A stretch of 64,000 bases of DNA from positions 4,836,001 to 4,900,000 of the forward strand of contig NZ_CP056087.1 in NCBI RefSeq assembly GCF_001839655.2, read 5' to 3'. How positions within the stretch are numbered: the stretch's first letter is position 1; each line of letters starts with the position of its first letter. The notes under the pieces are model-generated. The model was given only the letters and a program-made list of their open reading frames with translations. It had not been told where the DNA came from and did not search any database. Source of the stretch: Pseudomonas argentinensis. GTDB lineage: Bacteria; Pseudomonadota; Gammaproteobacteria; Pseudomonadales; Pseudomonadaceae. Made by a program: the position numbers and the translations under genes. Shown here piece by piece: positions 1-64,000 of this stretch.

Positions 1-1132
1 TGGCCTTCCAGATGAACTGGCCGCCGAAGAACGGCAGCGAATCGACGTACACACCGTTGCTCTGCACCGGGTTGAGGATCTCGTCGTTGCTCATGCCGTA
101 GCGCTTGCAGCTCTGGAAGTCGTCCTCGCCGTAGGCCGGCGCGGAGTGGACGATACCGGTACCGGCGCCCAGCTCGACGTAGTCGGCCAGGTACAGCGGC
201 GACAAGCGGTCATAGAACGGGTGACGGAAGTTGATCAGTTCCAGCGCCGAACCTTCCGCGGTGGCCACCACCTGGCCTTCCAGGCCGAAGCGCTGCAGGC
301 AGCTCTCGACCATTTCCTCGGCCAGCAGCAGCAGGCGGTCGCCTACATCTACCAGCGCGTAGGTGAATTCCGGGTGCACGTTCAGCGCCTGGTTGGCCGG
401 GATGGTCCAGGGCGTGGTGGTCCAGATGACGATGGCGGTCGGCTTGCTCAGGCTGGCCAGACCAAAGGCGGCGGCCAGCTTGTCGGCATCTTCGACCGGA
501 AAGGCCACGTCGATGGCTTCGGACTTCTTGTCCTGGTACTCGACCTCGGCCTCGGCCAGGGCCGAACCGCAATCGAAGCAGAAGTTGACGGGTTTGAGGC
601 CCTTGAACACGAAGCCGTTCTTGACCATTTCCGCCAGGGCACGGATCTCGCCGGCCTCGTTGGCGAAGTTCATGGTCAGGTACGGGTTGTTCCAGTCGCC
701 CAGCACACCCAAACGGATGAAGCCCGCCTTCTGCTCCTCGACCTGCTCGGCCGCATAGGTGCGGCAGCGCTCGCGGGTCAGGTCCGCCGGCTGGTTCTTG
801 CCAAAGGTGGTTTCGACCTTGTGCTCGATCGGCAGGCCGTGGCAATCCCAACCCGGCACGTAGGGCGCGTCATAGCCGGCCATAGTCTTGGAACGGGTGA
901 TGATGTCCTTGAGGATCTTGTTCAGCGCATGACCAATGTGGATGCTGCCGTTGGCATAGGGCGGGCCGTCGTGCAGCACGAATTTGGGGCGGCCTTCACC
1001 AGCCTTGCGCAGCTTTTCGTACAGACCAATATCAATCCAGCGCTGCAGGGTCTGCGGCTCGCGTTGCGGCAGGCCAGCCTTCATCGGGAAGGGAGTGTCG
1101 GGCAGGTTCAGCGTGGCTTTGTAATTGGTCAT
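1..1132 (-). CDS. ileS: Isoleucine-tRNA ligase, N-terminal part (runs off window)
   Basis: This enzyme charges tRNA-Ile with isoleucine in the cytoplasm. The reading frame starts at ATG 1132 ([20 protein letters not shown]) and stays open to the window edge, so only about 377 of the usual roughly 940 residues are visible. The class I synthetase HIGH signature is present near residue 65 within the stretch [14 protein letters not shown]. The first part of the CP1 editing insertion follows, including [12 protein letters not shown]. The start codon overlaps the ribF stop in an ATGA, so the two are translationally coupled. The ribF-ileS order is typical of gamma-proteobacteria, where lspA normally follows. 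Confidence 0.97.
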
Positions 1133-2079
1133 GTCGGGCTCTTCATCAGCGGTTGGCGCTGCCAGTGGTCGCGGGCAGCGGCAATGTCGGCCGCAATGGC
1201 CGTCTTCAATGCCTCGAGCGAGGCGAAACGCTGCTCATCGCGCAGCTTGTGGTGGAAAGCCACCGTCAAACGCCGGCCATACAGGTCACCGGCAAAATCC
1301 AGCAGGTGCACCTCGAGGTGGGCGCTGCCGTCACCCGCCACGCTGGGGCGCACGCCGATATTGGCGACCCCCGGCCATGGCTGGCCGTCTATCTCGACGC
1401 TGACCAGGTACACCCCGGTCAGCGGTACACGTTTGCGCTTGAGCTGCACGTTGGCGGTCGGCGCATTGAGCTGGCGGCCCAGCTTCTGGCCATGCAGCAC
1501 CCGCCCGACGATGCGAAACGGCCGGCCCAGCATGCGCTCGGCAACGGCGAAGTCGCCGCTGGCCAGGGCCTCGCGCACCCGCGTGCTGCTGACCCGCTGC
1601 CCGTCGATCTCCACGGTCTTGGCGGCTTCGACGCTGAAGCCTTCACGCTGCGCGGCCTCGGCCAGAAAGGCGAAATCGCCGGCACGGTCGCAACCGAAGC
1701 GGAAATCGTCGCCCACTTCCAGATGCAGCACGCCAAGCCCGTCGACCAGCGCGCGCTGCACGAACTCGGCAGCGCTGAGTTCCCGCAGGCGCGGGTTGAA
1801 GGTCAGACAAAGCACCCGGTCGACGCCTTCGGCAGCCAGCAGGGCAAGCTTGTCACGCAGGCGGCTCAGGCGTGCCGGCGCGCCCGCAGGGTCGAAGTAC
1901 TCACGGGGCTGCGGCTCGAACAGCACCACGCAGCTCGGCACGCCCAGCTCCGCCGCGCGCTCACGCAAACGCGCCAGAATCGCCTGGTGGCCACGGTGAA
2001 CGCCGTCGAAATTACCGATGGTGGCGACACAGCCCCGATGCTGGGGCCGCAGATTATGAAGGCCTCGAACCAGCTGCAT
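1129..2079 (-). CDS. ribF: Bifunctional riboflavin kinase / FAD synthetase
   Basis: RibF phosphorylates riboflavin to FMN and adenylylates FMN to FAD. The N-terminal FAD synthetase domain (about residues 15-180) carries the nucleotidyltransferase motif [10 protein letters not shown] and later SSTRVREAL. The C-terminal riboflavin kinase domain (about 185-310) contains [18 protein letters not shown] and the RDEQRF region. I chose ATG 2079 ([12 protein letters not shown]), which gives 316 residues, the usual family length; an upstream in-frame start at 2118 would add 13 atypical residues. The stop overlaps the ileS start. It uses the riboflavin made by the rib operon found near 48-56 kb. Confidence 0.96.
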
Positions 2080-2186
2080 AACGCGCTTCTTGCTCACAAA
2101 GTGGCCAATTATACGCACAGCGGCTGGTGCCGGGTAGCGGATACGGCGCGCTCATTTGGTACTGCCGGTCAGTGCCGTACCGGCCA

Positions 2187-3731
2187 TCAGACAATCGAGC
2201 GTCGGGAGAAGTCGCGCAGCCGGAAACCCAGGATGCCCAGCACCGCGAAATAGCTCAGCGCGCCAGCGGCCACCAGCGCGCCCAGGCGCAGCAGCCGGGC
2301 CAGCATGTTGCCTTCGCTCCAGTCCGGCATCAGCCAGAGCATGCCGACCAGCACCACGACCATCACCAGCAGCGCGGCCAGCAGCTTGCCGGCGAACATC
2401 CCCCAACCCGGTTGCGGCTGGTAGAAGCCACGGGCACGCAGCTTCCAGAACAGCAGGCCTGCGTTCAGGCAGGCCGCCAGGCCGATGGCCAGCGCCAGGC
2501 CGGCATGGGCCAGGGGAATGACGAAGATGAACAGCAGGTTCATCACCTGGGTCATCAGCAGGGTGAACATGGCGATGCGCACCGGTGTGCGAATGTCCTG
2601 ACGCGCATAGAAGGCCGGCGCCAGCACCTTGACCAGCAACATGCCCAGCAGCCCCAGCGAGTAGGCCAGCAAGGCGCGCTGGGTCATCTCGGCGTCGGTG
2701 GCGGTGAAGTTGCCGTACTGGAACAGCGACACCACCAGCGGCTCGGCCAGCAACGCCAGGGCCAGGGCACAGGGCAGCGCCAGCAGGATGCACAGGCGCA
2801 GCCCCCAGTCGAGCAGCTTCGAATAGGCGGCCGGATCCTCGGCGGCATGGGTCTTGGCCAGCGATGGCAGCAGGATGGTGCCCAGGGCGACGCCCAGCAC
2901 GCCCGACGGCAACTCCATCAGGCGGTCGGCGTAATACATCCACGACACCGAGCCGGCGACCAGAAAGGAGGCGAAGATGGTGTTGATGATCAGCGAGATC
3001 TGCGCCACCGACACGCCGAGGATCGCCGGCCCCATCTGCCGCAGCACGCGCCATACGCCGCTGTCGCGCAGGTTGAGACGCGGCAGCACCAGGAGGCCGA
3101 TCTTGCGCAGGTGCGGCAGCTGATAGAGCAGTTGCAACAGGCCGCCGACCAGCACCGCCCAGCCCATGGCCATGATCGGCGGGTCGAAGTACGGGGTCAG
3201 GAACAGCGCGAAGACGATCATGCTGACGTTCAGCAGGGTCGGCACGAAGGCCGGCACCGCAAAGCGGTTCCAGGTATTGAGCAGCGCGCTGGCGAAGGAC
3301 GACAGGGAAATCAGCAGAATGTAAGGAAAGGTCACCCGCAGCAGATCGCTGGTCAGCTCGAAGCGCTCGGGGTTGTCGCTGAAGCCCGGCGCCGAGACCC
3401 AGACGATCCAGGGCGCGGCCAGCACGCCGAGCAGGGTCACCAGGGCAAGGATCAGGGTAAGTTGGCCAGCCACGCAGGCGACGAAGGTGCGGGTCGCCTC
3501 CTCGCCCTTCTGGGTCTTGTACTCGGCCAGGATCGGTACGAAGGCCTGGGAAAACGCTCCTTCGGCAAAGATCCGGCGCAGCAGGTTGGGCAGCTTGAAG
3601 GCCACCACGAAGGCATCCGACGCGATACCCGCACCGAAGATCCGGGCCATGATGGTGTCACGCACGAAACCCAGGACCCGCGACAACATGGTGATGGAAC
3701 TGACCGCGGCCAGCGACTTGAGAAGATTCAT
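2187..3731 (-). CDS. murJ: Lipid II flippase MurJ (MviN family)
   Basis: MurJ is an inner-membrane MOP-superfamily transporter that flips lipid II across the membrane for peptidoglycan synthesis. The 514-residue product begins [21 protein letters not shown], the hallmark MurJ N-terminus, and has about 14 hydrophobic segments to the C-terminus. Family signatures [12 protein letters not shown] and [21 protein letters not shown] are intact. It lies upstream of ribF on the same strand, with about 107 bases between them, and is divergent from rpsT. This gene order is conserved in Pseudomonas. Confidence 0.96.
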
Positions 3732-3912
3732 TCGGCAGGGATGCTCAATCGGCGTTTACTGGATCGATCTCAGCGCGCGTCACGCGCCAGCAACAGACCG
3801 CGCCGGCCCACGAAGGTGCAACGGCGCCGGTGCGGGCGGGAGTGTAGAATCGCCGGCGCGATAAAGCACCCCTGGTCTTGTTCGCCCTGCGACGACTGAC
3901 GCAGTATCGACC

Positions 3913-3941
3913 TTGACAAGTGCTTCGGTCGCCTGCATGAT
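3913..3941 (+). promoter_or_regulatory. Probable sigma-70 promoter of rpsT
   Basis: A perfect -35 hexamer TTGACA at 3913-3918 is followed after 17 bases by CATGAT at 3936-3941, a 4/6 match to the -10 consensus. It lies about 50 bases upstream of the rpsT start in the divergent murJ-rpsT intergenic region, as expected for a strongly expressed ribosomal protein gene. Confidence 0.6.
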
Positions 3942-3989
3942 TCGCGGCCTTATTTGTCTGTAACCCCTTAGTTTTCGAGGAGCTTGACG

Positions 3990-4265
3990 GTGGCCAATAC
4001 ACCTTCTGCCAAAAAACGCGCAAAACAGGCTGAGAAGCGTCGTAGCCATAACGCCAGCCTGCGCTCCATGGTTCGTACCTACATCAAGAACGTAGTCAAG
4101 GCTATCGACGCCAAAGACCACGAGAAAGCACAAGCTGCTTACGTTCTGGCTGTGCCTGTTATCGACCGCATGGCCGACAAGGGCATCATCCACAAGAACA
4201 AGGCCGCTCGTCACAAGAGCCGCCTGAACGGTCACGTCAAAGCACTCAGCCAAGCTGCTGCCTAA
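3990..4265 (+). CDS. rpsT: 30S ribosomal protein S20
   Basis: S20 binds 16S rRNA in the body of the small subunit. The product is 91 residues, highly basic and Ala/Lys rich, starting [17 protein letters not shown] after the initiator and ending in an Ala-rich tail. I chose the GTG at 3990 because GAGGAG at 3977-3982 sits seven bases upstream and the mature S20 N-terminus is A-N-x-x-x-A-K-K-R; the TTG at 3984 would overlap the ribosome binding site spacing. It stands alone between its own promoter and a strong terminator. Confidence 0.97.
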
Positions 4266-4280
4266 GCGTACCGCTTCATG

Positions 4281-4307
4281 AAAACCGGCCCCAGGGCCGG
4301 TTTTTTA
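4281..4307 (+). terminator. Intrinsic terminator of rpsT
   Basis: The hairpin AACCGGCC / GGCCGGTT is closed by a short loop and followed by a run of T residues (4301-4306), 15 bases after the rpsT stop. The A-run on the 5' side makes it potentially bidirectional, so it could also end transcription of creA on the other strand. Confidence 0.9.
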
Positions 4308-4364
4308 TTGCCCTGAGAAAAGTACCACCCTTCGCCCCAGGCCCTCCGCGCAAGCGCCGACGAC

Positions 4365-4823
4365 TCAGTTGCCCTTCGGCCAGGGCAGGATCGGGATGGC
4401 CGTCACCGCATTCTGCGGGCTACCCTCGATGATGCGATCGCTGTAGACCAGATAAACCAGGGTGTTACGCTTCTGGTCGAAGAAGCGCACGACCTGCATG
4501 GTCTTGAACACCAGCGAGGTACGCTCGCGAAATACCTCCTCGCCATCCTTGAGTTCGCCGGCAAAGCTGATCGGCCCCACCTGACGGCAGGCGATCGAGG
4601 CTTCGGCGCGATCCTCGGCCAGGCCGAGGCCGCCCTTTACACCGCCGGTCTTGGCCCGCGACAGGTAGCAGGTCACGCCCGCCACCTTCGGATCGTCGAA
4701 AGCTTCGACCACGATCTTGTCGTTCGGCCCCAGCCACTTGAATACGGTAGACACCTGCCCGATTTCCTCGGCAGACACCCACAGCGGCAACAGACACAAC
4801 AACCCCAGCCACCCCGCCTTCAT
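4365..4823 (-). CDS. creA: CreA family periplasmic protein
   Basis: This is a 152-residue protein with a cleavable signal peptide ([20 protein letters not shown], cleavage near residue 18). The mature part contains the CreA family core: [21 protein letters not shown], the [19 protein letters not shown] segment with a conserved cysteine, a later [11 protein letters not shown] segment, and the C-terminal [19 protein letters not shown]. The biochemical function of CreA is unknown. In E. coli it sits beside creBCD, but here it stands alone between rpsT and proB, as in other Pseudomonas. Confidence 0.9.
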
Positions 4824-4858
4824 ACGCCCCTCCTTCGATGGATACCAACCGCTCTTCG

Positions 4859-4907
4859 CCTGCAGCCTGCAGCCTGCAGCCTGCAGCCTGCAGCCTGCAG
4901 CCTGCAG
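4859..4907. repeat. Tandem heptamer array, 7 x CCTGCAG
   Basis: Seven uninterrupted copies of CCTGCAG occupy 49 bp in the creA-proB gap, ending seven bases before the proB stop codon (minus strand, 4914-4916). The unit contains the palindrome CTGCAG, so the array could fold in many registers. It is related in unit length and location to the CTTGTAG/CTACAAG arrays at 30481 and 54701. Copy number is likely to vary between strains by slippage. Confidence 0.95.
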
Positions 4908-4913
4908 CAGCCC

Positions 4914-6032
4914 CTAAACCAGAATCAGATTGTCGCGATGCACCAGCTCCGGCTCGTCGACATAACCGAGCAGGCGCTCGATCTCGTCCGACGGGCGACC
5001 GATGATCTTCTGCGCCTCCAGGGCACTGTAGTTGACCAGGCCGCGAGCGATTTCCCGGCCATCCGGCGCCACGCAGATCACCATCTCGCCACGGCGGAAG
5101 CTGCCCTGCACGGCCTTGACGCCGACCGGCAGCAGACTCTTGCGGTCGGAGACCAGCGCCTTGACCGCGCCGTCGTCGAGCACCAGGGTGCCGCGGGTCT
5201 GCAGGTGCCCGGCCAGCCACTGCTTGCGCGCCGCCAGCATGCCGCGCTCGGGCACCAGCAGGGTGCCGAGCAGCTCGCCAGCCTTGAGCCGCGCCAATAC
5301 CTGCTCGATGGCACCGCCGACGATCACCGTGTGCGCCCCGGAACGGGCCGCCAGGCGCGCCGCGCGCAGCTTGGTCTGCATGCCGCCGCGCCCCAGGGCG
5401 CCGCCCACGCCACCGGCCACGGCATCCAGGGCCGGGTCGTCGGCGCGCGCCTCATGGATCAGCTGGGCATCGGGATTGCTGCGCGGATCGGCATCGAACA
5501 TGCCGTCGCGGTCGGTGAGAATCACCAGCAGGTCCGCCTCCACCAGGTTGGCGACCAGCGCGGCCAGGGTGTCGTTGTCGCCGAAACGGATGCCGTCGGT
5601 GACCACGGTGTCGTTCTCGTTGATCACCGGCACCACGTCGAGCTCGACCAGGGTACGCAGGGTGCTGCGCGCGTTGAGGTAGCGCTTGCGGTCGGACAGG
5701 TCGTCATGGGTCAGGAGGATCTGCGCGGTGCGCCGACCATGCTCGCCGAAGCTCGACTCCCAGGCCTGCACCAGGCCCATCTGGCCGATCGCGGCGGCGG
5801 CCTGCAGCTCGTGGATGGCGCTCGGGCGCGCCGTCCAGCCGAGGCGACTCATCCCCGCCGCCACCGCACCGGAGGACACCAGCACCAGCTCGACGCCCTG
5901 CGCCCGCAACGCCACCATCTGCTCGACCCACACCGCCATGGCGCCGCGATCCAGGCCCTTGCCATCGGCCGTCAGCAAGGCACTGCCGATCTTCACCACC
6001 CAGCGCTGCGCACCACTTACCTTGTCACGCAT
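4914..6032 (-). CDS. proB: Glutamate 5-kinase
   Basis: ProB phosphorylates glutamate in the first step of proline synthesis. The 372-residue product has the amino-acid kinase domain (about 1-255), with [11 protein letters not shown], the [11 protein letters not shown] nucleotide loop, VINENDTVV and the LTDRDGMFD segment. A C-terminal PUA domain follows (about 275-355, [13 protein letters not shown] and RGLVNYSA). I start it at ATG 6032 ([11 protein letters not shown]), the usual Pseudomonas start, rather than at 6059. It lies downstream of obgE on the same strand but is separated by an intrinsic terminator. Confidence 0.96.
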
Positions 6033-6096
6033 GTTTTCCAACCCCAGCCAGACGCACATTTTCGCAAACCGCTACCTGCGGCAACGGCCAAACCTA

Positions 6097-6122
6097 CAAA
6101 AACGCCGCTAAAAAGCGGCGTC
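6097..6122 (-). terminator. Intrinsic terminator between obgE and proB
   Basis: Read on the minus strand, ACGCCGC / GCGGCGT forms a 7-bp stem with a short T/A loop, followed by TTTTTG. It begins about 12 bases after the obgE stop, so proB is probably transcribed mainly from its own promoter or by read-through. Confidence 0.8.
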
Positions 6123-6132
6123 TGTCGTCCCA

Positions 6133-7383
<1,251 letters not shown>

Positions 7384-7534
7384 TCACTGAAACAGGAAAC
7401 ACCGGGTGCTTGCGAAATTGCCCTGAAACCACCCGCGTCAACCCAGGACAGTTTGGCAAGAACCCACAGGATGCGCGCCTGCGGCGGCCCGAAGAGGGCG
7501 AAGCAGCAAACCGAGCGCAACAGGATACAGAAAC

Positions 7535-7564
7535 AAAAAAGCCCCGTCGCAGGACGGGGCTTTT
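7535..7564 (-). terminator. Intrinsic terminator downstream of rpmA
   Basis: On the minus strand an 8-bp GC stem GCCCCGTC / GACGGGGC is followed by six T residues, 16 bases after the rpmA stop. It separates the ribosomal protein pair from obgE, which therefore relies on read-through or a promoter in the 180 bases between (7357-7534), where I see no other feature. Confidence 0.88.
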
Positions 7565-7579
7565 CCAGCAACTTCGCGA

Positions 7580-7837
7580 TTAGGCCGCGACGACGCTTAC
7601 GTAGCGGCGACCGAAGGCACCTTTGACTTCGAACTTGATCACGCCTTCGATTTTCGCGAACAGGGTGTGATCCTTGCCCATGCCAACGCCGTAGCCAGCG
7701 TGGAACTGGGTGCCGCGCTGACGCACGATGATGTTGCCAGGAACGATTTTCTGGCCGCCATACATCTTCACGCCAAGGCGTTTGGCTTCTGAGTCGCGAC
7801 CGTTGCGGGTACTACCGCCAGCTTTTTTGTGTGCCAT
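7580..7837 (-). CDS. rpmA: 50S ribosomal protein L27
   Basis: L27 reaches towards the peptidyl-transferase centre. The 85-residue product begins [22 protein letters not shown], the universal L27 N-terminus, and contains [15 protein letters not shown] and [11 protein letters not shown]. There is no Firmicute-style cleavable N-terminal extension. It is 38 bases downstream of rplU in one operon. Confidence 0.98.
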
Positions 7838-7875
7838 GAGTTCAATACTCCTATAAAGGGCTCAGACGAAACGAA

Positions 7876-8187
7876 TCAGGCCTGAATACCGGTGATTTTG
7901 ATCTCAGTGAACCACTGACGGTGGCCCTGACGCTTCATGTGGTGCTTACGACGACGGAACTTGATGATGGTGACCTTATCGTGACGACCTTGCGAAACGA
8001 CTTCAGCCGATACCTTGGCGCCTTCGACGACAGGAGCGCCGATGGTGACGTCATCACCGTTGCCAACCAGCAACACGCGGTCGAAAGTCAGCGCTTCGCC
8101 AGCGGCCAGCTCCAGTTTCTCGACCTTGAGGAATTCGCCTTCGGTGACTTTGTATTGCTTGCCACCAGTAACAATTACTGCGTACAT
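7876..8187 (-). CDS. rplU: 50S ribosomal protein L21
   Basis: L21 is a 23S rRNA-binding protein of the large subunit. The product is 103 residues starting [20 protein letters not shown], with the conserved [18 protein letters not shown] segment near the C-terminus. The frame stays open far upstream of this ATG, antisense to ispB, but the start is fixed by family length and by a GGAG-like site (CGGAGATTTACC) just before 8187. It is the first gene of rplU-rpmA and divergent from ispB across about 264 bases. Confidence 0.97.
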
Positions 8188-8451
8188 GGTAAATCTCCGT
8201 TGATCCTGCTCACCCAGCGCTTTATAGGAATAACTGTTGGCTGGCATGGCTGCTCGGGGCCGGATGGACACCCGTGCAATTGCGTAAGGCAGGGAAATAC
8301 CCAGGGGGAAGTTCAGGGTGCGCGATTGTACGCAAGCCACTGGAACTGCGCAAGCGCCGCCTGCCATCGCCTTGACAGCCCCCACCCTGCCCCCTAGCAT
8401 GCCGCGCAAACTAGGGCCTATTACGGTCGATAGTGCCTGCCCAAGGAGCTT

Positions 8452-9429
8452 ATGTCGCCGATGCAACCCCAGGCTTTTTACAGTGTGGTAGCGGATGATT
8501 TCACCGCTGTTGACGGCATTATCCGTCAGCAACTGGTGTCCCGCGTCCCGCTGGTCGAGAAGATCGGCGACTACATCATCTCCGCCGGCGGCAAGCGCCT
8601 GCGCCCGCTGCTGGTGCTGCTCAGCGGCAAGGCCCTGGGCCTGGACGACGAGCGTCTGCGCCTGCTGGCCGCCACCATCGAATTCCTGCACACCGCCACC
8701 CTGCTGCACGACGACGTGGTCGACATGTCCGACATGCGCCGCGGCCGCAGCACCGCCAATGCCCAGTGGGGCAACGCACCCAGCGTGCTGGTCGGTGACT
8801 TCCTGTATTCGCGCTCGTTCGAAATGCTGGTCGAGCTCGGTTCGATGCCGGTGATGAAGATCCTCTCCAAGGCCACCCGGGTGATCGCCGAGGGCGAGGT
8901 GCTGCAGCTGTCGAAGATCCGCGATGCCAGCACCAGCGAAGAAACCTACATGGAGGTCATCCGCGGCAAGACCGCCATGCTGTTCGAGGCCTCGACCCAG
9001 AGCGCCGCCGCGCTGGCCGAGGCGACCGCCGAGCAGAACGAGGCGCTGCGCCTGTTCGGTGACCACCTGGGCGTCGCCTTCCAACTGGTCGATGACCTGC
9101 TCGACTACAAGGGCGATGCCGCGACCCTGGGCAAGAACGTCGGCGACGACCTGGCCGAGGGCAAGCCGACCCTGCCGCTGATCTACACCATGCGCGAAGG
9201 CAACGCCGAACAGGCCGCCCTGGTGCGCCAGGCGATCCAGAAAGGTGGCCTGGAAGATCTGGAAAGCATCCGCGAGGCCGTGCAGGCCGCCGGCGCCCTG
9301 GACTACACCGCCAACCTGGCACGCGACTACGCCGAACGCGCCATCGCCTGCCTGGAAGTGCTGCCCGCCAGCGCCTACCGCGATGCCCTGGTCGAGCTGA
9401 GCCACTTCGCCGTGGCCCGTACGCACTGA
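8452..9429 (+). CDS. ispB: All-trans octaprenyl/nonaprenyl diphosphate synthase
   Basis: IspB makes the polyprenyl side chain of ubiquinone by adding isopentenyl units to farnesyl diphosphate. The roughly 322-325-residue product has the prenyltransferase first Asp-rich motif [11 protein letters not shown], followed by [12 protein letters not shown], and the second motif [12 protein letters not shown], with [17 protein letters not shown]. The start may be ATG 8452 or ATG 8461 ([10 protein letters not shown]): AAGGAG at 8443-8448 is 3 bases from the first and 12 from the second, so neither spacing is ideal. It is divergent from rplU. Confidence 0.95.
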
Positions 9430-9452
9430 TCGCCAGCTAGAACGTCATCGGA

Positions 9453-9478
9453 AGCCCGTCCCAGTGACGGGCTTTTTA
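9453..9478 (+). terminator. Intrinsic terminator of ispB
   Basis: AGCCCGTC / GACGGGCT forms an 8-bp stem with a 5-base loop, followed by TTTTTA, 23 bases after the ispB stop. Confidence 0.9.
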
Positions 9479-9496
9479 TGCCCGGACTATCAGTTG

Positions 9497-9614
9497 CGTA
9501 GGGCGGATCGGGACGCCGGCCGCTCGTCGCCTAAGCGAACAAGTCCCCCGCCAGCAGGCGACTCACCTGCACAAGCCTGCCACGGCGTACTGCCTTCGGC
9601 GAGTACGCCCTACA
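9497..9614. repeat. Possible intergenic palindrome bounded by TAGGGCG / CGCCCTA
   Basis: The gap 9430-9766 holds the ispB terminator, then a segment bounded by GTAGGGCG near 9498 and CGCCCTAC near 9606, an inverted pair of 8 bases about 100 bp apart with internal partial dyads. This resembles the GTAGGG-type repeats common between Pseudomonas genes. I see no coding potential in it. Confidence 0.45.
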
Positions 9615-9720
9615 GCCTGAAACGCTGAAACCTATTTCAGCTTTAGACAGGCCCTGCCGCTCAACAGCCAAGGCAGCGGCAGATAGACGAAAGGCGTGAT
9701 TAAGGCTTGCTATTAACGTA

Positions 9721-9737
9721 ATAAGAATTATTCTCAT
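9721..9737. promoter_or_regulatory. Probable Fur box
   Basis: ATAAGAATTATTCTCAT is a near-perfect 17-bp dyad (two 8-base arms around one base) in an AT-rich patch of otherwise GC-rich DNA. It matches the GATAATGAGAATCATTATC type of Fur operator in its AGAAT-N-ATTCT core. It ends about 30 bases before the start of the next small gene, where a repressor would block the promoter. Confidence 0.6.
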
Positions 9738-9766
9738 ATCTACCATTCATTCAGGGAGATGCGAGC

Positions 9767-9994
9767 ATGACTTATCTAATAGACGCCTGGCTGGACCGCC
9801 CCCATCCCTACCTGCGCATCCTGCACCGCGAAACAGGCGAAGTCTGCGCCGTGCTCGAAGAGGAGGCGCTGGATGAACTGCGCAAACAGGGTGATCTGGA
9901 TCTGCACGAACTGAGCTCGAGCGAGCCGCTGATCCTCAAGGAACTGGTGCGTAGCCTGTTCCTGTACTGCTATGCACGGGCCTTGCGCCCCTGA
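9767..9994 (+). CDS. Small conserved protein behind a Fur box (PA4570-like)
   Basis: This 75-residue protein begins MTYLIDAWLDRPHPYLRI and has no signal peptide, membrane segment or cysteine cluster. It has an acidic, helix-forming middle (EEEALDELRKQGDLDLHEL) and one cysteine in each half. GGGAG about 10 bases upstream is a plausible ribosome binding site. Its position after ispB matches P. aeruginosa PA4570, which I recall as a hypothetical protein strongly induced by iron limitation. The function is unknown; the Fur box suggests a role in iron starvation. Confidence 0.8.
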   Translation: MTYLIDAWLDRPHPYLRILHRETGEVCAVLEEEALDELRKQGDLDLHELSSSEPLILKELVRSLFLYCYARALRP

Positions 9995-10027
9995 CATTTA
10001 CCCAAAAGGCTCGCGAGCTAGGGTCTG

Positions 10028-10250
10028 TTTGCCGTTTCAACGCGAGCCGCGTTACCGCGGAATCTCGCCAGGCAAGGCGGAGGACGCAGGGAATGGTGTT
10101 CCCTTTTTAAAACCCTCCAACGACGCATGGCGAGACTTCCCGCGCAACCTAGGCGGCCCCGCAAAAATAGGCGAAGAAGCGGCCGGGGTCGCGACCGACT
10201 GTACTGTCGTACATGAGCTCCTCGCCTACTTTATCGCCGCAGGGCCGATG
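10028..10250. repeat. Two adjacent imperfect palindromes between the small protein gene and fklB
   Basis: The 277-base gap before fklB contains a long imperfect palindrome around 10057-10145, with arms CGCGGAATCTCGCC and its partner near GGCGAGACTTCCCGCG. A second lies around 10164-10243, with arms TAGGCGAAGAAG and CTCCTCGCCTA and a central GTACTGTCGTAC. They resemble the longer hairpin elements at 29573 and 42308 in layout. They encode nothing recognisable. Confidence 0.55.
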
Positions 10251-10271
10251 CGCAGCAGCCTTTGCAGGTGC

Positions 10272-10889
10272 TTACAGGATGTCGAGCAGCTCGACATCAA
10301 ACACCAGCACGCTATGCGGCGGGATGCTGCCAACGCCCTGGGCACCGTAGGCCAGCTCGCTCGGCACGTACAGCCGCCATTTGCTGCCGGTGCCCATCAG
10401 TTGCAGGGCTTCGGTCCAGCCGGCGATCACGCCACCGACCGGGAATTCGGCCGGCTGGCCGCGCTCGTAGGAGCTGTCGAACACGCTGCCGTCGATCAGG
10501 GTGCCGTGGTAGTGGGTACGCACGCTGTCGTCGCGCGATGGCTTGGCGCCCTCGCCCGCGGTCAGCACTTCGTACTGCAGACCAGAGGCCAGTACGGTGA
10601 CGCCGTCACGCTTGGCGTTCTCGGCCAGGAAGGCCAGGCCGGCACCGGCGGCCGCTTCGGCCTTGGCCTTGGCTTCGGCCTGCATGACATCGCGGATGAC
10701 CTTGAAGCTGGCCGACAGCTCGGCTTCACCAACGCGGCTCTGCTGACCGGCAAAGGCATCGGCCAGGCCGGCCAGGACGGCATCGAGGCTCACGCCCGGC
10801 GGCGGGTTGTCACGCAGCTGGCCGCCCAGTTGACAGCCAATGCCGTAGCTGACGCGCGCTTCGTCAGTGGAAAGATCGAGTTCGGACAT
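10272..10889 (-). CDS. fklB: FKBP-type peptidyl-prolyl cis-trans isomerase
   Basis: This enzyme accelerates proline isomerisation during protein folding. The 205-residue product has an N-terminal helical dimerisation region (about 1-95, MSELDLSTDEARVSYGIGCQ). A C-terminal FKBP domain (about 100-205) contains VRTHYHGTLIDGSVFDSSYERG, FPVGGVIAGWTEALQLM and the SELAYG-IPPHSVLVFDVELL end. No signal peptide is present, so it resembles cytoplasmic FklB (FKBP22) rather than periplasmic FkpA. In P. aeruginosa the equivalent is PA4572. Confidence 0.92.
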   Translation of the reverse strand: MSELDLSTDEARVSYGIGCQLGGQLRDNPPPGVSLDAVLAGLADAFAGQQSRVGEAELSASFKVIRDVMQAEAKAKAEAAAGAGLAFLAENAKRDGVTVLASGLQYEVLTAGEGAKPSRDDSVRTHYHGTLIDGSVFDSSYERGQPAEFPVGGVIAGWTEALQLMGTGSKWRLYVPSELAYGAQGVGSIPPHSVLVFDVELLDIL

Positions 10890-10954
10890 GTCGCCGCTCC
10901 GCTAGCAGGAAAAAAGGCCGGCTAGCCTATCACGGTTCCAGTCAGGCTCTGCGC

Positions 10955-11260
10955 TTACCAGCGGCTGCGCAGGCCGACCGGCACGCGCAGGGCGTCGCGG
11001 GTACCGCCCGGCAAGCCGCACATCTCGTCGTAGGCCGAGGCATGCACCAGAAACAGCGGCACGTCCGGCAGCTCTTCGAGCAGGTCGCGGGCGTGTTCCA
11101 CCGAGCGCAGGTGCAGGTTGCGGCCCGCCTCGTCGCGCAGGTAGGCGCGCTGCTCGGTGCCGAGAATCTGCAGCAGGTAGATGCCGCCTTCCAGGGAAAT
11201 CAGTTCGAGTTCGCTCACCGCGCCAGCGCGAGCCGCTTGCAGCAATTCAGGCAGGGTCAT
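10955..11260 (-). CDS. Conserved hypothetical protein (probable DUF6482)
   Basis: This is a 101-residue soluble protein starting MTLPELLQAARAGAVSELEL at ATG 11260. It contains SLEGGIYLLQI, YLRDEAGRNLHLRSVEHAR and LVHASAYDEMCG. Its place beside fklB matches PA4573, which I believe belongs to DUF6482. There are no catalytic motifs that I recognise and no membrane segment. It lies 65 bases upstream of fklB on the same strand and may be cotranscribed. The longer frame up to 11317 has no family support. Confidence 0.75.
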   Translation of the reverse strand: MTLPELLQAARAGAVSELELISLEGGIYLLQILGTEQRAYLRDEAGRNLHLRSVEHARDLLEELPDVPLFLVHASAYDEMCGLPGGTRDALRVPVGLRSRW

Positions 11261-11314
11261 GGCATGTCCTCGCAGGCAAGAAGCGCCACTATACGATTGT
11301 CGGACTGTGGATAA

Positions 11315-11349
11315 CAAAACGCCCGGCGCGTGATGGGCGGGCCGGGCGT
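11315..11349 (-). terminator. Intrinsic terminator downstream of the UPF0114 gene
   Basis: On the minus strand the perfect 9-bp stem ACGCCCGGC / GCCGGGCGT encloses 13 bases and is followed by TTTTGTT, 20 bases after the UPF0114 stop. Confidence 0.8.
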
Positions 11350-11368
11350 CTGCTTTGGACAGCGACGA

Positions 11369-11857
11369 TCAGTGCTTGGTCAGTTTGTCCAGGTAGCCCA
11401 TGGCGAAGGCCGAGACCACGAAGGTCATGTGGATGATCACGTACCACATCAGGTGGTCGGGGTCATGGTTGCGGGCATCCATGAACACCCGCAGCAGGTG
11501 GATCGAGGAAATCGCCACGATGGAGGCCGCCACCTTCATCTTCAGCGAGCTGGAATCCATCTTGCCGAGCCAGGCGAGCTTTTCCTTGTTGTCGTCGATA
11601 TCCAGCTGGGAGACGAAGTTCTCGTAGCCGGACATCATCACCATCACTAGCAGGCCACCGACCAGCGCCATGTCGACCAGCGACAGCAGGACCAGGATCA
11701 GCTCCGCCTCGGCCATGGCGAAGACGTTGGGCAGGACATGGAAGATTTCCTGGAAGAACTTCAGGGCCAGCGCCAGCAGGCCCAGCGAAAGACCGAAATA
11801 GATGGGGGCCAGCAACCAGCGCGATGCGTACATCGCGTTTTCGATAAAGCGTTCCAT
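11369..11857 (-). CDS. UPF0114 family inner-membrane protein (YqhA-like)
   Basis: The 162-residue membrane protein begins [26 protein letters not shown]. It has about four transmembrane segments (roughly 8-30, 50-75, 105-125 and 135-155). Conserved family segments are [10 protein letters not shown], the membrane stretch [11 protein letters not shown], and the loop [27 protein letters not shown]. The function is not established; TIGR00645 and UPF0114 are the family labels. It corresponds to PA4574 in position. Confidence 0.88.
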
Positions 11858-12047
11858 GGACTCTCACAGGTAATGGACAGGCGAGCGAGTATACCCAGCG
11901 TCCGACCACAGGCAAGCCAAGCCGGTTCGCCGGGCACTGCAGGGAAGCCGGCCAGCGGCGGCGCCTGGGCGCTTGTGGATAAGATCTGCGGCCTGGCGTC
12001 GCAGCCTGACCATCGGGTCGCGCCACGAACGCGGCGACGCCGATCGC

Positions 12048-12389
12048 TCAGCTATCGGGCAATGACAGGGATATGCTCCGCGAAGCGCGGCGTGCTCCGT
12101 TCAAACGGCGCAATTGGGCCTGGGCATGCAGGCGCCAGATCGGCGCTTCGTGGCAGCTGCAGTAGCCCTGGCCAGCCAGGCTTTCGGCAATGTCCTCGAG
12201 CAGTTGCTCGACGACCAGAGGCCCGGGGAATGGGCCTTGTGCCTTGACGGCGGAGGGTTGCCGGGCGGACAGACCAGCAACGCAGATCAGCGTCCACAAG
12301 CCTTGCTCCCCCGCCAGGGGCAGCACCGTGCATTCGATGCGGGTGGTCACGCCAAGACAATCACGGGTCAGGCAGAGGCTACGCGACAT
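12048..12389 (-). CDS. Hypothetical protein, PA4575-like
   Basis: This is a 113-residue protein from ATG 12389 (MSRSLCLTRDCLGVTTRIEC). It has five cysteines, including a CSCHEAPIW segment, and no signal peptide or membrane helix. I do not recognise a domain. Its place between the UPF0114 gene and the Lon-like protease gene matches PA4575. The frame extends upstream to 12500, but that part looks non-coding. The coding call rests on position, length and a consistent codon pattern. Confidence 0.6.
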   Translation of the reverse strand: MSRSLCLTRDCLGVTTRIECTVLPLAGEQGLWTLICVAGLSARQPSAVKAQGPFPGPLVVEQLLEDIAESLAGQGYCSCHEAPIWRLHAQAQLRRLNGARRASRSISLSLPDS

Positions 12390-12570
12390 GGCGGCGATCC
12401 TCGCAGAGACAGACCTGCAGCCTACACCCGTAGGGCCTGCCGGCAAAGGCAGGTTTATACACAAAAGCTGTGGATAACCTTGTGCATGACAGGTGCGCAA
12501 GCACCTGCATGCTGCCGGCCCAACGGCGGCGGGCGAGCCGACCAGTGAATGACCAACCCGCCCTGGCGCC

Positions 12571-15038
12571 CTACTCCGGCGTCGGCTTCTTGGCCCGTGG
12601 CTTCTTGGGCTTTTCCGGCAGCGCCGCGGTAAGCGCTTCCTTGGCCTGTTCGGGCTTGTCTTCCTCGCCCATGCCGATTTCGGCGATCTCGCGCAGGCGC
12701 TCGACCACCCGTGCGTTCACGCTGCCGGTGGGAAAATGGCCCTTTTCGTTCGGCGTGCCGGCGTCCTCACCGACCAGCAGGCTCAGCGCCTCGTCCACGT
12801 GGCGCACGGCGTAGATATGGAACTGCCCGGCGCGCACGGCCTGCAGCACACGCTCGTCGAGCATCAGGGTGGAGACGTTGGAATGCGGGATGATCGCCCC
12901 CTGTTCACCGGTCAGCCCGCGGGCCTCGCAGAGGCGGAAGAAGCCCTCGATCTTCTCGTTGACCCCGCCGACCGCCTGCACCTCGCCGAACTGGTTGATC
13001 GACCCGGTGATGGCGAAACACTGCTTGAGCGGTGTGCGTGACAGCGCCGAGATCAGCGTGCACACCTCGCCGAGGGAGGCGCTGTCGCCATCCACGTAGC
13101 CGTAGGACTGCTCCAGGGCGATGCTCGCCGAGATCTCCAGGGGGAATTCCTGGGCGTAGCGGCTGCCGAGAAAACCGGTAAGGATCATCACGCCCTTGGA
13201 GTGGATCGGCTGGCCGAGGTTGACCTCGCGCTCGATGTCGACGATGCCCGAGCCACCCGGGTAGACGGTGGCGGAAATCCGCGCCGGCACGCCAAAGGCC
13301 GAGTCGCCCACTTCCAGCACGGTCAGGCCGTTGCATTTACCGATGGCCGCCCCGGCGGTGTCGATGAGGATGATGCCGGCCAGCATGTCGTCGATGATCC
13401 GCGCCGAGACCCGCCCGGTGCGGGTGGCCTTGGCCTTGAGCGCGCGCTCGATATGGTCGGCGTCGGTGACCGCTTCACCGGCCAGGTTGCGGATGAAGTC
13501 CGCCTCGCTGACCAGTTGGAACAGATCGCCGATGCGTGCCGACAGGCGCCCCTGGTGTTCGGCCAGGCGCGCGCTGTAGGTGGCCAGGCGCGCCACCGCG
13601 GCGGCAGTCAGCGGCGCCATGCCTTCCTCGGTGGTGCGGGTCTTCATCAGTTGGGCGAACTGCTCCAGGCTGTCGTCGGCCAGGGGGATGTCCTCGTCGA
13701 AATCGACCAACACGCGGAACATCTCCTGGAAGTCCGGATCGGCGTCCTGCAGCGCGTAGTACAGCTGACGCGAGCCGATGATCACCACCTTGAGCTGCAG
13801 CGGCACGGTTTCCGGATTGAGGGTCACGGTGGCGATGCGACCCAGGTCGGCCAGCGGCGACTCCATCTTCAGCTTGCGCGACTGCAGGGCGCGCTTGAGC
13901 GCCTCCCACACGAACGGCTCGCTGAGAAACTTCTCCGCCTCGAGGATCAGGAAGCCACCGTTGGCGCGGTGCAGCGCACCGGGACGCAACTGGCGATAGC
14001 TGGTGTAGAGCGCGCCCTGGTCGGTGTTGTACTCGATGCGGCCGAACAGATTGTCGTAGGTCGGGTGGGGCTCGAACACCACCGGCGCGCCGCCATCGAC
14101 GTGGTGGCCGACGATCAGGCTCGGGCAATACAGCTCCTCGAGCAGCTTGCGGGTCTGGGCATCGGGCTTTTCCACCTCGATCAGCAGATCGATCACGCTT
14201 TTCAACAGATCCACCTGCATGGCCTGCAGGTAGGCGCACACCCCGGCGTTCTCGGCGTACTTTTCCGAGAGCGGCGCCAGCAGCGGCTGCAGGGCGACGG
14301 TGATGGTTTCCTCGTTGAGCTGACGCAACTGGTTGCTCGACTCGCGCTTCCACTGCGGCAGGCTGGCCAGTTCCTCGTTGAGGCGCTCCTCCAGGGCGGC
14401 GATATCGGCGTGGAAGCGCTCGCGGTCGGCTTCCGGCAGCTGGGCGAACTCGGCCTCGTCCAGCGCCTTGCCGTCGAGCATGGGCGTGAAGGCGATATTG
14501 GTGCTGTCACGATACAGGGCGATGCCGCGCTCCAGGGACAGACGTTCGATAACGTCCAGGGCCTGGTCGTAGCGCTTGTTGAAGGCGCGGTCGATGGCGC
14601 TCTTCTTCTGCTGGAAGGACGGGTGCTCGAAGACCGCCGGGAAGGTCGCCAGCAGGTTGTCGATCAGCGCGTTGATGTCGGCGATGAATTCGCTGGCCGT
14701 GCCGGGCGCCAGCTCCACCGCGCGGGGCTCGCGGGCTCGTCGAAGTGGTTGACGTAGACCCGGTCTGGCGGCGTCTCCAGGCGCTTGCCCTCGGCCTGCA
14801 GGTAGCGTTTGACGAACGAGAAGCGACCGGTGCCCGGCTCCCCCATGACGAACACGTTATAGCCGGGGCGCGGCATGGCCACGCCGAACTGCAGCGCCTG
14901 CACGGCGCGCTCTTGGCCGAGCACACCACGAAAGGGTTCCAGGTCATCGGTGGTGCTGAAGGCGAACTGCGTGGGCGAGAAGGGACGGGTGAGTGCATCG
15001 GGCGCCAGGCGCAGGCCGGCTGCAACGGGATCGGGCAT
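12571..15038 (-). pseudogene. Lon-like ATP-dependent protease, split by a one-base frameshift
   Basis: The N-terminal part starts at ATG 15038 (MPDPVAAGLRLAPDALTRPF). It carries a P-loop-like GEPGTGR near residue 65 and stays in frame to HFDEP near 14736. From there the match continues only in another frame (ELAPGTASEFIADINAL) to the stop at 12571. Restoring one C in the CCC run at 14733-14735 would read DEPREPRAVELAPG and join the parts into about 822 residues. The C-terminal S16 protease domain is intact, with catalytic Ser in DGDSASLGE and Lys in GGVNEKIEGFF. Its family is like PA4576. It is either a true pseudogene or a homopolymer sequencing error. Confidence 0.85.
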
Positions 15039-15130
15039 CGGGGATCCTTAAATACCGCGGAGAGTTGCCTGCATTCTCGCGCTGCCCACTTCCCCCTGGC
15101 AAGGCACCCGTGCCGACTGGCGCAGAAAGC

Positions 15131-15160
15131 AAAACGCCCGCAACGGGTGCGGGCGCCTGG
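15131..15160 (-). terminator. Intrinsic terminator of speC
   Basis: On the minus strand the stem CGCCCGCA / TGCGGGCG with a short loop is followed by TTTTGCTTT, 15 bases after the speC stop. Confidence 0.82.
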
Positions 15161-15174
15161 CGGTGCCGCAGGGC

Positions 15175-16338
15175 TTACAGGTAGAAGGCTTTCAGCGGCG
15201 GGAAGCCGTTGAATTCCACGGCGCTGTAGCTGGTGGTGTAGGCACCGGTGGAGAACCAGTACAGGCGGTCGCCGCTGGCCAGGTTCAGGGGCAGGCCGTA
15301 CTTGTAGTGTTCGTACATGATGTCGGCGCTGTCGCAGGTGGGACCTGCGATCACCACCTCTTCCATCTCGCCCTTCTTCTCGGTCCAGATCGGGAACTTG
15401 ATGGACTCGTCCATGGTTTCGATCAGGCCGCTGAACTTGCCCACGTCGGTGTACACCCAGCGCTCGACGGCAGTGCGCGACTTGCGCGCCACCAGCACCA
15501 CTTCACTGACCAGCACGCCGGCGTTGGCGATCAGCGATCGGCCCGGCTCGAGGATGATTTCCGGCAGTTCGTCGCCGAAGTCTTCCTTGAGGAAGCGGAT
15601 GATTTCCTCGGCGTAGGTTTCCAGGCTGTTGGTGCGGGTGATGTAGTTGGCCGGGAAGCCGCCGCCCATGTTGATCATCTGCAGCTCGATGCCGTCTTCT
15701 TCTTTCAGGCGCTCGAAGATCACCTTGACCTTGGCGATGGCTGCGTCCCAGACGTCGATGTCGCGCTGCTGCGAGCCGACGTGGAAGGAAATGCCGTAAG
15801 GCACCAGGCCCAGCTGCTTGGCGAGGATCAACAGATCCAGGGCCATGTCCGGCTGGCAGCCGAACTTGCGGGAGAGCGGCCAGTCGGCCGAGGTCGACCC
15901 CTCGGTGAGGATGCGCACGTAGATCTTCGAGCCCGGCGCCGCCTTGGCGATGTTGCGCAGGTCGGCTTCGGAGTCGGTGGCGAACAGGCGCACGCCCTTC
16001 TCATAGAAGTAGCGAACGTCGCGGGCCTTCTTGATGGTGTTGCCGTAGCTGATGCGCTCCGGGCGGACACCGGCGGACAGCACCTTGTCGAGCTCGTAGA
16101 TCGAGGCGATGTCGAAGTTCGAGCCCTTGTCACGCAGCAGCTCGATGATCTCGATCGCCGGGTTGGCCTTGACGGCGTAGTACACCTTGGCGAATTCGAA
16201 ACCGGCGCGCAGGTCGTCGTACGCCTGGCTGATGATCGCGGTGTCGATCACCACGAACGGGGTTTCCTGCTGGTCGGCGAAGGCCTTCATTTTGTTGAAG
16301 GTTTCGCGTGGGTAGTAGTCTTCGACCTTGATCGACAT
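15175..16338 (-). CDS. speC: Ornithine decarboxylase
   Basis: This enzyme is PLP-dependent, of the alanine-racemase/DABA fold type (fold III), and converts ornithine to putrescine. The 387-residue protein starts at ATG 16338 (MSIKVEDYYPRETF). It has the PLP lysine in YYAVKANP near residue 52, the HVGSQ segment near 180, the phosphate-binding MGGGFP, the EPGRSLIANAG motif and the substrate cysteine region GPTCDSAD near 320. Its length and sequence match the short eukaryote-like ODC that I recall as PA4519. It is neighboured by a chemoreceptor and supplies putrescine, which the kauB/pauB4 genes further along degrade. Confidence 0.94.
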   Translation of the reverse strand: MSIKVEDYYPRETFNKMKAFADQQETPFVVIDTAIISQAYDDLRAGFEFAKVYYAVKANPAIEIIELLRDKGSNFDIASIYELDKVLSAGVRPERISYGNTIKKARDVRYFYEKGVRLFATDSEADLRNIAKAAPGSKIYVRILTEGSTSADWPLSRKFGCQPDMALDLLILAKQLGLVPYGISFHVGSQQRDIDVWDAAIAKVKVIFERLKEEDGIELQMINMGGGFPANYITRTNSLETYAEEIIRFLKEDFGDELPEIILEPGRSLIANAGVLVSEVVLVARKSRTAVERWVYTDVGKFSGLIETMDESIKFPIWTEKKGEMEEVVIAGPTCDSADIMYEHYKYGLPLNLASGDRLYWFSTGAYTTSYSAVEFNGFPPLKAFYL

Positions 16339-16796
16339 GCGGGTCTCCAAATGGCTAAACCATGAACACTAGGATTCGGGCAGTTGAACCGGACACAGGT
16401 TCAACCGGGTGTCGGGGGCGGCCTGTCACCAGGCCAGGAACGTCTGATCAGTTTCCCCACTTTGGTTCGCCTACTTCCCAAGGCATGTCGCCGAGAATTG
16501 CTGGCCTGAAACGGGCCGAACAACCTCTCGTCGTCAGTACTTGAGCCGAATGGATCGTTGCCAGCATGGACGTTCGGGCGCGGACTTTAAGACCATGACT
16601 CGCTCAGATCAATCAAAAATTGCCCCTGACGGAAACTGATTTCCAGGGCGTTTCGGATTCCACACGAAGCGCGGCGAAATGCTGCACAGCCGCGGCTTGC
16701 AAGGCGGCCGCCGCACCAGGCGAACAGCCTGGCACGGCGCCTTTTCACGATGATGACTTCAAGCCTGGACGAGCCCCTGATCGGGGTTTGGAAGGC
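16339..16796 (-). other. Structured 5' leader of speC and remaining intergenic DNA
   Basis: The nearly 500 bases between speC and the chemoreceptor gene contain no convincing ORF. The 180 bases nearest speC hold three GC-rich dyads: GTTGAACC / GGTTCAAC (16383-16405, 7-base loop), GGCCTG / CAGGCC (16420-16435, 4-base loop) and an imperfect GGCCTGAAACGGGCC (about 16503-16517). On the speC strand these would fold into successive hairpins in the 5' untranslated RNA. The rest (16520-16796) shows nothing I can name. Confidence 0.5.
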
Positions 16797-16823
16797 GACT
16801 GGCGCCGATAGGCGGCGCCAGTC
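16797..16823 (-). terminator. Perfect 10-bp hairpin downstream of the chemoreceptor gene
   Basis: GACTGGCGCC / GGCGCCAGTC is separated by 7 bases and begins 13 bases after the chemoreceptor stop. No T-run follows on the minus strand, so it may act as an RNA 3'-end stabiliser or weak terminator rather than a classic intrinsic terminator. Confidence 0.55.
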
Positions 16824-16836
16824 GTAGAGGACGCGC

Positions 16837-18813
16837 TTAGCGGAAGCGCTCGACTTCGCGGTGCAGGTCGGTGGCCAGGGTTTCCAACTCCTTGGAAGTG
16901 TGCGCCAGGTTGGCGATCACTTCGCGCTGCTCGCCGTTGGCCAGGGCGATGCTCTGCAGGTTGCTGCTCAGCACCGTAGCGGTGCTGCTCTGCTCGCTGG
17001 TGGCGGTGGTGATGGCGGCGAACTGCTCGCCGGCGGCACTGGTCTGCTCGGCGATATGGGTCAGCGCCGCGGCGACCTTGGCGTTGAGCGTCAGGCCGTT
17101 CTGCATCAGCTGACGGCCCTGCTCCATGGTGCTGATGGCGCTGCTGGTTTCGCCCTGGATGCTGCCGATCATGCTGGAGATCTCGGTGGTCGCCTCGCGG
17201 GTGCGACCGGCCAGGCTGCGCACCTCGTCGGCGACCACGGCAAAGCCGCGGCCCTGTTCACCAGCGCGCGCCGCTTCGATGGCGGCATTGAGCGCCAGCA
17301 GGTTGGTCTGGTCGGCGATCGAGGTGATGACGCTGAGAATGCCGCCGATCTCCTGGGAACGCTGGCCCAGGCTGTCGATGACCTTCGCCGCGCTGTTCAC
17401 CGACTGGGATATCTGCTCCAGCGCGTTGGACGCCTCTTCCATCGAGGTGCGGCCGATACGCGTCTGGCTGGCGTTCTCGCTGGCCATGCGCTCGGTGCTG
17501 CGCATGTTGTCGGCGATGTTCAGCGAGGTGGCGCTGAACTCTTCCACCGCGCCGGCCATGCTGCTGATCTCCCCAGACTGCTGCTCGATGCCTTCATAGG
17601 CGCCGCGCGACAGGCCGGACAGCGCCTCGGCGCGCTGGCTGACATTGCCCGCCGCGCTGCGGATGCGCGCGACCATGGTCGACAGCGCTTCGCTCATCTG
17701 GTTGAAGCTGCGCGACAGCTCGCCGATTTCGTCGTGGCTCGTGATCTGCAGGCGCACACTCAGGTCGCCGGCGCCCAGGGCCTGGGCCTGGCGCACCAAG
17801 TCGCCAAGGGGGCGCAGCTTGCGCCGCAGCAGCCAGATCACCGCCAGCACAGCCAGCACCAGGGTAACCAGGCTGCCGATGGCCAGTTGGCTGCCGACCC
17901 GCCAGGTCACGGCCTGGATCTCCGCTTCCGGCATGCTCGCCACCACCGTCCACGGGCCACCGGCAAAGGGCACGGCGACGCTGTAGAAATCCTCGCTGCC
18001 ATCGTTCCAGAAACCGCCCTTGCCCGGGTTACCCAGTACATTGCTCATGTTGCCCGTCAACTGCTCGGGACGTTGCGCCCCATAGGGCGCCACCAGCCAC
18101 TTGTTCTGGTCGTCGAGCAGCGCCAGGGAGCCGGTGCTGCCGATGCGGAAGCGCTCCAGGTTGGCGAACTGGGCGTTCTGCGCATCGGTGTAGTCGAAGC
18201 CGACGAACAGCACGGCGATGACCCGCCCGGCGCTGTCACGTACCGGGGTGTACTGGGTCATGTAGAAGCGCTCGAACAGCAGCGCGCGGCCTACGTAGCT
18301 GTCGCCGGCCAGCAGCCGCGCATAGGCGGGGTGGTTACGGTCGAGCACGGTACCGATGGCGCGGCCGCCGTCCTGCTTGGTCAGCGAGGTGGTCACGCGC
18401 ACGAAGTCTTCGCCATCACGGACGAATATGGTCGCCACGCCGGCGGTCAGGCGATGGAATTCATCGACTTCGCTGAAATCGTTGTTCAGCCGTGTATCGC
18501 CCAGGTACAGCGCCGGCGCCTGCAGGGAACCCACGGCGACGCGCTCGTCCGGGCTGACCCGCAGGCCGCTGTTGAAGCGGCGCTCGAACAGGCCGGCGAG
18601 GCGCTGGGTGCTTTCGCGCAGGCTTTCGTGGAAGGTGCTCAGCTGGTCTGCCAGCAGGCGTGCTTCGCTGCCCAGGTGCTCTTCACGGGTGACCAGGTTG
18701 GCGCTGCTCAGCGAGCGCAGGGCGAATACGGTGCTGACACTGATCAGCAGCACCAGCATGGCGGCGAGAGCCGTCGCCAGCTGCCAGGCGATACGGGAAC
18801 GAGGGGGGGTCAT
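16837..18813 (-). CDS. Methyl-accepting chemotaxis protein with double-Cache-type periplasmic sensor
   Basis: This chemoreceptor is about 658 residues from ATG 18813; GGAG lies upstream, and an in-frame GTG at 18834 is less likely. TM1 is about 10-32. A large periplasmic sensor (about 35-300) includes the [16 protein letters not shown] and [13 protein letters not shown] segments typical of Cache_3-Cache_2 fusions. TM2 is about 310-330, followed by HAMP (about 331-385) and a signalling domain with the hairpin tip [19 protein letters not shown]. No C-terminal CheR/CheB pentapeptide is present (ends EVERFR). The ligand is unknown. Its neighbour speC recalls PA4519-PA4520. Confidence 0.93.
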
Positions 18814-18990
18814 GAGGTATCTCCATATCTCCACACGTCCTTATATGGAATGATTGATAAGCCGCCTTTTTCGGCGAGCGCGGAGAATACTTGAGAGTTT
18901 TAGTGCGTCAATGGCCACCGCGACGCGATCACCACATTTTTTACGCGGAGTAATGAAAAAACCTCGCCGTTGAGATTTTTCAGCGCTTTT

Positions 18991-19911
18991 CTAGCGCCGC
19001 AGCTGCACGTCGGGCAACTGCATGCCGGCCACTTCGGCGAGCAGGAACTCGGCCAGCCGCTCGAAGCGTTCCTGGCCAAGGCGAGCCTTTGGCCACACCA
19101 GATAATAGCTATCGCCACTGGACACGGCGCTCGGCCAGGGCAGCGCCAGGCGGCCCAGGTGTACATCTTCGGCGACCATCGCCAGGTCGCCGATCGACAC
19201 GCCGTAACCGCGGGCGGCGGCGACGATGCCCAGCTCCAGGGTGTCGAACACCTGACCGCCCCTGAGCGACACCTGGTCGGCCAGGCCCATGGCCTGCAGC
19301 CAGCGGCGCCAGTCGCGGCGGTCGGGCGTGGGGTGCACCAGTTCGGCCTGCTGCAGACGGCTGACGTCCCACGGCTGCCCGCCCAGGGCGCCGGGCGCGC
19401 ACACCGGGATCAGCCACTCCTCGAACAGCCGCACGCTATGCCATTCGTCACTGAAGGTGCCGGCCCCCAGGAGCACGGCACAATCGAACGGCTCGTGGAG
19501 AAAATCCACACGATCGAGATCCATCCAGGCGCTGGTGAGCTGCACCTCCAGATCGGCATGGCGGGCGCGAAACAGCGACAGGCGGGCCAGCAGCCAGCGC
19601 ATGGTCAGGGTCGAAGGCGCCTTGAGGCGCAGGGTGCCGTCCTCCACGCGCAGGGTCGCACAGGCCCGCTCCAGGGACTCGAACCCGTCGTGCACCCCGG
19701 GCAGCAGCAGGCGTGCCGGCTCGGTAAGGTGCAACGCGCGGCCGCGGCGCTCGAACAGCCGGCAGGCGAAGTGATCCTCCAGGGTGCGAATGTGCCGACT
19801 GACGGCGCTCTGGGTGATCGCCAGTTCGTCGGCGGCGCGGGTAAAGGACAGGTGGCGCGCCGCGGCCTCGAAGGCCCGCAGCGCATAGAGCGGCGGCAGC
19901 CTGCGGGTCAC
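18991..19911 (-). CDS. LysR-family transcriptional regulator (GcvA-like)
   Basis: The 306-residue regulator has an N-terminal winged helix-turn-helix (about 7-65, RHLSFTRAADELAITQSAVSR with RTLEDHFACRLFER). A periplasmic-binding-type effector domain follows (about 90-300). The N-terminal LPPLYALRAFEAAARH pattern is typical of the GcvA/AmpR subgroup. The start is a GTG at 19911; no better in-frame ATG lies upstream. It is divergent from the MATE transporter gene across about 139 bases, the usual arrangement for a LysR regulator and its target. PA5293 next to PA5294 is the analogous pair I recall. Confidence 0.9.
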   Translation of the reverse strand: MTRRLPPLYALRAFEAAARHLSFTRAADELAITQSAVSRHIRTLEDHFACRLFERRGRALHLTEPARLLLPGVHDGFESLERACATLRVEDGTLRLKAPSTLTMRWLLARLSLFRARHADLEVQLTSAWMDLDRVDFLHEPFDCAVLLGAGTFSDEWHSVRLFEEWLIPVCAPGALGGQPWDVSRLQQAELVHPTPDRRDWRRWLQAMGLADQVSLRGGQVFDTLELGIVAAARGYGVSIGDLAMVAEDVHLGRLALPWPSAVSSGDSYYLVWPKARLGQERFERLAEFLLAEVAGMQLPDVQLRR

Positions 19912-20050
19912 CGCACTGAACCATGAGTTTCAATCATGCCTGACATGGCTATTTTCCTTTTGTGGCCTCTCATTACATACCGGAGAATAGCCGCCATTGC
20001 CCTTTCCCCGACAGCCCGGGGATGCTTACCTTGCCGAAGTTTTACTCATC

Positions 20051-21466
20051 ATGAAGAATCCACTTGGCCATGAACTGGGCGCCCTGCTGCGCCTGGCCGG
20101 CCCGCTTATCTCCGCGCAACTGGCCCACGCGCTGATGATTTTCACCGACACCCTGATGATGGCCATGCTCGGCCCGGGGCAACTGGCCGGCGGCGCCCTG
20201 GGCGCGACCTGCTACTTCATCTTCTCGATCTTCTGCACGGGGGTGATCGCGGCCGTCGGCAGCCTGGTCGCCATCCGCCATGGCGCGGGGGACTCGGACG
20301 GCGTCACTCGCCTGCTGCGCAACGGCCTCTGGCTGGCCGTGCTGCTGGGCGTGGTCAGCGCGCTGTGCCTCAATGGTCTGGGCCCGCTGTTGCCCCATCT
20401 GGGTCAGGACCCGGCTGCGGCCAGCGAGGCCATGGCGTTTCTGCGCCCGCTGTCCCTGGGCCTGCCCGCCTACCTGTGCTTCATGGCCCTGCGCGGCTTT
20501 ACCAGCGCCATCGGCCATCCCGGCCCGGTGATGACGATCAGCATCGTCGGTACCATTGCCAACTTCATCATCAACTATGCGCTGATCAAGGGCTGGCTGG
20601 GCCCGGACCTGGGCCTCAGCGGTATCGGCCTGGCCACGGCGCTGGTCAGCAGTGCCATGGCGCTGGCCCTGGCGCTGTACATCCTGATCTCGCCGACCTA
20701 CCGGCGCTACAAACTACGGGGCGGCCTGGGTCGCCCACAGCGGGCCGAGATCCGCGCCCTGTTGCGCCTCGGCCTGCCGATTGGCGGCACCTATGCTGCC
20801 GAGCAAGGGTTGTTCACCTTCGCCACCCTGTGCATGGGCGCGCTGGGCAGCGTGCAGCTGGCGGCGCACCAGATCGCCATGCAGTCGGTGGCTCTGGCCT
20901 TTATCGTGCCCCAGGGCCTGTCCTATGCGGTGACCTTCCGCGTCGGCATGCATTACGGTGCGGGCCGCCTGCACCTGTCCCGCCTGGCCGGCCATCTCGG
21001 CATGGGCCTGGGCGCCGCGCTGATGCTGTTGTTCGCCCTGGCGTTCTGGCTGCTGCCGGAGTGGATCATCGGCCTGTTCCTCGAGCGCCACGATCCGGCG
21101 TTCGCCGATATCGTCACCCTGGCGGTGAGTCTGCTGGCGATCGCCGCCTGGTTCGAGCTGTTCGATGGCCTGCAGAGCATCGCCATGGGCGCGATTCGTG
21201 GCCTCAACGACGGACGCATCACGCTGGTGATCGGCCTGACCGGCTATTGGTGCGTGGGTGCGCCGCTGGCCTGGCTGTTGGCCTTCCCCCTCGGCTGGGG
21301 CGCCCATGGTGTCTGGTGGGGCTTGGCCGCCGGGCTGGCCGTGACAGCGACCGGCCTGGTGCTGGGCTTTCGCTGGAAGACCGCGCGCCTGCAGCGTCCT
21401 GAGGATGCCAGAGGACAGATCTGCGTGTCGCAGCCTGACGCGGCGTCAGGCGTCCCGCTGCAGTGA
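20051..21466 (+). CDS. MATE-family multidrug/sodium or proton antiporter
   Basis: This inner-membrane efflux protein of 471 residues from ATG 20051 (MKNPLGHELGALLRLAGPL) has twelve predicted transmembrane segments in two MatE halves. The N-half has the family pattern PLISAQLAHALMIFTDTLMMA. The C-half contains RLGLPIGGTYAAEQGLF and AHQIAMQSVALAFIVPQGLS. It would export cationic drugs or dyes. It is transcribed divergently from the LysR gene, and its last 21 bases overlap the 3' end of the convergent GGDEF-EAL gene. Confidence 0.9.
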   Translation: MKNPLGHELGALLRLAGPLISAQLAHALMIFTDTLMMAMLGPGQLAGGALGATCYFIFSIFCTGVIAAVGSLVAIRHGAGDSDGVTRLLRNGLWLAVLLGVVSALCLNGLGPLLPHLGQDPAAASEAMAFLRPLSLGLPAYLCFMALRGFTSAIGHPGPVMTISIVGTIANFIINYALIKGWLGPDLGLSGIGLATALVSSAMALALALYILISPTYRRYKLRGGLGRPQRAEIRALLRLGLPIGGTYAAEQGLFTFATLCMGALGSVQLAAHQIAMQSVALAFIVPQGLSYAVTFRVGMHYGAGRLHLSRLAGHLGMGLGAALMLLFALAFWLLPEWIIGLFLERHDPAFADIVTLAVSLLAIAAWFELFDGLQSIAMGAIRGLNDGRITLVIGLTGYWCVGAPLAWLLAFPLGWGAHGVWWGLAAGLAVTATGLVLGFRWKTARLQRPEDARGQICVSQPDAASGVPLQ

Positions 21467-23122
21467 ACCGGGCGGCGACACCTGCGCCCGGGCCAGCACA
21501 ACCTCCAGCTCGGCACGTGGCACGGCGCGGCTGATCAGGTAACCCTGCACCTGGTCGCAGCCGAATTCGCGCAGCAGGCGCAGCTGCTCGAGGTTTTCCA
21601 CGCCTTCGGCGACCACCTGCAGGTCGAGGTTATGGGCCAGGCTGATCATCGCCTGCACCAGTTGCTGGCTCTGCGGGCGCAGCTCCATGCCGGTGACGAA
21701 GCTGCGATCGATCTTCAGCAGGGCGATGGGCAGGTTGCTCAGGTGCTCGAACGACGAGAAACCGGTGCCGAAGTCGTCCAGGGAGAAGCGCACGCCCAGG
21801 TGGCCAAGCCGGCCCATGGTCTGCAGCACGTACTCGCTGCGGCGCATCACCGCGGTTTCGGTCAGTTCGAACTCCAGCCAGCGGCTGTCGATGCCGCAAC
21901 TGTCGATCAGCCGCTCCAGGGTCGGCAGCAACTGGCTGTCCTGGAACTGCCGGAACGACAGGTTGACCGCCATGTGCAGCCGCGGATGACCGCGCTCGCG
22001 CAGCCACTGCATGTCGCGCATCGCCCGGTCGATCACCCAGTAGCCGAGCGGCACGATCAGCCCGCACTCCTCGGCCAGTGGCACGAATTCGCCGGGCATC
22101 AGCAGCCCGTGCCTTTCGTGCTGCCAGCGCACCAGCGCTTCGAGGCCGACGATGGCGCCGCTGTGCAGGCACAGCCGCGGCTGGTAGTGCAGCTGCAGTT
22201 CGCCCTTGCGCAGCGCCCGACGCAGTTCGCGCTGCAGGTCGACCTGGCTGCCCATGCCGTGATCCAGGCGTTCGTCGTACAGGTGGTAGGTGCAGCCGTG
22301 GCGGCTCTTGGCCTGCTGCATGGCGATGTGGGCATGCCACATCAGCCCATCGGCGGTGCTCGCCGGCTTGGCCAGCGCCACACCGAGGCTGCAACCGAGC
22401 AGCAGGCTTTCGCCCTCCACCCAGTAGGGCTCGCCCAGTGCTTCCAGCAGGTGCTGCACACGGCCGTGCAGGCGCTCGAGATCATCGTGGCTGTCGAGCA
22501 GCAGAGCGAATTCATCGCCACCCAGCCGCGCCATCTGGTCCCCGCGCTCCAGGTACTGCTTGAGCCGCGCCACCACCTGCTTGATCAACTGGTCGCCGGC
22601 GCAGTCGCCAAGGGCGTCGTTGGCCTGGCGAAAGTTGTCCAGGTCCAGCTGGATCAGCGCCAGGCCGCGACAGCCCTGTTCGGCCAGGCGTGCTGCCAGC
22701 AGGGTGTGGAACCCCTGGCGATTGGCGATGCCGGTGAGCGCATCCTGTTCGGCCAGGCGCTGCAGGGTCAGGCGCAGGCGGCCCTGCTCGCGCACGTAGC
22801 GCAGGCTGCGGCGCAGCACCTCGGGGCTCAGCTGGTCGCGCACCAGCCAGTCGCAGACCTGGGGCGGCGTGTCGGCCGGTTCCTGCTCCAGCAGCAGGAT
22901 GATCGGCGCAGCGCAGCGCCGGGAGTCCGCCAGGTGCGCCGGGGTGGTCAGCAGCACCGCGTTGTCGGCGTCGTCGAGCAGCAGCCGGGCATCCGGCCAG
23001 CTGGCGGCGCAGCTCAGGGGCGTCGACCCGCCCACGGCGTCCAGGCGCTCGCGCAGCAGCTCGCTCCACTGCGGCGTTTCCGCCAGCAGTACCAGGCGCA
23101 ACGGCTCGACGAATGCGCTCAA
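21446..23122 (-). CDS. GGDEF-EAL cyclic-di-GMP signalling protein
   Basis: The protein is about 558 residues, with an N-terminal region of about 110 residues that looks like a degenerate receiver-type fold. A GGDEF domain (about 125-285) carries an intact GGDEF motif in MARLGGDEFALLL. An EAL domain (about 300-550) carries EALVRW, a later NLSFRQF and DDFGTGFSS. It could make or degrade c-di-GMP; intact EAL residues suggest phosphodiesterase activity. I prefer the TTG at 23122 (GGGGGA upstream) to the more distal start at 23182. It corresponds in position to PA5295, described as a phosphodiesterase affecting exopolysaccharide. Confidence 0.9.
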   Translation of the reverse strand: MSAFVEPLRLVLLAETPQWSELLRERLDAVGGSTPLSCAASWPDARLLLDDADNAVLLTTPAHLADSRRCAAPIILLLEQEPADTPPQVCDWLVRDQLSPEVLRRSLRYVREQGRLRLTLQRLAEQDALTGIANRQGFHTLLAARLAEQGCRGLALIQLDLDNFRQANDALGDCAGDQLIKQVVARLKQYLERGDQMARLGGDEFALLLDSHDDLERLHGRVQHLLEALGEPYWVEGESLLLGCSLGVALAKPASTADGLMWHAHIAMQQAKSRHGCTYHLYDERLDHGMGSQVDLQRELRRALRKGELQLHYQPRLCLHSGAIVGLEALVRWQHERHGLLMPGEFVPLAEECGLIVPLGYWVIDRAMRDMQWLRERGHPRLHMAVNLSFRQFQDSQLLPTLERLIDSCGIDSRWLEFELTETAVMRRSEYVLQTMGRLGHLGVRFSLDDFGTGFSSFEHLSNLPIALLKIDRSFVTGMELRPQSQQLVQAMISLAHNLDLQVVAEGVENLEQLRLLREFGCDQVQGYLISRAVPRAELEVVLARAQVSPPGSLQRDA

Positions 23123-23379
23123 GAAAGATCCCCCGATGCACGAAAAAGATGAGCGCGCGCGGCGCTTCTGAGTGCGCCACATCCGGCGTCAAATCAATCA
23201 CTTCCGTGTAAATCGATGGATATCCTGCGGCATAACCCTGGTAATCGACAAGCCCGCCGACGCAATGAAGCGCCGTGAAGCTGCTCGCGAGCACGGTTAT
23301 CGGCTGCCGCAGCGAAGCCAGCAAATGAACGCTGACTTTCAGCTAAAATGCGCGGCCATTTCCCTCTGCGATAGACCCG

Positions 23380-25389
23380 ATGTCCCGACTCAACCCCCGG
23401 CAACAGGAAGCCGTGAACTACGTCGGCGGCCCTCTTTTGGTGCTCGCCGGCGCAGGCTCCGGCAAGACCAGCGTCATTACCCGCAAGATCGCCCACCTGG
23501 TGCAGAACTGCGGCATCCGCGCCCAGCACATCGTCGCCATGACCTTCACCAACAAGGCCGCCCGCGAGATGAAGGAGCGCGTCGGCAGCCTGCTCAAGGG
23601 CGCCGAAGCCCGCGGCCTGACGGTGTCGACCTTCCACAACCTGGGCATGAACATCATCCGCAAGGAGTACGCGCGCCTGGGTTACAAGCCCGGCTTCTCG
23701 ATCTTCGATGACGGCGACATCAAGGCGCTGCTCACCGACATCATGCAGAAGGAGTACGCCGGGGACGACGGTGCCGACGAGGTCAAGAACTACATCGACA
23801 GCTGGAAGAACGACCTGATCCTGCCCGACGAGGCCCTGGCCAATGCGCGCAACCCCAAGGAGCAGACCGCCGCCATCGTCTACCTGCACTACCAGCGCAC
23901 GCTCAAGGCGTACAACGCGGTGGATTTCAACGACCTGATCCTGCTGCCGGTCAAGCTGTTCCAGGAACATCAGGACATCCTGGAAAAGTGGCAGAACCGC
24001 ATCCGCTACCTGCTCGTCGACGAATACCAGGACACCAACTCCAGCCAGTACCTGCTGGTGAAGCTCTTGGTAGGCATGCGCAACCAGATCACCGTGGTCG
24101 GCGACGACGACCAGTCAATCTACGCCTGGCGCGGCGCACGGCCGGAGAACCTCAACCTGCTCAAGGAGGACTACCCGTCGCTCAAGGTGGTGATGCTCGA
24201 GCAGAACTACCGCTCCACCAGCCGCATCCTCAAGTGCGCCAACGTGCTGATCGCCAACAACCCCCACGCCTTCGAGAAGCAGCTATGGAGCGAGATGGGC
24301 ATGGGCGACGAGATCCGCGTGATCCGCACCCGCAACGAAGATGCCGAGTGCGAACGCGTAGCCCTGGAGATTCTCACCGAGCACCTGCGCACCCAGCGGC
24401 CCTACAGCGATTTCGCCATCCTCTACCGGGGTAACTACCAGGCCAAGCTGATGGAGCTGAAGCTGCAGCACCACCAGATTCCCTATCGCCTGTCCGGCGG
24501 CACCAGCTTCTTCGCCCGCCAGGAGGTGAAGGACCTGATGAGTTACTTCCGCCTGCTGGTCAACCCGGATGACGACAACGCCTTCCTGCGGGTGATCAAC
24601 GTGCCGCGCCGCGAGATCGGCTCCACCACCCTGGAAAAGCTCGGCAACTACGCCAGCGAGCGCAAGATCAGCATGTACGCCGCCAGTGACGAGATCGGCC
24701 TCGGCGAGCACCTGGACAGCCGCTATACCGAACGCCTGGCGCGCTTCAAGCGCTGGATGGACGGCGTGCGCGAGCAGTGCGTGGTCAACGAGCCGATCGC
24801 TGCCATCCGCAGCATGGTCATGGACATCGACTACGAGAACTGGCTGCGCCAGAACGCCTCCAGCGACAAGGTCGCCGAGGCGCGCATGGGCAACGTGTGG
24901 TTCCTGGTCGATGCGCTGAAGAACACCCTCGACAAGGACGAAGAGGGTGACATGACCATCGAGGATGCCATCGGCAAGCTGGTGTTGCGCGACATGCTCG
25001 AACGCCAGCAGGAAGAGGAAGAAGGCGCCGATGGCGTGCAGATGATGACCATGCACGCCTCCAAGGGTCTGGAGTTTCCTTCGGTGTACATCATCGGTTT
25101 CGAGGAAGAAATCCTGCCCCACCGCTCCAGCATCGAGTCCGACACCATCGAGGAGGAGCGGCGCCTGGCCTACGTGGGCATCACCCGCGCCAAGCGCAAC
25201 CTGGCGCTGACTTTCGCCGCCAAGCGCAAACAGTACGGCGAGATCGTCGAATGCACGCCGAGCCGCTTCCTCGACGAGTTGCCGCCGGAGGATCTGGTCT
25301 GGGAGGGCCAGGAAGAGGCGCCGGTGGAGGTCAAGGCTGCCCGTGGCAACGACGCCCTGGCCAGCATGCGCGCGATGCTCAAGCGATGA
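23380..25389 (+). CDS. rep: ATP-dependent DNA helicase Rep
   Basis: Rep is a superfamily 1A 3'-5' helicase that clears proteins ahead of replication forks. The 669-residue product begins MSRLNPRQQEAVNYVGGPLLVLAGAGSGKT, containing the Q motif and Walker A. It continues with TFTNKAAREM (Ia), LLVDEYQDTN (II), GDDDQSIYAWRGA (III), LEQNYRS (IV), MTMHASKGLEF (V) and YVGITRAK (VI). The length and the 2B-domain region match Rep rather than UvrD. The 5' side (23123-23379) holds no other recognised feature, and a strong ribosome binding site is not evident. Confidence 0.96.
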   Translation: MSRLNPRQQEAVNYVGGPLLVLAGAGSGKTSVITRKIAHLVQNCGIRAQHIVAMTFTNKAAREMKERVGSLLKGAEARGLTVSTFHNLGMNIIRKEYARLGYKPGFSIFDDGDIKALLTDIMQKEYAGDDGADEVKNYIDSWKNDLILPDEALANARNPKEQTAAIVYLHYQRTLKAYNAVDFNDLILLPVKLFQEHQDILEKWQNRIRYLLVDEYQDTNSSQYLLVKLLVGMRNQITVVGDDDQSIYAWRGARPENLNLLKEDYPSLKVVMLEQNYRSTSRILKCANVLIANNPHAFEKQLWSEMGMGDEIRVIRTRNEDAECERVALEILTEHLRTQRPYSDFAILYRGNYQAKLMELKLQHHQIPYRLSGGTSFFARQEVKDLMSYFRLLVNPDDDNAFLRVINVPRREIGSTTLEKLGNYASERKISMYAASDEIGLGEHLDSRYTERLARFKRWMDGVREQCVVNEPIAAIRSMVMDIDYENWLRQNASSDKVAEARMGNVWFLVDALKNTLDKDEEGDMTIEDAIGKLVLRDMLERQQEEEEGADGVQMMTMHASKGLEFPSVYIIGFEEEILPHRSSIESDTIEEERRLAYVGITRAKRNLALTFAAKRKQYGEIVECTPSRFLDELPPEDLVWEGQEEAPVEVKAARGNDALASMRAMLKR

Positions 25390-25401
25390 CACGTCGCAAT
25401 C

Positions 25402-25502
25402 CGTAGCCCGGGGTCGAGCGCAGCGACATCCGGGAAATTGACCTGGGTATCGCACAGCCCTACCCAGGCTACCTTTTCACCGAGCCCGTTATCCCGACGG
25501 GC
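25402..25502. repeat. REP-like hairpins downstream of rep
   Basis: The gap after rep contains GTAGCCCGGG near 25403, a perfect 8-bp hairpin CCTGGGTA / TACCCAGG (25442-25468) followed by CTACCTTTT, and GCCCGT / ACGGGC (25484-25502). The first two are arms of the GTAGCCCGGG...CCCAGGCTAC repeat class frequent in Pseudomonas. The hairpin plus T-rich tail may terminate rep transcription. Confidence 0.6.
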
Positions 25503-25591
25503 ACCAGTGCCACATTTCGTAGTCAGAGTGAGAGGCCGGCTCCAGCAGCCGGCCCGTCATCGTCAGCTCCCCCTTGCAGAGGCCCGGCACC

Positions 25592-26074
25592 ATGCGCACG
25601 CTCACTCTCGACCTCGACACCCTGACCCAGTTGATCAACGGCCGCGAAACCCTCGAACACTGGCTCGACATGGAAGCCGGCACGCTGCTGAGCCTGTCGC
25701 CCGAGGACCAGGGCAGCGAGGAACGCCAGCAGGTGCAGCTCAACCCCGAGCGCTACGCCCATGTGCCCAACCTGGACGTGGCCCAGCGCGTGGCGATGCG
25801 CGAATCCTTCCTGTTCACCCTCAACGACCTCAACGCCCACCCGCTGCTCAGCGCCGCGCTGACCGGCCGCAAACCGCTGCGCGCCTTCGACTACGAGATC
25901 GACTACTTCCCGGCCCTGCGCCAGCAATGGCGGGAGTACGAGCACAAGCAACTGCGCGAATACGCCCTCAACTGGCTGTTCGAGCTGGGCCTGGAACCGG
26001 CGCCGGACAAGCTGCCGCTGGATCCGCGCGGCATTCCACGGGACATTCTGCGCCGGCTGACCCGCAGCGCCTGA
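25592..26074 (+). CDS. UPF0158 family protein
   Basis: The 160-residue soluble protein starts at ATG 25592 (MRTLTLDLDTLTQLINGRE) after AGAGG. Family features are a DMEAGTLLSL stretch, YAHVPNLD, AMRESFLFTLND, LRAFDYEI and the C-terminal REYALNWLFELGLEP. UPF0158 proteins have no known activity. It stands between rep and xpt on the same strand, separated by over 100 bases on each side, so it is probably an independent gene. Confidence 0.8.
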   Translation: MRTLTLDLDTLTQLINGRETLEHWLDMEAGTLLSLSPEDQGSEERQQVQLNPERYAHVPNLDVAQRVAMRESFLFTLNDLNAHPLLSAALTGRKPLRAFDYEIDYFPALRQQWREYEHKQLREYALNWLFELGLEPAPDKLPLDPRGIPRDILRRLTRSA

Positions 26075-26149
26075 GCGCCCGGCTGGGCCCGGCAATGGAC
26101 GAGCGGATGGCGCGCGCTGTGTTTTCGCTACAAATGATCGGCAATTTGA

Positions 26150-28880
<2,731 letters not shown>

Positions 28881-28970
28881 GCGGTTCTCCAGGCCAACGG
28901 TCGGGATCGTCCCCGTTGGACTTCCCCGCTGCGCCTTTTGCTGCATGTCGTCATCATTCTGAAACGACAA

Positions 28971-28988
28971 AGCCGCCCCTGGGCGGCT
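28971..28988 (-). terminator. Probable terminator of the cytochrome c5 gene
   Basis: AGCCGCCC / GGGCGGCT is a tight hairpin followed on the minus strand by TTGTCGTTTC, 21 bases after the cytochrome gene stop. The T content is modest. Confidence 0.6.
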
Positions 28989-29009
28989 CTGCGAGGGCGA
29001 ACCCGCGGC

Positions 29010-29432
29010 TTACAGGCCGGACATCTTCTGGATGGCAGCGCGCAACTCGTCATCCGAGCAATCGCCACAGGTGCCCCTGGGCGGCATGGCATTGATGCCG
29101 TTGATGGCCGCCGCGAGGATGCCGTCCAGGCCGCCCTGGTGGTCGGCACGTTCCTTCCAGGCAGGCGTATCGTCGATCTTCGGCGCGCCCAGGAGCCCGC
29201 TGGTATGACAGGCCGTGCAGTGCCTGGCAATGATGTCATCGGCGCTACGCGCAGCCCCCGCGGCGGCCGTTGCCACGCTTTCGACACCCTGGCATTGCTG
29301 ACCGGCGATACATACCTGCCCGACGGGTTTGATCCGCTCGGCTATCGCTTCGTCGGTATTCGCCTGGGCGGTCACGGCCCATAGCGCCAGGGCGATGGCC
29401 GGCGCTGCCAGCATGCTTCTAATTGGGTTCAC
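29010..29432 (-). CDS. cycB: Cytochrome c5 family protein
   Basis: This is a periplasmic monohaem electron carrier of 140 residues. A signal peptide (MNPIRSMLAAPAIALALWAVTAQA) is followed by a linker with a CIAGQQC cysteine pair. A C-terminal cytochrome c domain (about 62-140) has the haem motif CTACH, a MPPRG sixth-ligand region (methionine in INAMPPRGTCGDC) and another cysteine pair CGDC, typical of cytochrome c5. It is upstream of the CoA hydrolase on the same strand but separated by a terminator. PA5300 is the likely equivalent. Confidence 0.9.
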   Translation of the reverse strand: MNPIRSMLAAPAIALALWAVTAQANTDEAIAERIKPVGQVCIAGQQCQGVESVATAAAGAARSADDIIARHCTACHTSGLLGAPKIDDTPAWKERADHQGGLDGILAAAINGINAMPPRGTCGDCSDDELRAAIQKMSGL

Positions 29433-29572
29433 TCATATGCCCTCATGGATGACTATCACGCTCGCGGCCACGGTTTCGCAAGCCGGCAAAGTATACCGAC
29501 TGGTCCGGGTGGCGGGATGCGTGCCCCCATGACGCAGATCAACGACGGCGCAGATTGCCTGGCGCGTGCATT

Positions 29573-29712
29573 GGATCCGTACGAAAGTCTCGGAGCGAAG
29601 GTCAGGCGAGGCAAAAATCGGTGAGGCCGCGGAGTTTACGAGCTGTAAATGAGCAGGCCGAACCGATTTTTAACGAAGCATCACCGAGCGCAGGTACTTT
29701 TCGTACGGATCC
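29573..29712. repeat. 140-bp long-hairpin element abutting the pauR stop codon
   Basis: The two halves are near-perfect inverted copies: GGATCCGTACGAAA-GT at the left, ACTTTTCGTACGGATCC at the right, matching AAAAATCGG / CCGATTTTT inside, and a central TTTACGAGCTGTAAA. The right end shares one base with the pauR stop (29712-29714). It looks like a small non-autonomous element or a giant terminator hairpin. Its centre and arm sequence (TACCTGCG, TTTTTAACG) are shared with the element at 42308. Confidence 0.85.
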
Positions 29713-30260
29713 TAGAAGTTGGCGGGCGTGGTGGCACTGATCAACCGCGCCGGCTGATCGAAGGGATTGCGAAAGCGGTGCGGCTTGCTGCTTTCGAAGT
29801 AGTAGCTGTCGCCGCTCTCGAGGATGAACACCTCGTCGCCGACGGTCAGCTCCAGGCGGCCTTCCACCAGCATGCCGGTCTCCTCGCCCTCGTGGGCGTA
29901 CATCTCCAGGCCGGTATCGCTGTGCGGCGGGTAGGTTTCGTCGAGAAAGGAAATGGCCCGGCTGGGGTGCGCCTTGCCGATCAGCTTCATGGTGATCGCA
30001 CCGCTGTGGATGTCGGTGAGCTCGCTGGCGCGGTAGACCACCTGCACCTGGTTGTCCTGCTCGGCTTCCAGGGAGAAGAATTCCACCAGCGACATGGGGA
30101 TGCCGGCCAGCACCTTCTTCAGCGAACTGATCGACGGGCTTACGCTGTTCTTCTCGATCATCGAGATGGTGCTGTTGGTAACCCCCGCCCGCTTGGCGAG
30201 TTCGCGCTGGGAGAGCCCCTTTTGCTTGCGGATCGATTGCAGGCGAAGACCGACGTCCAA
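29712..30260 (-). CDS. pauR: XRE-cupin transcriptional regulator, probable PauR
   Basis: The 182-residue regulator has an N-terminal helix-turn-helix (about 5-60, LRLQSIRKQKGLSQRELAKRAG, STISMIEKN). A C-terminal cupin domain (about 105-175) includes HEGEETGMLVEG and GDSYYFESSKPHRFRNP. PauR (PA5301) represses putrescine/cadaverine catabolism through gamma-glutamylation. The start is an unusual TTG at 30260; upstream there is only a stop at 30297-30299 with no ATG in frame. It sits between cycB and dadX, as in P. aeruginosa, and fits with pauB4 and kauB nearby. Confidence 0.87.
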   Translation of the reverse strand: MDVGLRLQSIRKQKGLSQRELAKRAGVTNSTISMIEKNSVSPSISSLKKVLAGIPMSLVEFFSLEAEQDNQVQVVYRASELTDIHSGAITMKLIGKAHPSRAISFLDETYPPHSDTGLEMYAHEGEETGMLVEGRLELTVGDEVFILESGDSYYFESSKPHRFRNPFDQPARLISATTPANF

Positions 30261-30363
30261 TGCTGGATACCCCGAGTGAAGCCATGAAAAGAGGCCTTAT
30301 CATGGCGACAGTGTTCAGTATTTACAACAGTCCGAACACTCAGGGTCGTATCCCGCTCAGAAC

Positions 30364-30593
30364 CTGTTCATGATCTTTGTGAGCACGCACGGGCGGCTAC
30401 AAGGCAGAAGCGGACATTGAGCTTCAAGCCGCAAGCCTCAAGCTGCAAGAAGAAGCTAGAGCACTGCGGACTGCTTCTAACTTGTAGCTTGTAGCTTGTA
30501 GCTTGTAGCTTGTAGCTTGTAGCTTGCAGCTTGCGGCCGCTTGCGCCACTTAGCTGCCAAACCGACGAAGCTTGGCTGAGCGATCATGAACTG
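30364..30593 (-). repeat. Heptamer-array element copy A (after dadX)
   Basis: This 230-bp element lies between dadX and pauR. The ends are CTGTTCATGATCTTT (30364-30378) and GATCATGAACTG (30582-30593), an inverted pair. Inside are a conserved module containing CTACAAGGCAGAAGCGGACA and CAAGCCGCAAGCCTCAAG, then six perfect CTTGTAG units (30481-30522) degrading to CTTGCAG and CTTGCGG. The dadX-side end is four bases from the dadX stop. The inverted copy at 54623-54868 is almost identical over about 130 bp. Confidence 0.93.
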
Positions 30594-30597
30594 CTTC

Positions 30598-31671
30598 TTA
30601 GGTTTCGCTGTAGATCAGTGGCACCCGCCGCACATTACAGAACAGCTGATAGGGAATGGTGCCGGCGGCCAGGGCGACGTCACTGGCCAGTACGCCGCGG
30701 CCCCAGAGCTCGACGCGGCTGCCCAGACCGGCCCCCGGCAGGTCGCCGAGGTCGACGGTGAGCATGTCCATGGACACCCGGCCGATGATCTGCGACGGCC
30801 GGCCGTCGATCAGCACCGGGGTGCCGGTCGGCGCATGGCGCGGGTAACCGTCGGCATAGCCCATGGCGACCACGCCCACCCGCGTCGCACGTTGGCTGAC
30901 GAAGCGGGCGCCGTAGCCGACCGGCTCGCCGGCCGGCAGGTCACGCACGCTGATCACCCGTGACTCCAGGGTCATGACCGGCTGCAGGCGGGCGGCGACT
31001 TGCTGGGCCTGCTCGAACGGCGTGGCGCCGTAGAGCATGATGCCGGGTCGCGACCAGTCACTGGGGATGCCCGGCCAGCCCAGCAGGGCCGGCGAGTTGC
31101 GCAGGCTGATCTCGGCAGCCAGGCCTTCGCGGGCCTGCTGGAATACCGCCAGTTGTTCGGCACTGCGGCTGCAATCGAGCTCGTCAGCGCGGGAGAAGTG
31201 GCTCATCAGCACGATCTTCGCCACCTTGCCGCTGGCCAGCAGGCGCCGATAGGCCGCCTGGTAATCAGCCGGGTGGAAGCCGACGCGGTGCATGCCGCTG
31301 TCCAGCTTGAGCCAGACATTCAGCGGACGCTGCAGTGCTGCCTGTTCGATAGCTTCGAGCTGCCACTGAGCGTGTACCACTGTCCACAGGTCATGCTGCT
31401 CGATCAGTGCCAGTTCGCTGGCTTCGAAGAATCCTTCGAGCAGCAGGATCGGCCCGGTGATGCCCGCCGCGCGCAGTTGCAGCGCTTCCTCGATACAGGC
31501 CACCGCGAAACCGTCGGCATCAGCCTGCAGCGCCTGGGCGCAACGCACCGCGCCATGCCCATAGGCGTCGGCCTTGACCACCGCCAGCGCGCGGGCGCCA
31601 GCCAGTTCACGGGCCAGTTGGTAGTTGTGACGCAGGGCTTGCAGGTCGATCAGGGCACGGGCGGGACGCAT
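30598..31671 (-). CDS. dadX: Catabolic alanine racemase DadX
   Basis: This PLP enzyme interconverts L- and D-alanine, supplying D-alanine to DadA. The 357-residue product starts at ATG 31671 ([20 protein letters not shown]), with the PLP lysine in [11 protein letters not shown] near residue 33. The catalytic tyrosine is in the GYGARFVS region near 253, and RVSMDML follows near 300. It ends the dadA-ridA-dadX unit, although a REP palindrome separates it from ridA. The longer frame to 31833 crosses that REP and is not the real start. Confidence 0.96.
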
Positions 31672-31730
31672 GGTTATCTCGAAGAGCGGAAGATCACAGA
31701 GCAGGGTAGAAGCAGCCAGTGGCAAGTTTT

Positions 31731-31794
31731 TGTGGGAGCGGGCAGGGACGCCGAGTCCATGCGCGAAAGGTCGCGGGCATGGCCCGCTCCCACA
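31731..31794. repeat. REP palindrome inside the dad operon
   Basis: TGTGGGAGCGGGC (31731-31743) and GCCCGCTCCCACA (31782-31794) form a perfect 13-bp inverted repeat of the classic Pseudomonas REP type, with a further dyad CGCG...CGCG inside. It lies between ridA and dadX within a probable operon. Confidence 0.92.
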
Positions 31795-31816
31795 GAAGAA
31801 CGATGAAGTTCTGGAC

Positions 31817-32167
31817 TCAAGGCAACGCAGCAATCACCGTCATTTCCACCAGCACATCCGGCGAATACAGCTTGGCTTCGACACAGGCGCGTGCCGGTGA
31901 GTGGCCGGCCGGCACCCAGGCGTCCCAGACCTGGTTCAGGCCGTCACGGTCATCGATGTCCTTGAGGAAGATGGTGATCGACAAGATGCGCGTCTTGTCG
32001 GTGCCCGCCTCGGCCAGGAAGGCATCGATGCTGTCCAGGGTCGCCTTGGTCTGCGCTTCGATACCGTCGCTGTGATTTTCATCCAGCTGGCCAGCCAGGT
32101 AGACGGTACCGTTGTGGATGACGATTTCACTCAGACGCGGCTCAGTTCGCAGGCGCTGTATGGACAT
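31817..32167 (-). CDS. ridA: RidA family enamine/imine deaminase
   Basis: RidA-type proteins hydrolyse reactive enamines and imines released by PLP and flavin enzymes. The 116-residue product begins [28 protein letters not shown]. It contains the family core [19 protein letters not shown] and the substrate arginine region [14 protein letters not shown]. The first 26 bases overlap the 3' end of dadA, indicating translational coupling. The context suggests it protects DadX and DadA products or cofactors, clearing 2-aminoacrylate or 2-iminopropionate. Confidence 0.93.
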
Positions 32168-33440
32168 GGTTGTTCAACTCCTTGGGGCTACCGTAACGGG
32201 AAATATCCAGGCCTTCGCTGCTGATCTGCGGGCGCTTCCTGGCGATCAGGTCGGCCAGCAGGCGACCGGAGCCGCAGGCCATGGTCCAGCCTAGGGTACC
32301 GTGTCCGGTGTTCAGAAACAGGTTTCGATAGGGTGTGGCGCCTACGATCGGCGTGCCATCCGGCGTGGCCGGGCGCAGGCCGGTCCAGAAATCCGCCTGG
32401 CTCAGGTCGCCGCCCTGGGGGTACAGATCGCCGACGATCATCTCCAGGGTTTCGCGACGGCGCGGGTTGAGGCTCAGGTCGAAACCGGCGATCTCGGCCA
32501 TGCCGCCGACGCGGATACGCTGGTCGAAACGGGTGATGGCGACCTTGTAGGTCTCGTCGAGAATGGTCGAGGTCGGCGCCATGTCGGGGTTGGTGATCGG
32601 CACCGTCAGCGAGTAGCCCTTGAGCGGATACACCGGCGCACGAATGCCCAGCGGCTTGAGCAGTTGCGGGCTGTAGCTGCCAAGGGCGAGCACGTAGCGG
32701 TCGGCGGTTTCCAGCTTGCCGTCGATCCACACGCCGTTGATGCGATCACCGGCCACATCCAGGCGCTGGATGTTCTGCCCGAAGCGGAACTCCACGCCCA
32801 GCGCGGTGGCCATTTCGGCCAACTTGCGGGTGAACAGCTGGCAGTCGCCGGTCTGGTCGTTGGGCAGACGCAGGGCACCCGCGAGCTTGTCGGTGACGCC
32901 CGCCAGGGCGGGTTCGACCTTGGCGATGCCGGCGCGGTCGAGCAGCTCGTAGGGCACGCCGGACTGCTCGAGCACGGCAATGTCCTTGGCGGCGTTGTCC
33001 AGTTGCGCCTGGGTGCGGAACAGCTGGGTGGTGCCGAGCTGGCGGGCTTCGTAGCCGATGCCGGTTTCCGCGCGCAGCTCGTCGAGGCAGTCGCGGCTGT
33101 ATTCGGACAGCCGCACCATGCGCTCCTTGTTCACCGCGTAACGGCTGGCGGTGCAGTTGCGCAGCATCTGCGCCATCCACAGATACTGGTCGATATCGCC
33201 GGTCAGCTTGATGGCCAGCGGCGCGTGCTTCTGCAGCAGCCACTTGATGGCCTTCAACGGGATGCCCGGTGCCGCCCAGGGCGAGGCGTAACCCGGCGAC
33301 ACCTGGCCGGCGTTGGCGAAGCTGGTTTCCATGGCCGGGCCGTTCTGACGATCCACCACGACCACTTCGAAACCCTGGCGGGCCAGGTAATACGCACTGG
33401 CCGTACCGATCACTCCGCTACCAAGCACCAGAACCCGCAT
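32142..33440 (-). CDS. dadA: D-amino acid dehydrogenase, small subunit
   Basis: DadA is a membrane-associated flavoprotein that oxidises D-alanine and other D-amino acids to keto acids. It is 432 residues from ATG 33440 ([20 protein letters not shown]), with the FAD-binding GxGxxG at residues 7-12, an acidic end of beta-2 in VVVVDRQ, the [17 protein letters not shown] segment and the C-terminal [30 protein letters not shown] precedes the start. It is divergent from dadR, which controls it. Confidence 0.96.
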
Positions 33441-33594
33441 GTTGATCTCCTCGCCGCGACGATGCACTGGCGTATTACGATTTGAGAAGTCGATGCGTAC
33501 AGTATAGAAAGTCGATGGCAGTGCTTTTCACTGTATACAACCGTATATTCGAAGGGAATTCTGGCTTTCAAAGCCTTTACCGGAGGGTGCCGAG

Positions 33595-34083
33595 ATGCGT
33601 ACGCAACACCAGAGCCGTCGCGAGCTGGACAAGATCGATCGCAACATCCTGCGCATCCTCCAGGAGGATGGACGCATTTCCTTCACCGAGCTGGGCGAAC
33701 GGGTTGGCCTGTCGACCACGCCCTGCACCGAGCGGGTTCGCCGCCTGGAGCGCGAAGGCATCATCATGGGCTACCACGCCCGCCTCAACCCGCAGAACCT
33801 CAAGGCCAGCCTGCTGGTGTTCGTGGAGATCAGCCTGGACTACAAGTCCGGCGACACCTTCGAGGACTTCCGCCGCGCCGTGCTCAAGCTGCCCCACGTG
33901 CTGGAGTGCCACCTGGTATCCGGCGACTTCGACTACCTGGTGAAGGCGCGCATCAACGAGATGGCCAGCTACCGCAAGCTGCTCGGCGACATCCTGCTCA
34001 AGCTGCCCCATGTGCGTGAGTCGAAGAGCTATATCGTGATGGAAGAGGTGAAGGAGAGCCTGGCGCTGCCGGTGCCGGAGTGA
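33595..34083 (+). CDS. dadR: Lrp-family regulator of D-alanine catabolism
   Basis: The 162-residue Lrp/AsnC regulator has an N-terminal helix-turn-helix (about 10-65, LDKIDRNILRILQEDGRISF, STTPCTERVRRLE). A RAM ligand-binding domain follows (about 75-150, VLECHLVSGDFDYLVKA). In P. aeruginosa, DadR (PA5308) activates dadAX in response to alanine. GGAGGG lies about nine bases before the start. The 154-base intergenic region with dadA is AT-richer than its surroundings (33480-33560, with GTATACAACCGTATA) and is the expected binding region. Confidence 0.92.
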   Translation: MRTQHQSRRELDKIDRNILRILQEDGRISFTELGERVGLSTTPCTERVRRLEREGIIMGYHARLNPQNLKASLLVFVEISLDYKSGDTFEDFRRAVLKLPHVLECHLVSGDFDYLVKARINEMASYRKLLGDILLKLPHVRESKSYIVMEEVKESLALPVPE

Positions 34084-34116
34084 AGCGGCTGCAAGCTGCA
34101 AGCTGATCATGATGAT

Positions 34117-34141
34117 CGTTCCCATGCTCAGCGTGGGAACG
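34117..34141. repeat. Hairpin GTTCCCA / TGGGAAC after dadR
   Basis: The stem CGTTCCCA / TGGGAACG encloses about nine bases (34117-34141). This is the GTTCCCAcgctcTGGGAAC repeat frequent between Pseudomonas genes. Between it and the dadR stop are two GCAAGCT heptamers (about 34091-34105), a minimal relative of the heptamer arrays. It may also act as the dadR terminator, but no T-run follows. Confidence 0.7.
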
Positions 34142-34193
34142 CCGAGGCTGGCGCTCTGCGTCAGCGCAACGCGGAGCGTCCGGGATCAGGTGC

Positions 34194-34547
34194 TTAAACC
34201 AGCAGCTGCCGGGTGGTGGCGATCAACTGGTGTACCTGACGCTCCACATGCGCCTCGATCGGCTGCTCGGGCCCGCGGCCATGGGGGCACGGCAAATTCG
34301 ACGTGGTACCGAACAGTCGGCAGATCAACGGGCGCTGGTCATACACCTGACACCCCTGGGGCCCGAGATGCACGCAGTTGTACGCGGCCAGGGCGGCGTC
34401 CTGCTCGGCGCGGGTCTTGCGTGGCAGGCGCGACATTTCCTCCGAGGACGCGGTGACCGGGCCGCAGCAATCGTGACAGCCGGGCACGCAGTCGAAGCGC
34501 GGAATCTGGCGGCGCAGCAGGTCGATCTTGCGGCTGGTGCAACTCAT
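34194..34547 (-). CDS. YkgJ family cysteine cluster protein
   Basis: The 117-residue protein starts at ATG 34547 (MSCTSRKIDLLRRQIPRFDC). The cysteine pattern C-x3-C-x2-CC in FDCVPGCHDCCG, with later CVHLGPQGCQVYDQRPLICRLFG, is the CxxCxxCC cluster family thought to bind zinc or iron-sulphur. No membrane segment is visible. It is convergent with dadR and divergent from the oxidase gene. The extension to 34667 is not conserved-looking. Confidence 0.85.
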   Translation of the reverse strand: MSCTSRKIDLLRRQIPRFDCVPGCHDCCGPVTASSEEMSRLPRKTRAEQDAALAAYNCVHLGPQGCQVYDQRPLICRLFGTTSNLPCPHGRGPEQPIEAHVERQVHQLIATTRQLLV

Positions 34548-34699
34548 GGTCAGGGCTCTGGAACGGCAGGCGAGCATGGTACAGGCGGGCCCGGGCAGCG
34601 CAAAGCGCGGCCTGCCAAGATGATCGCCGGTTGGCTCGCAGCGGAATCCGCGCTTATGCTTCGTCACTTTTTAGCCACACCGAAATCAGGATTTCGCCC

Positions 34700-36013
34700 A
34701 TGACCGCCCGTGCCCAACCGCCGGTTCACAGCACCGAGCATGCGCCCTCCTACTACGCCGCCAGCGTCAACCGGGCCCTCGACTTCCCAGCCTTGCAAGG
34801 TGAGCAGCGCGCCGATGTGTGCATCGTCGGCGGTGGCTTCTCGGGCCTGAACACAGCCATCGAACTGGCCCAGAAAGGCCTTTCGGTGGTGCTGCTCGAA
34901 GCCCATCGCATCGGCTGGGGCGCCAGCGGGCGCAATGGCGGGCAGCTGATTCGCGGCGTCGGCCATGGCGTCGAGCAGTTCGAATCGGTGATCGGCAAGG
35001 ACGGTGTACGCGAGTTGAAGCTGATGGGTCTGGAGGCGGTGGAGCTCGTGCGGCGACGGGTCGCCCAGTTCGACATCGCCTGCGACCTGACCTGGGGCTA
35101 CTGCGACCTGGCCAACAAGCCGCGGGACCTGGCCGGCTTCGCCGAGGACGCCGCCGAGCTGCAGAGCCTCGGCTATCGCCACGAGCTGCGCCTGCTGCAA
35201 CCGGAACAGATGCACGAGGTGGTCGGCTCGAACCGCTATGTCGGCGGCATGATCGACATGGGCTCGGGCCACTTGCACCCACTCAATCTCGCGCTGGGCG
35301 AGGCCACTGCTGCGCAGAGCCTGGGCGTGCGCCTGTTCGAGCACTCGCCGGTCACGGGAATCGACTACGGCAGCGAGATCCGCGTGCACACCGCCCAGGG
35401 CGTGGTGCGCGCCGGGCAGCTGGTGCTGGCCTGCAATGCCTATATCCGCGACCTGCACCCGACCCTGGGCGGCAAGGTACTGCCGGCGGGCAGCTACATC
35501 ATTGCCACCGAGCCACTGGGCGAGGAACAGGCCAACACCCTGATCCCGCAGAACATGGCGCTATGCGACCAGCGGGTGGCGGTCGACTACTATCGCCTGT
35601 CCGCCGACCGCCGCCTGTTGTTCGGCGGCGCCTGCCGCTACTCCGGCACCGATCCATCCGATATCGCCGCCTACATGCGCCCGAAGATGCTCGCGGTATT
35701 CCCGCAGCTGCAGCACGTGCGCATCGACTATCAATGGGGCGGGATGATCGGCATCGGCGCCAACCGCCTGCCGCAGCTCGGCCAGCTCAAGGACCAGCCC
35801 AACGTCTTCTACGCCCAGGCCTATGCCGGCCACGGCGTGAATGCCACGCACCTGGCCGGCAAACTGCTCGCCGAGGCCATCGCCGGGCAGGCCGGCGGCG
35901 GCTTCGAGCTGTTCGCCAGGGTGCCGCATATGACCTTCCCCGGCGGCCGCCATCTGCGCTCGCCGCTTCTGGCGCTGGGCATGCTCTGGCATCGTCTCAA
36001 GGAACTGCTCTGA
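34700..36013 (+). CDS. pauB4: FAD-dependent gamma-glutamylputrescine-type oxidase, PauB4-like
   Basis: The 437-residue flavoprotein of the DAO family starts at ATG 34700 (MTARAQPPVHSTEHAPSYYA). The FAD-binding motif is in DVCIVGGGFSGLNTAIEL (about residues 40-57), followed by the PuuB-like WGASGRNGGQLIRGVG loop near 78. The C-terminal NVFYAQAYAGHGVNATHLAGK contacts the flavin. PuuB-type enzymes oxidise gamma-glutamyl polyamines to aldehydes. The gene position next to dadR matches PA5309, assigned as pauB4. Its aldehyde product would go to the KauB/PauC dehydrogenase encoded nearby. Confidence 0.85.
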   Translation: MTARAQPPVHSTEHAPSYYAASVNRALDFPALQGEQRADVCIVGGGFSGLNTAIELAQKGLSVVLLEAHRIGWGASGRNGGQLIRGVGHGVEQFESVIGKDGVRELKLMGLEAVELVRRRVAQFDIACDLTWGYCDLANKPRDLAGFAEDAAELQSLGYRHELRLLQPEQMHEVVGSNRYVGGMIDMGSGHLHPLNLALGEATAAQSLGVRLFEHSPVTGIDYGSEIRVHTAQGVVRAGQLVLACNAYIRDLHPTLGGKVLPAGSYIIATEPLGEEQANTLIPQNMALCDQRVAVDYYRLSADRRLLFGGACRYSGTDPSDIAAYMRPKMLAVFPQLQHVRIDYQWGGMIGIGANRLPQLGQLKDQPNVFYAQAYAGHGVNATHLAGKLLAEAIAGQAGGGFELFARVPHMTFPGGRHLRSPLLALGMLWHRLKELL

Positions 36014-36032
36014 TCGCCCCAGTAGCCCCGCG

Positions 36033-36272
36033 TCAGAGCTTCCAGAACGGCAGCGTGGCTTCGCGCCGTGCCTGTTCGCGGCTCAAGCCGATGTCCTGCA
36101 GCTGAGCGTGACTGAGCTTGAGCAACGCGCGCCGGGTGGTCAGGCGACGGATAAAGCACAGCCAGCGGTGCGTCATCGCCGAACGCGCCGGTGCTGCGGC
36201 CAGTCGCCGCCCGTTACCGCCTTCCAACTCACTGCCTGTCAAGGTCAATCGCACATCGCTCAGCCCGTTCAT
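36033..36272 (-). CDS. DUF1127 small protein
   Basis: The 79-residue protein starts at ATG 36272 (MNGLSDVRLTLTGSELEGG) and ends with the DUF1127 domain: RLTTRRALLKLSHAQLQDIGLSREQARREATLPFWKL. Arginine-rich DUF1127 proteins bind RNA or DNA in other bacteria and affect phosphate and stress responses. It is divergent from a MocR regulator, with a shared dyad between them, suggesting it is the MocR target. The open frame up to 36377 crosses that operator and is unlikely. Confidence 0.87.
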   Translation of the reverse strand: MNGLSDVRLTLTGSELEGGNGRRLAAAPARSAMTHRWLCFIRRLTTRRALLKLSHAQLQDIGLSREQARREATLPFWKL

Positions 36273-36358
36273 GTCGCTCTCCTGCGCATTGGGGTCATGG
36301 GAGATCATGATGGCGGGCGGCGGAAAAGCATGACAGATGCAAAGAAAAGGAATTAAAT

Positions 36359-36415
36359 CCATACAGATCAACCCCAAGCTGAACTGAATGGTCCCATCTA
36401 GGCCAATCTGTATGG
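36359..36415. promoter_or_regulatory. Candidate MocR operator: inverted CCATACAGAT pair
   Basis: CCATACAGAT at 36359-36368 and its perfect inverse ATCTGTATGG at 36406-36415 lie 37 bases apart in the divergent region between the DUF1127 gene and the MocR gene. Flanking bases also agree (TAAAT / TTGAA preceding CCATACAGAT on the two strands). Paired far-spaced sites of this kind are known for MocR regulators such as GabR and PdxR. Confidence 0.65.
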
Positions 36416-36449
36416 TTCAACTGACTCCCTTTCCTACAGGCATGCGCAC

Positions 36450-37883
36450 ATGACCCTCTACACCAACCTGGCCGACCTGCTCGGCGAACGCATCGAGCAG
36501 GGCCTGTACCGGCCGGGCGACCGGCTACCCTCGGTACGCGCCCTGAGCCAGGAACATGGGGTCAGCCTGAGCACCGTGCAGCAGGCCTACCGCCACCTGG
36601 AGGACCGTGGCCTGGCGCTGCCGAAACCGAAATCCGGCTACTTCGTGCCGCAAGGCCGCGACAAGCCGGCGCTGCCCAAGATCAGCCGGGCGCCACAGCG
36701 CCCCGTGGACGTGTCGCAGTGGGACCAGGTGCTGGAACAGATCGCCCCCTCGCCACGCAACGATTTCGTGCAACTGGGCCGTGGCCGCCCGGATATCGAC
36801 AGCCCGACGCTCAGGCCGCTGCTGCGCGCACTGTCACGGCTGAGCCGCAAGCAGGACCTGCACACCCTCACCTACGGCAGCATCTACGGCGACCTGCGCC
36901 TGCGCGAGCAGGTCGCCCGCCTGACCCTGGACTCCGGTTGCCAGCTGAGCTACGAGGACATCGTCATCACCACCGGCTGCCACGAGGCGCTGTCGGCCGC
37001 GATCCGGGCGATCTGCGTGCCGGGCGATATCGTCGCCGTCGACTCGCCGAGCTTTCACGGCGTGATGCAGGCGCTCAAGGGCTTCGGCATGAAAGCCCTG
37101 GAGCTGCCCACCGATCCGCTCACCGGCATCAGCCTCGAGGCGCTGGAGCTGGCTCTGGAACAGTGGCCGATCAAGGCCATCCAGCTCACCCCCAACTGCA
37201 ACAACCCGCTGGGCTACATCATGCCCGAGGCCAACAAGCGCGCCCTGCTGGCCCTGGCCCAGCGTCACGACGTGGCGATCATCGAGGACGACGTGTACGG
37301 CGAGCTGGCCTTTCACTACCCACGCCCGCGCACCATCAAGTCCTACGATGACGACGGCCGGGTGCTGCTCTGCAGCTCGTTTTCCAAGACCCTGGCGCCG
37401 GGCTTTCGCGTCGGCTGGATCGCCCCGGGCCGCTACCTCGACCAGGTGCTGCACATGAAGTACATGGGCACTGGCGCCACCGCGCAGCTGCCGCAGCTGG
37501 CGCTGGCCGAGTACATCGAAGGCGGTCACTACGAACCGCACCTGCGCCGCATGCGCGGTCAGTACGCCCGCAACCTGGAGCAGATGAGCGACTGGGTCAG
37601 CCGCTACTTTCCGCCCTCGGTGCGGGTCAGCCGCCCCCAGGGCAGCTTCATGCTGTGGGTGGAAATGCCCGAGGGCTTCGACAGCCAGCGCCTGAACCGC
37701 GAATTGGCCGCGCACAAGATCCAGGTCGCGCCGGGCAGCATCTTTTCCGCCGCCGGCAAGTACCGCAATTGCCTGCGCATGAACTACGCCTCGCGTCCCA
37801 ACCCGAGCATCGAAGCGGCGGTACGCAAGGTGGGGGAAACCGTAGCGGCCATGCTGGCCGAGTCGCCACCGCCGAGAGACTGA
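36450..37883 (+). CDS. MocR-type regulator (GntR HTH fused to aminotransferase fold)
   Basis: The 477-residue regulator has an N-terminal GntR helix-turn-helix (about 1-70, LADLLGERIEQGLYRPGDRLPSVR, TVQQAYRHLEDRG), a linker, and a fold type I aminotransferase domain (about 110-470). The latter includes LTPNCNNPLG, the PLP lysine in SSFSKTLAPGF near residue 313, and RMNYASRP. PLP-aldimine chemistry is used for sensing in this family. It probably controls the divergent DUF1127 gene and itself. The true effector is unknown. Confidence 0.9.
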   Translation: MTLYTNLADLLGERIEQGLYRPGDRLPSVRALSQEHGVSLSTVQQAYRHLEDRGLALPKPKSGYFVPQGRDKPALPKISRAPQRPVDVSQWDQVLEQIAPSPRNDFVQLGRGRPDIDSPTLRPLLRALSRLSRKQDLHTLTYGSIYGDLRLREQVARLTLDSGCQLSYEDIVITTGCHEALSAAIRAICVPGDIVAVDSPSFHGVMQALKGFGMKALELPTDPLTGISLEALELALEQWPIKAIQLTPNCNNPLGYIMPEANKRALLALAQRHDVAIIEDDVYGELAFHYPRPRTIKSYDDDGRVLLCSSFSKTLAPGFRVGWIAPGRYLDQVLHMKYMGTGATAQLPQLALAEYIEGGHYEPHLRRMRGQYARNLEQMSDWVSRYFPPSVRVSRPQGSFMLWVEMPEGFDSQRLNRELAAHKIQVAPGSIFSAAGKYRNCLRMNYASRPNPSIEAAVRKVGETVAAMLAESPPPRD

Positions 37884-37945
37884 ATCTTTCCCAGCGCAGC
37901 GGCGTCCTATCAGCACATCCGCACAGCCGATTGGAGGCTGCAACC

Positions 37946-39499
37946 TTGCCCTTGCGCGTGCTCTTTATCGCCCTGCTGATTCTCGGCGGCTGTACCAACC
38001 AGATACCCATCGTGCCCAGCCAGGCGTTGCCCGCCGTTGATTCCTCGTTCGGCGCAGGCCTCCAAGCGCGCGCCGCCGAACATGGGGGCCACTCCGGCTT
38101 TCGCCTGCTGCCGGCCAGCAACGAAGCCTTCGCCGCCCGCGCCGAGCTGATTCGTGCGGCGCAGCACAGCCTCGATCTGCAGTACTACATCGTGCACGAC
38201 GGCTTGAGCACCCGCGCGCTGGTCAAGGAGCTGCTGCAGGCCGCCGACCGCGGCGTGCGCATCCGCATCCTGCTCGACGACACCACCAGCGACGGCGAGG
38301 ACTACAGGATTGCCCTGCTGGCCGCCCACCCGAACATCCAGATCCGTGTCTTCAACCCACTGCATCTGGGCCGCCTGACCGGCGTCACCCGGGTGATCGG
38401 CCGCGGCCTGAACCTCTCCCAGCAGCACCGGCGCATGCACAACAAGCTGTGGCTGGCCGACAGCGCGGCGGCCATCGTCGGCGGGCGCAACCTGGGCGAC
38501 GAGTATTTCGACGCCGAACCGAACATGAACTTCACCGACATCGACATGCTGTCCGTCGGCCCGGTGGCCAAGGATCTGGCAGAAAGCTTCGATCAGTACT
38601 GGAACAGCCGGCTGAGCAAACCCATCGAGGCATTCGTTTGGCGCCAGCCCTCGCAAAAGGATCTGGACAAGGCGCGCAGGGGCCTGCGCGACTACCTGGA
38701 CACCGCCCGCGTCGAGCAGCCGGAGCTCTACGAACGCCTGCTCGCCTACCAGCAGGAGCCGAAGCTGCAGGTCTGGCTCGACGAGCTGATCTGGGCGCCG
38801 GGCACCGCATTGTGGGATGCACCGAGCAAGGTGCTGGCCAGGGGCGAACCGGATCCGCAGCTGCTGCTCACCACCCAGCTGGCGCCGCATCTGCAGGGCG
38901 CCAAAAGCGACCTGGTGATGGTATCCGCCTACTTCGTGCCCGCCCCTGCTGGCCTGCAGTACCTGATCGGCCTGGCCGACAACGGCGTGGACATCCGCCT
39001 GCTCACCAATGCCCTGGAAGCCACTGACGTGCCCGCCGTGCATGGCGGCTACGCACCCTATCGCCAGGAAATGCTCGAGCATGGCATGCGCCTGTACGAG
39101 CTGCGCAGTCAGCCGGGGGCGGATTCGCCGCCGGCCTACAGCTTCAGCGGCAGCTCCAACTCCAGCCTGCACAGCAAGGCCATCGTCATCGACAGGCAGA
39201 AATCCTTCGTCGGCTCCTTCAACGTCGACCCGCGCTCGGTGCTGTGGAACACCGAGGTCGGCGTGCTGGTCGACAGCCCCAGGCTCGCCGCCTACCTGCG
39301 CGAGCTGGCACTGCAGGGCATGAAGCCCTCAGTGAGTTACCAAGTGCGCCTGCAGCACGACACCAACGGTACGACGCGGATGGTCTGGATCGGCGAGGAC
39401 GACGGCCAGGAATTCGTCCTCAGCGAAGAGCCCGGCAGCCGCTGGCGGCGCTTCAACGCCTGGTTCGCCCGGGCCATTGGCCTGGAGAAAATGCTATAG
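37946..39499 (+). CDS. Phospholipase D-like lipoprotein (cardiolipin synthase-like)
   Basis: The protein is about 517 residues, with two PLD catalytic motifs: HNKLWLADSAAAIVGGRN (about 160-178) and HSKAIVIDRQKSFVGSFN (about 410-427). The N-terminus LRVLFIALLILGGC gives a lipobox with Cys about residue 16, so it is probably membrane-anchored. I place the start at TTG 37946 because TTGGAGG lies eight bases upstream; no ATG fits. It may transfer phosphatidyl groups or hydrolyse phospholipids. It begins about 60 bases after the MocR gene and its last six bases overlap the convergent MFS gene. Confidence 0.88.
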   Translation: MPLRVLFIALLILGGCTNQIPIVPSQALPAVDSSFGAGLQARAAEHGGHSGFRLLPASNEAFAARAELIRAAQHSLDLQYYIVHDGLSTRALVKELLQAADRGVRIRILLDDTTSDGEDYRIALLAAHPNIQIRVFNPLHLGRLTGVTRVIGRGLNLSQQHRRMHNKLWLADSAAAIVGGRNLGDEYFDAEPNMNFTDIDMLSVGPVAKDLAESFDQYWNSRLSKPIEAFVWRQPSQKDLDKARRGLRDYLDTARVEQPELYERLLAYQQEPKLQVWLDELIWAPGTALWDAPSKVLARGEPDPQLLLTTQLAPHLQGAKSDLVMVSAYFVPAPAGLQYLIGLADNGVDIRLLTNALEATDVPAVHGGYAPYRQEMLEHGMRLYELRSQPGADSPPAYSFSGSSNSSLHSKAIVIDRQKSFVGSFNVDPRSVLWNTEVGVLVDSPRLAAYLRELALQGMKPSVSYQVRLQHDTNGTTRMVWIGEDDGQEFVLSEEPGSRWRRFNAWFARAIGLEKML

Positions 39500-40636
39500 C
39501 CTGATGTCCTCGTCGAAGGCATGGGGCCGCCAGGCCAGCCAGATGAAGGCCGCCGCACCGGCCGCCATCAACATCGGCAGCGCATGCCCGCTGACCCACT
39601 GGCTGACCGCGCCGGTGGCCAGCGGCCCGATCAGGCAGCCGATGCCCCACAGCTGCGCCACGTGGGCATTGGCGCGCACCAGCTGATCATCACGAAAACG
39701 CTCGCCAATCAGGATCAGCGACAGGGTGAACAGGCCGCCCGCGCTGGCACCGAACAGTACCAACACCGGCCAGATCAGCGGCGTGTGCAACAGCAGCGGA
39801 ATGCCCAGGCTGGAGAACAGCAGCACTACGCCACAGCCACGAAACAGCGTGACCCGCGAGATGCGATCGGCCAGCAGGCCGATGGGCAATTGCAGTGCGG
39901 CATCGCCGACCACCACCACGCTGGCCATGAACAGCGCCACTTCCTGGGTGAAGCCCTGGCGCAGGCCATAGATCGGCAGCAGGGTGAGCATCATTGCCTC
40001 GAAGGCGGCGAACAGCATCACCGCCCAGGCGATTGCCGGCATGCGCTGACAGAACACCAGCAGGCCGCGCCCGGAGGTACTATGAGCATCGACCACCGGC
40101 GCGCCGGTGCGGCCGATCAACAGCAGCGAGCCGCCAACCAACAACGACACGCCAGACCAGAACCCCAGGTCGGTATCGGTGCCCAGCACGCTGAGCAGCA
40201 GCGGCCCGCACAGCTGGCTCAGGGCGTAGCCGGTGCCGTACAGCGCCACCAGGCGGCCGCGCCACTTCTCCACGGCCAACTGGTTGATCCAGCTTTCACC
40301 AAGGATGAACACCACGGTCAGGGTCACGCCAAGGAGCAGGCGCAACACGATCCAGATGGCGTAGCTCTGCAGCAGCGCCAGGCCGGTGACCGACAACGCG
40401 CCGGCCAGCAGGCACAGCTGCATCAGCCGCGGCGTGGGGCAGCGCGAGGCCAGCCGGCCGGCCAGCGAGGCGCCCAGCAGCACGCCAATGGCCGGCGTGG
40501 CCGCCATGATACCGATAGCGAACGAGCCGTAGCCCCAGCTCTCCAGGCGCAACGACACCAGCGGCATGGTCACGCCCATGGCCAGGCCGATGCTGATCAC
40601 CGCCAGGCAGACAGCGAAGTAGGTTCCCCAACGCAT
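39494..40636 (-). CDS. MFS transporter (YcaD/UPF0226-like)
   Basis: The 380-residue permease starts at ATG 40636 (MRWGTYFAVCLAVISIGLAMG) and has about 12 transmembrane segments. It has an MFS-type loop GASLAGRLASRCPTPR after TM2 and GLLADRISRVTLFRGCG in the second half. The substrate is unknown. It is downstream of kauB on the same strand, which recalls PA5311-PA5312, so uptake or export of a polyamine-related compound is possible but unproved. Confidence 0.85.
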   Translation of the reverse strand: MRWGTYFAVCLAVISIGLAMGVTMPLVSLRLESWGYGSFAIGIMAATPAIGVLLGASLAGRLASRCPTPRLMQLCLLAGALSVTGLALLQSYAIWIVLRLLLGVTLTVVFILGESWINQLAVEKWRGRLVALYGTGYALSQLCGPLLLSVLGTDTDLGFWSGVSLLVGGSLLLIGRTGAPVVDAHSTSGRGLLVFCQRMPAIAWAVMLFAAFEAMMLTLLPIYGLRQGFTQEVALFMASVVVVGDAALQLPIGLLADRISRVTLFRGCGVVLLFSSLGIPLLLHTPLIWPVLVLFGASAGGLFTLSLILIGERFRDDQLVRANAHVAQLWGIGCLIGPLATGAVSQWVSGHALPMLMAAGAAAFIWLAWRPHAFDEDIRL

Positions 40637-40652
40637 CAAGGATCTCGAAAAG

Positions 40653-40758
40653 AGGCTGCAAGCTGCAAGCCTGTATGGTGCTCGCCTCATCGCTGCGGTC
40701 AAGCGTCAGCTCTGGCGCTTTTACTTGAGGCTTACGGCTTGCAGCTTACCGCTGCTGT
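40653..40758. repeat. Diverged heptamer-type element after kauB
   Basis: AGGCTGCAAGCTGCAAGCCT at 40653-40672 and AGGCTTACGGCTTGCAGCTT at 40729-40748 form an imperfect inverted pair. On the minus strand the order CTGCAAGCCGTAAGCCTCAAG resembles the module of copies A and B. The kauB stop overlaps CTGTTCA at 40754-40760, the same end motif that marks those elements. Confidence 0.6.
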
Positions 40759-42252
40759 TCAGAGCTTGATCCAGGTGGCTTTCAGTTCGGTGTACTTGTC
40801 GAAGGCGTGCAGCGACTTGTCACGGCCGTTGCCCGACTGCTTGAAGCCCCCGAACGGCGCGGTCATGTCGCCGCCGTCGTACTGGTTGACCCACACGCTG
40901 CCGGCGCGCAGCGCGCGAGCGGTGAGGTGCGCCTTGGAGATGTCTGCCGTCCACACCGCCGCGGCCAGGCCATATACAGTGTCGTTGGCGATCTGCACGG
41001 CCTGCTCGGCGCTGTCGAAGCCGATTACCGAGAGCACCGGCCCGAAGATTTCCTCGCGGGCGATGGTCATGGCATTGGTCACGCCGTCGAAGATGGTCGG
41101 CTCGACGTAGGTGCCGCCGCTCTCCTCCAGGGTGCGCTTGCCGCCGACCAGCAGCTTGGCGCCGTCCTTGTGGCCGGCCTCGATATAGCGCAGCACGGTG
41201 TCCATCTGCTGGCTGTCGACCAGGGCGCCGACGTTGGTGTTCGGGTCCAGCGGGTTGCCGGCCTTCCAGCCTTTGAGGGCCTCGACCACCATGGGCAGGA
41301 AGCGCTCCTTGATGGAATTTTCCACCAGCAGGCGCGAGCCGGCGGTGCACACTTCGCCCTGGTTGAAGGCGATGGCGCTGGCGGCGGACTCGGCAGCGGC
41401 CTTGAGGTCCGGCGCATCGGCGAAGACGATGTTGGGGCTCTTGCCGCCCGCCTCCAGCCACACGCGCTTCATGTTCGATTCGCCAGCGTAGATCATCAGT
41501 TGCTTGGCGATCCGGGTCGAACCGGTGAACACGATGGTGTCGACATCCATGTGCAGGGCCAGGGCCTTGCCGACGGTGTGGCCGTAACCGGGCAGCACGT
41601 TGAACACGCCAGCCGGAATACCGGCTTCGACGGCCAGGGCGGCCACCCGAATGGCGGTCAGCGGCGATTTCTCGGAGGGTTTGAGGATCACCGAGTTGCC
41701 GGTGGCCAGGGCCGGCCCGAGCTTCCAGCTGGACATCAGCAGCGGGAAGTTCCAGGGCACGATGGCTGCTACCACGCCGACCGGCTCGCGGGTCACCAGG
41801 CCGAGCTGGTCATGGGGCGTCGGGGCGACTTCGTCGTAGACCTTGTCGATGGCCTCGGCGCTCCAGCGAATGGCGTTGGCCGCGGCCGGAATGTCGATGC
41901 CCAGGGAATCGCTGATCGGCTTGCCCATGTCGAGGGTTTCCAGCAGCGCCAGCTCCTCGGCGTTGGCCATCAGCAGCTCGGCGAAGCGGATCATCTTGGC
42001 CTTGCGCTTGGCCGGGGCGATACGCGACCACACCCCGGAATCGAAGGCGGCACGGGCCGACTTCACCGCCAGCTCGGCGTCCGCCAGGTCGCAGCTGGCG
42101 ACCTGGCCGAGTACTCGACCGTCGACCGGGCTGATGCATTCGAAGGTCTCACCGCTCTGGGCAGCCTGGTATTCGCCCTGCACGAAGGCGCGGGTCTCGA
42201 TTTTCAGATCCTTGGCACGCTGCTCCCAATCGGTACGGGTCAAACCGGTCAT
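40759..42252 (-). CDS. kauB: Gamma-guanidino/aminobutyraldehyde dehydrogenase
   Basis: This NAD-dependent aldehyde dehydrogenase has 497 residues (MTGLTRTDWEQRAKDLKIET). It has PWNFPLLMSSWKLGPAL in the cofactor region, the glutamate motif LEAGGKSPNIVF near 268, the catalytic cysteine in GEVCTAGSR near 302, and EEIFGPVLSV. The sequence fits the PuuC/KauB (PauC, PA5312) class that oxidises 4-guanidinobutyraldehyde, 4-aminobutyraldehyde and gamma-glutamyl aldehydes in arginine and polyamine breakdown. PauR encoded nearby is its expected repressor. Confidence 0.92.
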   Translation of the reverse strand: MTGLTRTDWEQRAKDLKIETRAFVQGEYQAAQSGETFECISPVDGRVLGQVASCDLADAELAVKSARAAFDSGVWSRIAPAKRKAKMIRFAELLMANAEELALLETLDMGKPISDSLGIDIPAAANAIRWSAEAIDKVYDEVAPTPHDQLGLVTREPVGVVAAIVPWNFPLLMSSWKLGPALATGNSVILKPSEKSPLTAIRVAALAVEAGIPAGVFNVLPGYGHTVGKALALHMDVDTIVFTGSTRIAKQLMIYAGESNMKRVWLEAGGKSPNIVFADAPDLKAAAESAASAIAFNQGEVCTAGSRLLVENSIKERFLPMVVEALKGWKAGNPLDPNTNVGALVDSQQMDTVLRYIEAGHKDGAKLLVGGKRTLEESGGTYVEPTIFDGVTNAMTIAREEIFGPVLSVIGFDSAEQAVQIANDTVYGLAAAVWTADISKAHLTARALRAGSVWVNQYDGGDMTAPFGGFKQSGNGRDKSLHAFDKYTELKATWIKL

Positions 42253-42307
42253 CTGATCATCCTCTCTGGTCGGTAAAGGGCATGGGCGCCCGCGGTGGGC
42301 CGCTATA

Positions 42308-42456
42308 GGACACCTCTGAAAACTACCTGCGTTGCCATCGCGGCGTTAAAAACAGGCTAAATGCTCATTACAGCACGTAAAGTCGAGCGCGACCCTGGTC
42401 GCTTTTTGCCTGTTATTGCCTTGCGCTAGCTGCCTCGCCTAGGTTTTTCGAGGGGC
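42308..42456. repeat. Long imperfect palindrome element upstream of kauB
   Basis: The outer arms CTCTGAAAACTACCTGCG (from 42314) and, inverted, CCTCGAAAAACCTAGGCG (ending near 42454) enclose GGCGTTAAAAACAGGC against GCCTGTTATTGCC, with a central TTACAGCACGTAAA. The same centre and TACCTGCG/TTTTAACG arm words occur in the 29573 element. The remaining DNA up to the cupin start (42457-42655) is AT-richer and may hold promoters, but I see no clear site. Confidence 0.75.
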
Positions 42457-42655
42457 CCTACCGGCCGAAAGCTGCGAACCACACTAAACCAGCGCTCGCA
42501 GAATTTTCAATATTCTTGACAGTTTCTGGCTAAACGCCCTTGCTCTGTTCATTTTCTTAAACATAGACTCGAACAAATCGTTACGCCGCGCCGTCCCTGG
42601 CCTGCAGTGGCCATGGGAAGATCGACCTATGTTCACCTTGACCAGGGAAGCGAAT

Positions 42656-43015
42656 ATGAATATCCAGCAGATCGTCGATTTCGCGCAAAGCACCGGCAGC
42701 ACCGAAAGCTACCGCCCCGCTGCCGAAAAGATCCTCAAGGGCGACCCGCAGCAGCAGGTGCGCAACCATTACGCCAGCCCCTGCGGGCAATTCAACGCCG
42801 GCATTTGGGAGGGCGAGGTCGGCCAATGGACGGTCAGCTACACCGAGCACGAGTACTGCGAAATCCTCCAGGGCGTTTCGGTACTGCGTGATAACGACGG
42901 CAATGCCAAGACCGTGCGCGCCGGTGACCGCTTCGTGATCCCGGCCGGTTTCACCGGCACCTGGGAAGTGCTGGAGCCGTGCCGCAAGGTCTACGTGATC
43001 TTCGAGCAGGCCTGA
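42656..43015 (+). CDS. Cupin-domain protein (DUF861/cupin_3 type)
   Basis: The 119-residue single-domain cupin starts at ATG 42656 (MNIQQIVDFAQSTGSTESYRP) behind AGGGAAG. The cupin core runs from about 50 to 118: AGIWEGEVGQWTVSYTEHEYCEILQGVSVL, GDRFVIPAGFTGTWEVLEP and KVYVIFEQ. Such proteins resemble (S)-ureidoglycine aminohydrolase or sugar-binding cupins. The function is unknown. It is divergent from kauB, so a role in amine catabolism is conceivable, and convergent with opuCA. Confidence 0.85.
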   Translation: MNIQQIVDFAQSTGSTESYRPAAEKILKGDPQQQVRNHYASPCGQFNAGIWEGEVGQWTVSYTEHEYCEILQGVSVLRDNDGNAKTVRAGDRFVIPAGFTGTWEVLEPCRKVYVIFEQA

Positions 43016-43032
43016 ACGAGCGCGGTATGCCC

Positions 43033-43058
43033 GAAGCCGGCCCTGCATGACCGGCTTC
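43033..43058. terminator. Bidirectional hairpin between cupin gene and opuCA
   Basis: The perfect 8-bp stem GAAGCCGG / CCGGCTTC, extended by flanking CG pairs, lies midway in the 53-base gap between two convergent genes. No clear T-run follows on either strand, so it may end transcription with weak efficiency. Confidence 0.55.
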
Positions 43059-43068
43059 CGGCAATTCG

Positions 43069-44223
43069 TCAGCTGGCGACCTGCTCGGCCGGCGAGACGA
43101 TGTGGCTCTTGCCCCGTGAGCGACCGGAGCTCAGGTAGTCGGCGATGGATTCCTGGGTGACCTCGCCAAGGAAGTCGTTATCCGCGCTGAGCACCGGCAA
43201 CCACGAGCGGTTGAACTCGTACATGCGCGACAGCAGGATGCGCAGGTGTTCGTCGTGGGCGGCGGTGGCGTTGAACGGCTGCACGAAGGGCTGCACCGAG
43301 CCGCCCTGGCCACGCATGTCGCGGCGGCGGACATAGCCCAGGGCCTTCTTGCCGGCATCGGTGACCACCAGGTGGCGGCGGTCATGCTCTTCCATCAACT
43401 CCACGGCATCGGCGATGCTGGTCTCGGCCAGTACCGAGGGTGCATCGTCGGCGGCGTCTTCGGCGCGGATCAGCAGCAGGCGCTTGAGGGTGCTGTCCTG
43501 GCCGACGAAGCCGCTGACGAAGTCGTCGGCCGGGTGCGCCAGCAGGGTGTCCGGGTGGTCGAACTGGAGCAGCGTGCCGTCCTTGAAGATGGCGATCTTG
43601 TCGCCCAGCTTGATGGCCTCGTCGATGTCGTGGCTGACCATGATCACGGTCTTGTTCAGCGCGCGCTGCATCTGGAAGAACTCGTTCTGGATCGCATCAC
43701 GGTTGACCGGGTCGACCGCACCGAAGGGCTCGTCCATCAGCAGCACCGGAGCGTCGGCCGCCAGGGCGCGGATCACGCCGATGCGCTGCTGCTGGCCGCC
43801 GGACAGTTCGCGCGGGTAACGCGACAGGTACTGCTTGGGCTCCAGCTGCACCATGCTCATCAGCTCCACGGCGCGCTCGTGGCAGCGCTTCTTGTCCCAG
43901 CCGAGCAGCTTGGGTACCACGGTGATGTTTTCCTCGATGGTCATGTTGGGGAACAGACCGATCTGCTGGATCACGTAGCCGATGTTGCGGCGCAGGGTCA
44001 CTTCGTCGATGCCGGTGGTGTCTTCGCCGTTGATCAGCACGCGCCCGGAGGTCGGCGCGATCAGCCGGTTGATCATCTTCAGCGTGGTGCTCTTGCCGCA
44101 GCCGGACGGGCCGAGGAACACGCAGATCTGCCCCTCGTCGACGGTCAGGCTGACTTCGTTGACGGCCACCACGTCCTTGCCTTTCTGCTGGAATTTCTTG
44201 GTCAGTTTGTCGAGTTGAATCAT
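43069..44223 (-). CDS. opuCA: Osmoprotectant ABC importer ATPase with CBS domains
   Basis: This is the ATP-binding subunit of a glycine betaine/choline/carnitine-type importer. The 384-residue protein has Walker A GPSGCGKST (about 39-47), the signature LSGGQQQR (about 144), Walker B VLLMDEPF and SHDIDEA. A C-terminal CBS pair (about 255-365, LVVTDAGKKALGYV, LPVLSADNDFLGEV) senses ionic strength in OpuA-like systems. It is last in the four-gene operon, 10 bases after opuCB. Confidence 0.94.
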   Translation of the reverse strand: MIQLDKLTKKFQQKGKDVVAVNEVSLTVDEGQICVFLGPSGCGKSTTLKMINRLIAPTSGRVLINGEDTTGIDEVTLRRNIGYVIQQIGLFPNMTIEENITVVPKLLGWDKKRCHERAVELMSMVQLEPKQYLSRYPRELSGGQQQRIGVIRALAADAPVLLMDEPFGAVDPVNRDAIQNEFFQMQRALNKTVIMVSHDIDEAIKLGDKIAIFKDGTLLQFDHPDTLLAHPADDFVSGFVGQDSTLKRLLLIRAEDAADDAPSVLAETSIADAVELMEEHDRRHLVVTDAGKKALGYVRRRDMRGQGGSVQPFVQPFNATAAHDEHLRILLSRMYEFNRSWLPVLSADNDFLGEVTQESIADYLSSGRSRGKSHIVSPAEQVAS

Positions 44224-44233
44224 GTTCGAGTCC

Positions 44234-44893
44234 TCAGTGGGCGGCTTTCAGGCCACGGGGCGTGAGCGTTTTCTGCAGCCACTGCAAAAAAAGGTCGGCG
44301 ACGATGGCGAGCAGGCTCACCAGCACCGCACCAACGAAAAGGGTCGCCATGTCGCTGCGGCTGATGGCGGTGAGAATCAGCACGCCGAGGCCGCCAGCGC
44401 CAATGGTGGCGGCGATGGTCATCACGCCGATGTTCATCACCACGGCGGTGCGCACCCCGGCCAGGATCACCGGCACGGCGATCGGCAGGTCGACCATGCG
44501 CAGGCGCTGCCAGAAACTCATGCCGATGCCCTTGCCCGCCTCGCGGATGCCCGGCTCGACGCTGGTCAGCGCCAGGTAGGTGTTGCGCAGGATCGGCAGC
44601 AGTGAATAAAGGAACACCGCGGTTACCGCCGGCAACGGGCCCAGGCCCTGGCCGAACTGCGAGTAGAACGGCAGCAACAGGCCGAACAGGGCGATGGCCG
44701 GCAGGGTCAGCACCACGGTGGCCAGGCCCTGCAGCGGCCCGGCGAGCCAGGGGAAGCGGGTCATCAGGATGCCCAGCGGCACGCCGATGAGAATCGCCAG
44801 GCCCACGGCGATGCCGACCAGGGCGATATGCTCGACGGTCAGGCTGAGCACCTGGCTCCAGTCGATATGCTGGAAAGCGGTCATGAAATCCAT
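44234..44893 (-). CDS. opuCB: Osmoprotectant ABC importer permease (OpuCB)
   Basis: The 219-residue inner-membrane protein has about six transmembrane segments. The BPD_transp_1 coupling loop is in SVEPGIREAGKGIGMSFWQRLRMVDLPIAVP, followed by AATIGAGGLG. It pairs with OpuCD as the membrane channel. It lies one base from the end of opuCC, so translation is coupled. Confidence 0.93.
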   Translation of the reverse strand: MDFMTAFQHIDWSQVLSLTVEHIALVGIAVGLAILIGVPLGILMTRFPWLAGPLQGLATVVLTLPAIALFGLLLPFYSQFGQGLGPLPAVTAVFLYSLLPILRNTYLALTSVEPGIREAGKGIGMSFWQRLRMVDLPIAVPVILAGVRTAVVMNIGVMTIAATIGAGGLGVLILTAISRSDMATLFVGAVLVSLLAIVADLFLQWLQKTLTPRGLKAAH

Positions 44894-44894
44894 G

Positions 44895-45788
44895 TCAGTA
44901 GCCCTCCCCGATCAGTTTTTCCTGACGCAGGAAGTCGGCCGCCACCGCCGCGGGTGTTTCGCGGTCCACATCGACACGGGCGTTGAGGCGACGCATGGTG
45001 GCATCGTCCAGGCGCTCGGCGAGCGGCTTGAGCAGCGCTTCGAGGTCCGGATGCTGCTTGAGGTAGTCGGCGTTGACCACCGGCGCGGCGGTGTAGTCCG
45101 GGAAGTACTTGCGGTCGTCCTCGAGCAGGCGCAGGCCGAAGGAATCCAGGCGGCCATCGGTGGTGTACACCAGGCCGACGAACACCTGGCCGTTGCGCAG
45201 TGCGGTGTAGACCAGGCCCGGGTCCATCTGGCGGATCTCGTTGCGGGTGAAGCTCAGGCCGTATTCCTTGACCAACCCTTCCAGGCCATCGGAGCGGTTG
45301 GCGAACTCGATGTCCAGGGCCAGCAGGCGGTTGCCCTTGCCCGGCGTTTTCAGGGCCTGGGCAAGGTCGCTGATGGTGTGGATATCCGGATTCTCTTCGG
45401 CGACCTGTTCCGGCAGCGCCAGGGCATAGGTGTTGTTGAAACGCGAGGGCGTCAGCCAGATTGCGCCACTCCTGGCGTCCAGCTCCTTGACCCGTTGGTA
45501 GGCGGCCTCCTTGTCGAGGCGCTCGGTGACCTTGTTGTAGGCCACCAGCGAGGTGCCGGTGTACTCCCACGTAATATCCAGCTGGCCGCTCTTCATCGCA
45601 TTCCAGGCGATGGTGCTGCCCAGGTTGCCGACGATGCGCGCCTGGTAGCCGTGGGGGCGCAGGTACTGGGCCGTGAGTTCGGAGAGGATCACCTGCTCGG
45701 TGAACACCTTGGCACCGATACGAATTTGCGCGGCCTGGCTGGTGGCAGCCAGTAACAGACCGAGGCAAGCAACGAAAAACTTCATCAT
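44895..45788 (-). CDS. opuCC: Osmoprotectant ABC importer substrate-binding protein
   Basis: The periplasmic binding protein of about 297 residues has a signal peptide (MMKFFVACLGLLLAATSQAA) and the mature OpuAC fold QIRIGAKVFTEQVILSELTAQYL. WEYTGTSLVAYN is a typical betaine-binding segment, as are TPSRFNNTYALALP and the later GLVYTTDGRLDSFGLR. The absence of a lipobox indicates a soluble protein. Two adjacent ATGs (45788 and 45785) are possible starts behind AAGGA. The frame is open further upstream but that lies inside opuCD. Confidence 0.92.
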   Translation of the reverse strand: MMKFFVACLGLLLAATSQAAQIRIGAKVFTEQVILSELTAQYLRPHGYQARIVGNLGSTIAWNAMKSGQLDITWEYTGTSLVAYNKVTERLDKEAAYQRVKELDARSGAIWLTPSRFNNTYALALPEQVAEENPDIHTISDLAQALKTPGKGNRLLALDIEFANRSDGLEGLVKEYGLSFTRNEIRQMDPGLVYTALRNGQVFVGLVYTTDGRLDSFGLRLLEDDRKYFPDYTAAPVVNADYLKQHPDLEALLKPLAERLDDATMRRLNARVDVDRETPAAVAADFLRQEKLIGEGY

Positions 45789-45796
45789 GGTTTCCT

Positions 45797-46510
45797 TCAA
45801 CGGTCCACCCCACGCTCGAAGCAGAAACGGCTGGTGGCAGCCACCAGGCCGTCGAGCAGCAGCGCCAGCAGGGCCGTGGCGGCGGCGCCAAGTATCAGCA
45901 GGGGCTGGTTTTCCAGGGCGATGGCTGGGAAGATCAGGCTGCCGAGGCTGTTGGCGCCGATCAGGAACACCAGGGGCGCGGTACCGACGTTCAGCGCCAG
46001 TGCCACGCGAATGCCACCGACGATGATCGGCACCGCGTTGGGCAGCTCGACCTTCCACAACGCCTGGCGCGGCGTCATGCCGATGCCGGTGGCGGCCTCC
46101 TTCAACGAACCCGGCACGTTGCGCAGGCCTTCGTAGGTATTGCGCACGATGGGCAGCAGCGAGGCCAGGAACAGGGCGAGGATTGCCGGGCCGTTGCCGA
46201 TGCCGACCACCGACAGGGCGATGGCCAGCACCGCCAATGGCGGCACGGTGTTGCCGACGTTGAACACCTGCATGAAGCGTTCGGCGCTATGCTCGCGGCC
46301 GGGCCGGCTGAGCAGGATGCCCGCCGGGATGCCGACCGCCAGGGCCGCCAGCATCGACACGAACACCAGATACAGGTGCGCCTGCAGGTAGTAGATGAGG
46401 TCTTCGCGGTGCTGCGCGAGCACCGCCGGGGTGATCCAGTGGACCAGCAAGGCCAGCACCGCGATCAGCGCAACAGCGCCCAGCAGCACCTTGCCGAAGC
46501 TTTTCAGCAT
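45797..46510 (-). CDS. opuCD: Osmoprotectant ABC importer permease (OpuCD)
   Basis: The 237-residue permease starts at ATG 46510 (MLKSFGKVLLGAVALIAVL). It has about six transmembrane segments and the coupling motif NVPGSLKEAATGIGMTPRQALWKVELPNAVP, then NSLGSLIFPAIAL. It is first in the opuCD-CC-CB-CA operon, the order seen in PA3888-PA3891. The long frame to 46741 is judged non-coding. Confidence 0.92.
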   Translation of the reverse strand: MLKSFGKVLLGAVALIAVLALLVHWITPAVLAQHREDLIYYLQAHLYLVFVSMLAALAVGIPAGILLSRPGREHSAERFMQVFNVGNTVPPLAVLAIALSVVGIGNGPAILALFLASLLPIVRNTYEGLRNVPGSLKEAATGIGMTPRQALWKVELPNAVPIIVGGIRVALALNVGTAPLVFLIGANSLGSLIFPAIALENQPLLILGAAATALLALLLDGLVAATSRFCFERGVDR

Positions 46511-46818
46511 ATGTCGACTCCAGTTGACGACCGCCGTTGGCGGGTCGAGCTGGCCGGATACATTGCGCATCGGCCGTCCAATGCCGGAGGGCTGGAGCAT
46601 CCTGCAACGATGCCCCTCATGCCAGGACGCATGCGCCCTGCAGCCTTCCGACCCATGGTTACTCGACCCTGCGGCGCCGCTTCGGTTCCGCCTTTCTGCC
46701 ATCGTTCTGCCATGGGCCGCCGCGCCCATGCCGCCACACATCCGGTTACAAGCCAGGTATCATCGGGGCTCCAGGGTGTTCGCCGGGATGGCGGACATCA
46801 GCCGTCAAAGGAGACCCC
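46511..46818. other. Divergent regulatory region opuC / nhaP
   Basis: These 308 bases separate the osmoprotectant importer from the sodium/proton antiporter gene. GTTGACGACC near 46523 and a TATCAT near 46757 could be promoter parts, but I find no convincing paired hexamers, repeat or ORF. Shared osmotic or sodium control from this region is plausible from the gene content only. Confidence 0.5.
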
Positions 46819-48093
46819 GTGCTCGACCTCGTTGCCGCCTTCATCGCTCTCACCACCCTGCTCACCTACGTCAACTACCGCTTCATCCGCCTGCCACCGA
46901 CCATCGGCGTGATGGCCACCGCGCTGATCTTCTCGCTGATCGCCCAGGGCCTGAGCCAGCTGGGTTATCCACTGATCGAGATCGAGGCGCAGGAAATCAT
47001 CCGCCGCATCGACTTCTCCGACATCCTGATGACCTGGTTCCTGCCGGCCCTGCTGTTCGCCGGCGCGCTGCACGTGGACCTGAGTGATCTGCGCAGCTAC
47101 AAGTGGCCCATCGGCCTGCTGGCCACCGTCGGCGTGCTGATCGCCACCAGCGTGATCGGCACCCTGGCGTTCTACATCTTCGCCCTGTTCGGCTGGCACG
47201 TGGACTTCATCTACTGCCTGCTGTTCGGCGCGCTGATCTCGCCCACCGACCCGATCGCGGTGATGGGCATCCTCAAGTCGTCCGGCGCGCCCAAGCCCCT
47301 GGCCACCACCATCGTTGGCGAGTCGCTGTTCAACGACGGCACTGCAGTGGTGGTGTTCACCATTCTGCTTGGCATCCTGCAGCTGGGCAGCACGCCGGAT
47401 GCCGGCACCATCGGCCTGTTGTTCCTTCACGAGGCGGTAGGCGGCGTGCTGGTCGGCGCGGCCCTGGGCTATGGCGTGCTGCTGATGCTGCGCAGCATCG
47501 ACCAGTATCAGGTGGAGGTGATGCTGACCCTGGCGCTGGTGTTCGGCGGTGCGGCACTGGCAGCGCGCCTGCACGTCTCGGGACCTATCGCCATGGTGGT
47601 GGCCGGCCTGATCATCGGTAACCTGGGCCGCAAGCACGCCATGTCCGACGAGTCGCGCCGCTACGTGGACGGATTCTGGGAACTGATCGACGAGATTCTC
47701 AACGCCCTGCTGTTCGCCCTGATCGGCCTGGAGCTGCTGCTCCTGCCCTTCTCATGGCTGCATATCATCGCCGCCTTCGTGCTCGGCGGCGCGGTGCTGG
47801 TGGCGCGCCTGCTGACGGTGGCCCCGGCGGTACTGGTGATGCGCCGCCGCGCCGGCGGGCGCCGTCAGGTGTCCCACGGGGCGACCCGCATCCTCACCTG
47901 GGGCGGGCTGCGTGGCGGCGTGTCGGTGGCGCTGGCACTGTCACTGCCGCTGGGCGAGGAGCGCGATCTGCTGCTGAGCCTGATCTACATCGTCGTGCTC
48001 ACCTCGATCCTGCTGCAGGGGCTGTCCATCGGCCCGCTGGTCAGCCGGCTGTACCGCGGCCGGCCACAGGCTGCCGTCGAGGCTGACCACTGA
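46819..48093 (+). CDS. nhaP: Na+/H+ antiporter NhaP
   Basis: This CPA1-family antiporter has 424 residues and 12 predicted transmembrane segments. It starts at GTG 46819 behind AAAGGAGA. Core motifs are GALISPTDPIAV and GESLFNDGTAVVVF, whose aspartates coordinate the transported ion, and TWGGLRGGVSVALAL in TM10-11. The C-terminal tail is short, unlike Vibrio NhaP with a large cytoplasmic domain. Its length and position next to opuC match PA3887. Confidence 0.93.
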   Translation: MLDLVAAFIALTTLLTYVNYRFIRLPPTIGVMATALIFSLIAQGLSQLGYPLIEIEAQEIIRRIDFSDILMTWFLPALLFAGALHVDLSDLRSYKWPIGLLATVGVLIATSVIGTLAFYIFALFGWHVDFIYCLLFGALISPTDPIAVMGILKSSGAPKPLATTIVGESLFNDGTAVVVFTILLGILQLGSTPDAGTIGLLFLHEAVGGVLVGAALGYGVLLMLRSIDQYQVEVMLTLALVFGGAALAARLHVSGPIAMVVAGLIIGNLGRKHAMSDESRRYVDGFWELIDEILNALLFALIGLELLLLPFSWLHIIAAFVLGGAVLVARLLTVAPAVLVMRRRAGGRRQVSHGATRILTWGGLRGGVSVALALSLPLGEERDLLLSLIYIVVLTSILLQGLSIGPLVSRLYRGRPQAAVEADH

Positions 48094-48110
48094 AGCCACG
48101 GCGCCCCGAC

Positions 48111-48755
48111 CTACAGGCGGGATTCGAGCACCAGCAGGTTGTTCTCGACCCGCCAGCCGATGCGATTGAGAAAGCTCATGCCCAGCAGCGCCTCGGTGGG
48201 CGAGGCGCCTTCGAGCACCACCGCCTCGACGCCCAGCACCTGCAGCGAGCCGACGCTGACCTTGTCGAGGTTCACCCGCCAGCCCCGCGCCGTACCACTG
48301 GCGGTGCTGACCTGAATCGGCTGGCCGCCGGTGCGGTAGTCGATACCCAGGCGGCGGGCATGATTTTCATTGAGGGCCACCGAAGTGGCGCCGGTATCGA
48401 CCAGGAATTGCTGGGCGCGGCCATTGATCGCGCCTTCGGCCCAGTAGTGCCCACCATTGCTGCGGGCGATGCTGAGGGTCTGTTTCTGCGGGGCGGCGAA
48501 ACCTTCAGTATTGTACTCACGGCTCAGCCCGTAGCTGCGCTCCACGCCGTCGACGCGCAGCACCGCGCTGCGGCTATCGACGCTGACCACCTGCACGCCA
48601 CCGGGGCCGGTCTGGCCGACGCGCACCAGCTTGCGCTGGCCGTCGACCGACAGCACCGCCGCGCCGGGAAACAGCCCGACCACCTGAACCGGCGGCGCGG
48701 CCAGCAGCAGCGGTGCCGCCAACCAGCCTGCCATGACCATCATCACTCGACGCAT
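48111..48755 (-). CDS. Retropepsin-like aspartic protease, periplasmic
   Basis: The 214-residue protein has a signal peptide (about 1-19, MRRVMMVMAGWLAAPLLLA), an N-terminal beta-rich segment (about 25-75), and a C-terminal clan AA domain (about 95-214). The latter has the active-site FLVDTGATSVALNE and later EALLGMSFLNRI, the family's second signature. A single DTG means it must dimerise. The substrate is unknown. It lies 15 bases after the binding-protein gene, at the distal end of the riboflavin gene string. Confidence 0.88.
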   Translation of the reverse strand: MRRVMMVMAGWLAAPLLLAAPPVQVVGLFPGAAVLSVDGQRKLVRVGQTGPGGVQVVSVDSRSAVLRVDGVERSYGLSREYNTEGFAAPQKQTLSIARSNGGHYWAEGAINGRAQQFLVDTGATSVALNENHARRLGIDYRTGGQPIQVSTASGTARGWRVNLDKVSVGSLQVLGVEAVVLEGASPTEALLGMSFLNRIGWRVENNLLVLESRL

Positions 48756-48770
48756 CCGTGCCTCTCCCAG

Positions 48771-49499
48771 CTATTCGAAGGGGTAATGCTGGCCCCAGCG
48801 CTCGAAGACTTCTCGCAGCTTGTCCTGCTCGACGAGCTCGGCCATGCGCTGGTCATATAGCTTGGCCAGCGCGCGACCGCGCGGGGTGTCGGAAAAACCG
48901 ATGTACAGGGGCAGGCGCAGCAGGTCGGTCACCCGGTACTTGCCGGGGTCGGTGGCACCGGCGAGCGTCTGCTCGACCTCGGGGCGGGCATCGATGTAGT
49001 AATCGGCATGGCCCTGGTCGAGCATCGACAGGATGCCGCTGCGCCGCTGCAGCTCGTTGAAGTGGGTGACCCCGGGGATATAGCGCTGGTACTCGTAGCC
49101 GCGCATCCACACCAGGCGCGAGCGGCGCAGCTCGGCCTGATCCGGCTCGGGCTTGGCCGCCAGGCTCAGGGCGCTGATCAGATCCGAATCGTAATGCCAG
49201 CTCGGGTACACCACGCCGCCGCTGACCTCGTTCTGGTAGGAGGCCACCCAGGCGTCGGCCTCACCCCGTTTCACCAGGCCGATGGAGCGGGTGTAGGGGA
49301 CGATCTGCATTTCCAGCTTGACGCCGGCGGGCTCGAAGACCAACCGCAGGATATCCCAGGACATGCCGGTGCCATCCGGATTGATACGTTCGACCCAGAC
49401 GTCGCTGGCCATGCGGATGGCGGACGGCACCTCACTGCCCGCCTGGGCGCAGACGCCGATCGACAACAACAGAGCCAGCCACAGCGCACGCACCATCAT
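48771..49499 (-). CDS. Periplasmic amino-acid-type binding protein (SBP_bac_3 fold)
   Basis: The 242-residue protein has a signal peptide (MMVRALWLALLLSIGVCAQA). Its mature domain resembles orphan Pseudomonas SBP_bac_3 proteins: MASDVWVERINPDGTGMSWDILRLVFEP, YTRSIGLVKRGEADAWVAS and GFSDTPRGRALAKLYD. No ABC permease or ATPase is adjacent, so it may act as an orphan sensor or not in transport. AGGAG lies just before two tandem ATGs (49499, 49496). It is nine bases after pgpA. Confidence 0.82.
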   Translation of the reverse strand: MMVRALWLALLLSIGVCAQAGSEVPSAIRMASDVWVERINPDGTGMSWDILRLVFEPAGVKLEMQIVPYTRSIGLVKRGEADAWVASYQNEVSGGVVYPSWHYDSDLISALSLAAKPEPDQAELRRSRLVWMRGYEYQRYIPGVTHFNELQRRSGILSMLDQGHADYYIDARPEVEQTLAGATDPGKYRVTDLLRLPLYIGFSDTPRGRALAKLYDQRMAELVEQDKLREVFERWGQHYPFE

Positions 49500-49508
49500 G
49501 GCTCCTGA

Positions 49509-50042
49509 TCAGACGAAACCGAGGCTGGCCGCCAGGCCATTGGCCCAGCCCCAGACAAGCAGCTGCATGGCCAGCCAGGCGAACACCCCGGCCAGCACGT
49601 CGTCGAGCATGATGCCGAAGCCTCCGTGCACATGGCGATCGATCCAGCGAATCGGCCACGGCTTGAGAATGTCGAAGAAGCGGAACATCAGAAAGCCCAC
49701 CAGCACCCAGCCCCAGCCTTCGGGCACCAGCCACAGGGTGATCCACATGCCGACCATCTCGTCCCAGACGATGCCTTCGTGGTCGTGCACGCGCAGGTCG
49801 TCGGCCACCTTGCCGCACAGCCACACGCCGAACACCATGGTCACACCCAGCAGCAGCCAGTAGCCCCAGTCCGGCAGCATCTGCCACAGCGGGATGAACG
49901 GCACGGCGGCTAGCGAACCCCAAGTGCCCGGCGCCTTGGCGATGGTGCCGGTGCCAAAGCCGAAGGCCAGAAAATGCCACGGGTTGCGCCACACGGAAGG
50001 TGGCACGAACTCGGCGGGGACTTGCTTGGGATGATCAGTCAC
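49509..50042 (-). CDS. pgpA: Phosphatidylglycerophosphatase A
   Basis: PgpA removes phosphate from phosphatidylglycerol phosphate to make phosphatidylglycerol. The product is about 177 residues. It has the active-site-like GTGTIAKAPGTWGSL near residue 35, VHDHEGIVWDEMVGMW and a DILKPWPIRWIDR segment, with three or four membrane helices. I start it at GTG 50042 (TDHPKQVPAEFV), overlapping the end of thiL; a GTG at 50069 would add nine residues. The thiL-pgpA order is classical. Confidence 0.92.
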   Translation of the reverse strand: MTDHPKQVPAEFVPPSVWRNPWHFLAFGFGTGTIAKAPGTWGSLAAVPFIPLWQMLPDWGYWLLLGVTMVFGVWLCGKVADDLRVHDHEGIVWDEMVGMWITLWLVPEGWGWVLVGFLMFRFFDILKPWPIRWIDRHVHGGFGIMLDDVLAGVFAWLAMQLLVWGWANGLAASLGFV

Positions 50043-51003
50043 GGTGCGTTCCGAAATGTTGGTAGCCACTGTACCGTGGCTCGATGGCGTGGCCGCTGGC
50101 GTCCAGCAGGTGCACGCCCTGTCCGGCCTCGACCCGACCGATCACCTGTACAGGCTGGCCCATGGCACGCAGCACGTCCAGTTTTTCGGCAGGCAGGGTA
50201 AAGGCAAGCACGTAGTCATCGCCACCCCCAAGGGCCAATTGACGTGCGGCATCGTCGTTATCCGTGCAGGCCAGCAAGGCGGCCGACAGGGGCAGGCGCT
50301 GCTGCTCGATCAGCAACGCCACCTGTGAGGCCAGGGCGATATGCCCGCAGTCGGCGAGCAGGCCGTCGGAGATGTCCAGCGCCGCCGTGGCGACGCCACG
50401 CAGGGCCTGGCCAAGCTGCAACTGCGGCAGCGGCGACCAGTAATGGGCCAGCAACGCGGCGCTTTCCGGCTGCTCGGCCCGCTCGCCGAGCACGAACGGC
50501 AGCGCGCCGGCGCCATTGCCCAACTCGCCGCCGACGCACAGCAGGTCGCCCGGCCGCGCGCCGGCGCGGGTCAGCGCCTGGCCAGCCGGTACGCGGCCGA
50601 ATACGGTAAGGGTCAGGCTCAGCGGCCCGCGGGTGGTGTCGCCGCCCACCAGCCGCACGCCGCACTGGCGCGCCATGTGCTCCAGCCCGGCGGTGAGATC
50701 GGCCAGCCAGTCGGGGGCAACCTCGGGCAGAGTCAGCGCCAGGGTGAACGCCAGGGGCGTGGCGCCCATGGCCGCCAGGTCACTGACCGAAACGCCCAGG
50801 GCGCGCTGGCCGAGCAAGCGGCCTGGCGCATCGGCCGGGAAATGCACGCCGGCGACCAGCGTGTCGGTGGACACCGCCAGTTGCTCACCGGGGGGTACCT
50901 GCAGCAGGGCGCAGTCGTCGCCGATTCCCAGCACCACACCATCGGCCGCCTGCGCGCAGGCGGCAGCGGCGAAGTAGTGACGAATAAGCTCGAACTCGCC
51001 CAA
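50035..51003 (-). CDS. thiL: Thiamine-monophosphate kinase
   Basis: ThiL phosphorylates thiamine monophosphate to the active diphosphate. The 322-residue PurM-fold protein starts MGEFELIRHYFA. It has the ATP/Mg site GIGDDCALL, AVSTDTLVAGVHFP, the VGGDTTRGP loop, ALDISDGLLADCGH and GGDDYVLAFTLP. It lies five bases after nusB in the rib-nusB-thiL-pgpA cluster. Confidence 0.95.
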   Translation of the reverse strand: MGEFELIRHYFAAAACAQAADGVVLGIGDDCALLQVPPGEQLAVSTDTLVAGVHFPADAPGRLLGQRALGVSVSDLAAMGATPLAFTLALTLPEVAPDWLADLTAGLEHMARQCGVRLVGGDTTRGPLSLTLTVFGRVPAGQALTRAGARPGDLLCVGGELGNGAGALPFVLGERAEQPESAALLAHYWSPLPQLQLGQALRGVATAALDISDGLLADCGHIALASQVALLIEQQRLPLSAALLACTDNDDAARQLALGGGDDYVLAFTLPAEKLDVLRAMGQPVQVIGRVEAGQGVHLLDASGHAIEPRYSGYQHFGTHRD

Positions 51004-51008
51004 GGCAC

Positions 51009-51488
51009 TCAGCGCTTGTTGAAGTCGCGGACTTCGTCGGCGCGCAGGGTCGGCGCCAGCTTGTCGAGCACGCCGTTGACGAACTTGTGACCGTCGGTGG
51101 CGCCGAACACCTTGGCGAGCTCGATGCCTTCGTTGATCACCACGCGGTACGGCACGTCGATGCGGTTACGCAGCTCGTAGGTGGACAGGCGCAGGATGGA
51201 CAGCTCGACCGGGTCGATCTCGTCCAGCGGGCGGTCGAGCAGCGGTTCGAACAGGGCGTCGATCTCGCTCTTCTGACGCGGCACGCCATGCAGGATCTCG
51301 TGGAAGTAGGCGCCGTCGACCGCGCTGAAATCGTTGTCGACACGAAACTGCGCTTCGATCTCGTTGAGCGCCTGCCCGGCGATATGCCAGGAGTACAGGG
51401 CCTGCATGGCCAGGGTACGCGCCTGACGGCGAGCCAGCAGCTTGGGGCTCGGGCCTTTCTTGGCTGGCTTGTTGTCGTTCTGGCTCAC
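51009..51488 (-). CDS. nusB: Transcription antitermination factor NusB
   Basis: NusB with NusE binds boxA RNA during rRNA antitermination. The 159-residue product starts at GTG 51488 ([21 protein letters not shown]), overlapping the ribH stop as GTGA. The core has [35 protein letters not shown] and [20 protein letters not shown], with a short basic N-terminal extension. ribH-nusB adjacency is conserved widely. Confidence 0.95.
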
Positions 51489-51961
51489 TTGGCCTCCAAC
51501 TGCGCCAGCAGGCTGACCATTTCCAGAGCGGACAGCGCGGCTTCGGCGCCCTTGTTGCCGGCCTTGGTGCCGGAACGCTCGATGGCCTGCTCGATGGAAT
51601 CGACGGTCAGCACGCCAAAGGCGACCGGTACGCCGAACTCCATGGACACCTGGGACAAGCCCTTGGTGCACTCGCCGGCCACGTATTCGAAGTGCGGGGT
51701 GCCGCCACGGATCACCGCGCCCAGGGCGATGATGGCGTTGTACTCGCCACGCTGGGCGACTTTCTGGGCGACCAGCGGAATTTCGAAGGCACCCGGCGCG
51801 CGGATGATGGTGATGTCGTCTTCGCTGATACCGTGGCGAACCAGGGCATCGACCGCGCCGCTGACCAGGCTTTCGACCACGAAGCTGTTGAAGCGGCCGA
51901 CCACCAGGGCGAAGCGACCCTTGGGAGCGATGAAAGTACCTTCGATGGTCTTGAGTGTCAT
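51485..51961 (-). CDS. ribH: 6,7-dimethyl-8-ribityllumazine synthase (type I)
   Basis: RibH condenses 5-amino-6-ribitylaminouracil with dihydroxybutanone phosphate. The 158-residue product begins [25 protein letters not shown]. It has [13 protein letters not shown], the [20 protein letters not shown] loop and [19 protein letters not shown], all signatures of the type I icosahedral enzyme. It is one of two lumazine synthase genes in this operon; the second, at 53841, is type II. Confidence 0.96.
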
Positions 51962-52014
51962 AGCGAGTTCTCGAGCTGTCTTTAAAGAGCCAGGGCCCGC
52001 CGCGGCAGGCCCCG

Positions 52015-52050
52015 AAAAATAGAGACGATGGGCCGTAATCGGCCCATCGC
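52015..52050 (-). terminator. Hairpin terminator between ribBA and ribH
   Basis: CGATGGGCCG / CGGCCCATCG is a perfect 10-bp stem with loop ATTA on the minus strand, followed by TCTCTATTTTTC. It begins 11 bases after the ribBA stop, so part of the transcript should end here and ribH-nusB-thiL-pgpA would be expressed at a lower level or from another promoter. Confidence 0.75.
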
Positions 52051-52060
52051 GGTCGCCCCT

Positions 52061-53152
52061 TTATTTCGGGGGCAGGTATTCTACAACTTCCAGGTCGAAA
52101 CCGGATATCGCGTTGAACTTCATCGGCGCGCTCATCAGACGCATCTTGCGCACGCCCAGGTCGCGCAGGATCTGCGAGCCGGCGCCGACGGTGCTGTAGG
52201 TGCTCGGTGTCTTGGCGGTGGTGCTGCCGTCCGCTTCGCGGATATGCGCCAGCACTTCGTCGCCACCCAGCGAGTGGCCGAGCAAGAGCACCACGCCGCT
52301 GCCGGCCTCGGCCACTTCGGTCATCGCCGCGCGCAGGCTCCAGCGGCCCGGCTGGCGCACCATCAACAGGTCACGCATCGGGTCCATGTTGTGCACACGT
52401 ACCAGGGTCGGTTCCTCGGCGCAGATGGTGCCCAGGGTGACCGCCATGTGCACGTCGCCTTCCACCGAATCGCGGTAGGTGACCAGGTTGAACTGGCCTA
52501 CTTCGCTGTCCAGGGGCTGCTCGGCGATGCGCTGCACGGTGCGCTCGTGAAGCATGCGGTAGTGGATGAGGTCGGCGATGGTGCCGATCTTGACGCCGTG
52601 CCTGGCGGCGAACTCTTCCAGCTCCGGGCGACGGGCCATGGTGCCGTCGTCGTTCATGATCTCGCAGATCACCCCGCTCGGCTCATAGCCGCCCATGCGC
52701 GCCAGGTCGCAGGCCGCTTCGGTGTGGCCAGCGCGGGCCAGCACGCCACCGGGCTGGGCCATCAGCGGGAAGATGTGGCCGGGGCTGACGATGTCTTCGG
52801 CCACCGCGTGCTTGGCAGCGGCGGCCTGCACGGTGCGGGCGCGGTCGGCGGCGGAGATGCCGGTGGTCACGCCCTCGGCGGCCTCGATGGACACGGTGAA
52901 CTTGGTGCCGAAGCCGGAACCGTTGCGCGGCGCCATCAGCGGCAGCTTGAGGGTTTCGCAACGCTCGCGGGTCATCGGCATGCAGATCAGGCCGCGGGCG
53001 AAGCGCGCCATGAAATTGATGTGCTCGGCAGTCACGCATTCGGAGGCGATGATCAGGTCGCCTTCGTTTTCGCGGTCTTCGTCATCCATGAGGATGACCA
53101 TCTTGCCGGCACGGATGTCTTCGACCAGCTCTTCGATACTGTTGAGTGCCAT
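52061..53152 (-). CDS. ribBA: 3,4-dihydroxy-2-butanone 4-phosphate synthase with degenerate GTP cyclohydrolase II domain
   Basis: The N-terminal RibB domain (about 1-200, [54 protein letters not shown]) makes the four-carbon riboflavin precursor. The C-terminal GTP cyclohydrolase II-like domain (about 205-363) lacks the zinc cysteines (CxxGDxxxSxxCDC) and the RxEGR active-site segment. Only the fold framework remains ([21 protein letters not shown]), so that half is probably inactive. It lies 13 bases after the riboflavin synthase gene. A separate functional ribA is expected elsewhere. Confidence 0.93.
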
Positions 53153-53165
53153 GGTGGCGGTGTCC

Positions 53166-53828
53166 TTAATGCTTCAGGTAGCCGTGTTCGGCGAGAAATC
53201 CTTCGGTCAGCCCGGAGCTGCTCGGCTCGGCGGCCTTGTCACCAAGCAGCAGGCGTTCCAGGTAACGGGCTAGCAGATCGACCTCGAGGTTGACCCGACG
53301 GCCGACGCGGTAGTCGGCCATGATGGTTTCGGCCAGGGTGTGCGGCACGATGGTCAGCTCGAACTCGGCGCCGTCCACGGCATTCACCGTCAGGCTGGTG
53401 CCGTCGACGGTGATCGAGCCCTTGTGGGCGATGTACTTGGCCAACTCGCGCGGCGCGCGCACCTTGAACTGGATGGCGCGGGCGTTCTCCTCGCGCAAGA
53501 CAATCTCGCCGACACCGTCGACATGCCCGCTGACCAGGTGGCCACCCAGACGCGTGGTCGGCGTCAGGGCCTTTTCCAGGTTGACCCGGCTGCCGCTCTT
53601 CAGATCGATGAAGGCGGTACGCGCCAGGGTCTCGCGGCTGACATCGGCCCAGAAGCCGTCACCCGGCAGTTCGACGGCGGTCAGGCACACGCCGTTGACC
53701 GCGATGCTGTCGCCCAGCACCACATCACTGAGGTCGAGCTTGGCGGTCTTCACGTAGACGCGCACGTCGCCGCCCTTGGGCGTGATGGCGGCGATGCTGC
53801 CGATGGATGCGATGATTCCGGTGAACAT
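53166..53828 (-). CDS. ribE: Riboflavin synthase, alpha subunit
   Basis: This enzyme dismutates two ribityllumazines into riboflavin. The 220-residue product begins MFTGIIASIGSIAAI. It has two lumazine-binding repeats: about 1-95, with SIAVNGVCLTAVEL, and about 98-200, with SITVDGTSLTVNAV, each with its conserved threonine/serine pocket. It lies 12 bases after the type II lumazine synthase gene. Nomenclature varies: it is called ribC in Pseudomonas annotations and ribE elsewhere. Confidence 0.96.
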   Translation of the reverse strand: MFTGIIASIGSIAAITPKGGDVRVYVKTAKLDLSDVVLGDSIAVNGVCLTAVELPGDGFWADVSRETLARTAFIDLKSGSRVNLEKALTPTTRLGGHLVSGHVDGVGEIVLREENARAIQFKVRAPRELAKYIAHKGSITVDGTSLTVNAVDGAEFELTIVPHTLAETIMADYRVGRRVNLEVDLLARYLERLLLGDKAAEPSSSGLTEGFLAEHGYLKH

Positions 53829-53840
53829 AGGTGCTCCTCC

Positions 53841-54302
53841 TCAGACCGGCAGCTCGTTGAGCTTGCGCAGCGTGTCGGCACAAGTGCGCGCTGCTTCGGC
53901 GCCCTTGACCAGAAAATGCTCGCGGAAGAACGTCTGGTGCTCTTCGCCGGCATGGAAATGATGGGGCGTAAGCACCGCCGAGAACACCGGCACGTCGGTG
54001 TCCAGCTGCACCTGCATCAGGCCTTCGATCACCGCCTGGGCGACGAACTCGTGGCGGTAGATACCGCCATCGACCACCAGCCCGGCAGCAACGATGCCGG
54101 CGTAGCGGCCACTGTTGGCCAGGCGCTTGGCGTGCAGGGGGATTTCGAAGGCGCCGCCGACTTCGAAGCAATCGATTTCGCTGGCGGCATAACCCTGGCG
54201 CTGCATTTCTTCGATAAAGGCGTGACGCGACTGGTCGACGATTTCGCGGTGCCAGCAGGCCTGCACGAAGGCAACCCGGCGCACGCTGTTTGAGATGGAC
54301 AT
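53841..54302 (-). CDS. ribH2: Type II lumazine synthase (RibH2-like)
   Basis: The 153-residue second lumazine synthase begins MSISNSVRRVAFVQACWHREIV and contains FEVGGAFEIPLHAKRLA, DGGIYRHEFVAQAVIEGLMQVQL, and VLTPHHFHAGEEHQTFF. These features, especially TPHHFH, match the decameric RibH2 of Brucella and rhizobia rather than RibH1. Identity to the RibH at 51485 is low, so it is not a recent duplication. It is the first gene after the FMN riboswitch and is thus directly flavin-controlled. Confidence 0.9.
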   Translation of the reverse strand: MSISNSVRRVAFVQACWHREIVDQSRHAFIEEMQRQGYAASEIDCFEVGGAFEIPLHAKRLANSGRYAGIVAAGLVVDGGIYRHEFVAQAVIEGLMQVQLDTDVPVFSAVLTPHHFHAGEEHQTFFREHFLVKGAEAARTCADTLRKLNELPV

Positions 54303-54403
54303 GTTCGACTCCTGTTTATGGTTAAAACAGGGCAGCTTGGATCGATAGGGATGGTACGGACATGCAGCAGCCGAAGGGCCGCCTTGTCAGGCAATCCCGC
54401 TCT

Positions 54404-54550
54404 CTCTTCATCCGGACTATACCGTCGGCTCCGGAATCACACCGGATCTGCTCGACCCCGGGCGGCTGGTGCCGTACCGGGCGCTCGCGGGCTAGCTGCG
54501 TTGCGCAGTATTACCGCCGGTGGGGAATTACACCCCGCCCTGAGAACGTG
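54404..54550 (-). ncRNA. FMN riboswitch (RFN element)
   Basis: Read on the minus strand from about 54550, conserved RFN segments appear in order: CTCAGGGCGGGGTG, AATTCCCCACCGGCGGTAAT, AGCCCGCGAGCGCC, a GAGCAGATCCGGTG segment, GATTCCGGAGCCGACGGT, and ATAGTCCGGATGAAGAGAG at the 3' end. FMN binding would switch off the ribH2-ribE-ribBA transcript. About 100 bases separate it from the ribH2 start; that space could hold the expression platform (GC dyad near 54371-54390). Confidence 0.93.
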
Positions 54551-54622
54551 TGGCTGCTTGTCGCAGCCGACAGCGTTTTACCACAGTTGCTGCACGGGTG
54601 CACGGCGGCCATGCCTCAGCGG

Positions 54623-54868
54623 CTGTTCACGATCTTCATGCTGGGCTTTATCTAGCTGACTGCAATGTGGCGGGAGCGGCCGCAAGCTGCAAGCCCCAAG
54701 CTACAAGCTACAAGCTACAAGCTACAAGCTACAAGCTACAAGCTACAAGTTAGAAGCAGTCCGCAGTGCTCTAGCTTCTTCTTGCAGCTTGAGGCTTGCG
54801 GCTTGAAGCTCAATGTCCGCTTCTGCCTTGTAGCTGCCCCTACACATGCCCAGAAAGAGCGTGAACAG
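54623..54868 (+). repeat. Heptamer-array element copy B (after ribD)
   Basis: This 246-bp element has ends CTGTTCACGATCTTC (54623-54637) and GAAAGAGCGTGAACAG (54853-54868), an inverted pair. It has the left module GGGCTTTATCTAGCTGACTGCAA and GGAGCGGCCG, seven CTACAAG units (54701-54749), and the shared right module ending TCCGCTTCTGCCTTGTAG. It is the inverse of copy A at 30364. Its right end is two bases from the ribD stop and it separates ribD from the riboswitch operon. Confidence 0.93.
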
Positions 54869-54870
54869 CT

Positions 54871-55989
54871 TCAGCTCGAACGATCAGGCACGGCGATGAT
54901 CCGCCAGTCGTCGCCCACGGCGCGCATGTCGACGATCTTCAGCGCCGGCGCTTCGGCCATCTTCGCCAGGGGCAGATCCAGCAGGGGTCGGGCACTGGAG
55001 CCAAGGAACTTGGGCGCGACGAACAGCTGGTACTCGTCGACCAATCCCAAACGAGCGAAGGCGCCAGCCAACTTCGGCCCCGCTTCGACCAGCACCTCGT
55101 TGGCGCCACGCCCGGCCAGCTCGAGCAGCAGCTTGCGCAGGTCGACATGACCATTGCTGCCAGGCATGGCCAGCAGCTCGTGGCCGTCACCCTGGTAACG
55201 GCAGCGCGAAGTGGCCGCCGCGCAGGTGGCCACCAGCGCCGGGCCGGCCTGGAAGAACGGCGCGCTGAGCGGCACCCGCAGGCGCCCATCGACCAGCACG
55301 CGCAGCGGTGGCCGGGCCTGGGCCAAGGCGGTCAGCTCGGCGCCCAGGCCAAGTTCCTCCGGGCGCACGGTCAGGCGCGCAGCGTCGGCCAGCAGGGTAT
55401 CGGCGCCACTGAGCACCACGCTGGAACGGGCGCGCAGACGCTGCACCGCGGCACGCGCCGCCGGCCCGGTGATCCACTGGCTTTCGCCACTGGCCATGGC
55501 TGTGCGTCCATCCAGGCTCATCGCCAGTTTCACGCGCACCAGTGGCAGACCGCTTTCCATGCGTTTGATAAAGCCGGCGTTGAGCGCCCGCGCCTCGGCC
55601 TCCAGCACACCGCCCTGCACGGCGATGCCGGCATTCATCAAGCGCAGCAGACCGCGGCCCGCCACCTGGGGATTGGGGTCCTGCATGGCCGCCACCACCC
55701 GCGTGACACCAGCGGCCACCAGCGCATCGGCGCACGGCGGTGTACGGCCATGATGGCTGCACGGCTCCAGCGTCACGTAGGCGGTGGCGCCGCGCGCCTT
55801 GTCGCCGGCCTGGCGCAGCGCATGCACCTCGGCATGTGGCTCACCGGCCCTGGCGTGCCAGCCTTCACCGACGATCTTGCCGTCGCCTACGATCACGCAG
55901 CCGACTCGCGGGTTGGGATGGGTGGAATACAGCCCCTTGCGCGCCAGCTCAAGGGCGCGCGCCATGAATGCGTGATCGCTGCTGCTCAT
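54871..55989 (-). CDS. ribD: Bifunctional diaminohydroxyphosphoribosylaminopyrimidine deaminase / reductase
   Basis: RibD performs the second and third steps of riboflavin synthesis. The 372-residue product has a deaminase domain (about 1-145) with zinc motifs HAEVHAL and PCSHHGRTPPC. The reductase domain (about 150-365) has RVKLAMSLDGRTAMASGESQWITG and NEVLVEAGPKLAGAF. It begins one base after the nrdR stop, the common nrdR-ribD pairing. Its 3' end abuts repeat copy B. Confidence 0.95.
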   Translation of the reverse strand: MSSSDHAFMARALELARKGLYSTHPNPRVGCVIVGDGKIVGEGWHARAGEPHAEVHALRQAGDKARGATAYVTLEPCSHHGRTPPCADALVAAGVTRVVAAMQDPNPQVAGRGLLRLMNAGIAVQGGVLEAEARALNAGFIKRMESGLPLVRVKLAMSLDGRTAMASGESQWITGPAARAAVQRLRARSSVVLSGADTLLADAARLTVRPEELGLGAELTALAQARPPLRVLVDGRLRVPLSAPFFQAGPALVATCAAATSRCRYQGDGHELLAMPGSNGHVDLRKLLLELAGRGANEVLVEAGPKLAGAFARLGLVDEYQLFVAPKFLGSSARPLLDLPLAKMAEAPALKIVDMRAVGDDWRIIAVPDRSS

Positions 55990-55990
55990 C

Positions 55991-56455
55991 TCAATCCTGG
56001 TTCGGCTCGCGGGAAAGACGGTCGATTTCCTCGCGGAATTCGTTGAGGTCCTGGAAGCGGCGGTACACCGAGGCGAAGCGGATATAGGCCACTTCGTCGA
56101 GCTTCTGCAGCTCGGTCATCACCAATTCGCCGAGTACCAGCGACTTGACCTCGCGCTCACCGGTGGCGCGCAGCCGATGCTTGATATGGGCGATGGCCGC
56201 CTCCAGCCGCTCGATGCTCACCGGGCGCTTCTCCAGCGCCCGCTGCATGCCGGCACGCAGCTTGTCTTCATCGAAAGGCTGACGGCTGCCGTCCTGCTTG
56301 ATCAGCCGTGGCATCACCAACTCGGCAGTTTCGAAGGTGGTGAAGCGCTCACCGCAGGCCAGGCATTCGCGGCGACGGCGCACCTGATCACCCTCGGCGA
56401 CCAGACGCGAATCGATGACTTTGGTGTCGTTGGCGGAGCAGAAGGGGCAATGCAT
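55991..56455 (-). CDS. nrdR: Transcriptional repressor NrdR
   Basis: NrdR represses ribonucleotide reductase genes in response to dATP/ATP. The 154-residue product starts at ATG 56455 ([19 protein letters not shown]). It has a zinc ribbon with CPFC and CLACGERF (about 1-35) and an ATP-cone (about 49-139, [22 protein letters not shown]). The open frame up to 56548 is not part of the family. Confidence 0.96.
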
Positions 56456-56602
56456 GGCTGAAAACTGTCGCGGGTAGGAAAGCCCGCATGGTAGCGCATC
56501 CTCACCGCCCGGCGCCAAGCACCCGGGCTTGGGCGCTTTCCTTTGCATTCACCGCCCGCTATGGCGAGAATCCAGGCATTACCCGTTTGCCAGGATCATC
56601 CG

Positions 56603-57043
56603 ATGCCATTGCGCCCGCTCGCCCTGCTCTGCTTTGCCTCCCTGCTCGCTGCCTGTGCCGGGGAAACACCACCGCCGGCGGTTACTGCGCCGGCACCTGT
56701 GGTCAAAGCCGAGCAGCCGGTGCCAACCCCGGCTCACCTGCGCGAACTCACCGGTACCCTGCTCGATGTACCGGCGGGTGCCGAGGTGGAACTGGCGCTG
56801 CTGACCATCAACGAGCGCGGCCTGCCGCACAAGCTGCTCGGTAATATCCAGTTGCGCGGCACCGGCGCGCCGCTGCCGTTTCGCCTGCAGTTCAACCCGG
56901 AGAACTTCGACCAGGGCATTCGCGTGGAACTGCGCGGGCGCGTGCATCAATCCGGCAAGCTGGTGCTGCACATGCCCAACCAGCTGATTCGTGAGCCGCA
57001 AAGCCAGGCGCTTGGCGAGGTCCGTGTGACCCCGGCGCTGTGA
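56603..57043 (+). CDS. YbaY family lipoprotein
   Basis: The 146-residue protein starts at ATG 56603 (MPLRPLALLCFASLLAACAG). The lipobox LAAC gives a lipidated cysteine at 18, followed by a Pro-rich linker and a YbaY/META-like beta domain (about 45-146). This domain includes LTGTLLDVPAGAEVELALL, PLPFRLQFNPENFDQGIRV and LVLHMPNQL. The function is unclear; such lipoproteins are envelope components or pilotin-like. It overlaps the methyltransferase start by GTGA. Confidence 0.85.
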   Translation: MPLRPLALLCFASLLAACAGETPPPAVTAPAPVVKAEQPVPTPAHLRELTGTLLDVPAGAEVELALLTINERGLPHKLLGNIQLRGTGAPLPFRLQFNPENFDQGIRVELRGRVHQSGKLVLHMPNQLIREPQSQALGEVRVTPAL

Positions 57044-57702
57044 ACCCACCGCAGCACCTGCAGACCGCCTTGCGCGAACTGCTCGGCGATGCACGGCTGA
57101 GCCCTACCACGCTGCCGGACACCGACCTGCGCCTGTGGCTGATCGACCCGGCGAACATGGACCGCTGCTTCAGCCCGGAGGAAACCCGGCGCATTCTCGA
57201 GGAACCGCCCTACTGGTGTTTCTGCTGGGCCAGTGGCCTGGTGCTGGTGGACTGGCTGGCGCGCCACCCCGAGTGGGTGCGCGGTAAACGGGTGCTGGAC
57301 CTGGGCTCCGGCTCGGGCGTGGCCGCCATCGCCGCCGCCCGTGCCGGCGCCGCCCAGGTGGTGGCCTGCGACCTGGATTCCCTGGCCCTGGCCGCCTGCC
57401 GGGCCAACGCCGCGCTCAATGGCGTACAGCTCGATTATTCGAGCGACCTCTACGCCGAGCGCCGCGACTACGACCTGGCCATCGTCGCCGACGTGCTCTA
57501 CGACCGCAGCAACCTGCCCCTGCTCGACCGCGTGCTCGACCATGCCAGCGAGGTGCTGGTGGCCGACTCCCGGGTGCGCGACTTCGACCACCCGCGCTAC
57601 CGGCGCATCGCCGGCTTGCAGGGCTGCACCTGGCCCGACCTGGCCGAGCCGGAAACCTTCCGACACGTCAGCCTGTATCACGCCGCCACGGTGCACTTGT
57701 AG
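57040..57702 (+). CDS. Class I SAM-dependent protein lysine methyltransferase-like
   Basis: The 220-residue protein starts at GTG 57040, coupled to the lipoprotein stop. The SAM-binding motif I is VLDLGSGSGVAAIAAARAGA (about residues 85-104), followed by VVACDLDSLALAACRANAALNG and DLAIVADVLYD. The N-terminal segment PPYWCFCWASGLVLVDWLA resembles bacterial homologues of ETFB lysine methyltransferase, which act on electron transfer flavoprotein beta. The substrate here is inferred only from that resemblance. Confidence 0.85.
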   Translation: MNPPQHLQTALRELLGDARLSPTTLPDTDLRLWLIDPANMDRCFSPEETRRILEEPPYWCFCWASGLVLVDWLARHPEWVRGKRVLDLGSGSGVAAIAAARAGAAQVVACDLDSLALAACRANAALNGVQLDYSSDLYAERRDYDLAIVADVLYDRSNLPLLDRVLDHASEVLVADSRVRDFDHPRYRRIAGLQGCTWPDLAEPETFRHVSLYHAATVHL

Positions 57703-57762
57703 CCGCGCACCTGTGCCCACACTTATAGTCACACCCACCTTTCGCCCGGACAGAGACCGACC

Positions 57763-58635
57763 ATGAGCGACACCCCCTACATCTTCGATATCAATGGCGC
57801 CGCCCAGTTTGAGCAACTGGTGATCGAGAACTCGTTCAACAAACCGGTGCTCGTCGACTTCTGGGCCGAGTGGTGCGCGCCCTGCAAGGCGCTGATGCCG
57901 GTGCTGGCGCAGATCACCGAGGGTTACCAGGGCGAGCTGCTGCTGGCCAAGATCAATTGCGACATCGAGCAGGAAATCGTCGCCCGCTTCGGCATTCGCA
58001 GTCTGCCGACCGTGGTGCTGTTCAAGAACGGCCAGCCGGTCGATGGCTTCCAGGGCGCCCAGCCGGAGTCGGCGATCCGTGCCCTGCTGCAACCTCACGT
58101 CGCCGAGCCGCAAGCACCCCAGGCCGACCTGCTGGAAGTCGCCCAGGCGGCATTCGCCGAGGGCCGCATCGGTGAAGCCGAGGCCGCGCTCAAGGAGCTG
58201 CTGACGGAGAACAACGAGAACGCCGCGGCGCTGATTCTCTACGCCCGCTGTGTGGCCGAACGGGGCGAACTGAGCGAAGCCGAGCAGGTGCTCGGCGCGG
58301 TGAAGGGCGATGAACACAAGCAGGCCCTCGCTGGCGCCCGTGCGCAGATCACCTTTCTGCGTCAGGCCGCCGATCTGCCGGACGCCGCCACCCTGAAGAG
58401 CCGCCTGGCCCAGAATGGCGAGGATGACGAAGCCGCCTATCAGCTGGCCATCCAGCAGCTCGCCCGCCAGCAGTACGAGCCGGCCCTGGATGGCTTGCTG
58501 AAGCTGTTCGTGCGCAACCGCAATTACGCCGACGGCCTGCCGCACAAGACCTTGCTGCAGGTATTCGACCTGCTCGGCAACGACAACCCGCTGGTTACTA
58601 CCTACCGCCGCCGGGTGTACCAGGCGCTGTACTAA
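57763..58635 (+). CDS. cnoX: Chaperedoxin CnoX / YbbN (thioredoxin-TPR protein)
   Basis: The 290-residue protein has an N-terminal thioredoxin domain (about 5-112, VDFWAEWCAPCKALMPVL) with the WCAPC active-site dithiol. A C-terminal TPR domain follows (about 120-290). E. coli YbbN/CnoX has SxxC at this site, but Pseudomonas and other homologues have the full CxxC, so a redox activity is possible. It protects proteins from oxidative aggregation with DnaK and GroEL. Repeat copy C starts seven bases after its stop. Confidence 0.92.
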   Translation: MSDTPYIFDINGAAQFEQLVIENSFNKPVLVDFWAEWCAPCKALMPVLAQITEGYQGELLLAKINCDIEQEIVARFGIRSLPTVVLFKNGQPVDGFQGAQPESAIRALLQPHVAEPQAPQADLLEVAQAAFAEGRIGEAEAALKELLTENNENAAALILYARCVAERGELSEAEQVLGAVKGDEHKQALAGARAQITFLRQAADLPDAATLKSRLAQNGEDDEAAYQLAIQQLARQQYEPALDGLLKLFVRNRNYADGLPHKTLLQVFDLLGNDNPLVTTYRRRVYQALY

Positions 58636-58641
58636 GAAAAC

Positions 58642-59127
58642 CTGTTCACGATCTTCAACCGGGCTTTATCTATTTTGACTGCAACACGGCGGTAGCGGCC
58701 GTTCAGCCGCTTTGCCTTTTTGGTGCGCCTCATGCCACAAAATTAGTAGACGACACCAATCGCCCCTTCAGAAGGCCGAGTGGAATCGTTGTGGAGAGGG
58801 TTGAGCGACATGGATGTCGCGAGAGCCGCGATGGGCCAGGGATGGCCCTTCGCGGCGGGCCCTCGGAGCAATGATGGAGCGAGGGGACCCCAGCGAAGCT
58901 GGGGCCGTATGTCGGGGCTAGACCTTTTGGTTTCTTTTGGGGCGATGCCAAAAGAAACCCGCTCGACAGAGCGGAACCGAACGTATGGACAACCCGATAA
59001 CGCTGACAAGCCCAGCTCTCGCAGGGAACGTAAAGAGCTCGCGGCTAAAGCCGCTCCTACGCAATCGCTGAATGTCTGCTTCTGCCTTGTAGTTGCCCAT
59101 AGGCATGCCCAGATCGCCCTGGCAGCC
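58642..59127 (+). repeat. Composite element copy C (after cnoX)
   Basis: This 486-bp region between convergent genes begins with CTGTTCACGATCTTC, GGGCTTTATCTA, TGACTGCAA and TAGCGGCCG, matching copy B's left module. It ends with CTGCTTCTGCCTTGTAG and CATGCCCAGATCG, matching B's right module. In place of heptamers the middle holds other hairpins: CCCCAGCGAAGCTGGGG near 58890, CTTTTGGTTTCTTTTGG / CCAAAAGAAACC near 58922-58960, and GCTCGCGGCTAAAGCCGCTCC near 59038. There is no ORF of note. Confidence 0.85.
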
Positions 59128-59131
59128 TGAA

Positions 59132-59485
59132 CTACACCTCTTCCACCCAGCAATAAACCGGCGCATCGGCGCCGGCTTCCATACGCACCTGCTCGCAGTG
59201 GCGCAGGCGCACCAGCAGGCGCTTGCCCGCCACCTCACCGCCGGCCAGCGCCGCCAGTTGCGCCATCAGCTGCGGCCCCTCGATGCGCCCGGCGCGGCGC
59301 AACAGCTCCAGCACCGTCTGCCATTGACCGTCCTGATCGGCCTGGGCCGGCGCCGACGCGACCACCCCCGGGCTCTGCGCCGCAGCGGCCGGCAGGGCCG
59401 CCGCCAGCTGCGCCCAATCCTGCGGGTCCAGTTCCACCGTCAGGTCCACCGGCCAATCGCCGATCCGCCCGCGAATACGCACCAT
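59132..59485 (-). CDS. Conserved hypothetical protein (PA4062-like)
   Basis: The 117-residue soluble protein starts at ATG 59485 (MVRIRGRIGDWPVDLTVELD). It has an Ala-rich central linker (about 35-55) and a C-terminal part GRIEGPQLMAQLAALAGGEVAGKRLLVRLRHCEQV. I recognise no domain. It is convergent with cnoX and divergent from the zinc operon. Position suggests PA4062. Confidence 0.7.
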   Translation of the reverse strand: MVRIRGRIGDWPVDLTVELDPQDWAQLAAALPAAAAQSPGVVASAPAQADQDGQWQTVLELLRRAGRIEGPQLMAQLAALAGGEVAGKRLLVRLRHCEQVRMEAGADAPVYCWVEEV

Positions 59486-59565
59486 GCCTACCTCCACTCG
59501 ATCGATACGCCATGCTCCCACGGGCGGGCGGGCAAACCAAGCCGGCTCTACCATGGGCCATAAAT

Positions 59566-59582
59566 TTGTTATAACGTATCAA
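59566..59582. promoter_or_regulatory. Probable Zur box
   Basis: TTGTTATAACGTATCAA is an imperfect dyad with the GTTATA...TATCA pattern of gamma-proteobacterial Zur operators. It ends 30 bases before a gene encoding a His-rich periplasmic protein, in an AT-rich pocket. This placement suits zinc-dependent repression. Confidence 0.65.
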
Positions 59583-59611
59583 TCCATTCCCTTACCCCTC
59601 CGGAGCCTCCC

Positions 59612-60202
59612 ATGCGCCACCTGCTGCTCGCCCTGCCCTTCGCCCTGCTGCCCCTGGCCGCCGCCCAGGCCCACGATGACCATGAACACGGCAGCCTTGG
59701 CAAACACGAACACGGCGTTGCCACCCTGAATGTGGCACTGGAAGGCAGCACCCTGGAAATCGAGCTGCAAAGCCCGGCGATGAACATCGTCGGCTTCGAG
59801 CATGCCGCCACCAGCGATGCCGACAAGAAGACCGTCACCGCCGCCCGCGCCCTGCTGGAAAAGCCCTTGGCGCTGTTCAGCCTGCCCGCCGCTGCCGGCT
59901 GCAGCCTGAGCGAAAACGAAGTACGTAGCCCGCTGTTCGGCCATGCAGAAGCCGACCATGATCATGACCACGACCACGACCACGATGAGCATGCCGATGG
60001 CGACGACCATCACCACGAGCACAGCGATATCGATGCCGACTACAGCTTTACCTGCAAACAGCCGGGCGAGCTGAAGACCCTCGACCTGTCGGCCTTCTAC
60101 AAGCAGTTCCCGGCCACCCAGAAGATCAACGTACAACTGATCGGCCCGAGCGGCCAGCAGGGTGTCGAATCGACCCCGGCCAACCCGCGCCTGACCTTCT
60201 GA
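59612..60202 (+). CDS. Periplasmic zinc-binding protein, DUF2796 / ZrgA type
   Basis: The 196-residue protein has a signal peptide (MRHLLLALPFALLPLAAAQA). The mature N-terminus is HDDHEHGSLGKHEHGVA. A long His/Asp run (about 115-143, pattern DHDHDHDH to HHHEH) and a C-terminal SYSFTCKQP-like domain with two cysteines follow. ZrgA-type proteins help zinc acquisition with an ABC transporter. It is first in the zinc operon, matching PA4063. The Zur box lies directly upstream. Confidence 0.87.
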   Translation: MRHLLLALPFALLPLAAAQAHDDHEHGSLGKHEHGVATLNVALEGSTLEIELQSPAMNIVGFEHAATSDADKKTVTAARALLEKPLALFSLPAAAGCSLSENEVRSPLFGHAEADHDHDHDHDHDEHADGDDHHHEHSDIDADYSFTCKQPGELKTLDLSAFYKQFPATQKINVQLIGPSGQQGVESTPANPRLTF

Positions 60203-60330
60203 TCGACAGGGCGGAGGCCTCCACCAGGGGGCATCCGCCGCTGCACACGTTCGGCAACACCCTCTGGCTCAGCATTTGGTGGCCATGACTGGCACACTTG
60301 CTTCTTTTCCCTCCAGCGCCAGCAGTTTCC

Positions 60331-61038
60331 ATGACCACAGCACTGATCGAACTCACCGACCTCGGCTTCGCCTGGCCCGGCCAGGACGAGCTTCTGGACA
60401 TCCCCCATTTTCATCTGCAACGCGGCGAAAGCCTGTTTCTCAAGGGCCCCAGCGGCAGCGGCAAGACCACCCTGCTCGGCCTGCTCGGCGGCGTGCAGAA
60501 ACCCGGGCGCGGCACCATTCGCCTGCTCGGCGAAGACCTCGCCACGCTCTCGGCGGCGCGCCGCGATCGCTTTCGCGTCGACCACACCGGCTACATCTTC
60601 CAGCAGTTCAACCTGCTGCCGTTTCTCAGCGTGCGCGACAACGTCGAGCTGCCCTGCCGCTTCTCGCGCCTGCGTGCCGAGCGCGCGGCGCAGCGCTATG
60701 GCAGCGTCGATGGGGCCGCCGGCAAGCTGCTGGAGCACCTGGGCCTGCGCCCGGAGCTGCTCGAACGCCGCGCCGATTCGCTGTCCATCGGCCAGCAGCA
60801 ACGGGTTGCCGCGGCCCGCGCACTGATCGGCCAGCCGGAATTGGTGATCGCCGACGAACCGACTTCGGCACTGGACGCCGATGCCCGCCAGGCGTTTCTC
60901 GAGTTGCTGTTCGGCGAATGCCGCGATGTCGGCGCCAGCCTGCTGTTCGTCAGCCACGACCAGAGCCTGGCCGCGTTGTTCGACCGCAGCCTGTCGCTGG
61001 CTGAACTCAACCGCGCCAGCAAGCCCCAGGAGGTCTGA
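60331..61038 (+). CDS. ABC transporter ATPase (LolD/MacB-like)
   Basis: The 235-residue ATPase starts at ATG 60331 (MTTALIELTDLGFAWPG). It has Walker A GPSGSGKTT, the Q loop FQQFNLLPFLS, signature LSIGQQQR, Walker B LVIADEPTSALD and SHDQ. The subfamily is that of FtsE/LolD/MacB, whose transporters do mechanotransmission rather than classical import. The 128 bases before it contain a GGCGGA / TCCGCC dyad. Its stop is followed at once by the permease gene. It corresponds to PA4064. Confidence 0.9.
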   Translation: MTTALIELTDLGFAWPGQDELLDIPHFHLQRGESLFLKGPSGSGKTTLLGLLGGVQKPGRGTIRLLGEDLATLSAARRDRFRVDHTGYIFQQFNLLPFLSVRDNVELPCRFSRLRAERAAQRYGSVDGAAGKLLEHLGLRPELLERRADSLSIGQQQRVAAARALIGQPELVIADEPTSALDADARQAFLELLFGECRDVGASLLFVSHDQSLAALFDRSLSLAELNRASKPQEV

Positions 61039-61039
61039 G

Positions 61040-62302
61040 GTGTTCCTGTTACGACTCGCCCTGGCCAGCCTGGCCAACCGCCGCTTCACCGCCCTGCTCA
61101 CGGTATTCGCCATCGCCCTGTCGGTGTGCCTGCTGCTCGCCGTGGAGCGGGTGCGTACCGAAGCCCGCGCCAGCTTCGCCAATACCATCAGCGGTACCGA
61201 CCTGATCGTCGGCGCCCGCTCCGGCAGCGTCAACCTGCTGCTCTACTCGGTGTTCCGCATCGGCAACGCCACCAACAACATCCGCTGGGACAGCTTCGAG
61301 AAGCTCGCCGCCCACCGCCAGGTCGACTGGGCAATTCCCATTTCCCTGGGCGACTCGCACCGAGGCTACCGGGTGATGGGCACCAACCAGGACTACTTCG
61401 ACCACTACCATTACGGCCGTGGCCAGGCCCTGCAACTGGCCCAGGGCGAGCGCTTCCACGATCTGTTCGACGTGGTGCTCGGCGCCGAAGTGGCCCAGGC
61501 ACTGAACTACAAGCTCGGCGACCAGCTGGTGCTGTCCCACGGTGTCGCGGCCATCAGCCTGCAGCAGCACGACGACAAGCCCTTCGTGGTCAGCGGTATC
61601 CTGGCGCGCACCGGCACCCCGGTAGACCGCACCCTGCACATCTCCCTGGAAGGCATGGAGGCGCTGCACGTCGACTGGCAAAACGGCGTACCGGCCCGCG
61701 GCGCCGGCAAGGTCAGCGCCGAGCAGGCGCGCCATATGGATCTGCAGCCCAAGGCAATCACCGCGGCGATGCTGGGCCTCAAAAGCAAGATCGCCACCTT
61801 CGCCGTGCAGCGCGAGGTCAACGAATACCGCGGCGAGCCGTTGCTGGCGATTCTCCCCGGTGTCGCCCTGCAGGAGCTGTGGAGCCTGATGGGCACCGCG
61901 GAAAAGGCGCTGTTCGTGGTCTCGCTGTTCGTGGTGCTGACCGGGCTGATCGGCATGCTCACGGCGATTCTCACCAGCCTCAACGAGCGGCGCCGGGAGA
62001 TGGCCATCCTCCGCTCGGTCGGTGCGCGGCCCCGGCATGTCGCCAGCCTGCTGATCCTCGAAGCCTTTTCGCTGGCGGTCGCCGGCGTGGTGGCGGGCAC
62101 CGCACTGCTGTATGCCGGTATCGCCGGTGCCCAGGGCTACGTGCAGGCCAACTACGGCCTGTATCTACCCCTCAGCGCACCGACGCCCTATGAGTGGACG
62201 CTGCTCGGCGCTATTCTGGCAGCCGCCCTGCTGATGGGCTGCGTGCCGGCCTGGCGCGCGTATCGCCAGTCGCTGGCCGATGGGCTGTCCATTCGGGTGT
62301 GA
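61040..62302 (+). CDS. ABC transporter permease (FtsX/MacB-like)
   Basis: The 420-residue permease starts at GTG 61040 behind AGGAGG, one base after the ATPase stop. TM1 is near 8-30 (ALLTVFAIALSVCLLL), followed by a large periplasmic MacB_PCD-like region (about 40-280). Three C-terminal helices form an FtsX domain (about 290-420), with LNERRREMAILRSVGARP as the coupling segment. It forms a heteromeric complex with the preceding ATPase and probably works with the zinc-binding partners encoded alongside. Confidence 0.9.
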   Translation: MFLLRLALASLANRRFTALLTVFAIALSVCLLLAVERVRTEARASFANTISGTDLIVGARSGSVNLLLYSVFRIGNATNNIRWDSFEKLAAHRQVDWAIPISLGDSHRGYRVMGTNQDYFDHYHYGRGQALQLAQGERFHDLFDVVLGAEVAQALNYKLGDQLVLSHGVAAISLQQHDDKPFVVSGILARTGTPVDRTLHISLEGMEALHVDWQNGVPARGAGKVSAEQARHMDLQPKAITAAMLGLKSKIATFAVQREVNEYRGEPLLAILPGVALQELWSLMGTAEKALFVVSLFVVLTGLIGMLTAILTSLNERRREMAILRSVGARPRHVASLLILEAFSLAVAGVVAGTALLYAGIAGAQGYVQANYGLYLPLSAPTPYEWTLLGAILAAALLMGCVPAWRAYRQSLADGLSIRV

Positions 62303-62307
62303 CGGCA

Positions 62308-62340
62308 CGAAGCCGGGCCTGATCAGCCCGGCTTCGTTTT
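62308..62340 (+). terminator. Hairpin between permease and DUF3299 genes
   Basis: CGAAGCCGGGC / GCCCGGCTTCG is an 11-bp stem with a 7-base loop, followed by TTTT. It starts five bases after the permease stop, so the DUF3299 gene would be partly uncoupled from the upstream zinc operon genes. Confidence 0.8.
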
Positions 62341-62359
62341 CCAATCCAAAGGTAGTGTC

Positions 62360-62881
62360 ATGCGTCGCGCTCTGCTTACCGCTCTGCTCCTCACCCTCGC
62401 CTCGCCGCTCTGGGCCACCGAACTGCGTACCCTGAACTGGCAGGAGCTGATTCCCAAGGATGCGCCGCCACAGGTGCCGCAGATGACCCCGATGCACGAC
62501 ATGTCGCAGCTGGGCGACGCGCTGTCCGAGGGCGGCGCGGCCTCGCTGCAGCAGTTCCCGTCGGCACCGGTGGTCAAGGAGATGGACGGCCAGCAGGTGA
62601 AGATCCCCGGCTATATCGTGCCGCTGGACGTCACCGAAGAAGGCCGCGTGACCGAATTCCTGCTGGTGCCCTACTTCGGCGCCTGTATCCATGTGCCACC
62701 ACCGCCGTCCAATCAGATCATCCACGTCACCACCGAACTGGGCGTGCTGCTCGATGCGCTGTACCAGCCGTTCTGGATCGAAGGCCCGCTCAAGGTCGAG
62801 CACAGCAGCAGCGAACTGGCGGAAGTCGGCTACCAGCTGGCGGCCGACAAGATCTATCCCTACGAACTGCCAGCCAATTAG
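62360..62881 (+). CDS. DUF3299 periplasmic protein
   Basis: The 173-residue protein has a signal peptide (MRRALLTALLLTLASPLWA). The domain contains LNWQELIPKD, QVKIPGYIVPLDVTEEGRVTEFLLVPYFGACIHVPPPPSNQI and FWIEGPLKVE. The GACIHVPPPP motif with Cys and His suggests metal binding. It is syntenic with PA4066 in the zinc-responsive set. The function is unknown. Confidence 0.85.
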   Translation: MRRALLTALLLTLASPLWATELRTLNWQELIPKDAPPQVPQMTPMHDMSQLGDALSEGGAASLQQFPSAPVVKEMDGQQVKIPGYIVPLDVTEEGRVTEFLLVPYFGACIHVPPPPSNQIIHVTTELGVLLDALYQPFWIEGPLKVEHSSSELAEVGYQLAADKIYPYELPAN

Positions 62882-62934
62882 GGGCTGTCGTCCCTGCATC
62901 GTGACAAACTGTCGCACCCTTGCCTGGCCAGCTA

Positions 62935-62948
62935 TTGAGCTGAGTCAA
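62935..62948. promoter_or_regulatory. Probable ANR/FNR box upstream of oprG
   Basis: TTGAGCTGAGTCAA matches the TTGAY-N4-RTCAA consensus of ANR apart from one base. It lies about 70 bases before the oprG start. oprG of P. aeruginosa is known to be induced by ANR under low oxygen. Confidence 0.65.
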
Positions 62949-63018
62949 GGGACGCTCCGCTCAGCGCCCTACCCTGACGCCATCCGAGATGATTCGAATG
63001 ACCCGTTAGGAGCTCACC

Positions 63019-63711
63019 ATGTACAAGTCGCTGTTCCCTGCCTCACTGATCGCCCTGGCGCTGGCAGCCCCCATTGCCCAGGCACACCAGGCCGGAGACA
63101 TCCTCGTGCGCGCCGGCGCCATTACCGTCAACCCGGAAGCGGACAGCTCCTCGGTCAAGGTTGACCGCGGCGGCCTGGCGGGCGCCGACCTGGGCGGCAA
63201 GGCGACCATGAGCAGCGACACCCAGCTGGGCCTGAACTTCGCCTATATGCTGACCGACCACCTGGGTATCGAACTGCTCGCCGCCACGCCGTTCGAGCAT
63301 GACGTGAAGATCAAGGGCACCGTGCTGGACGCCGCCAACGGCAAGCTCGGCACCCTCAAGCACCTGCCACCGACCCTGAGCCTGGTGTACTACCCGCTGG
63401 ATGCCAAGTCGGCCTTCCAGCCCTATGTCGGCGGCGGTATCAACTACACCTGGATCTACGACGAACACGTGGGCAGCGGCGCCTCGTCAGCCGGCTTCGA
63501 CAATTTCCGCGCCAAGAACTCCTGGGGCCTGGCCTGGCAGATCGGGGCCGACTACATGCTCACCGACAAGCTGATGATCAACGCCCAGGCCCGCTATATC
63601 GACATCGACACCACCGCCTACGTGGACAATACCGCCCTGGGCGTACGCGCCAAGGTCGACGTGGATGTGGACCCGTTCGTGTATATGGTGGGCCTGGGTT
63701 ACAAGTTCTGA
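63019..63711 (+). CDS. oprG: Outer-membrane porin OprG (OmpW family)
   Basis: The 230-residue protein has a signal peptide (MYKSLFPASLIALALAAPIAQA). Its OmpW eight-stranded barrel runs from HQAGDILVRAGAITVNPEAD to the C-terminal aromatic MVGLGYKF. GVNFAYMLTDHLGIELLAATPF-like strands and YPLDAKSAFQPYVGGGINYTW are typical. It allows diffusion of small hydrophobic molecules or amino acids. AGGAG stands about six bases before the start. It corresponds to PA4067. Confidence 0.94.
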   Translation: MYKSLFPASLIALALAAPIAQAHQAGDILVRAGAITVNPEADSSSVKVDRGGLAGADLGGKATMSSDTQLGLNFAYMLTDHLGIELLAATPFEHDVKIKGTVLDAANGKLGTLKHLPPTLSLVYYPLDAKSAFQPYVGGGINYTWIYDEHVGSGASSAGFDNFRAKNSWGLAWQIGADYMLTDKLMINAQARYIDIDTTAYVDNTALGVRAKVDVDVDPFVYMVGLGYKF

Positions 63712-63761
63712 ATAGCCGATTAGAAACAGCAGAAAGGAGAAAGCGGATAGCGGCCCGCTTT

Positions 63762-63814
63762 TGTGGGAGCGCGCCATGCGCGCGAATTCGCGGGCATGAT
63801 GGCCCGCTCCCACA
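63762..63814. repeat. REP palindrome after oprG
   Basis: TGTGGGAGC (63762-63770) and GCTCCCACA (63806-63814) flank inner CGCG dyads (GCGCGCCATGCGCGC). This is the same REP class as at 31731, about 50 bases after the oprG stop. Confidence 0.9.
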
Positions 63815-63848
63815 GATAAGCCACCAACACCGCTAACGCCACCAACGC

Positions 63849-63873
63849 AAAAAGCCGGCATTGCCGGCTTTTT
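63849..63873. terminator. Bidirectional terminator between oprG and the epimerase gene
   Basis: AAAAAGCCGGCA / TGCCGGCTTTTT forms a symmetric hairpin with A- and T-runs on both sides, placed between two convergent genes. Confidence 0.9.
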
Positions 63874-63893
63874 GCTGCCTTGCGCTCGGCACC

Positions 63894-64000
63894 TCAGCCA
63901 TTGAGCAACGCCGCCAGCCCATCACGCAGCGACGTCTGCGCCGGCAGCCGGTACTCGCTGGCCAGACGGCCATTGTCGGCACGGGAATGGCGGATATCCC
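63894..64000 (-). CDS. C-terminal end of a probable NAD-dependent epimerase/dehydratase
   Basis: A minus-strand frame enters from the window edge and stops at 63894-63896, reading DIRHSRADNGRLASEYRLP, then QTSLRDGLAALLNG. The pattern GDIRHSxAD...L...Y.P..SLxxGL is typical of the end of extended SDR nucleotide-sugar epimerases, and PA4068, next to oprG, is annotated so in my memory. Only 35 residues are visible. Confidence 0.7.
   Translation of the reverse strand, partial: DIRHSRADNGRLASEYRLPAQTSLRDGLAALLNG

Follow-up and report, generated by a model that had tools for sequence, protein, structure and literature searches.

Probable IS1031-type miniature elements on stop codons of Pseudomonas argentinensis and the heptad hairpins found in some of them

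The window, i.e. the whole stretch of 64,000 nucleotides that was analysed, comprises bases 4,836,001–4,900,000 of the single 5,076,637-bp chromosome of P. argentinensis. Genes were called with a purpose-made codon-usage caller; their starts are approximate, and a few calls are plainly wrong (e.g. at chromosome positions 479470 and 4630297). An earlier note on this DNA had described repeat elements within a few bases of six stop codons, those of proB, dadX, dadR, kauB, ribD and cnoX, and all six placements were correct to within one or two bases. The sites are of two kinds: terminal-repeat elements (A, B and the left end of C) and heptad hairpins or arrays without such a frame. The first kind, with its host genes, comprises:

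30357..30359, no strand: left target duplication of element A, TCA, one base different from the right copy
30360..30597, minus strand: element A, probable MITE frame of outer type beta with heptad-hairpin cargo (terminal-repeat pair, 0+2 mismatches)
30473..30533, minus strand: heptad array of A (TRF, period 7, 8.7 copies)
30598..30600, minus strand: right target duplication of A, TTA, which is the dadX stop TAA
30598..31671, minus strand: dadX, catabolic alanine racemase (NCBIfam TIGR00492; start approximate)
54395..54551, minus strand: FMN riboswitch downstream of B (Rfam RF00050)
54616..54618, no strand: left target duplication of element B, TCA (flank sequence)
54619..54870, minus strand: element B, probable MITE frame of outer type gamma with heptad-hairpin cargo (terminal-repeat pair, 2+2 mismatches; missing in relatives)
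54683..54757, plus strand: CAAGCTA heptad array of B (TRF, period 7, 10.7 copies)
54756..54784, plus strand: 29-nt core of the heptad cargo of B, on the hairpin loop side (exact core match)
54871..54873, minus strand: right target duplication of B, TCA, which is the ribD stop TGA (empty ribD ends in four relatives)
54871..55989, minus strand: ribD (NCBIfam TIGR00326)
57763..58635, plus strand: cnoX, a thioredoxin-TPR protein (Pfam thioredoxin and TPR_20; gene name from the earlier note)
58633..58635, plus strand: TNA preceding element C, which is the cnoX stop TAA
58636..59092, plus strand: element C, left terminal repeat (58638–58653) and the body of an approximately 500-bp frame type

The second kind, without terminal repeats, comprises:

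4858..4908, minus strand: CCTGCAG heptad array, 5 nt from the proB stop
34091..34104, plus strand: GCAAGCT doublet, 7 nt past the dadR stop
40652..40757, minus strand: heptad hairpin directly past the kauB stop at 40759–40761 (fold z −3.63)

At ribD, GAACAG of copy B ends at 54868 and the stop occupies 54871–54873. At dadX, GAACTG of copy A ends at 30593, next to the stop at 30598–30600, and at cnoX, CTGTTCA of copy C begins at 58642, after the stop at 58633–58635. The distance of 7 nt previously given was right for the dadR doublet (stop at 34081–34083). The proB array is close to its stop, as had been stated, at 5 nt and not at 7 (array end 4908, stop 4914–4916). At kauB, CTGTTCA (40755–40761) overlaps the stop codon, and the copy there has no terminal repeat; this CTGTTCA was considered as one and rejected as a chance heptamer. 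"Six of six at 3′ ends" is accurate for the placements and has no value as a statistic, the sites being the earlier reader's own selection. A single mechanism for the six sites was unsupported.

Element B is placed between ribD and the FMN riboswitch preceding the 6,7-dimethyl-8-ribityllumazine synthase gene; the pairing script put its right end at 54872, overlapping the ribD stop. No long ORFs were called inside A or B, and at the gathering score no Rfam family matched within either element. Frame A is common to this genome and the relative G001, and the other relatives are without it. For C, no right terminal repeat was found within 4 mismatches; the C-type frame is complete in G001 (500 bp, L169). 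The Rfam family TwoAYGGAY matched inside C (58797–58862 of the window), and the stretch of C that holds the match is repeated many times in related genomes. Some matches of this family may be mobile-repeat cargo. Among the other host genes, proB was identified by NCBIfam, kauB is an aldehyde dehydrogenase by NCBIfam (nearest names PuuC-like) and dadR encodes an Lrp-family regulator. The CCTGCAG array is perfect, has 7.3 copies, lies between creA and proB, and is likely to be length-variable.

Frames were paired in fetched stretches of this genome by a rule that demanded GARCCTGTTCAYGATC ends, at most 6 mismatches in total, a spacing of 90–420 bp and no overlap. It found 49 terminal-repeat pairs, versus 0 in each of five shuffled patterns. 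The 12-mer CTGTTCAYGATC had 41 exact occurrences in the genome and 0 when read backwards. The frames are without transposase and about 130–520 bp long; the paired ones measure 140–281 bp, save for a few longer pairings. Six of the 49 pairs were removed by hand after inspection of the table (411833, 842757, 1148691, 1442966, 4427000 and 4801115). Both ends lay within called genes in 5 of these 6 and one end in the sixth, and TNA on both sides was found in 0 of 6.

Just outside the repeats of the 43 kept frames, TNA stood on the left in 28, on the right in 26, on both sides in 17 and as identical copies in 11, against a background of 4.8% of intergenic trinucleotides. The flank copies are direct (TAA...TAA, TTA...TTA, TCA...TCA, TGA...TGA), which marks TNA as a target duplication that lies outside the inverted repeat. 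Terminal repeats lengthened to take in CTNAG were rejected on the same grounds. The target reads CTNAG, with C before the left TNA in 35 of 48 cases and G after the right TNA in 32 of 48. Whatever its middle base, TNA spells a stop codon on one strand or the other: TAA and TGA as written, TTA and TCA on the other strand. attC-like integron sites were rejected by eye, as the ends did not read as the GTTRRRY core of such sites. Three frames (chromosome positions 2118699, 4133508 and 4271430) carry a sister terminal repeat, ...TTCAAAGTC, which is also that of an IS5-family copy from a plasmid of Aromatoleum. The genome may have drawn on two related transposases.

Stop codons were counted against a background of 464 kb of the same genome, with 774 CTNAG sites and 383 stops. 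A stop lay exactly at the frame end in 22 of the 43 kept frames, and 8 more overlapped one by one or two bases. This amounts to 30/43, or 30/49 with the removed pairs taken as misses. CTNAG sites outside coding interiors are stops in 66 of 235 cases (28%); compared with this, 30/49 gave p = 1.3e-6 and 22/49 gave p = 0.009. The other kept frames were 1–60 nt from a stop (nine), more than 100 nt away (one) or without a called stop neighbour (three). TAA was the stop at 15 frame ends, TGA at 9 and TAG at 6, while the background stops were 68, 264 and 51, respectively. The TAA excess (p = 1.3e-4) is as expected if the transposase prefers TAA/TTA. In five frames that end in TAG, the last base of the stop doubles as the first base of the element; CTNAG sites giving such TAG stops numbered 0 of 774 in the background. 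In G001, where pairs within called genes were skipped, the 23 pairs outside called genes had 12 exact stops, 2 overlapping ones and 10 identical flanking trinucleotides.

Relatives with empty sites were available for all three genes. At ribD, four genomes (G027, G060, G012 and G064) run from the stop directly into the sequence beyond the right duplication of B. Two have other sequence there (G063 and G008), and G054 was unusable for the comparison, its reading frame ending elsewhere. At dadX the frame is missing from G027, G060, G064 and G008, and G012 carries another palindrome; at cnoX no frame occurs in G027, G054, G063, G060 and G064, and G008 has a short heptad-like stretch at the start. 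In G012 (L157), the gap from the cnoX stop to the convergent stop is filled by a frame-less heptad hairpin; our genome has element C at that place. The ribD frame of G001 is 12 nt away from the stop and not on it, which implies either a change at one of these sites or two insertions that were not identical.

With or without an element, the ribD, dadX and cnoX proteins end at the same point or within a few residues of it; cnoX reads YQALY* in this genome, and likewise in G001, which has the frame, and in G027, which lacks it. This bears on the idea that the elements inserted into coding sequence and supplied the stop themselves, leaving host genes slightly truncated or extended. The five TAG frames and the TNAG carried by the ends, which is able to yield a stop, would suit such an origin. 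However, it hardly agrees with C-termini that match those of element-free relatives, including a cnoX terminus that is the same either way, and we regard it as extremely improbable.

The distribution among intergenic regions was uneven. Tandem, convergent and divergent regions held 20, 20 and 3 of the 43 frames and 168, 29 and 23 of the background CTNAG sites, respectively. Convergent regions were strongly favoured (20/43 frames versus 29/220 CTNAG sites, p = 3e-6), and the shortage of frames in divergent regions was, taken alone, not significant (p = 0.59). Divergent regions also held 0 of 21 frame-less core copies and 0 of 20 heptad hairpins. An even intergenic spread that takes in sequence upstream of starts, which the earlier note had named as the contrary outcome, was not seen. 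Some convergent pairs, including those at 479470 and 1498814, have one stop at the frame end and the other a few bases beyond (1498814: −1 and 5 nt).

Such a pattern could arise if the transposition machinery actively recognised gene ends (terminators, transcript 3′ ends or translation stop complexes) and delivered elements to stops, a reading that fits both the 30 of 49 pairs at stops, against 28% of CTNAG sites outside coding interiors, and the convergent excess. However, within 60 nt of stops exact hits were not in excess over CTNAG (22:9 versus 65:33, p = 0.67), also when overlapping stops were counted (30:9, p = 0.30). Motif plus selection thus suffices, and a stop-codon sensor is unneeded. 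In other bacteria, among the matches listed, the end faced the stop of an ORF 300 nt or longer in 4 of 20 copies with transposase ORFs, 13 of 22 short paired copies and 12 of 31 unclassified ones. The difference between short and transposase-bearing copies (p = 0.0135, small numbers) points to retention and fits a purging of other insertions over time. We consider active delivery very unlikely. The targeted insertion at gene ends or terminators that was suggested earlier holds in so far as gene-end insertion is real and recurrent; active targeting is not needed, given the lack of excess over CTNAG.

Exact matches to the 16-nt repeat were found in 9 of 115 genomes; this genome is among the nine, which all belong to one genus. 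When TNA and three more bases were added to the repeat, at least 119 stretches in the genome collection matched. They came mainly from Beta- and Gammaproteobacteria, along with some metagenome bins under other labels. Among the matches listed, 57 paired elements came from other bacteria, and 47 of them had perfect TNA duplications; the search pattern had demanded TNA at one end only. Thirty of these 57, again among the matches listed, coincided exactly with the stop codon of an ORF 300 nt or longer, and 5 more were TAG-shifted. As a control, 103 of 842 CTNAG sites in the same loci were stops of such ORFs, a control more lenient than the null from our own genome because coding CTNAG sites are included.

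Four longer copies among the matches listed had these same ends and two ORFs (L309, L225, L265 and L278; 837, 845, 849 and 892 bp). The ORFs of L265 and L309 matched DUF4096 and DDE_Tnp_1, the second ORF of L278 matched DDE_Tnp_1, and NCBIfam placed them in the IS5 family. Insertion sequence copies on plasmids of Nitrosomonas stercoris (annotated as ISStma16) and Aromatoleum aromaticum have such ends with TTA on both sides, and the Aromatoleum variant, GAACCTGTTCAAAGTC, also terminates some frames of this genome. For ISAba37 on an Acinetobacter plasmid, the script gave no clear terminal repeat. A PF01609 search of this genome found no autonomous partner. Its sole match lacked good terminal repeats in its surroundings, so the partner has been lost or was missed. 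A partner in the same genome is not a strict requirement for MITEs, and it may have been lost.

A, B and C are very probably non-autonomous IS5-family (IS1031-type) MITEs that have a stop codon as their TNA target and carry exchangeable hairpin cargo. An IS1031-type transposase, supplied in trans, would cut CTNAG and duplicate TNA. Since TAA and TGA, like TTA and TCA read on the other strand, are stop codons and are duplicated, an element entering a stop would restore it on the gene side without altering the protein. Insertions elsewhere in genes or in promoters would be purged, with the result that survivors would accumulate at stops and between convergent genes. Modules would be swapped by recombination or gene conversion between the frame arms, or by nested insertion.

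ISLrh, of the IS1031 subgroup of the IS5 family, has the inverted repeat GAACCTGTCTAGTATCT and two ORFs, and in the part of the source consulted the IS1031 group is described with a preference for TNA and a 3-bp repeat (PMC12016507). The elements described here resemble this subgroup in the repeat start GARCC(T/C)GT, the TNA target and the 3-bp duplication, and the full-length copies do so in their length of about 840–890 bp and their two ORFs (PMC12016507). Unlike members of the subgroup as covered there, the elements here are without transposase, about 130–520 bp long, about half of them on stops, and have exchangeable palindromes. The earlier statement that no named family fits is accordingly superseded for A, B and C, which belong with the IS1031-type MITEs; it stands for the heptad hairpins, as far as searched.

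Other miniature elements share parts of this architecture, as far as the portions of the sources consulted tell. MITEPsy1 of Pseudomonas syringae, which was shown to move, is also an IS5-type MITE with a short duplicated target that holds TAG or TAA (CTAG or YTAA), but it has other terminal repeats, a 4-nt duplication and a length of 100 bp (PMC3189936). Its six copies are divided equally among genes, other transposons and intergenic positions (PMC3189936). BrickBuilt of Porphyromonas gingivalis is likewise a MITE with IS5-like ends and an internal tandem-repeat array, and is always intergenic; in contrast, its repeats are of 23 nt, it has no consistent duplication, and it lies 49–591 nt from coding sequences and hence off stops (PMC4596501). 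The intergenic repeats of P. fluorescens are MITE-like inverted-repeat elements with a bias for tail-to-tail gene pairs, but they are of other families, and the portion of text compared makes no mention of stop-codon duplication (PMC2718517). In the open-licence literature searched, no description of MITEs that duplicate stop codons was found, and "stop codon" is absent from the main text of a 2024 review of prokaryotic MITEs.

The proposed model offers a simple reason for the crowding of palindromic repeats at bacterial gene ends: the stop would be a preferred TNA target and at the same time the sole place in a gene where an insertion changes nothing. It predicts the TAA bias, the CTNAG context, unchanged C-termini and a preference for convergent pairs, and it allows exact annotation of such elements.

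The cargo was studied separately from the frames. Core copies and heptad hairpins were collected by profile search, then extracted and aligned. The core of about 105 nt was present in 43 copies, separate from about 20 heptad hairpins without it, and many core copies are enclosed by a second, outer inverted-repeat pair. Of the 43, 22 lay inside a recognised pair and 21 outside; the latter were in convergent (14), tandem (7) and divergent (0) regions, several with ends that looked decayed by eye. Among 115 genomes, the heptad core was found in one, namely this one. At ribD and dadX, G001 has the same frames, with alignable arms, but another palindrome stands where this genome has the heptad hairpin.

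Cargo and outer type were classified for 40 of the 49 pairs (three further ones being removed), with loose labels and thresholds set in this analysis. Heptad cargo was found in 10 alpha, 9 beta and 2 gamma frames and in one poorly matched frame. The beta frames also hold a GTAGGGTGGAC palindrome (2) or REP-like palindromes (3), the labels again being those of this analysis. REP/BIME palindromes are short palindromes after genes in Pseudomonas. The REP-like cargo of some frames is a likeness to them, and the heptad architecture of the elements here is a difference.

When A and B were aligned, the inner columns were identical in 144 of 144 positions, a two-heptad gap aside, while the outer arms agreed in 27 of 37 and 33 of 57 positions (58–73%). 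Centre and frame thus have different histories. The inner identity appears to reflect a recent exchange of the centre, and judging from its presence in one genome and in several frame types, and from the other palindrome in the frames of G001, the heptad hairpin is an exchangeable cargo module, young and lineage-specific. Gene conversion through the shared arms is our preferred reading over nested insertion.

The host might also retain the elements at stops as 3′-end RNA structures, for mRNA stabilisation, termination or insulation between genes. End-to-end folding of B gave −121.6 kcal/mol (z −5.45), and five of six shorter hairpins had z ≤ −3.3 (range −1.73 to −5.86). Both frames and frame-less hairpins adjoin stops and avoid divergent regions, and the ends of ribD, dadX and cnoX hold different palindromes in different species. 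Nevertheless, folding is expected of any element with terminal inverted repeats, one of the six hairpins reached a z of only −1.73, and relatives do without elements at the same gene ends. Terminator-like sites numbered 0 at B (54300–54950; 0.5 in shuffles). A Rho-independent terminator was rejected there, since no GC hairpin with a T run was found in 54300–54950. No promoter-like site was found at B either. We think retention for an RNA role unlikely, and the preferred reading remains that of MITEs which survive on stops where they do no harm to the protein.

The frame-less hairpins were counted at 20 places (20 of 22 rows; one core copy in a frame and one duplicate of the same intergenic region were left out). 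There, 20 of 24 neighbouring stops were 3–22 nt from the first heptad word, and 0 places were divergent. Some hairpins span nearly the whole intergenic gap, e.g. between convergent genes at chromosome positions 664777–664893 (L048). These positions, together with the absence of the hairpin after kauB in G001 and the presence of one after the cnoX stop in G012, would be compatible with one mechanism for all six sites, in which the heptad hairpin is the mobile unit and stop codons are its target. That is quite unlikely in our view: in A and B the hairpin occupies the centre of a frame, and it is the frame that carries the ends and the duplication; no terminal repeats or target duplication were recognised in the frame-less hairpins. 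These form a class of their own and a possible source of the heptad module.

More broadly, stop codons could serve IS1031-type MITEs throughout the Beta- and Gammaproteobacteria as a permanent refuge, with the frames as long-lived docking cassettes that keep their arms and swap palindromic cargo from one locus to another. We put this forward tentatively, as possible rather than probable. Hairpin-module exchange in fixed frames would carry one RNA structure to many 3′ ends quickly; if the frames do act as docking cassettes, a lineage could refit dozens of gene 3′ ends at once with a new RNA hairpin.

A second family was seen at a gene end in G001 (L172, about 4378–4690), where an inverted-repeat element with the ends CTAGGGTCTGTTGCCGTTTC lies 5 nt past the dadR stop.
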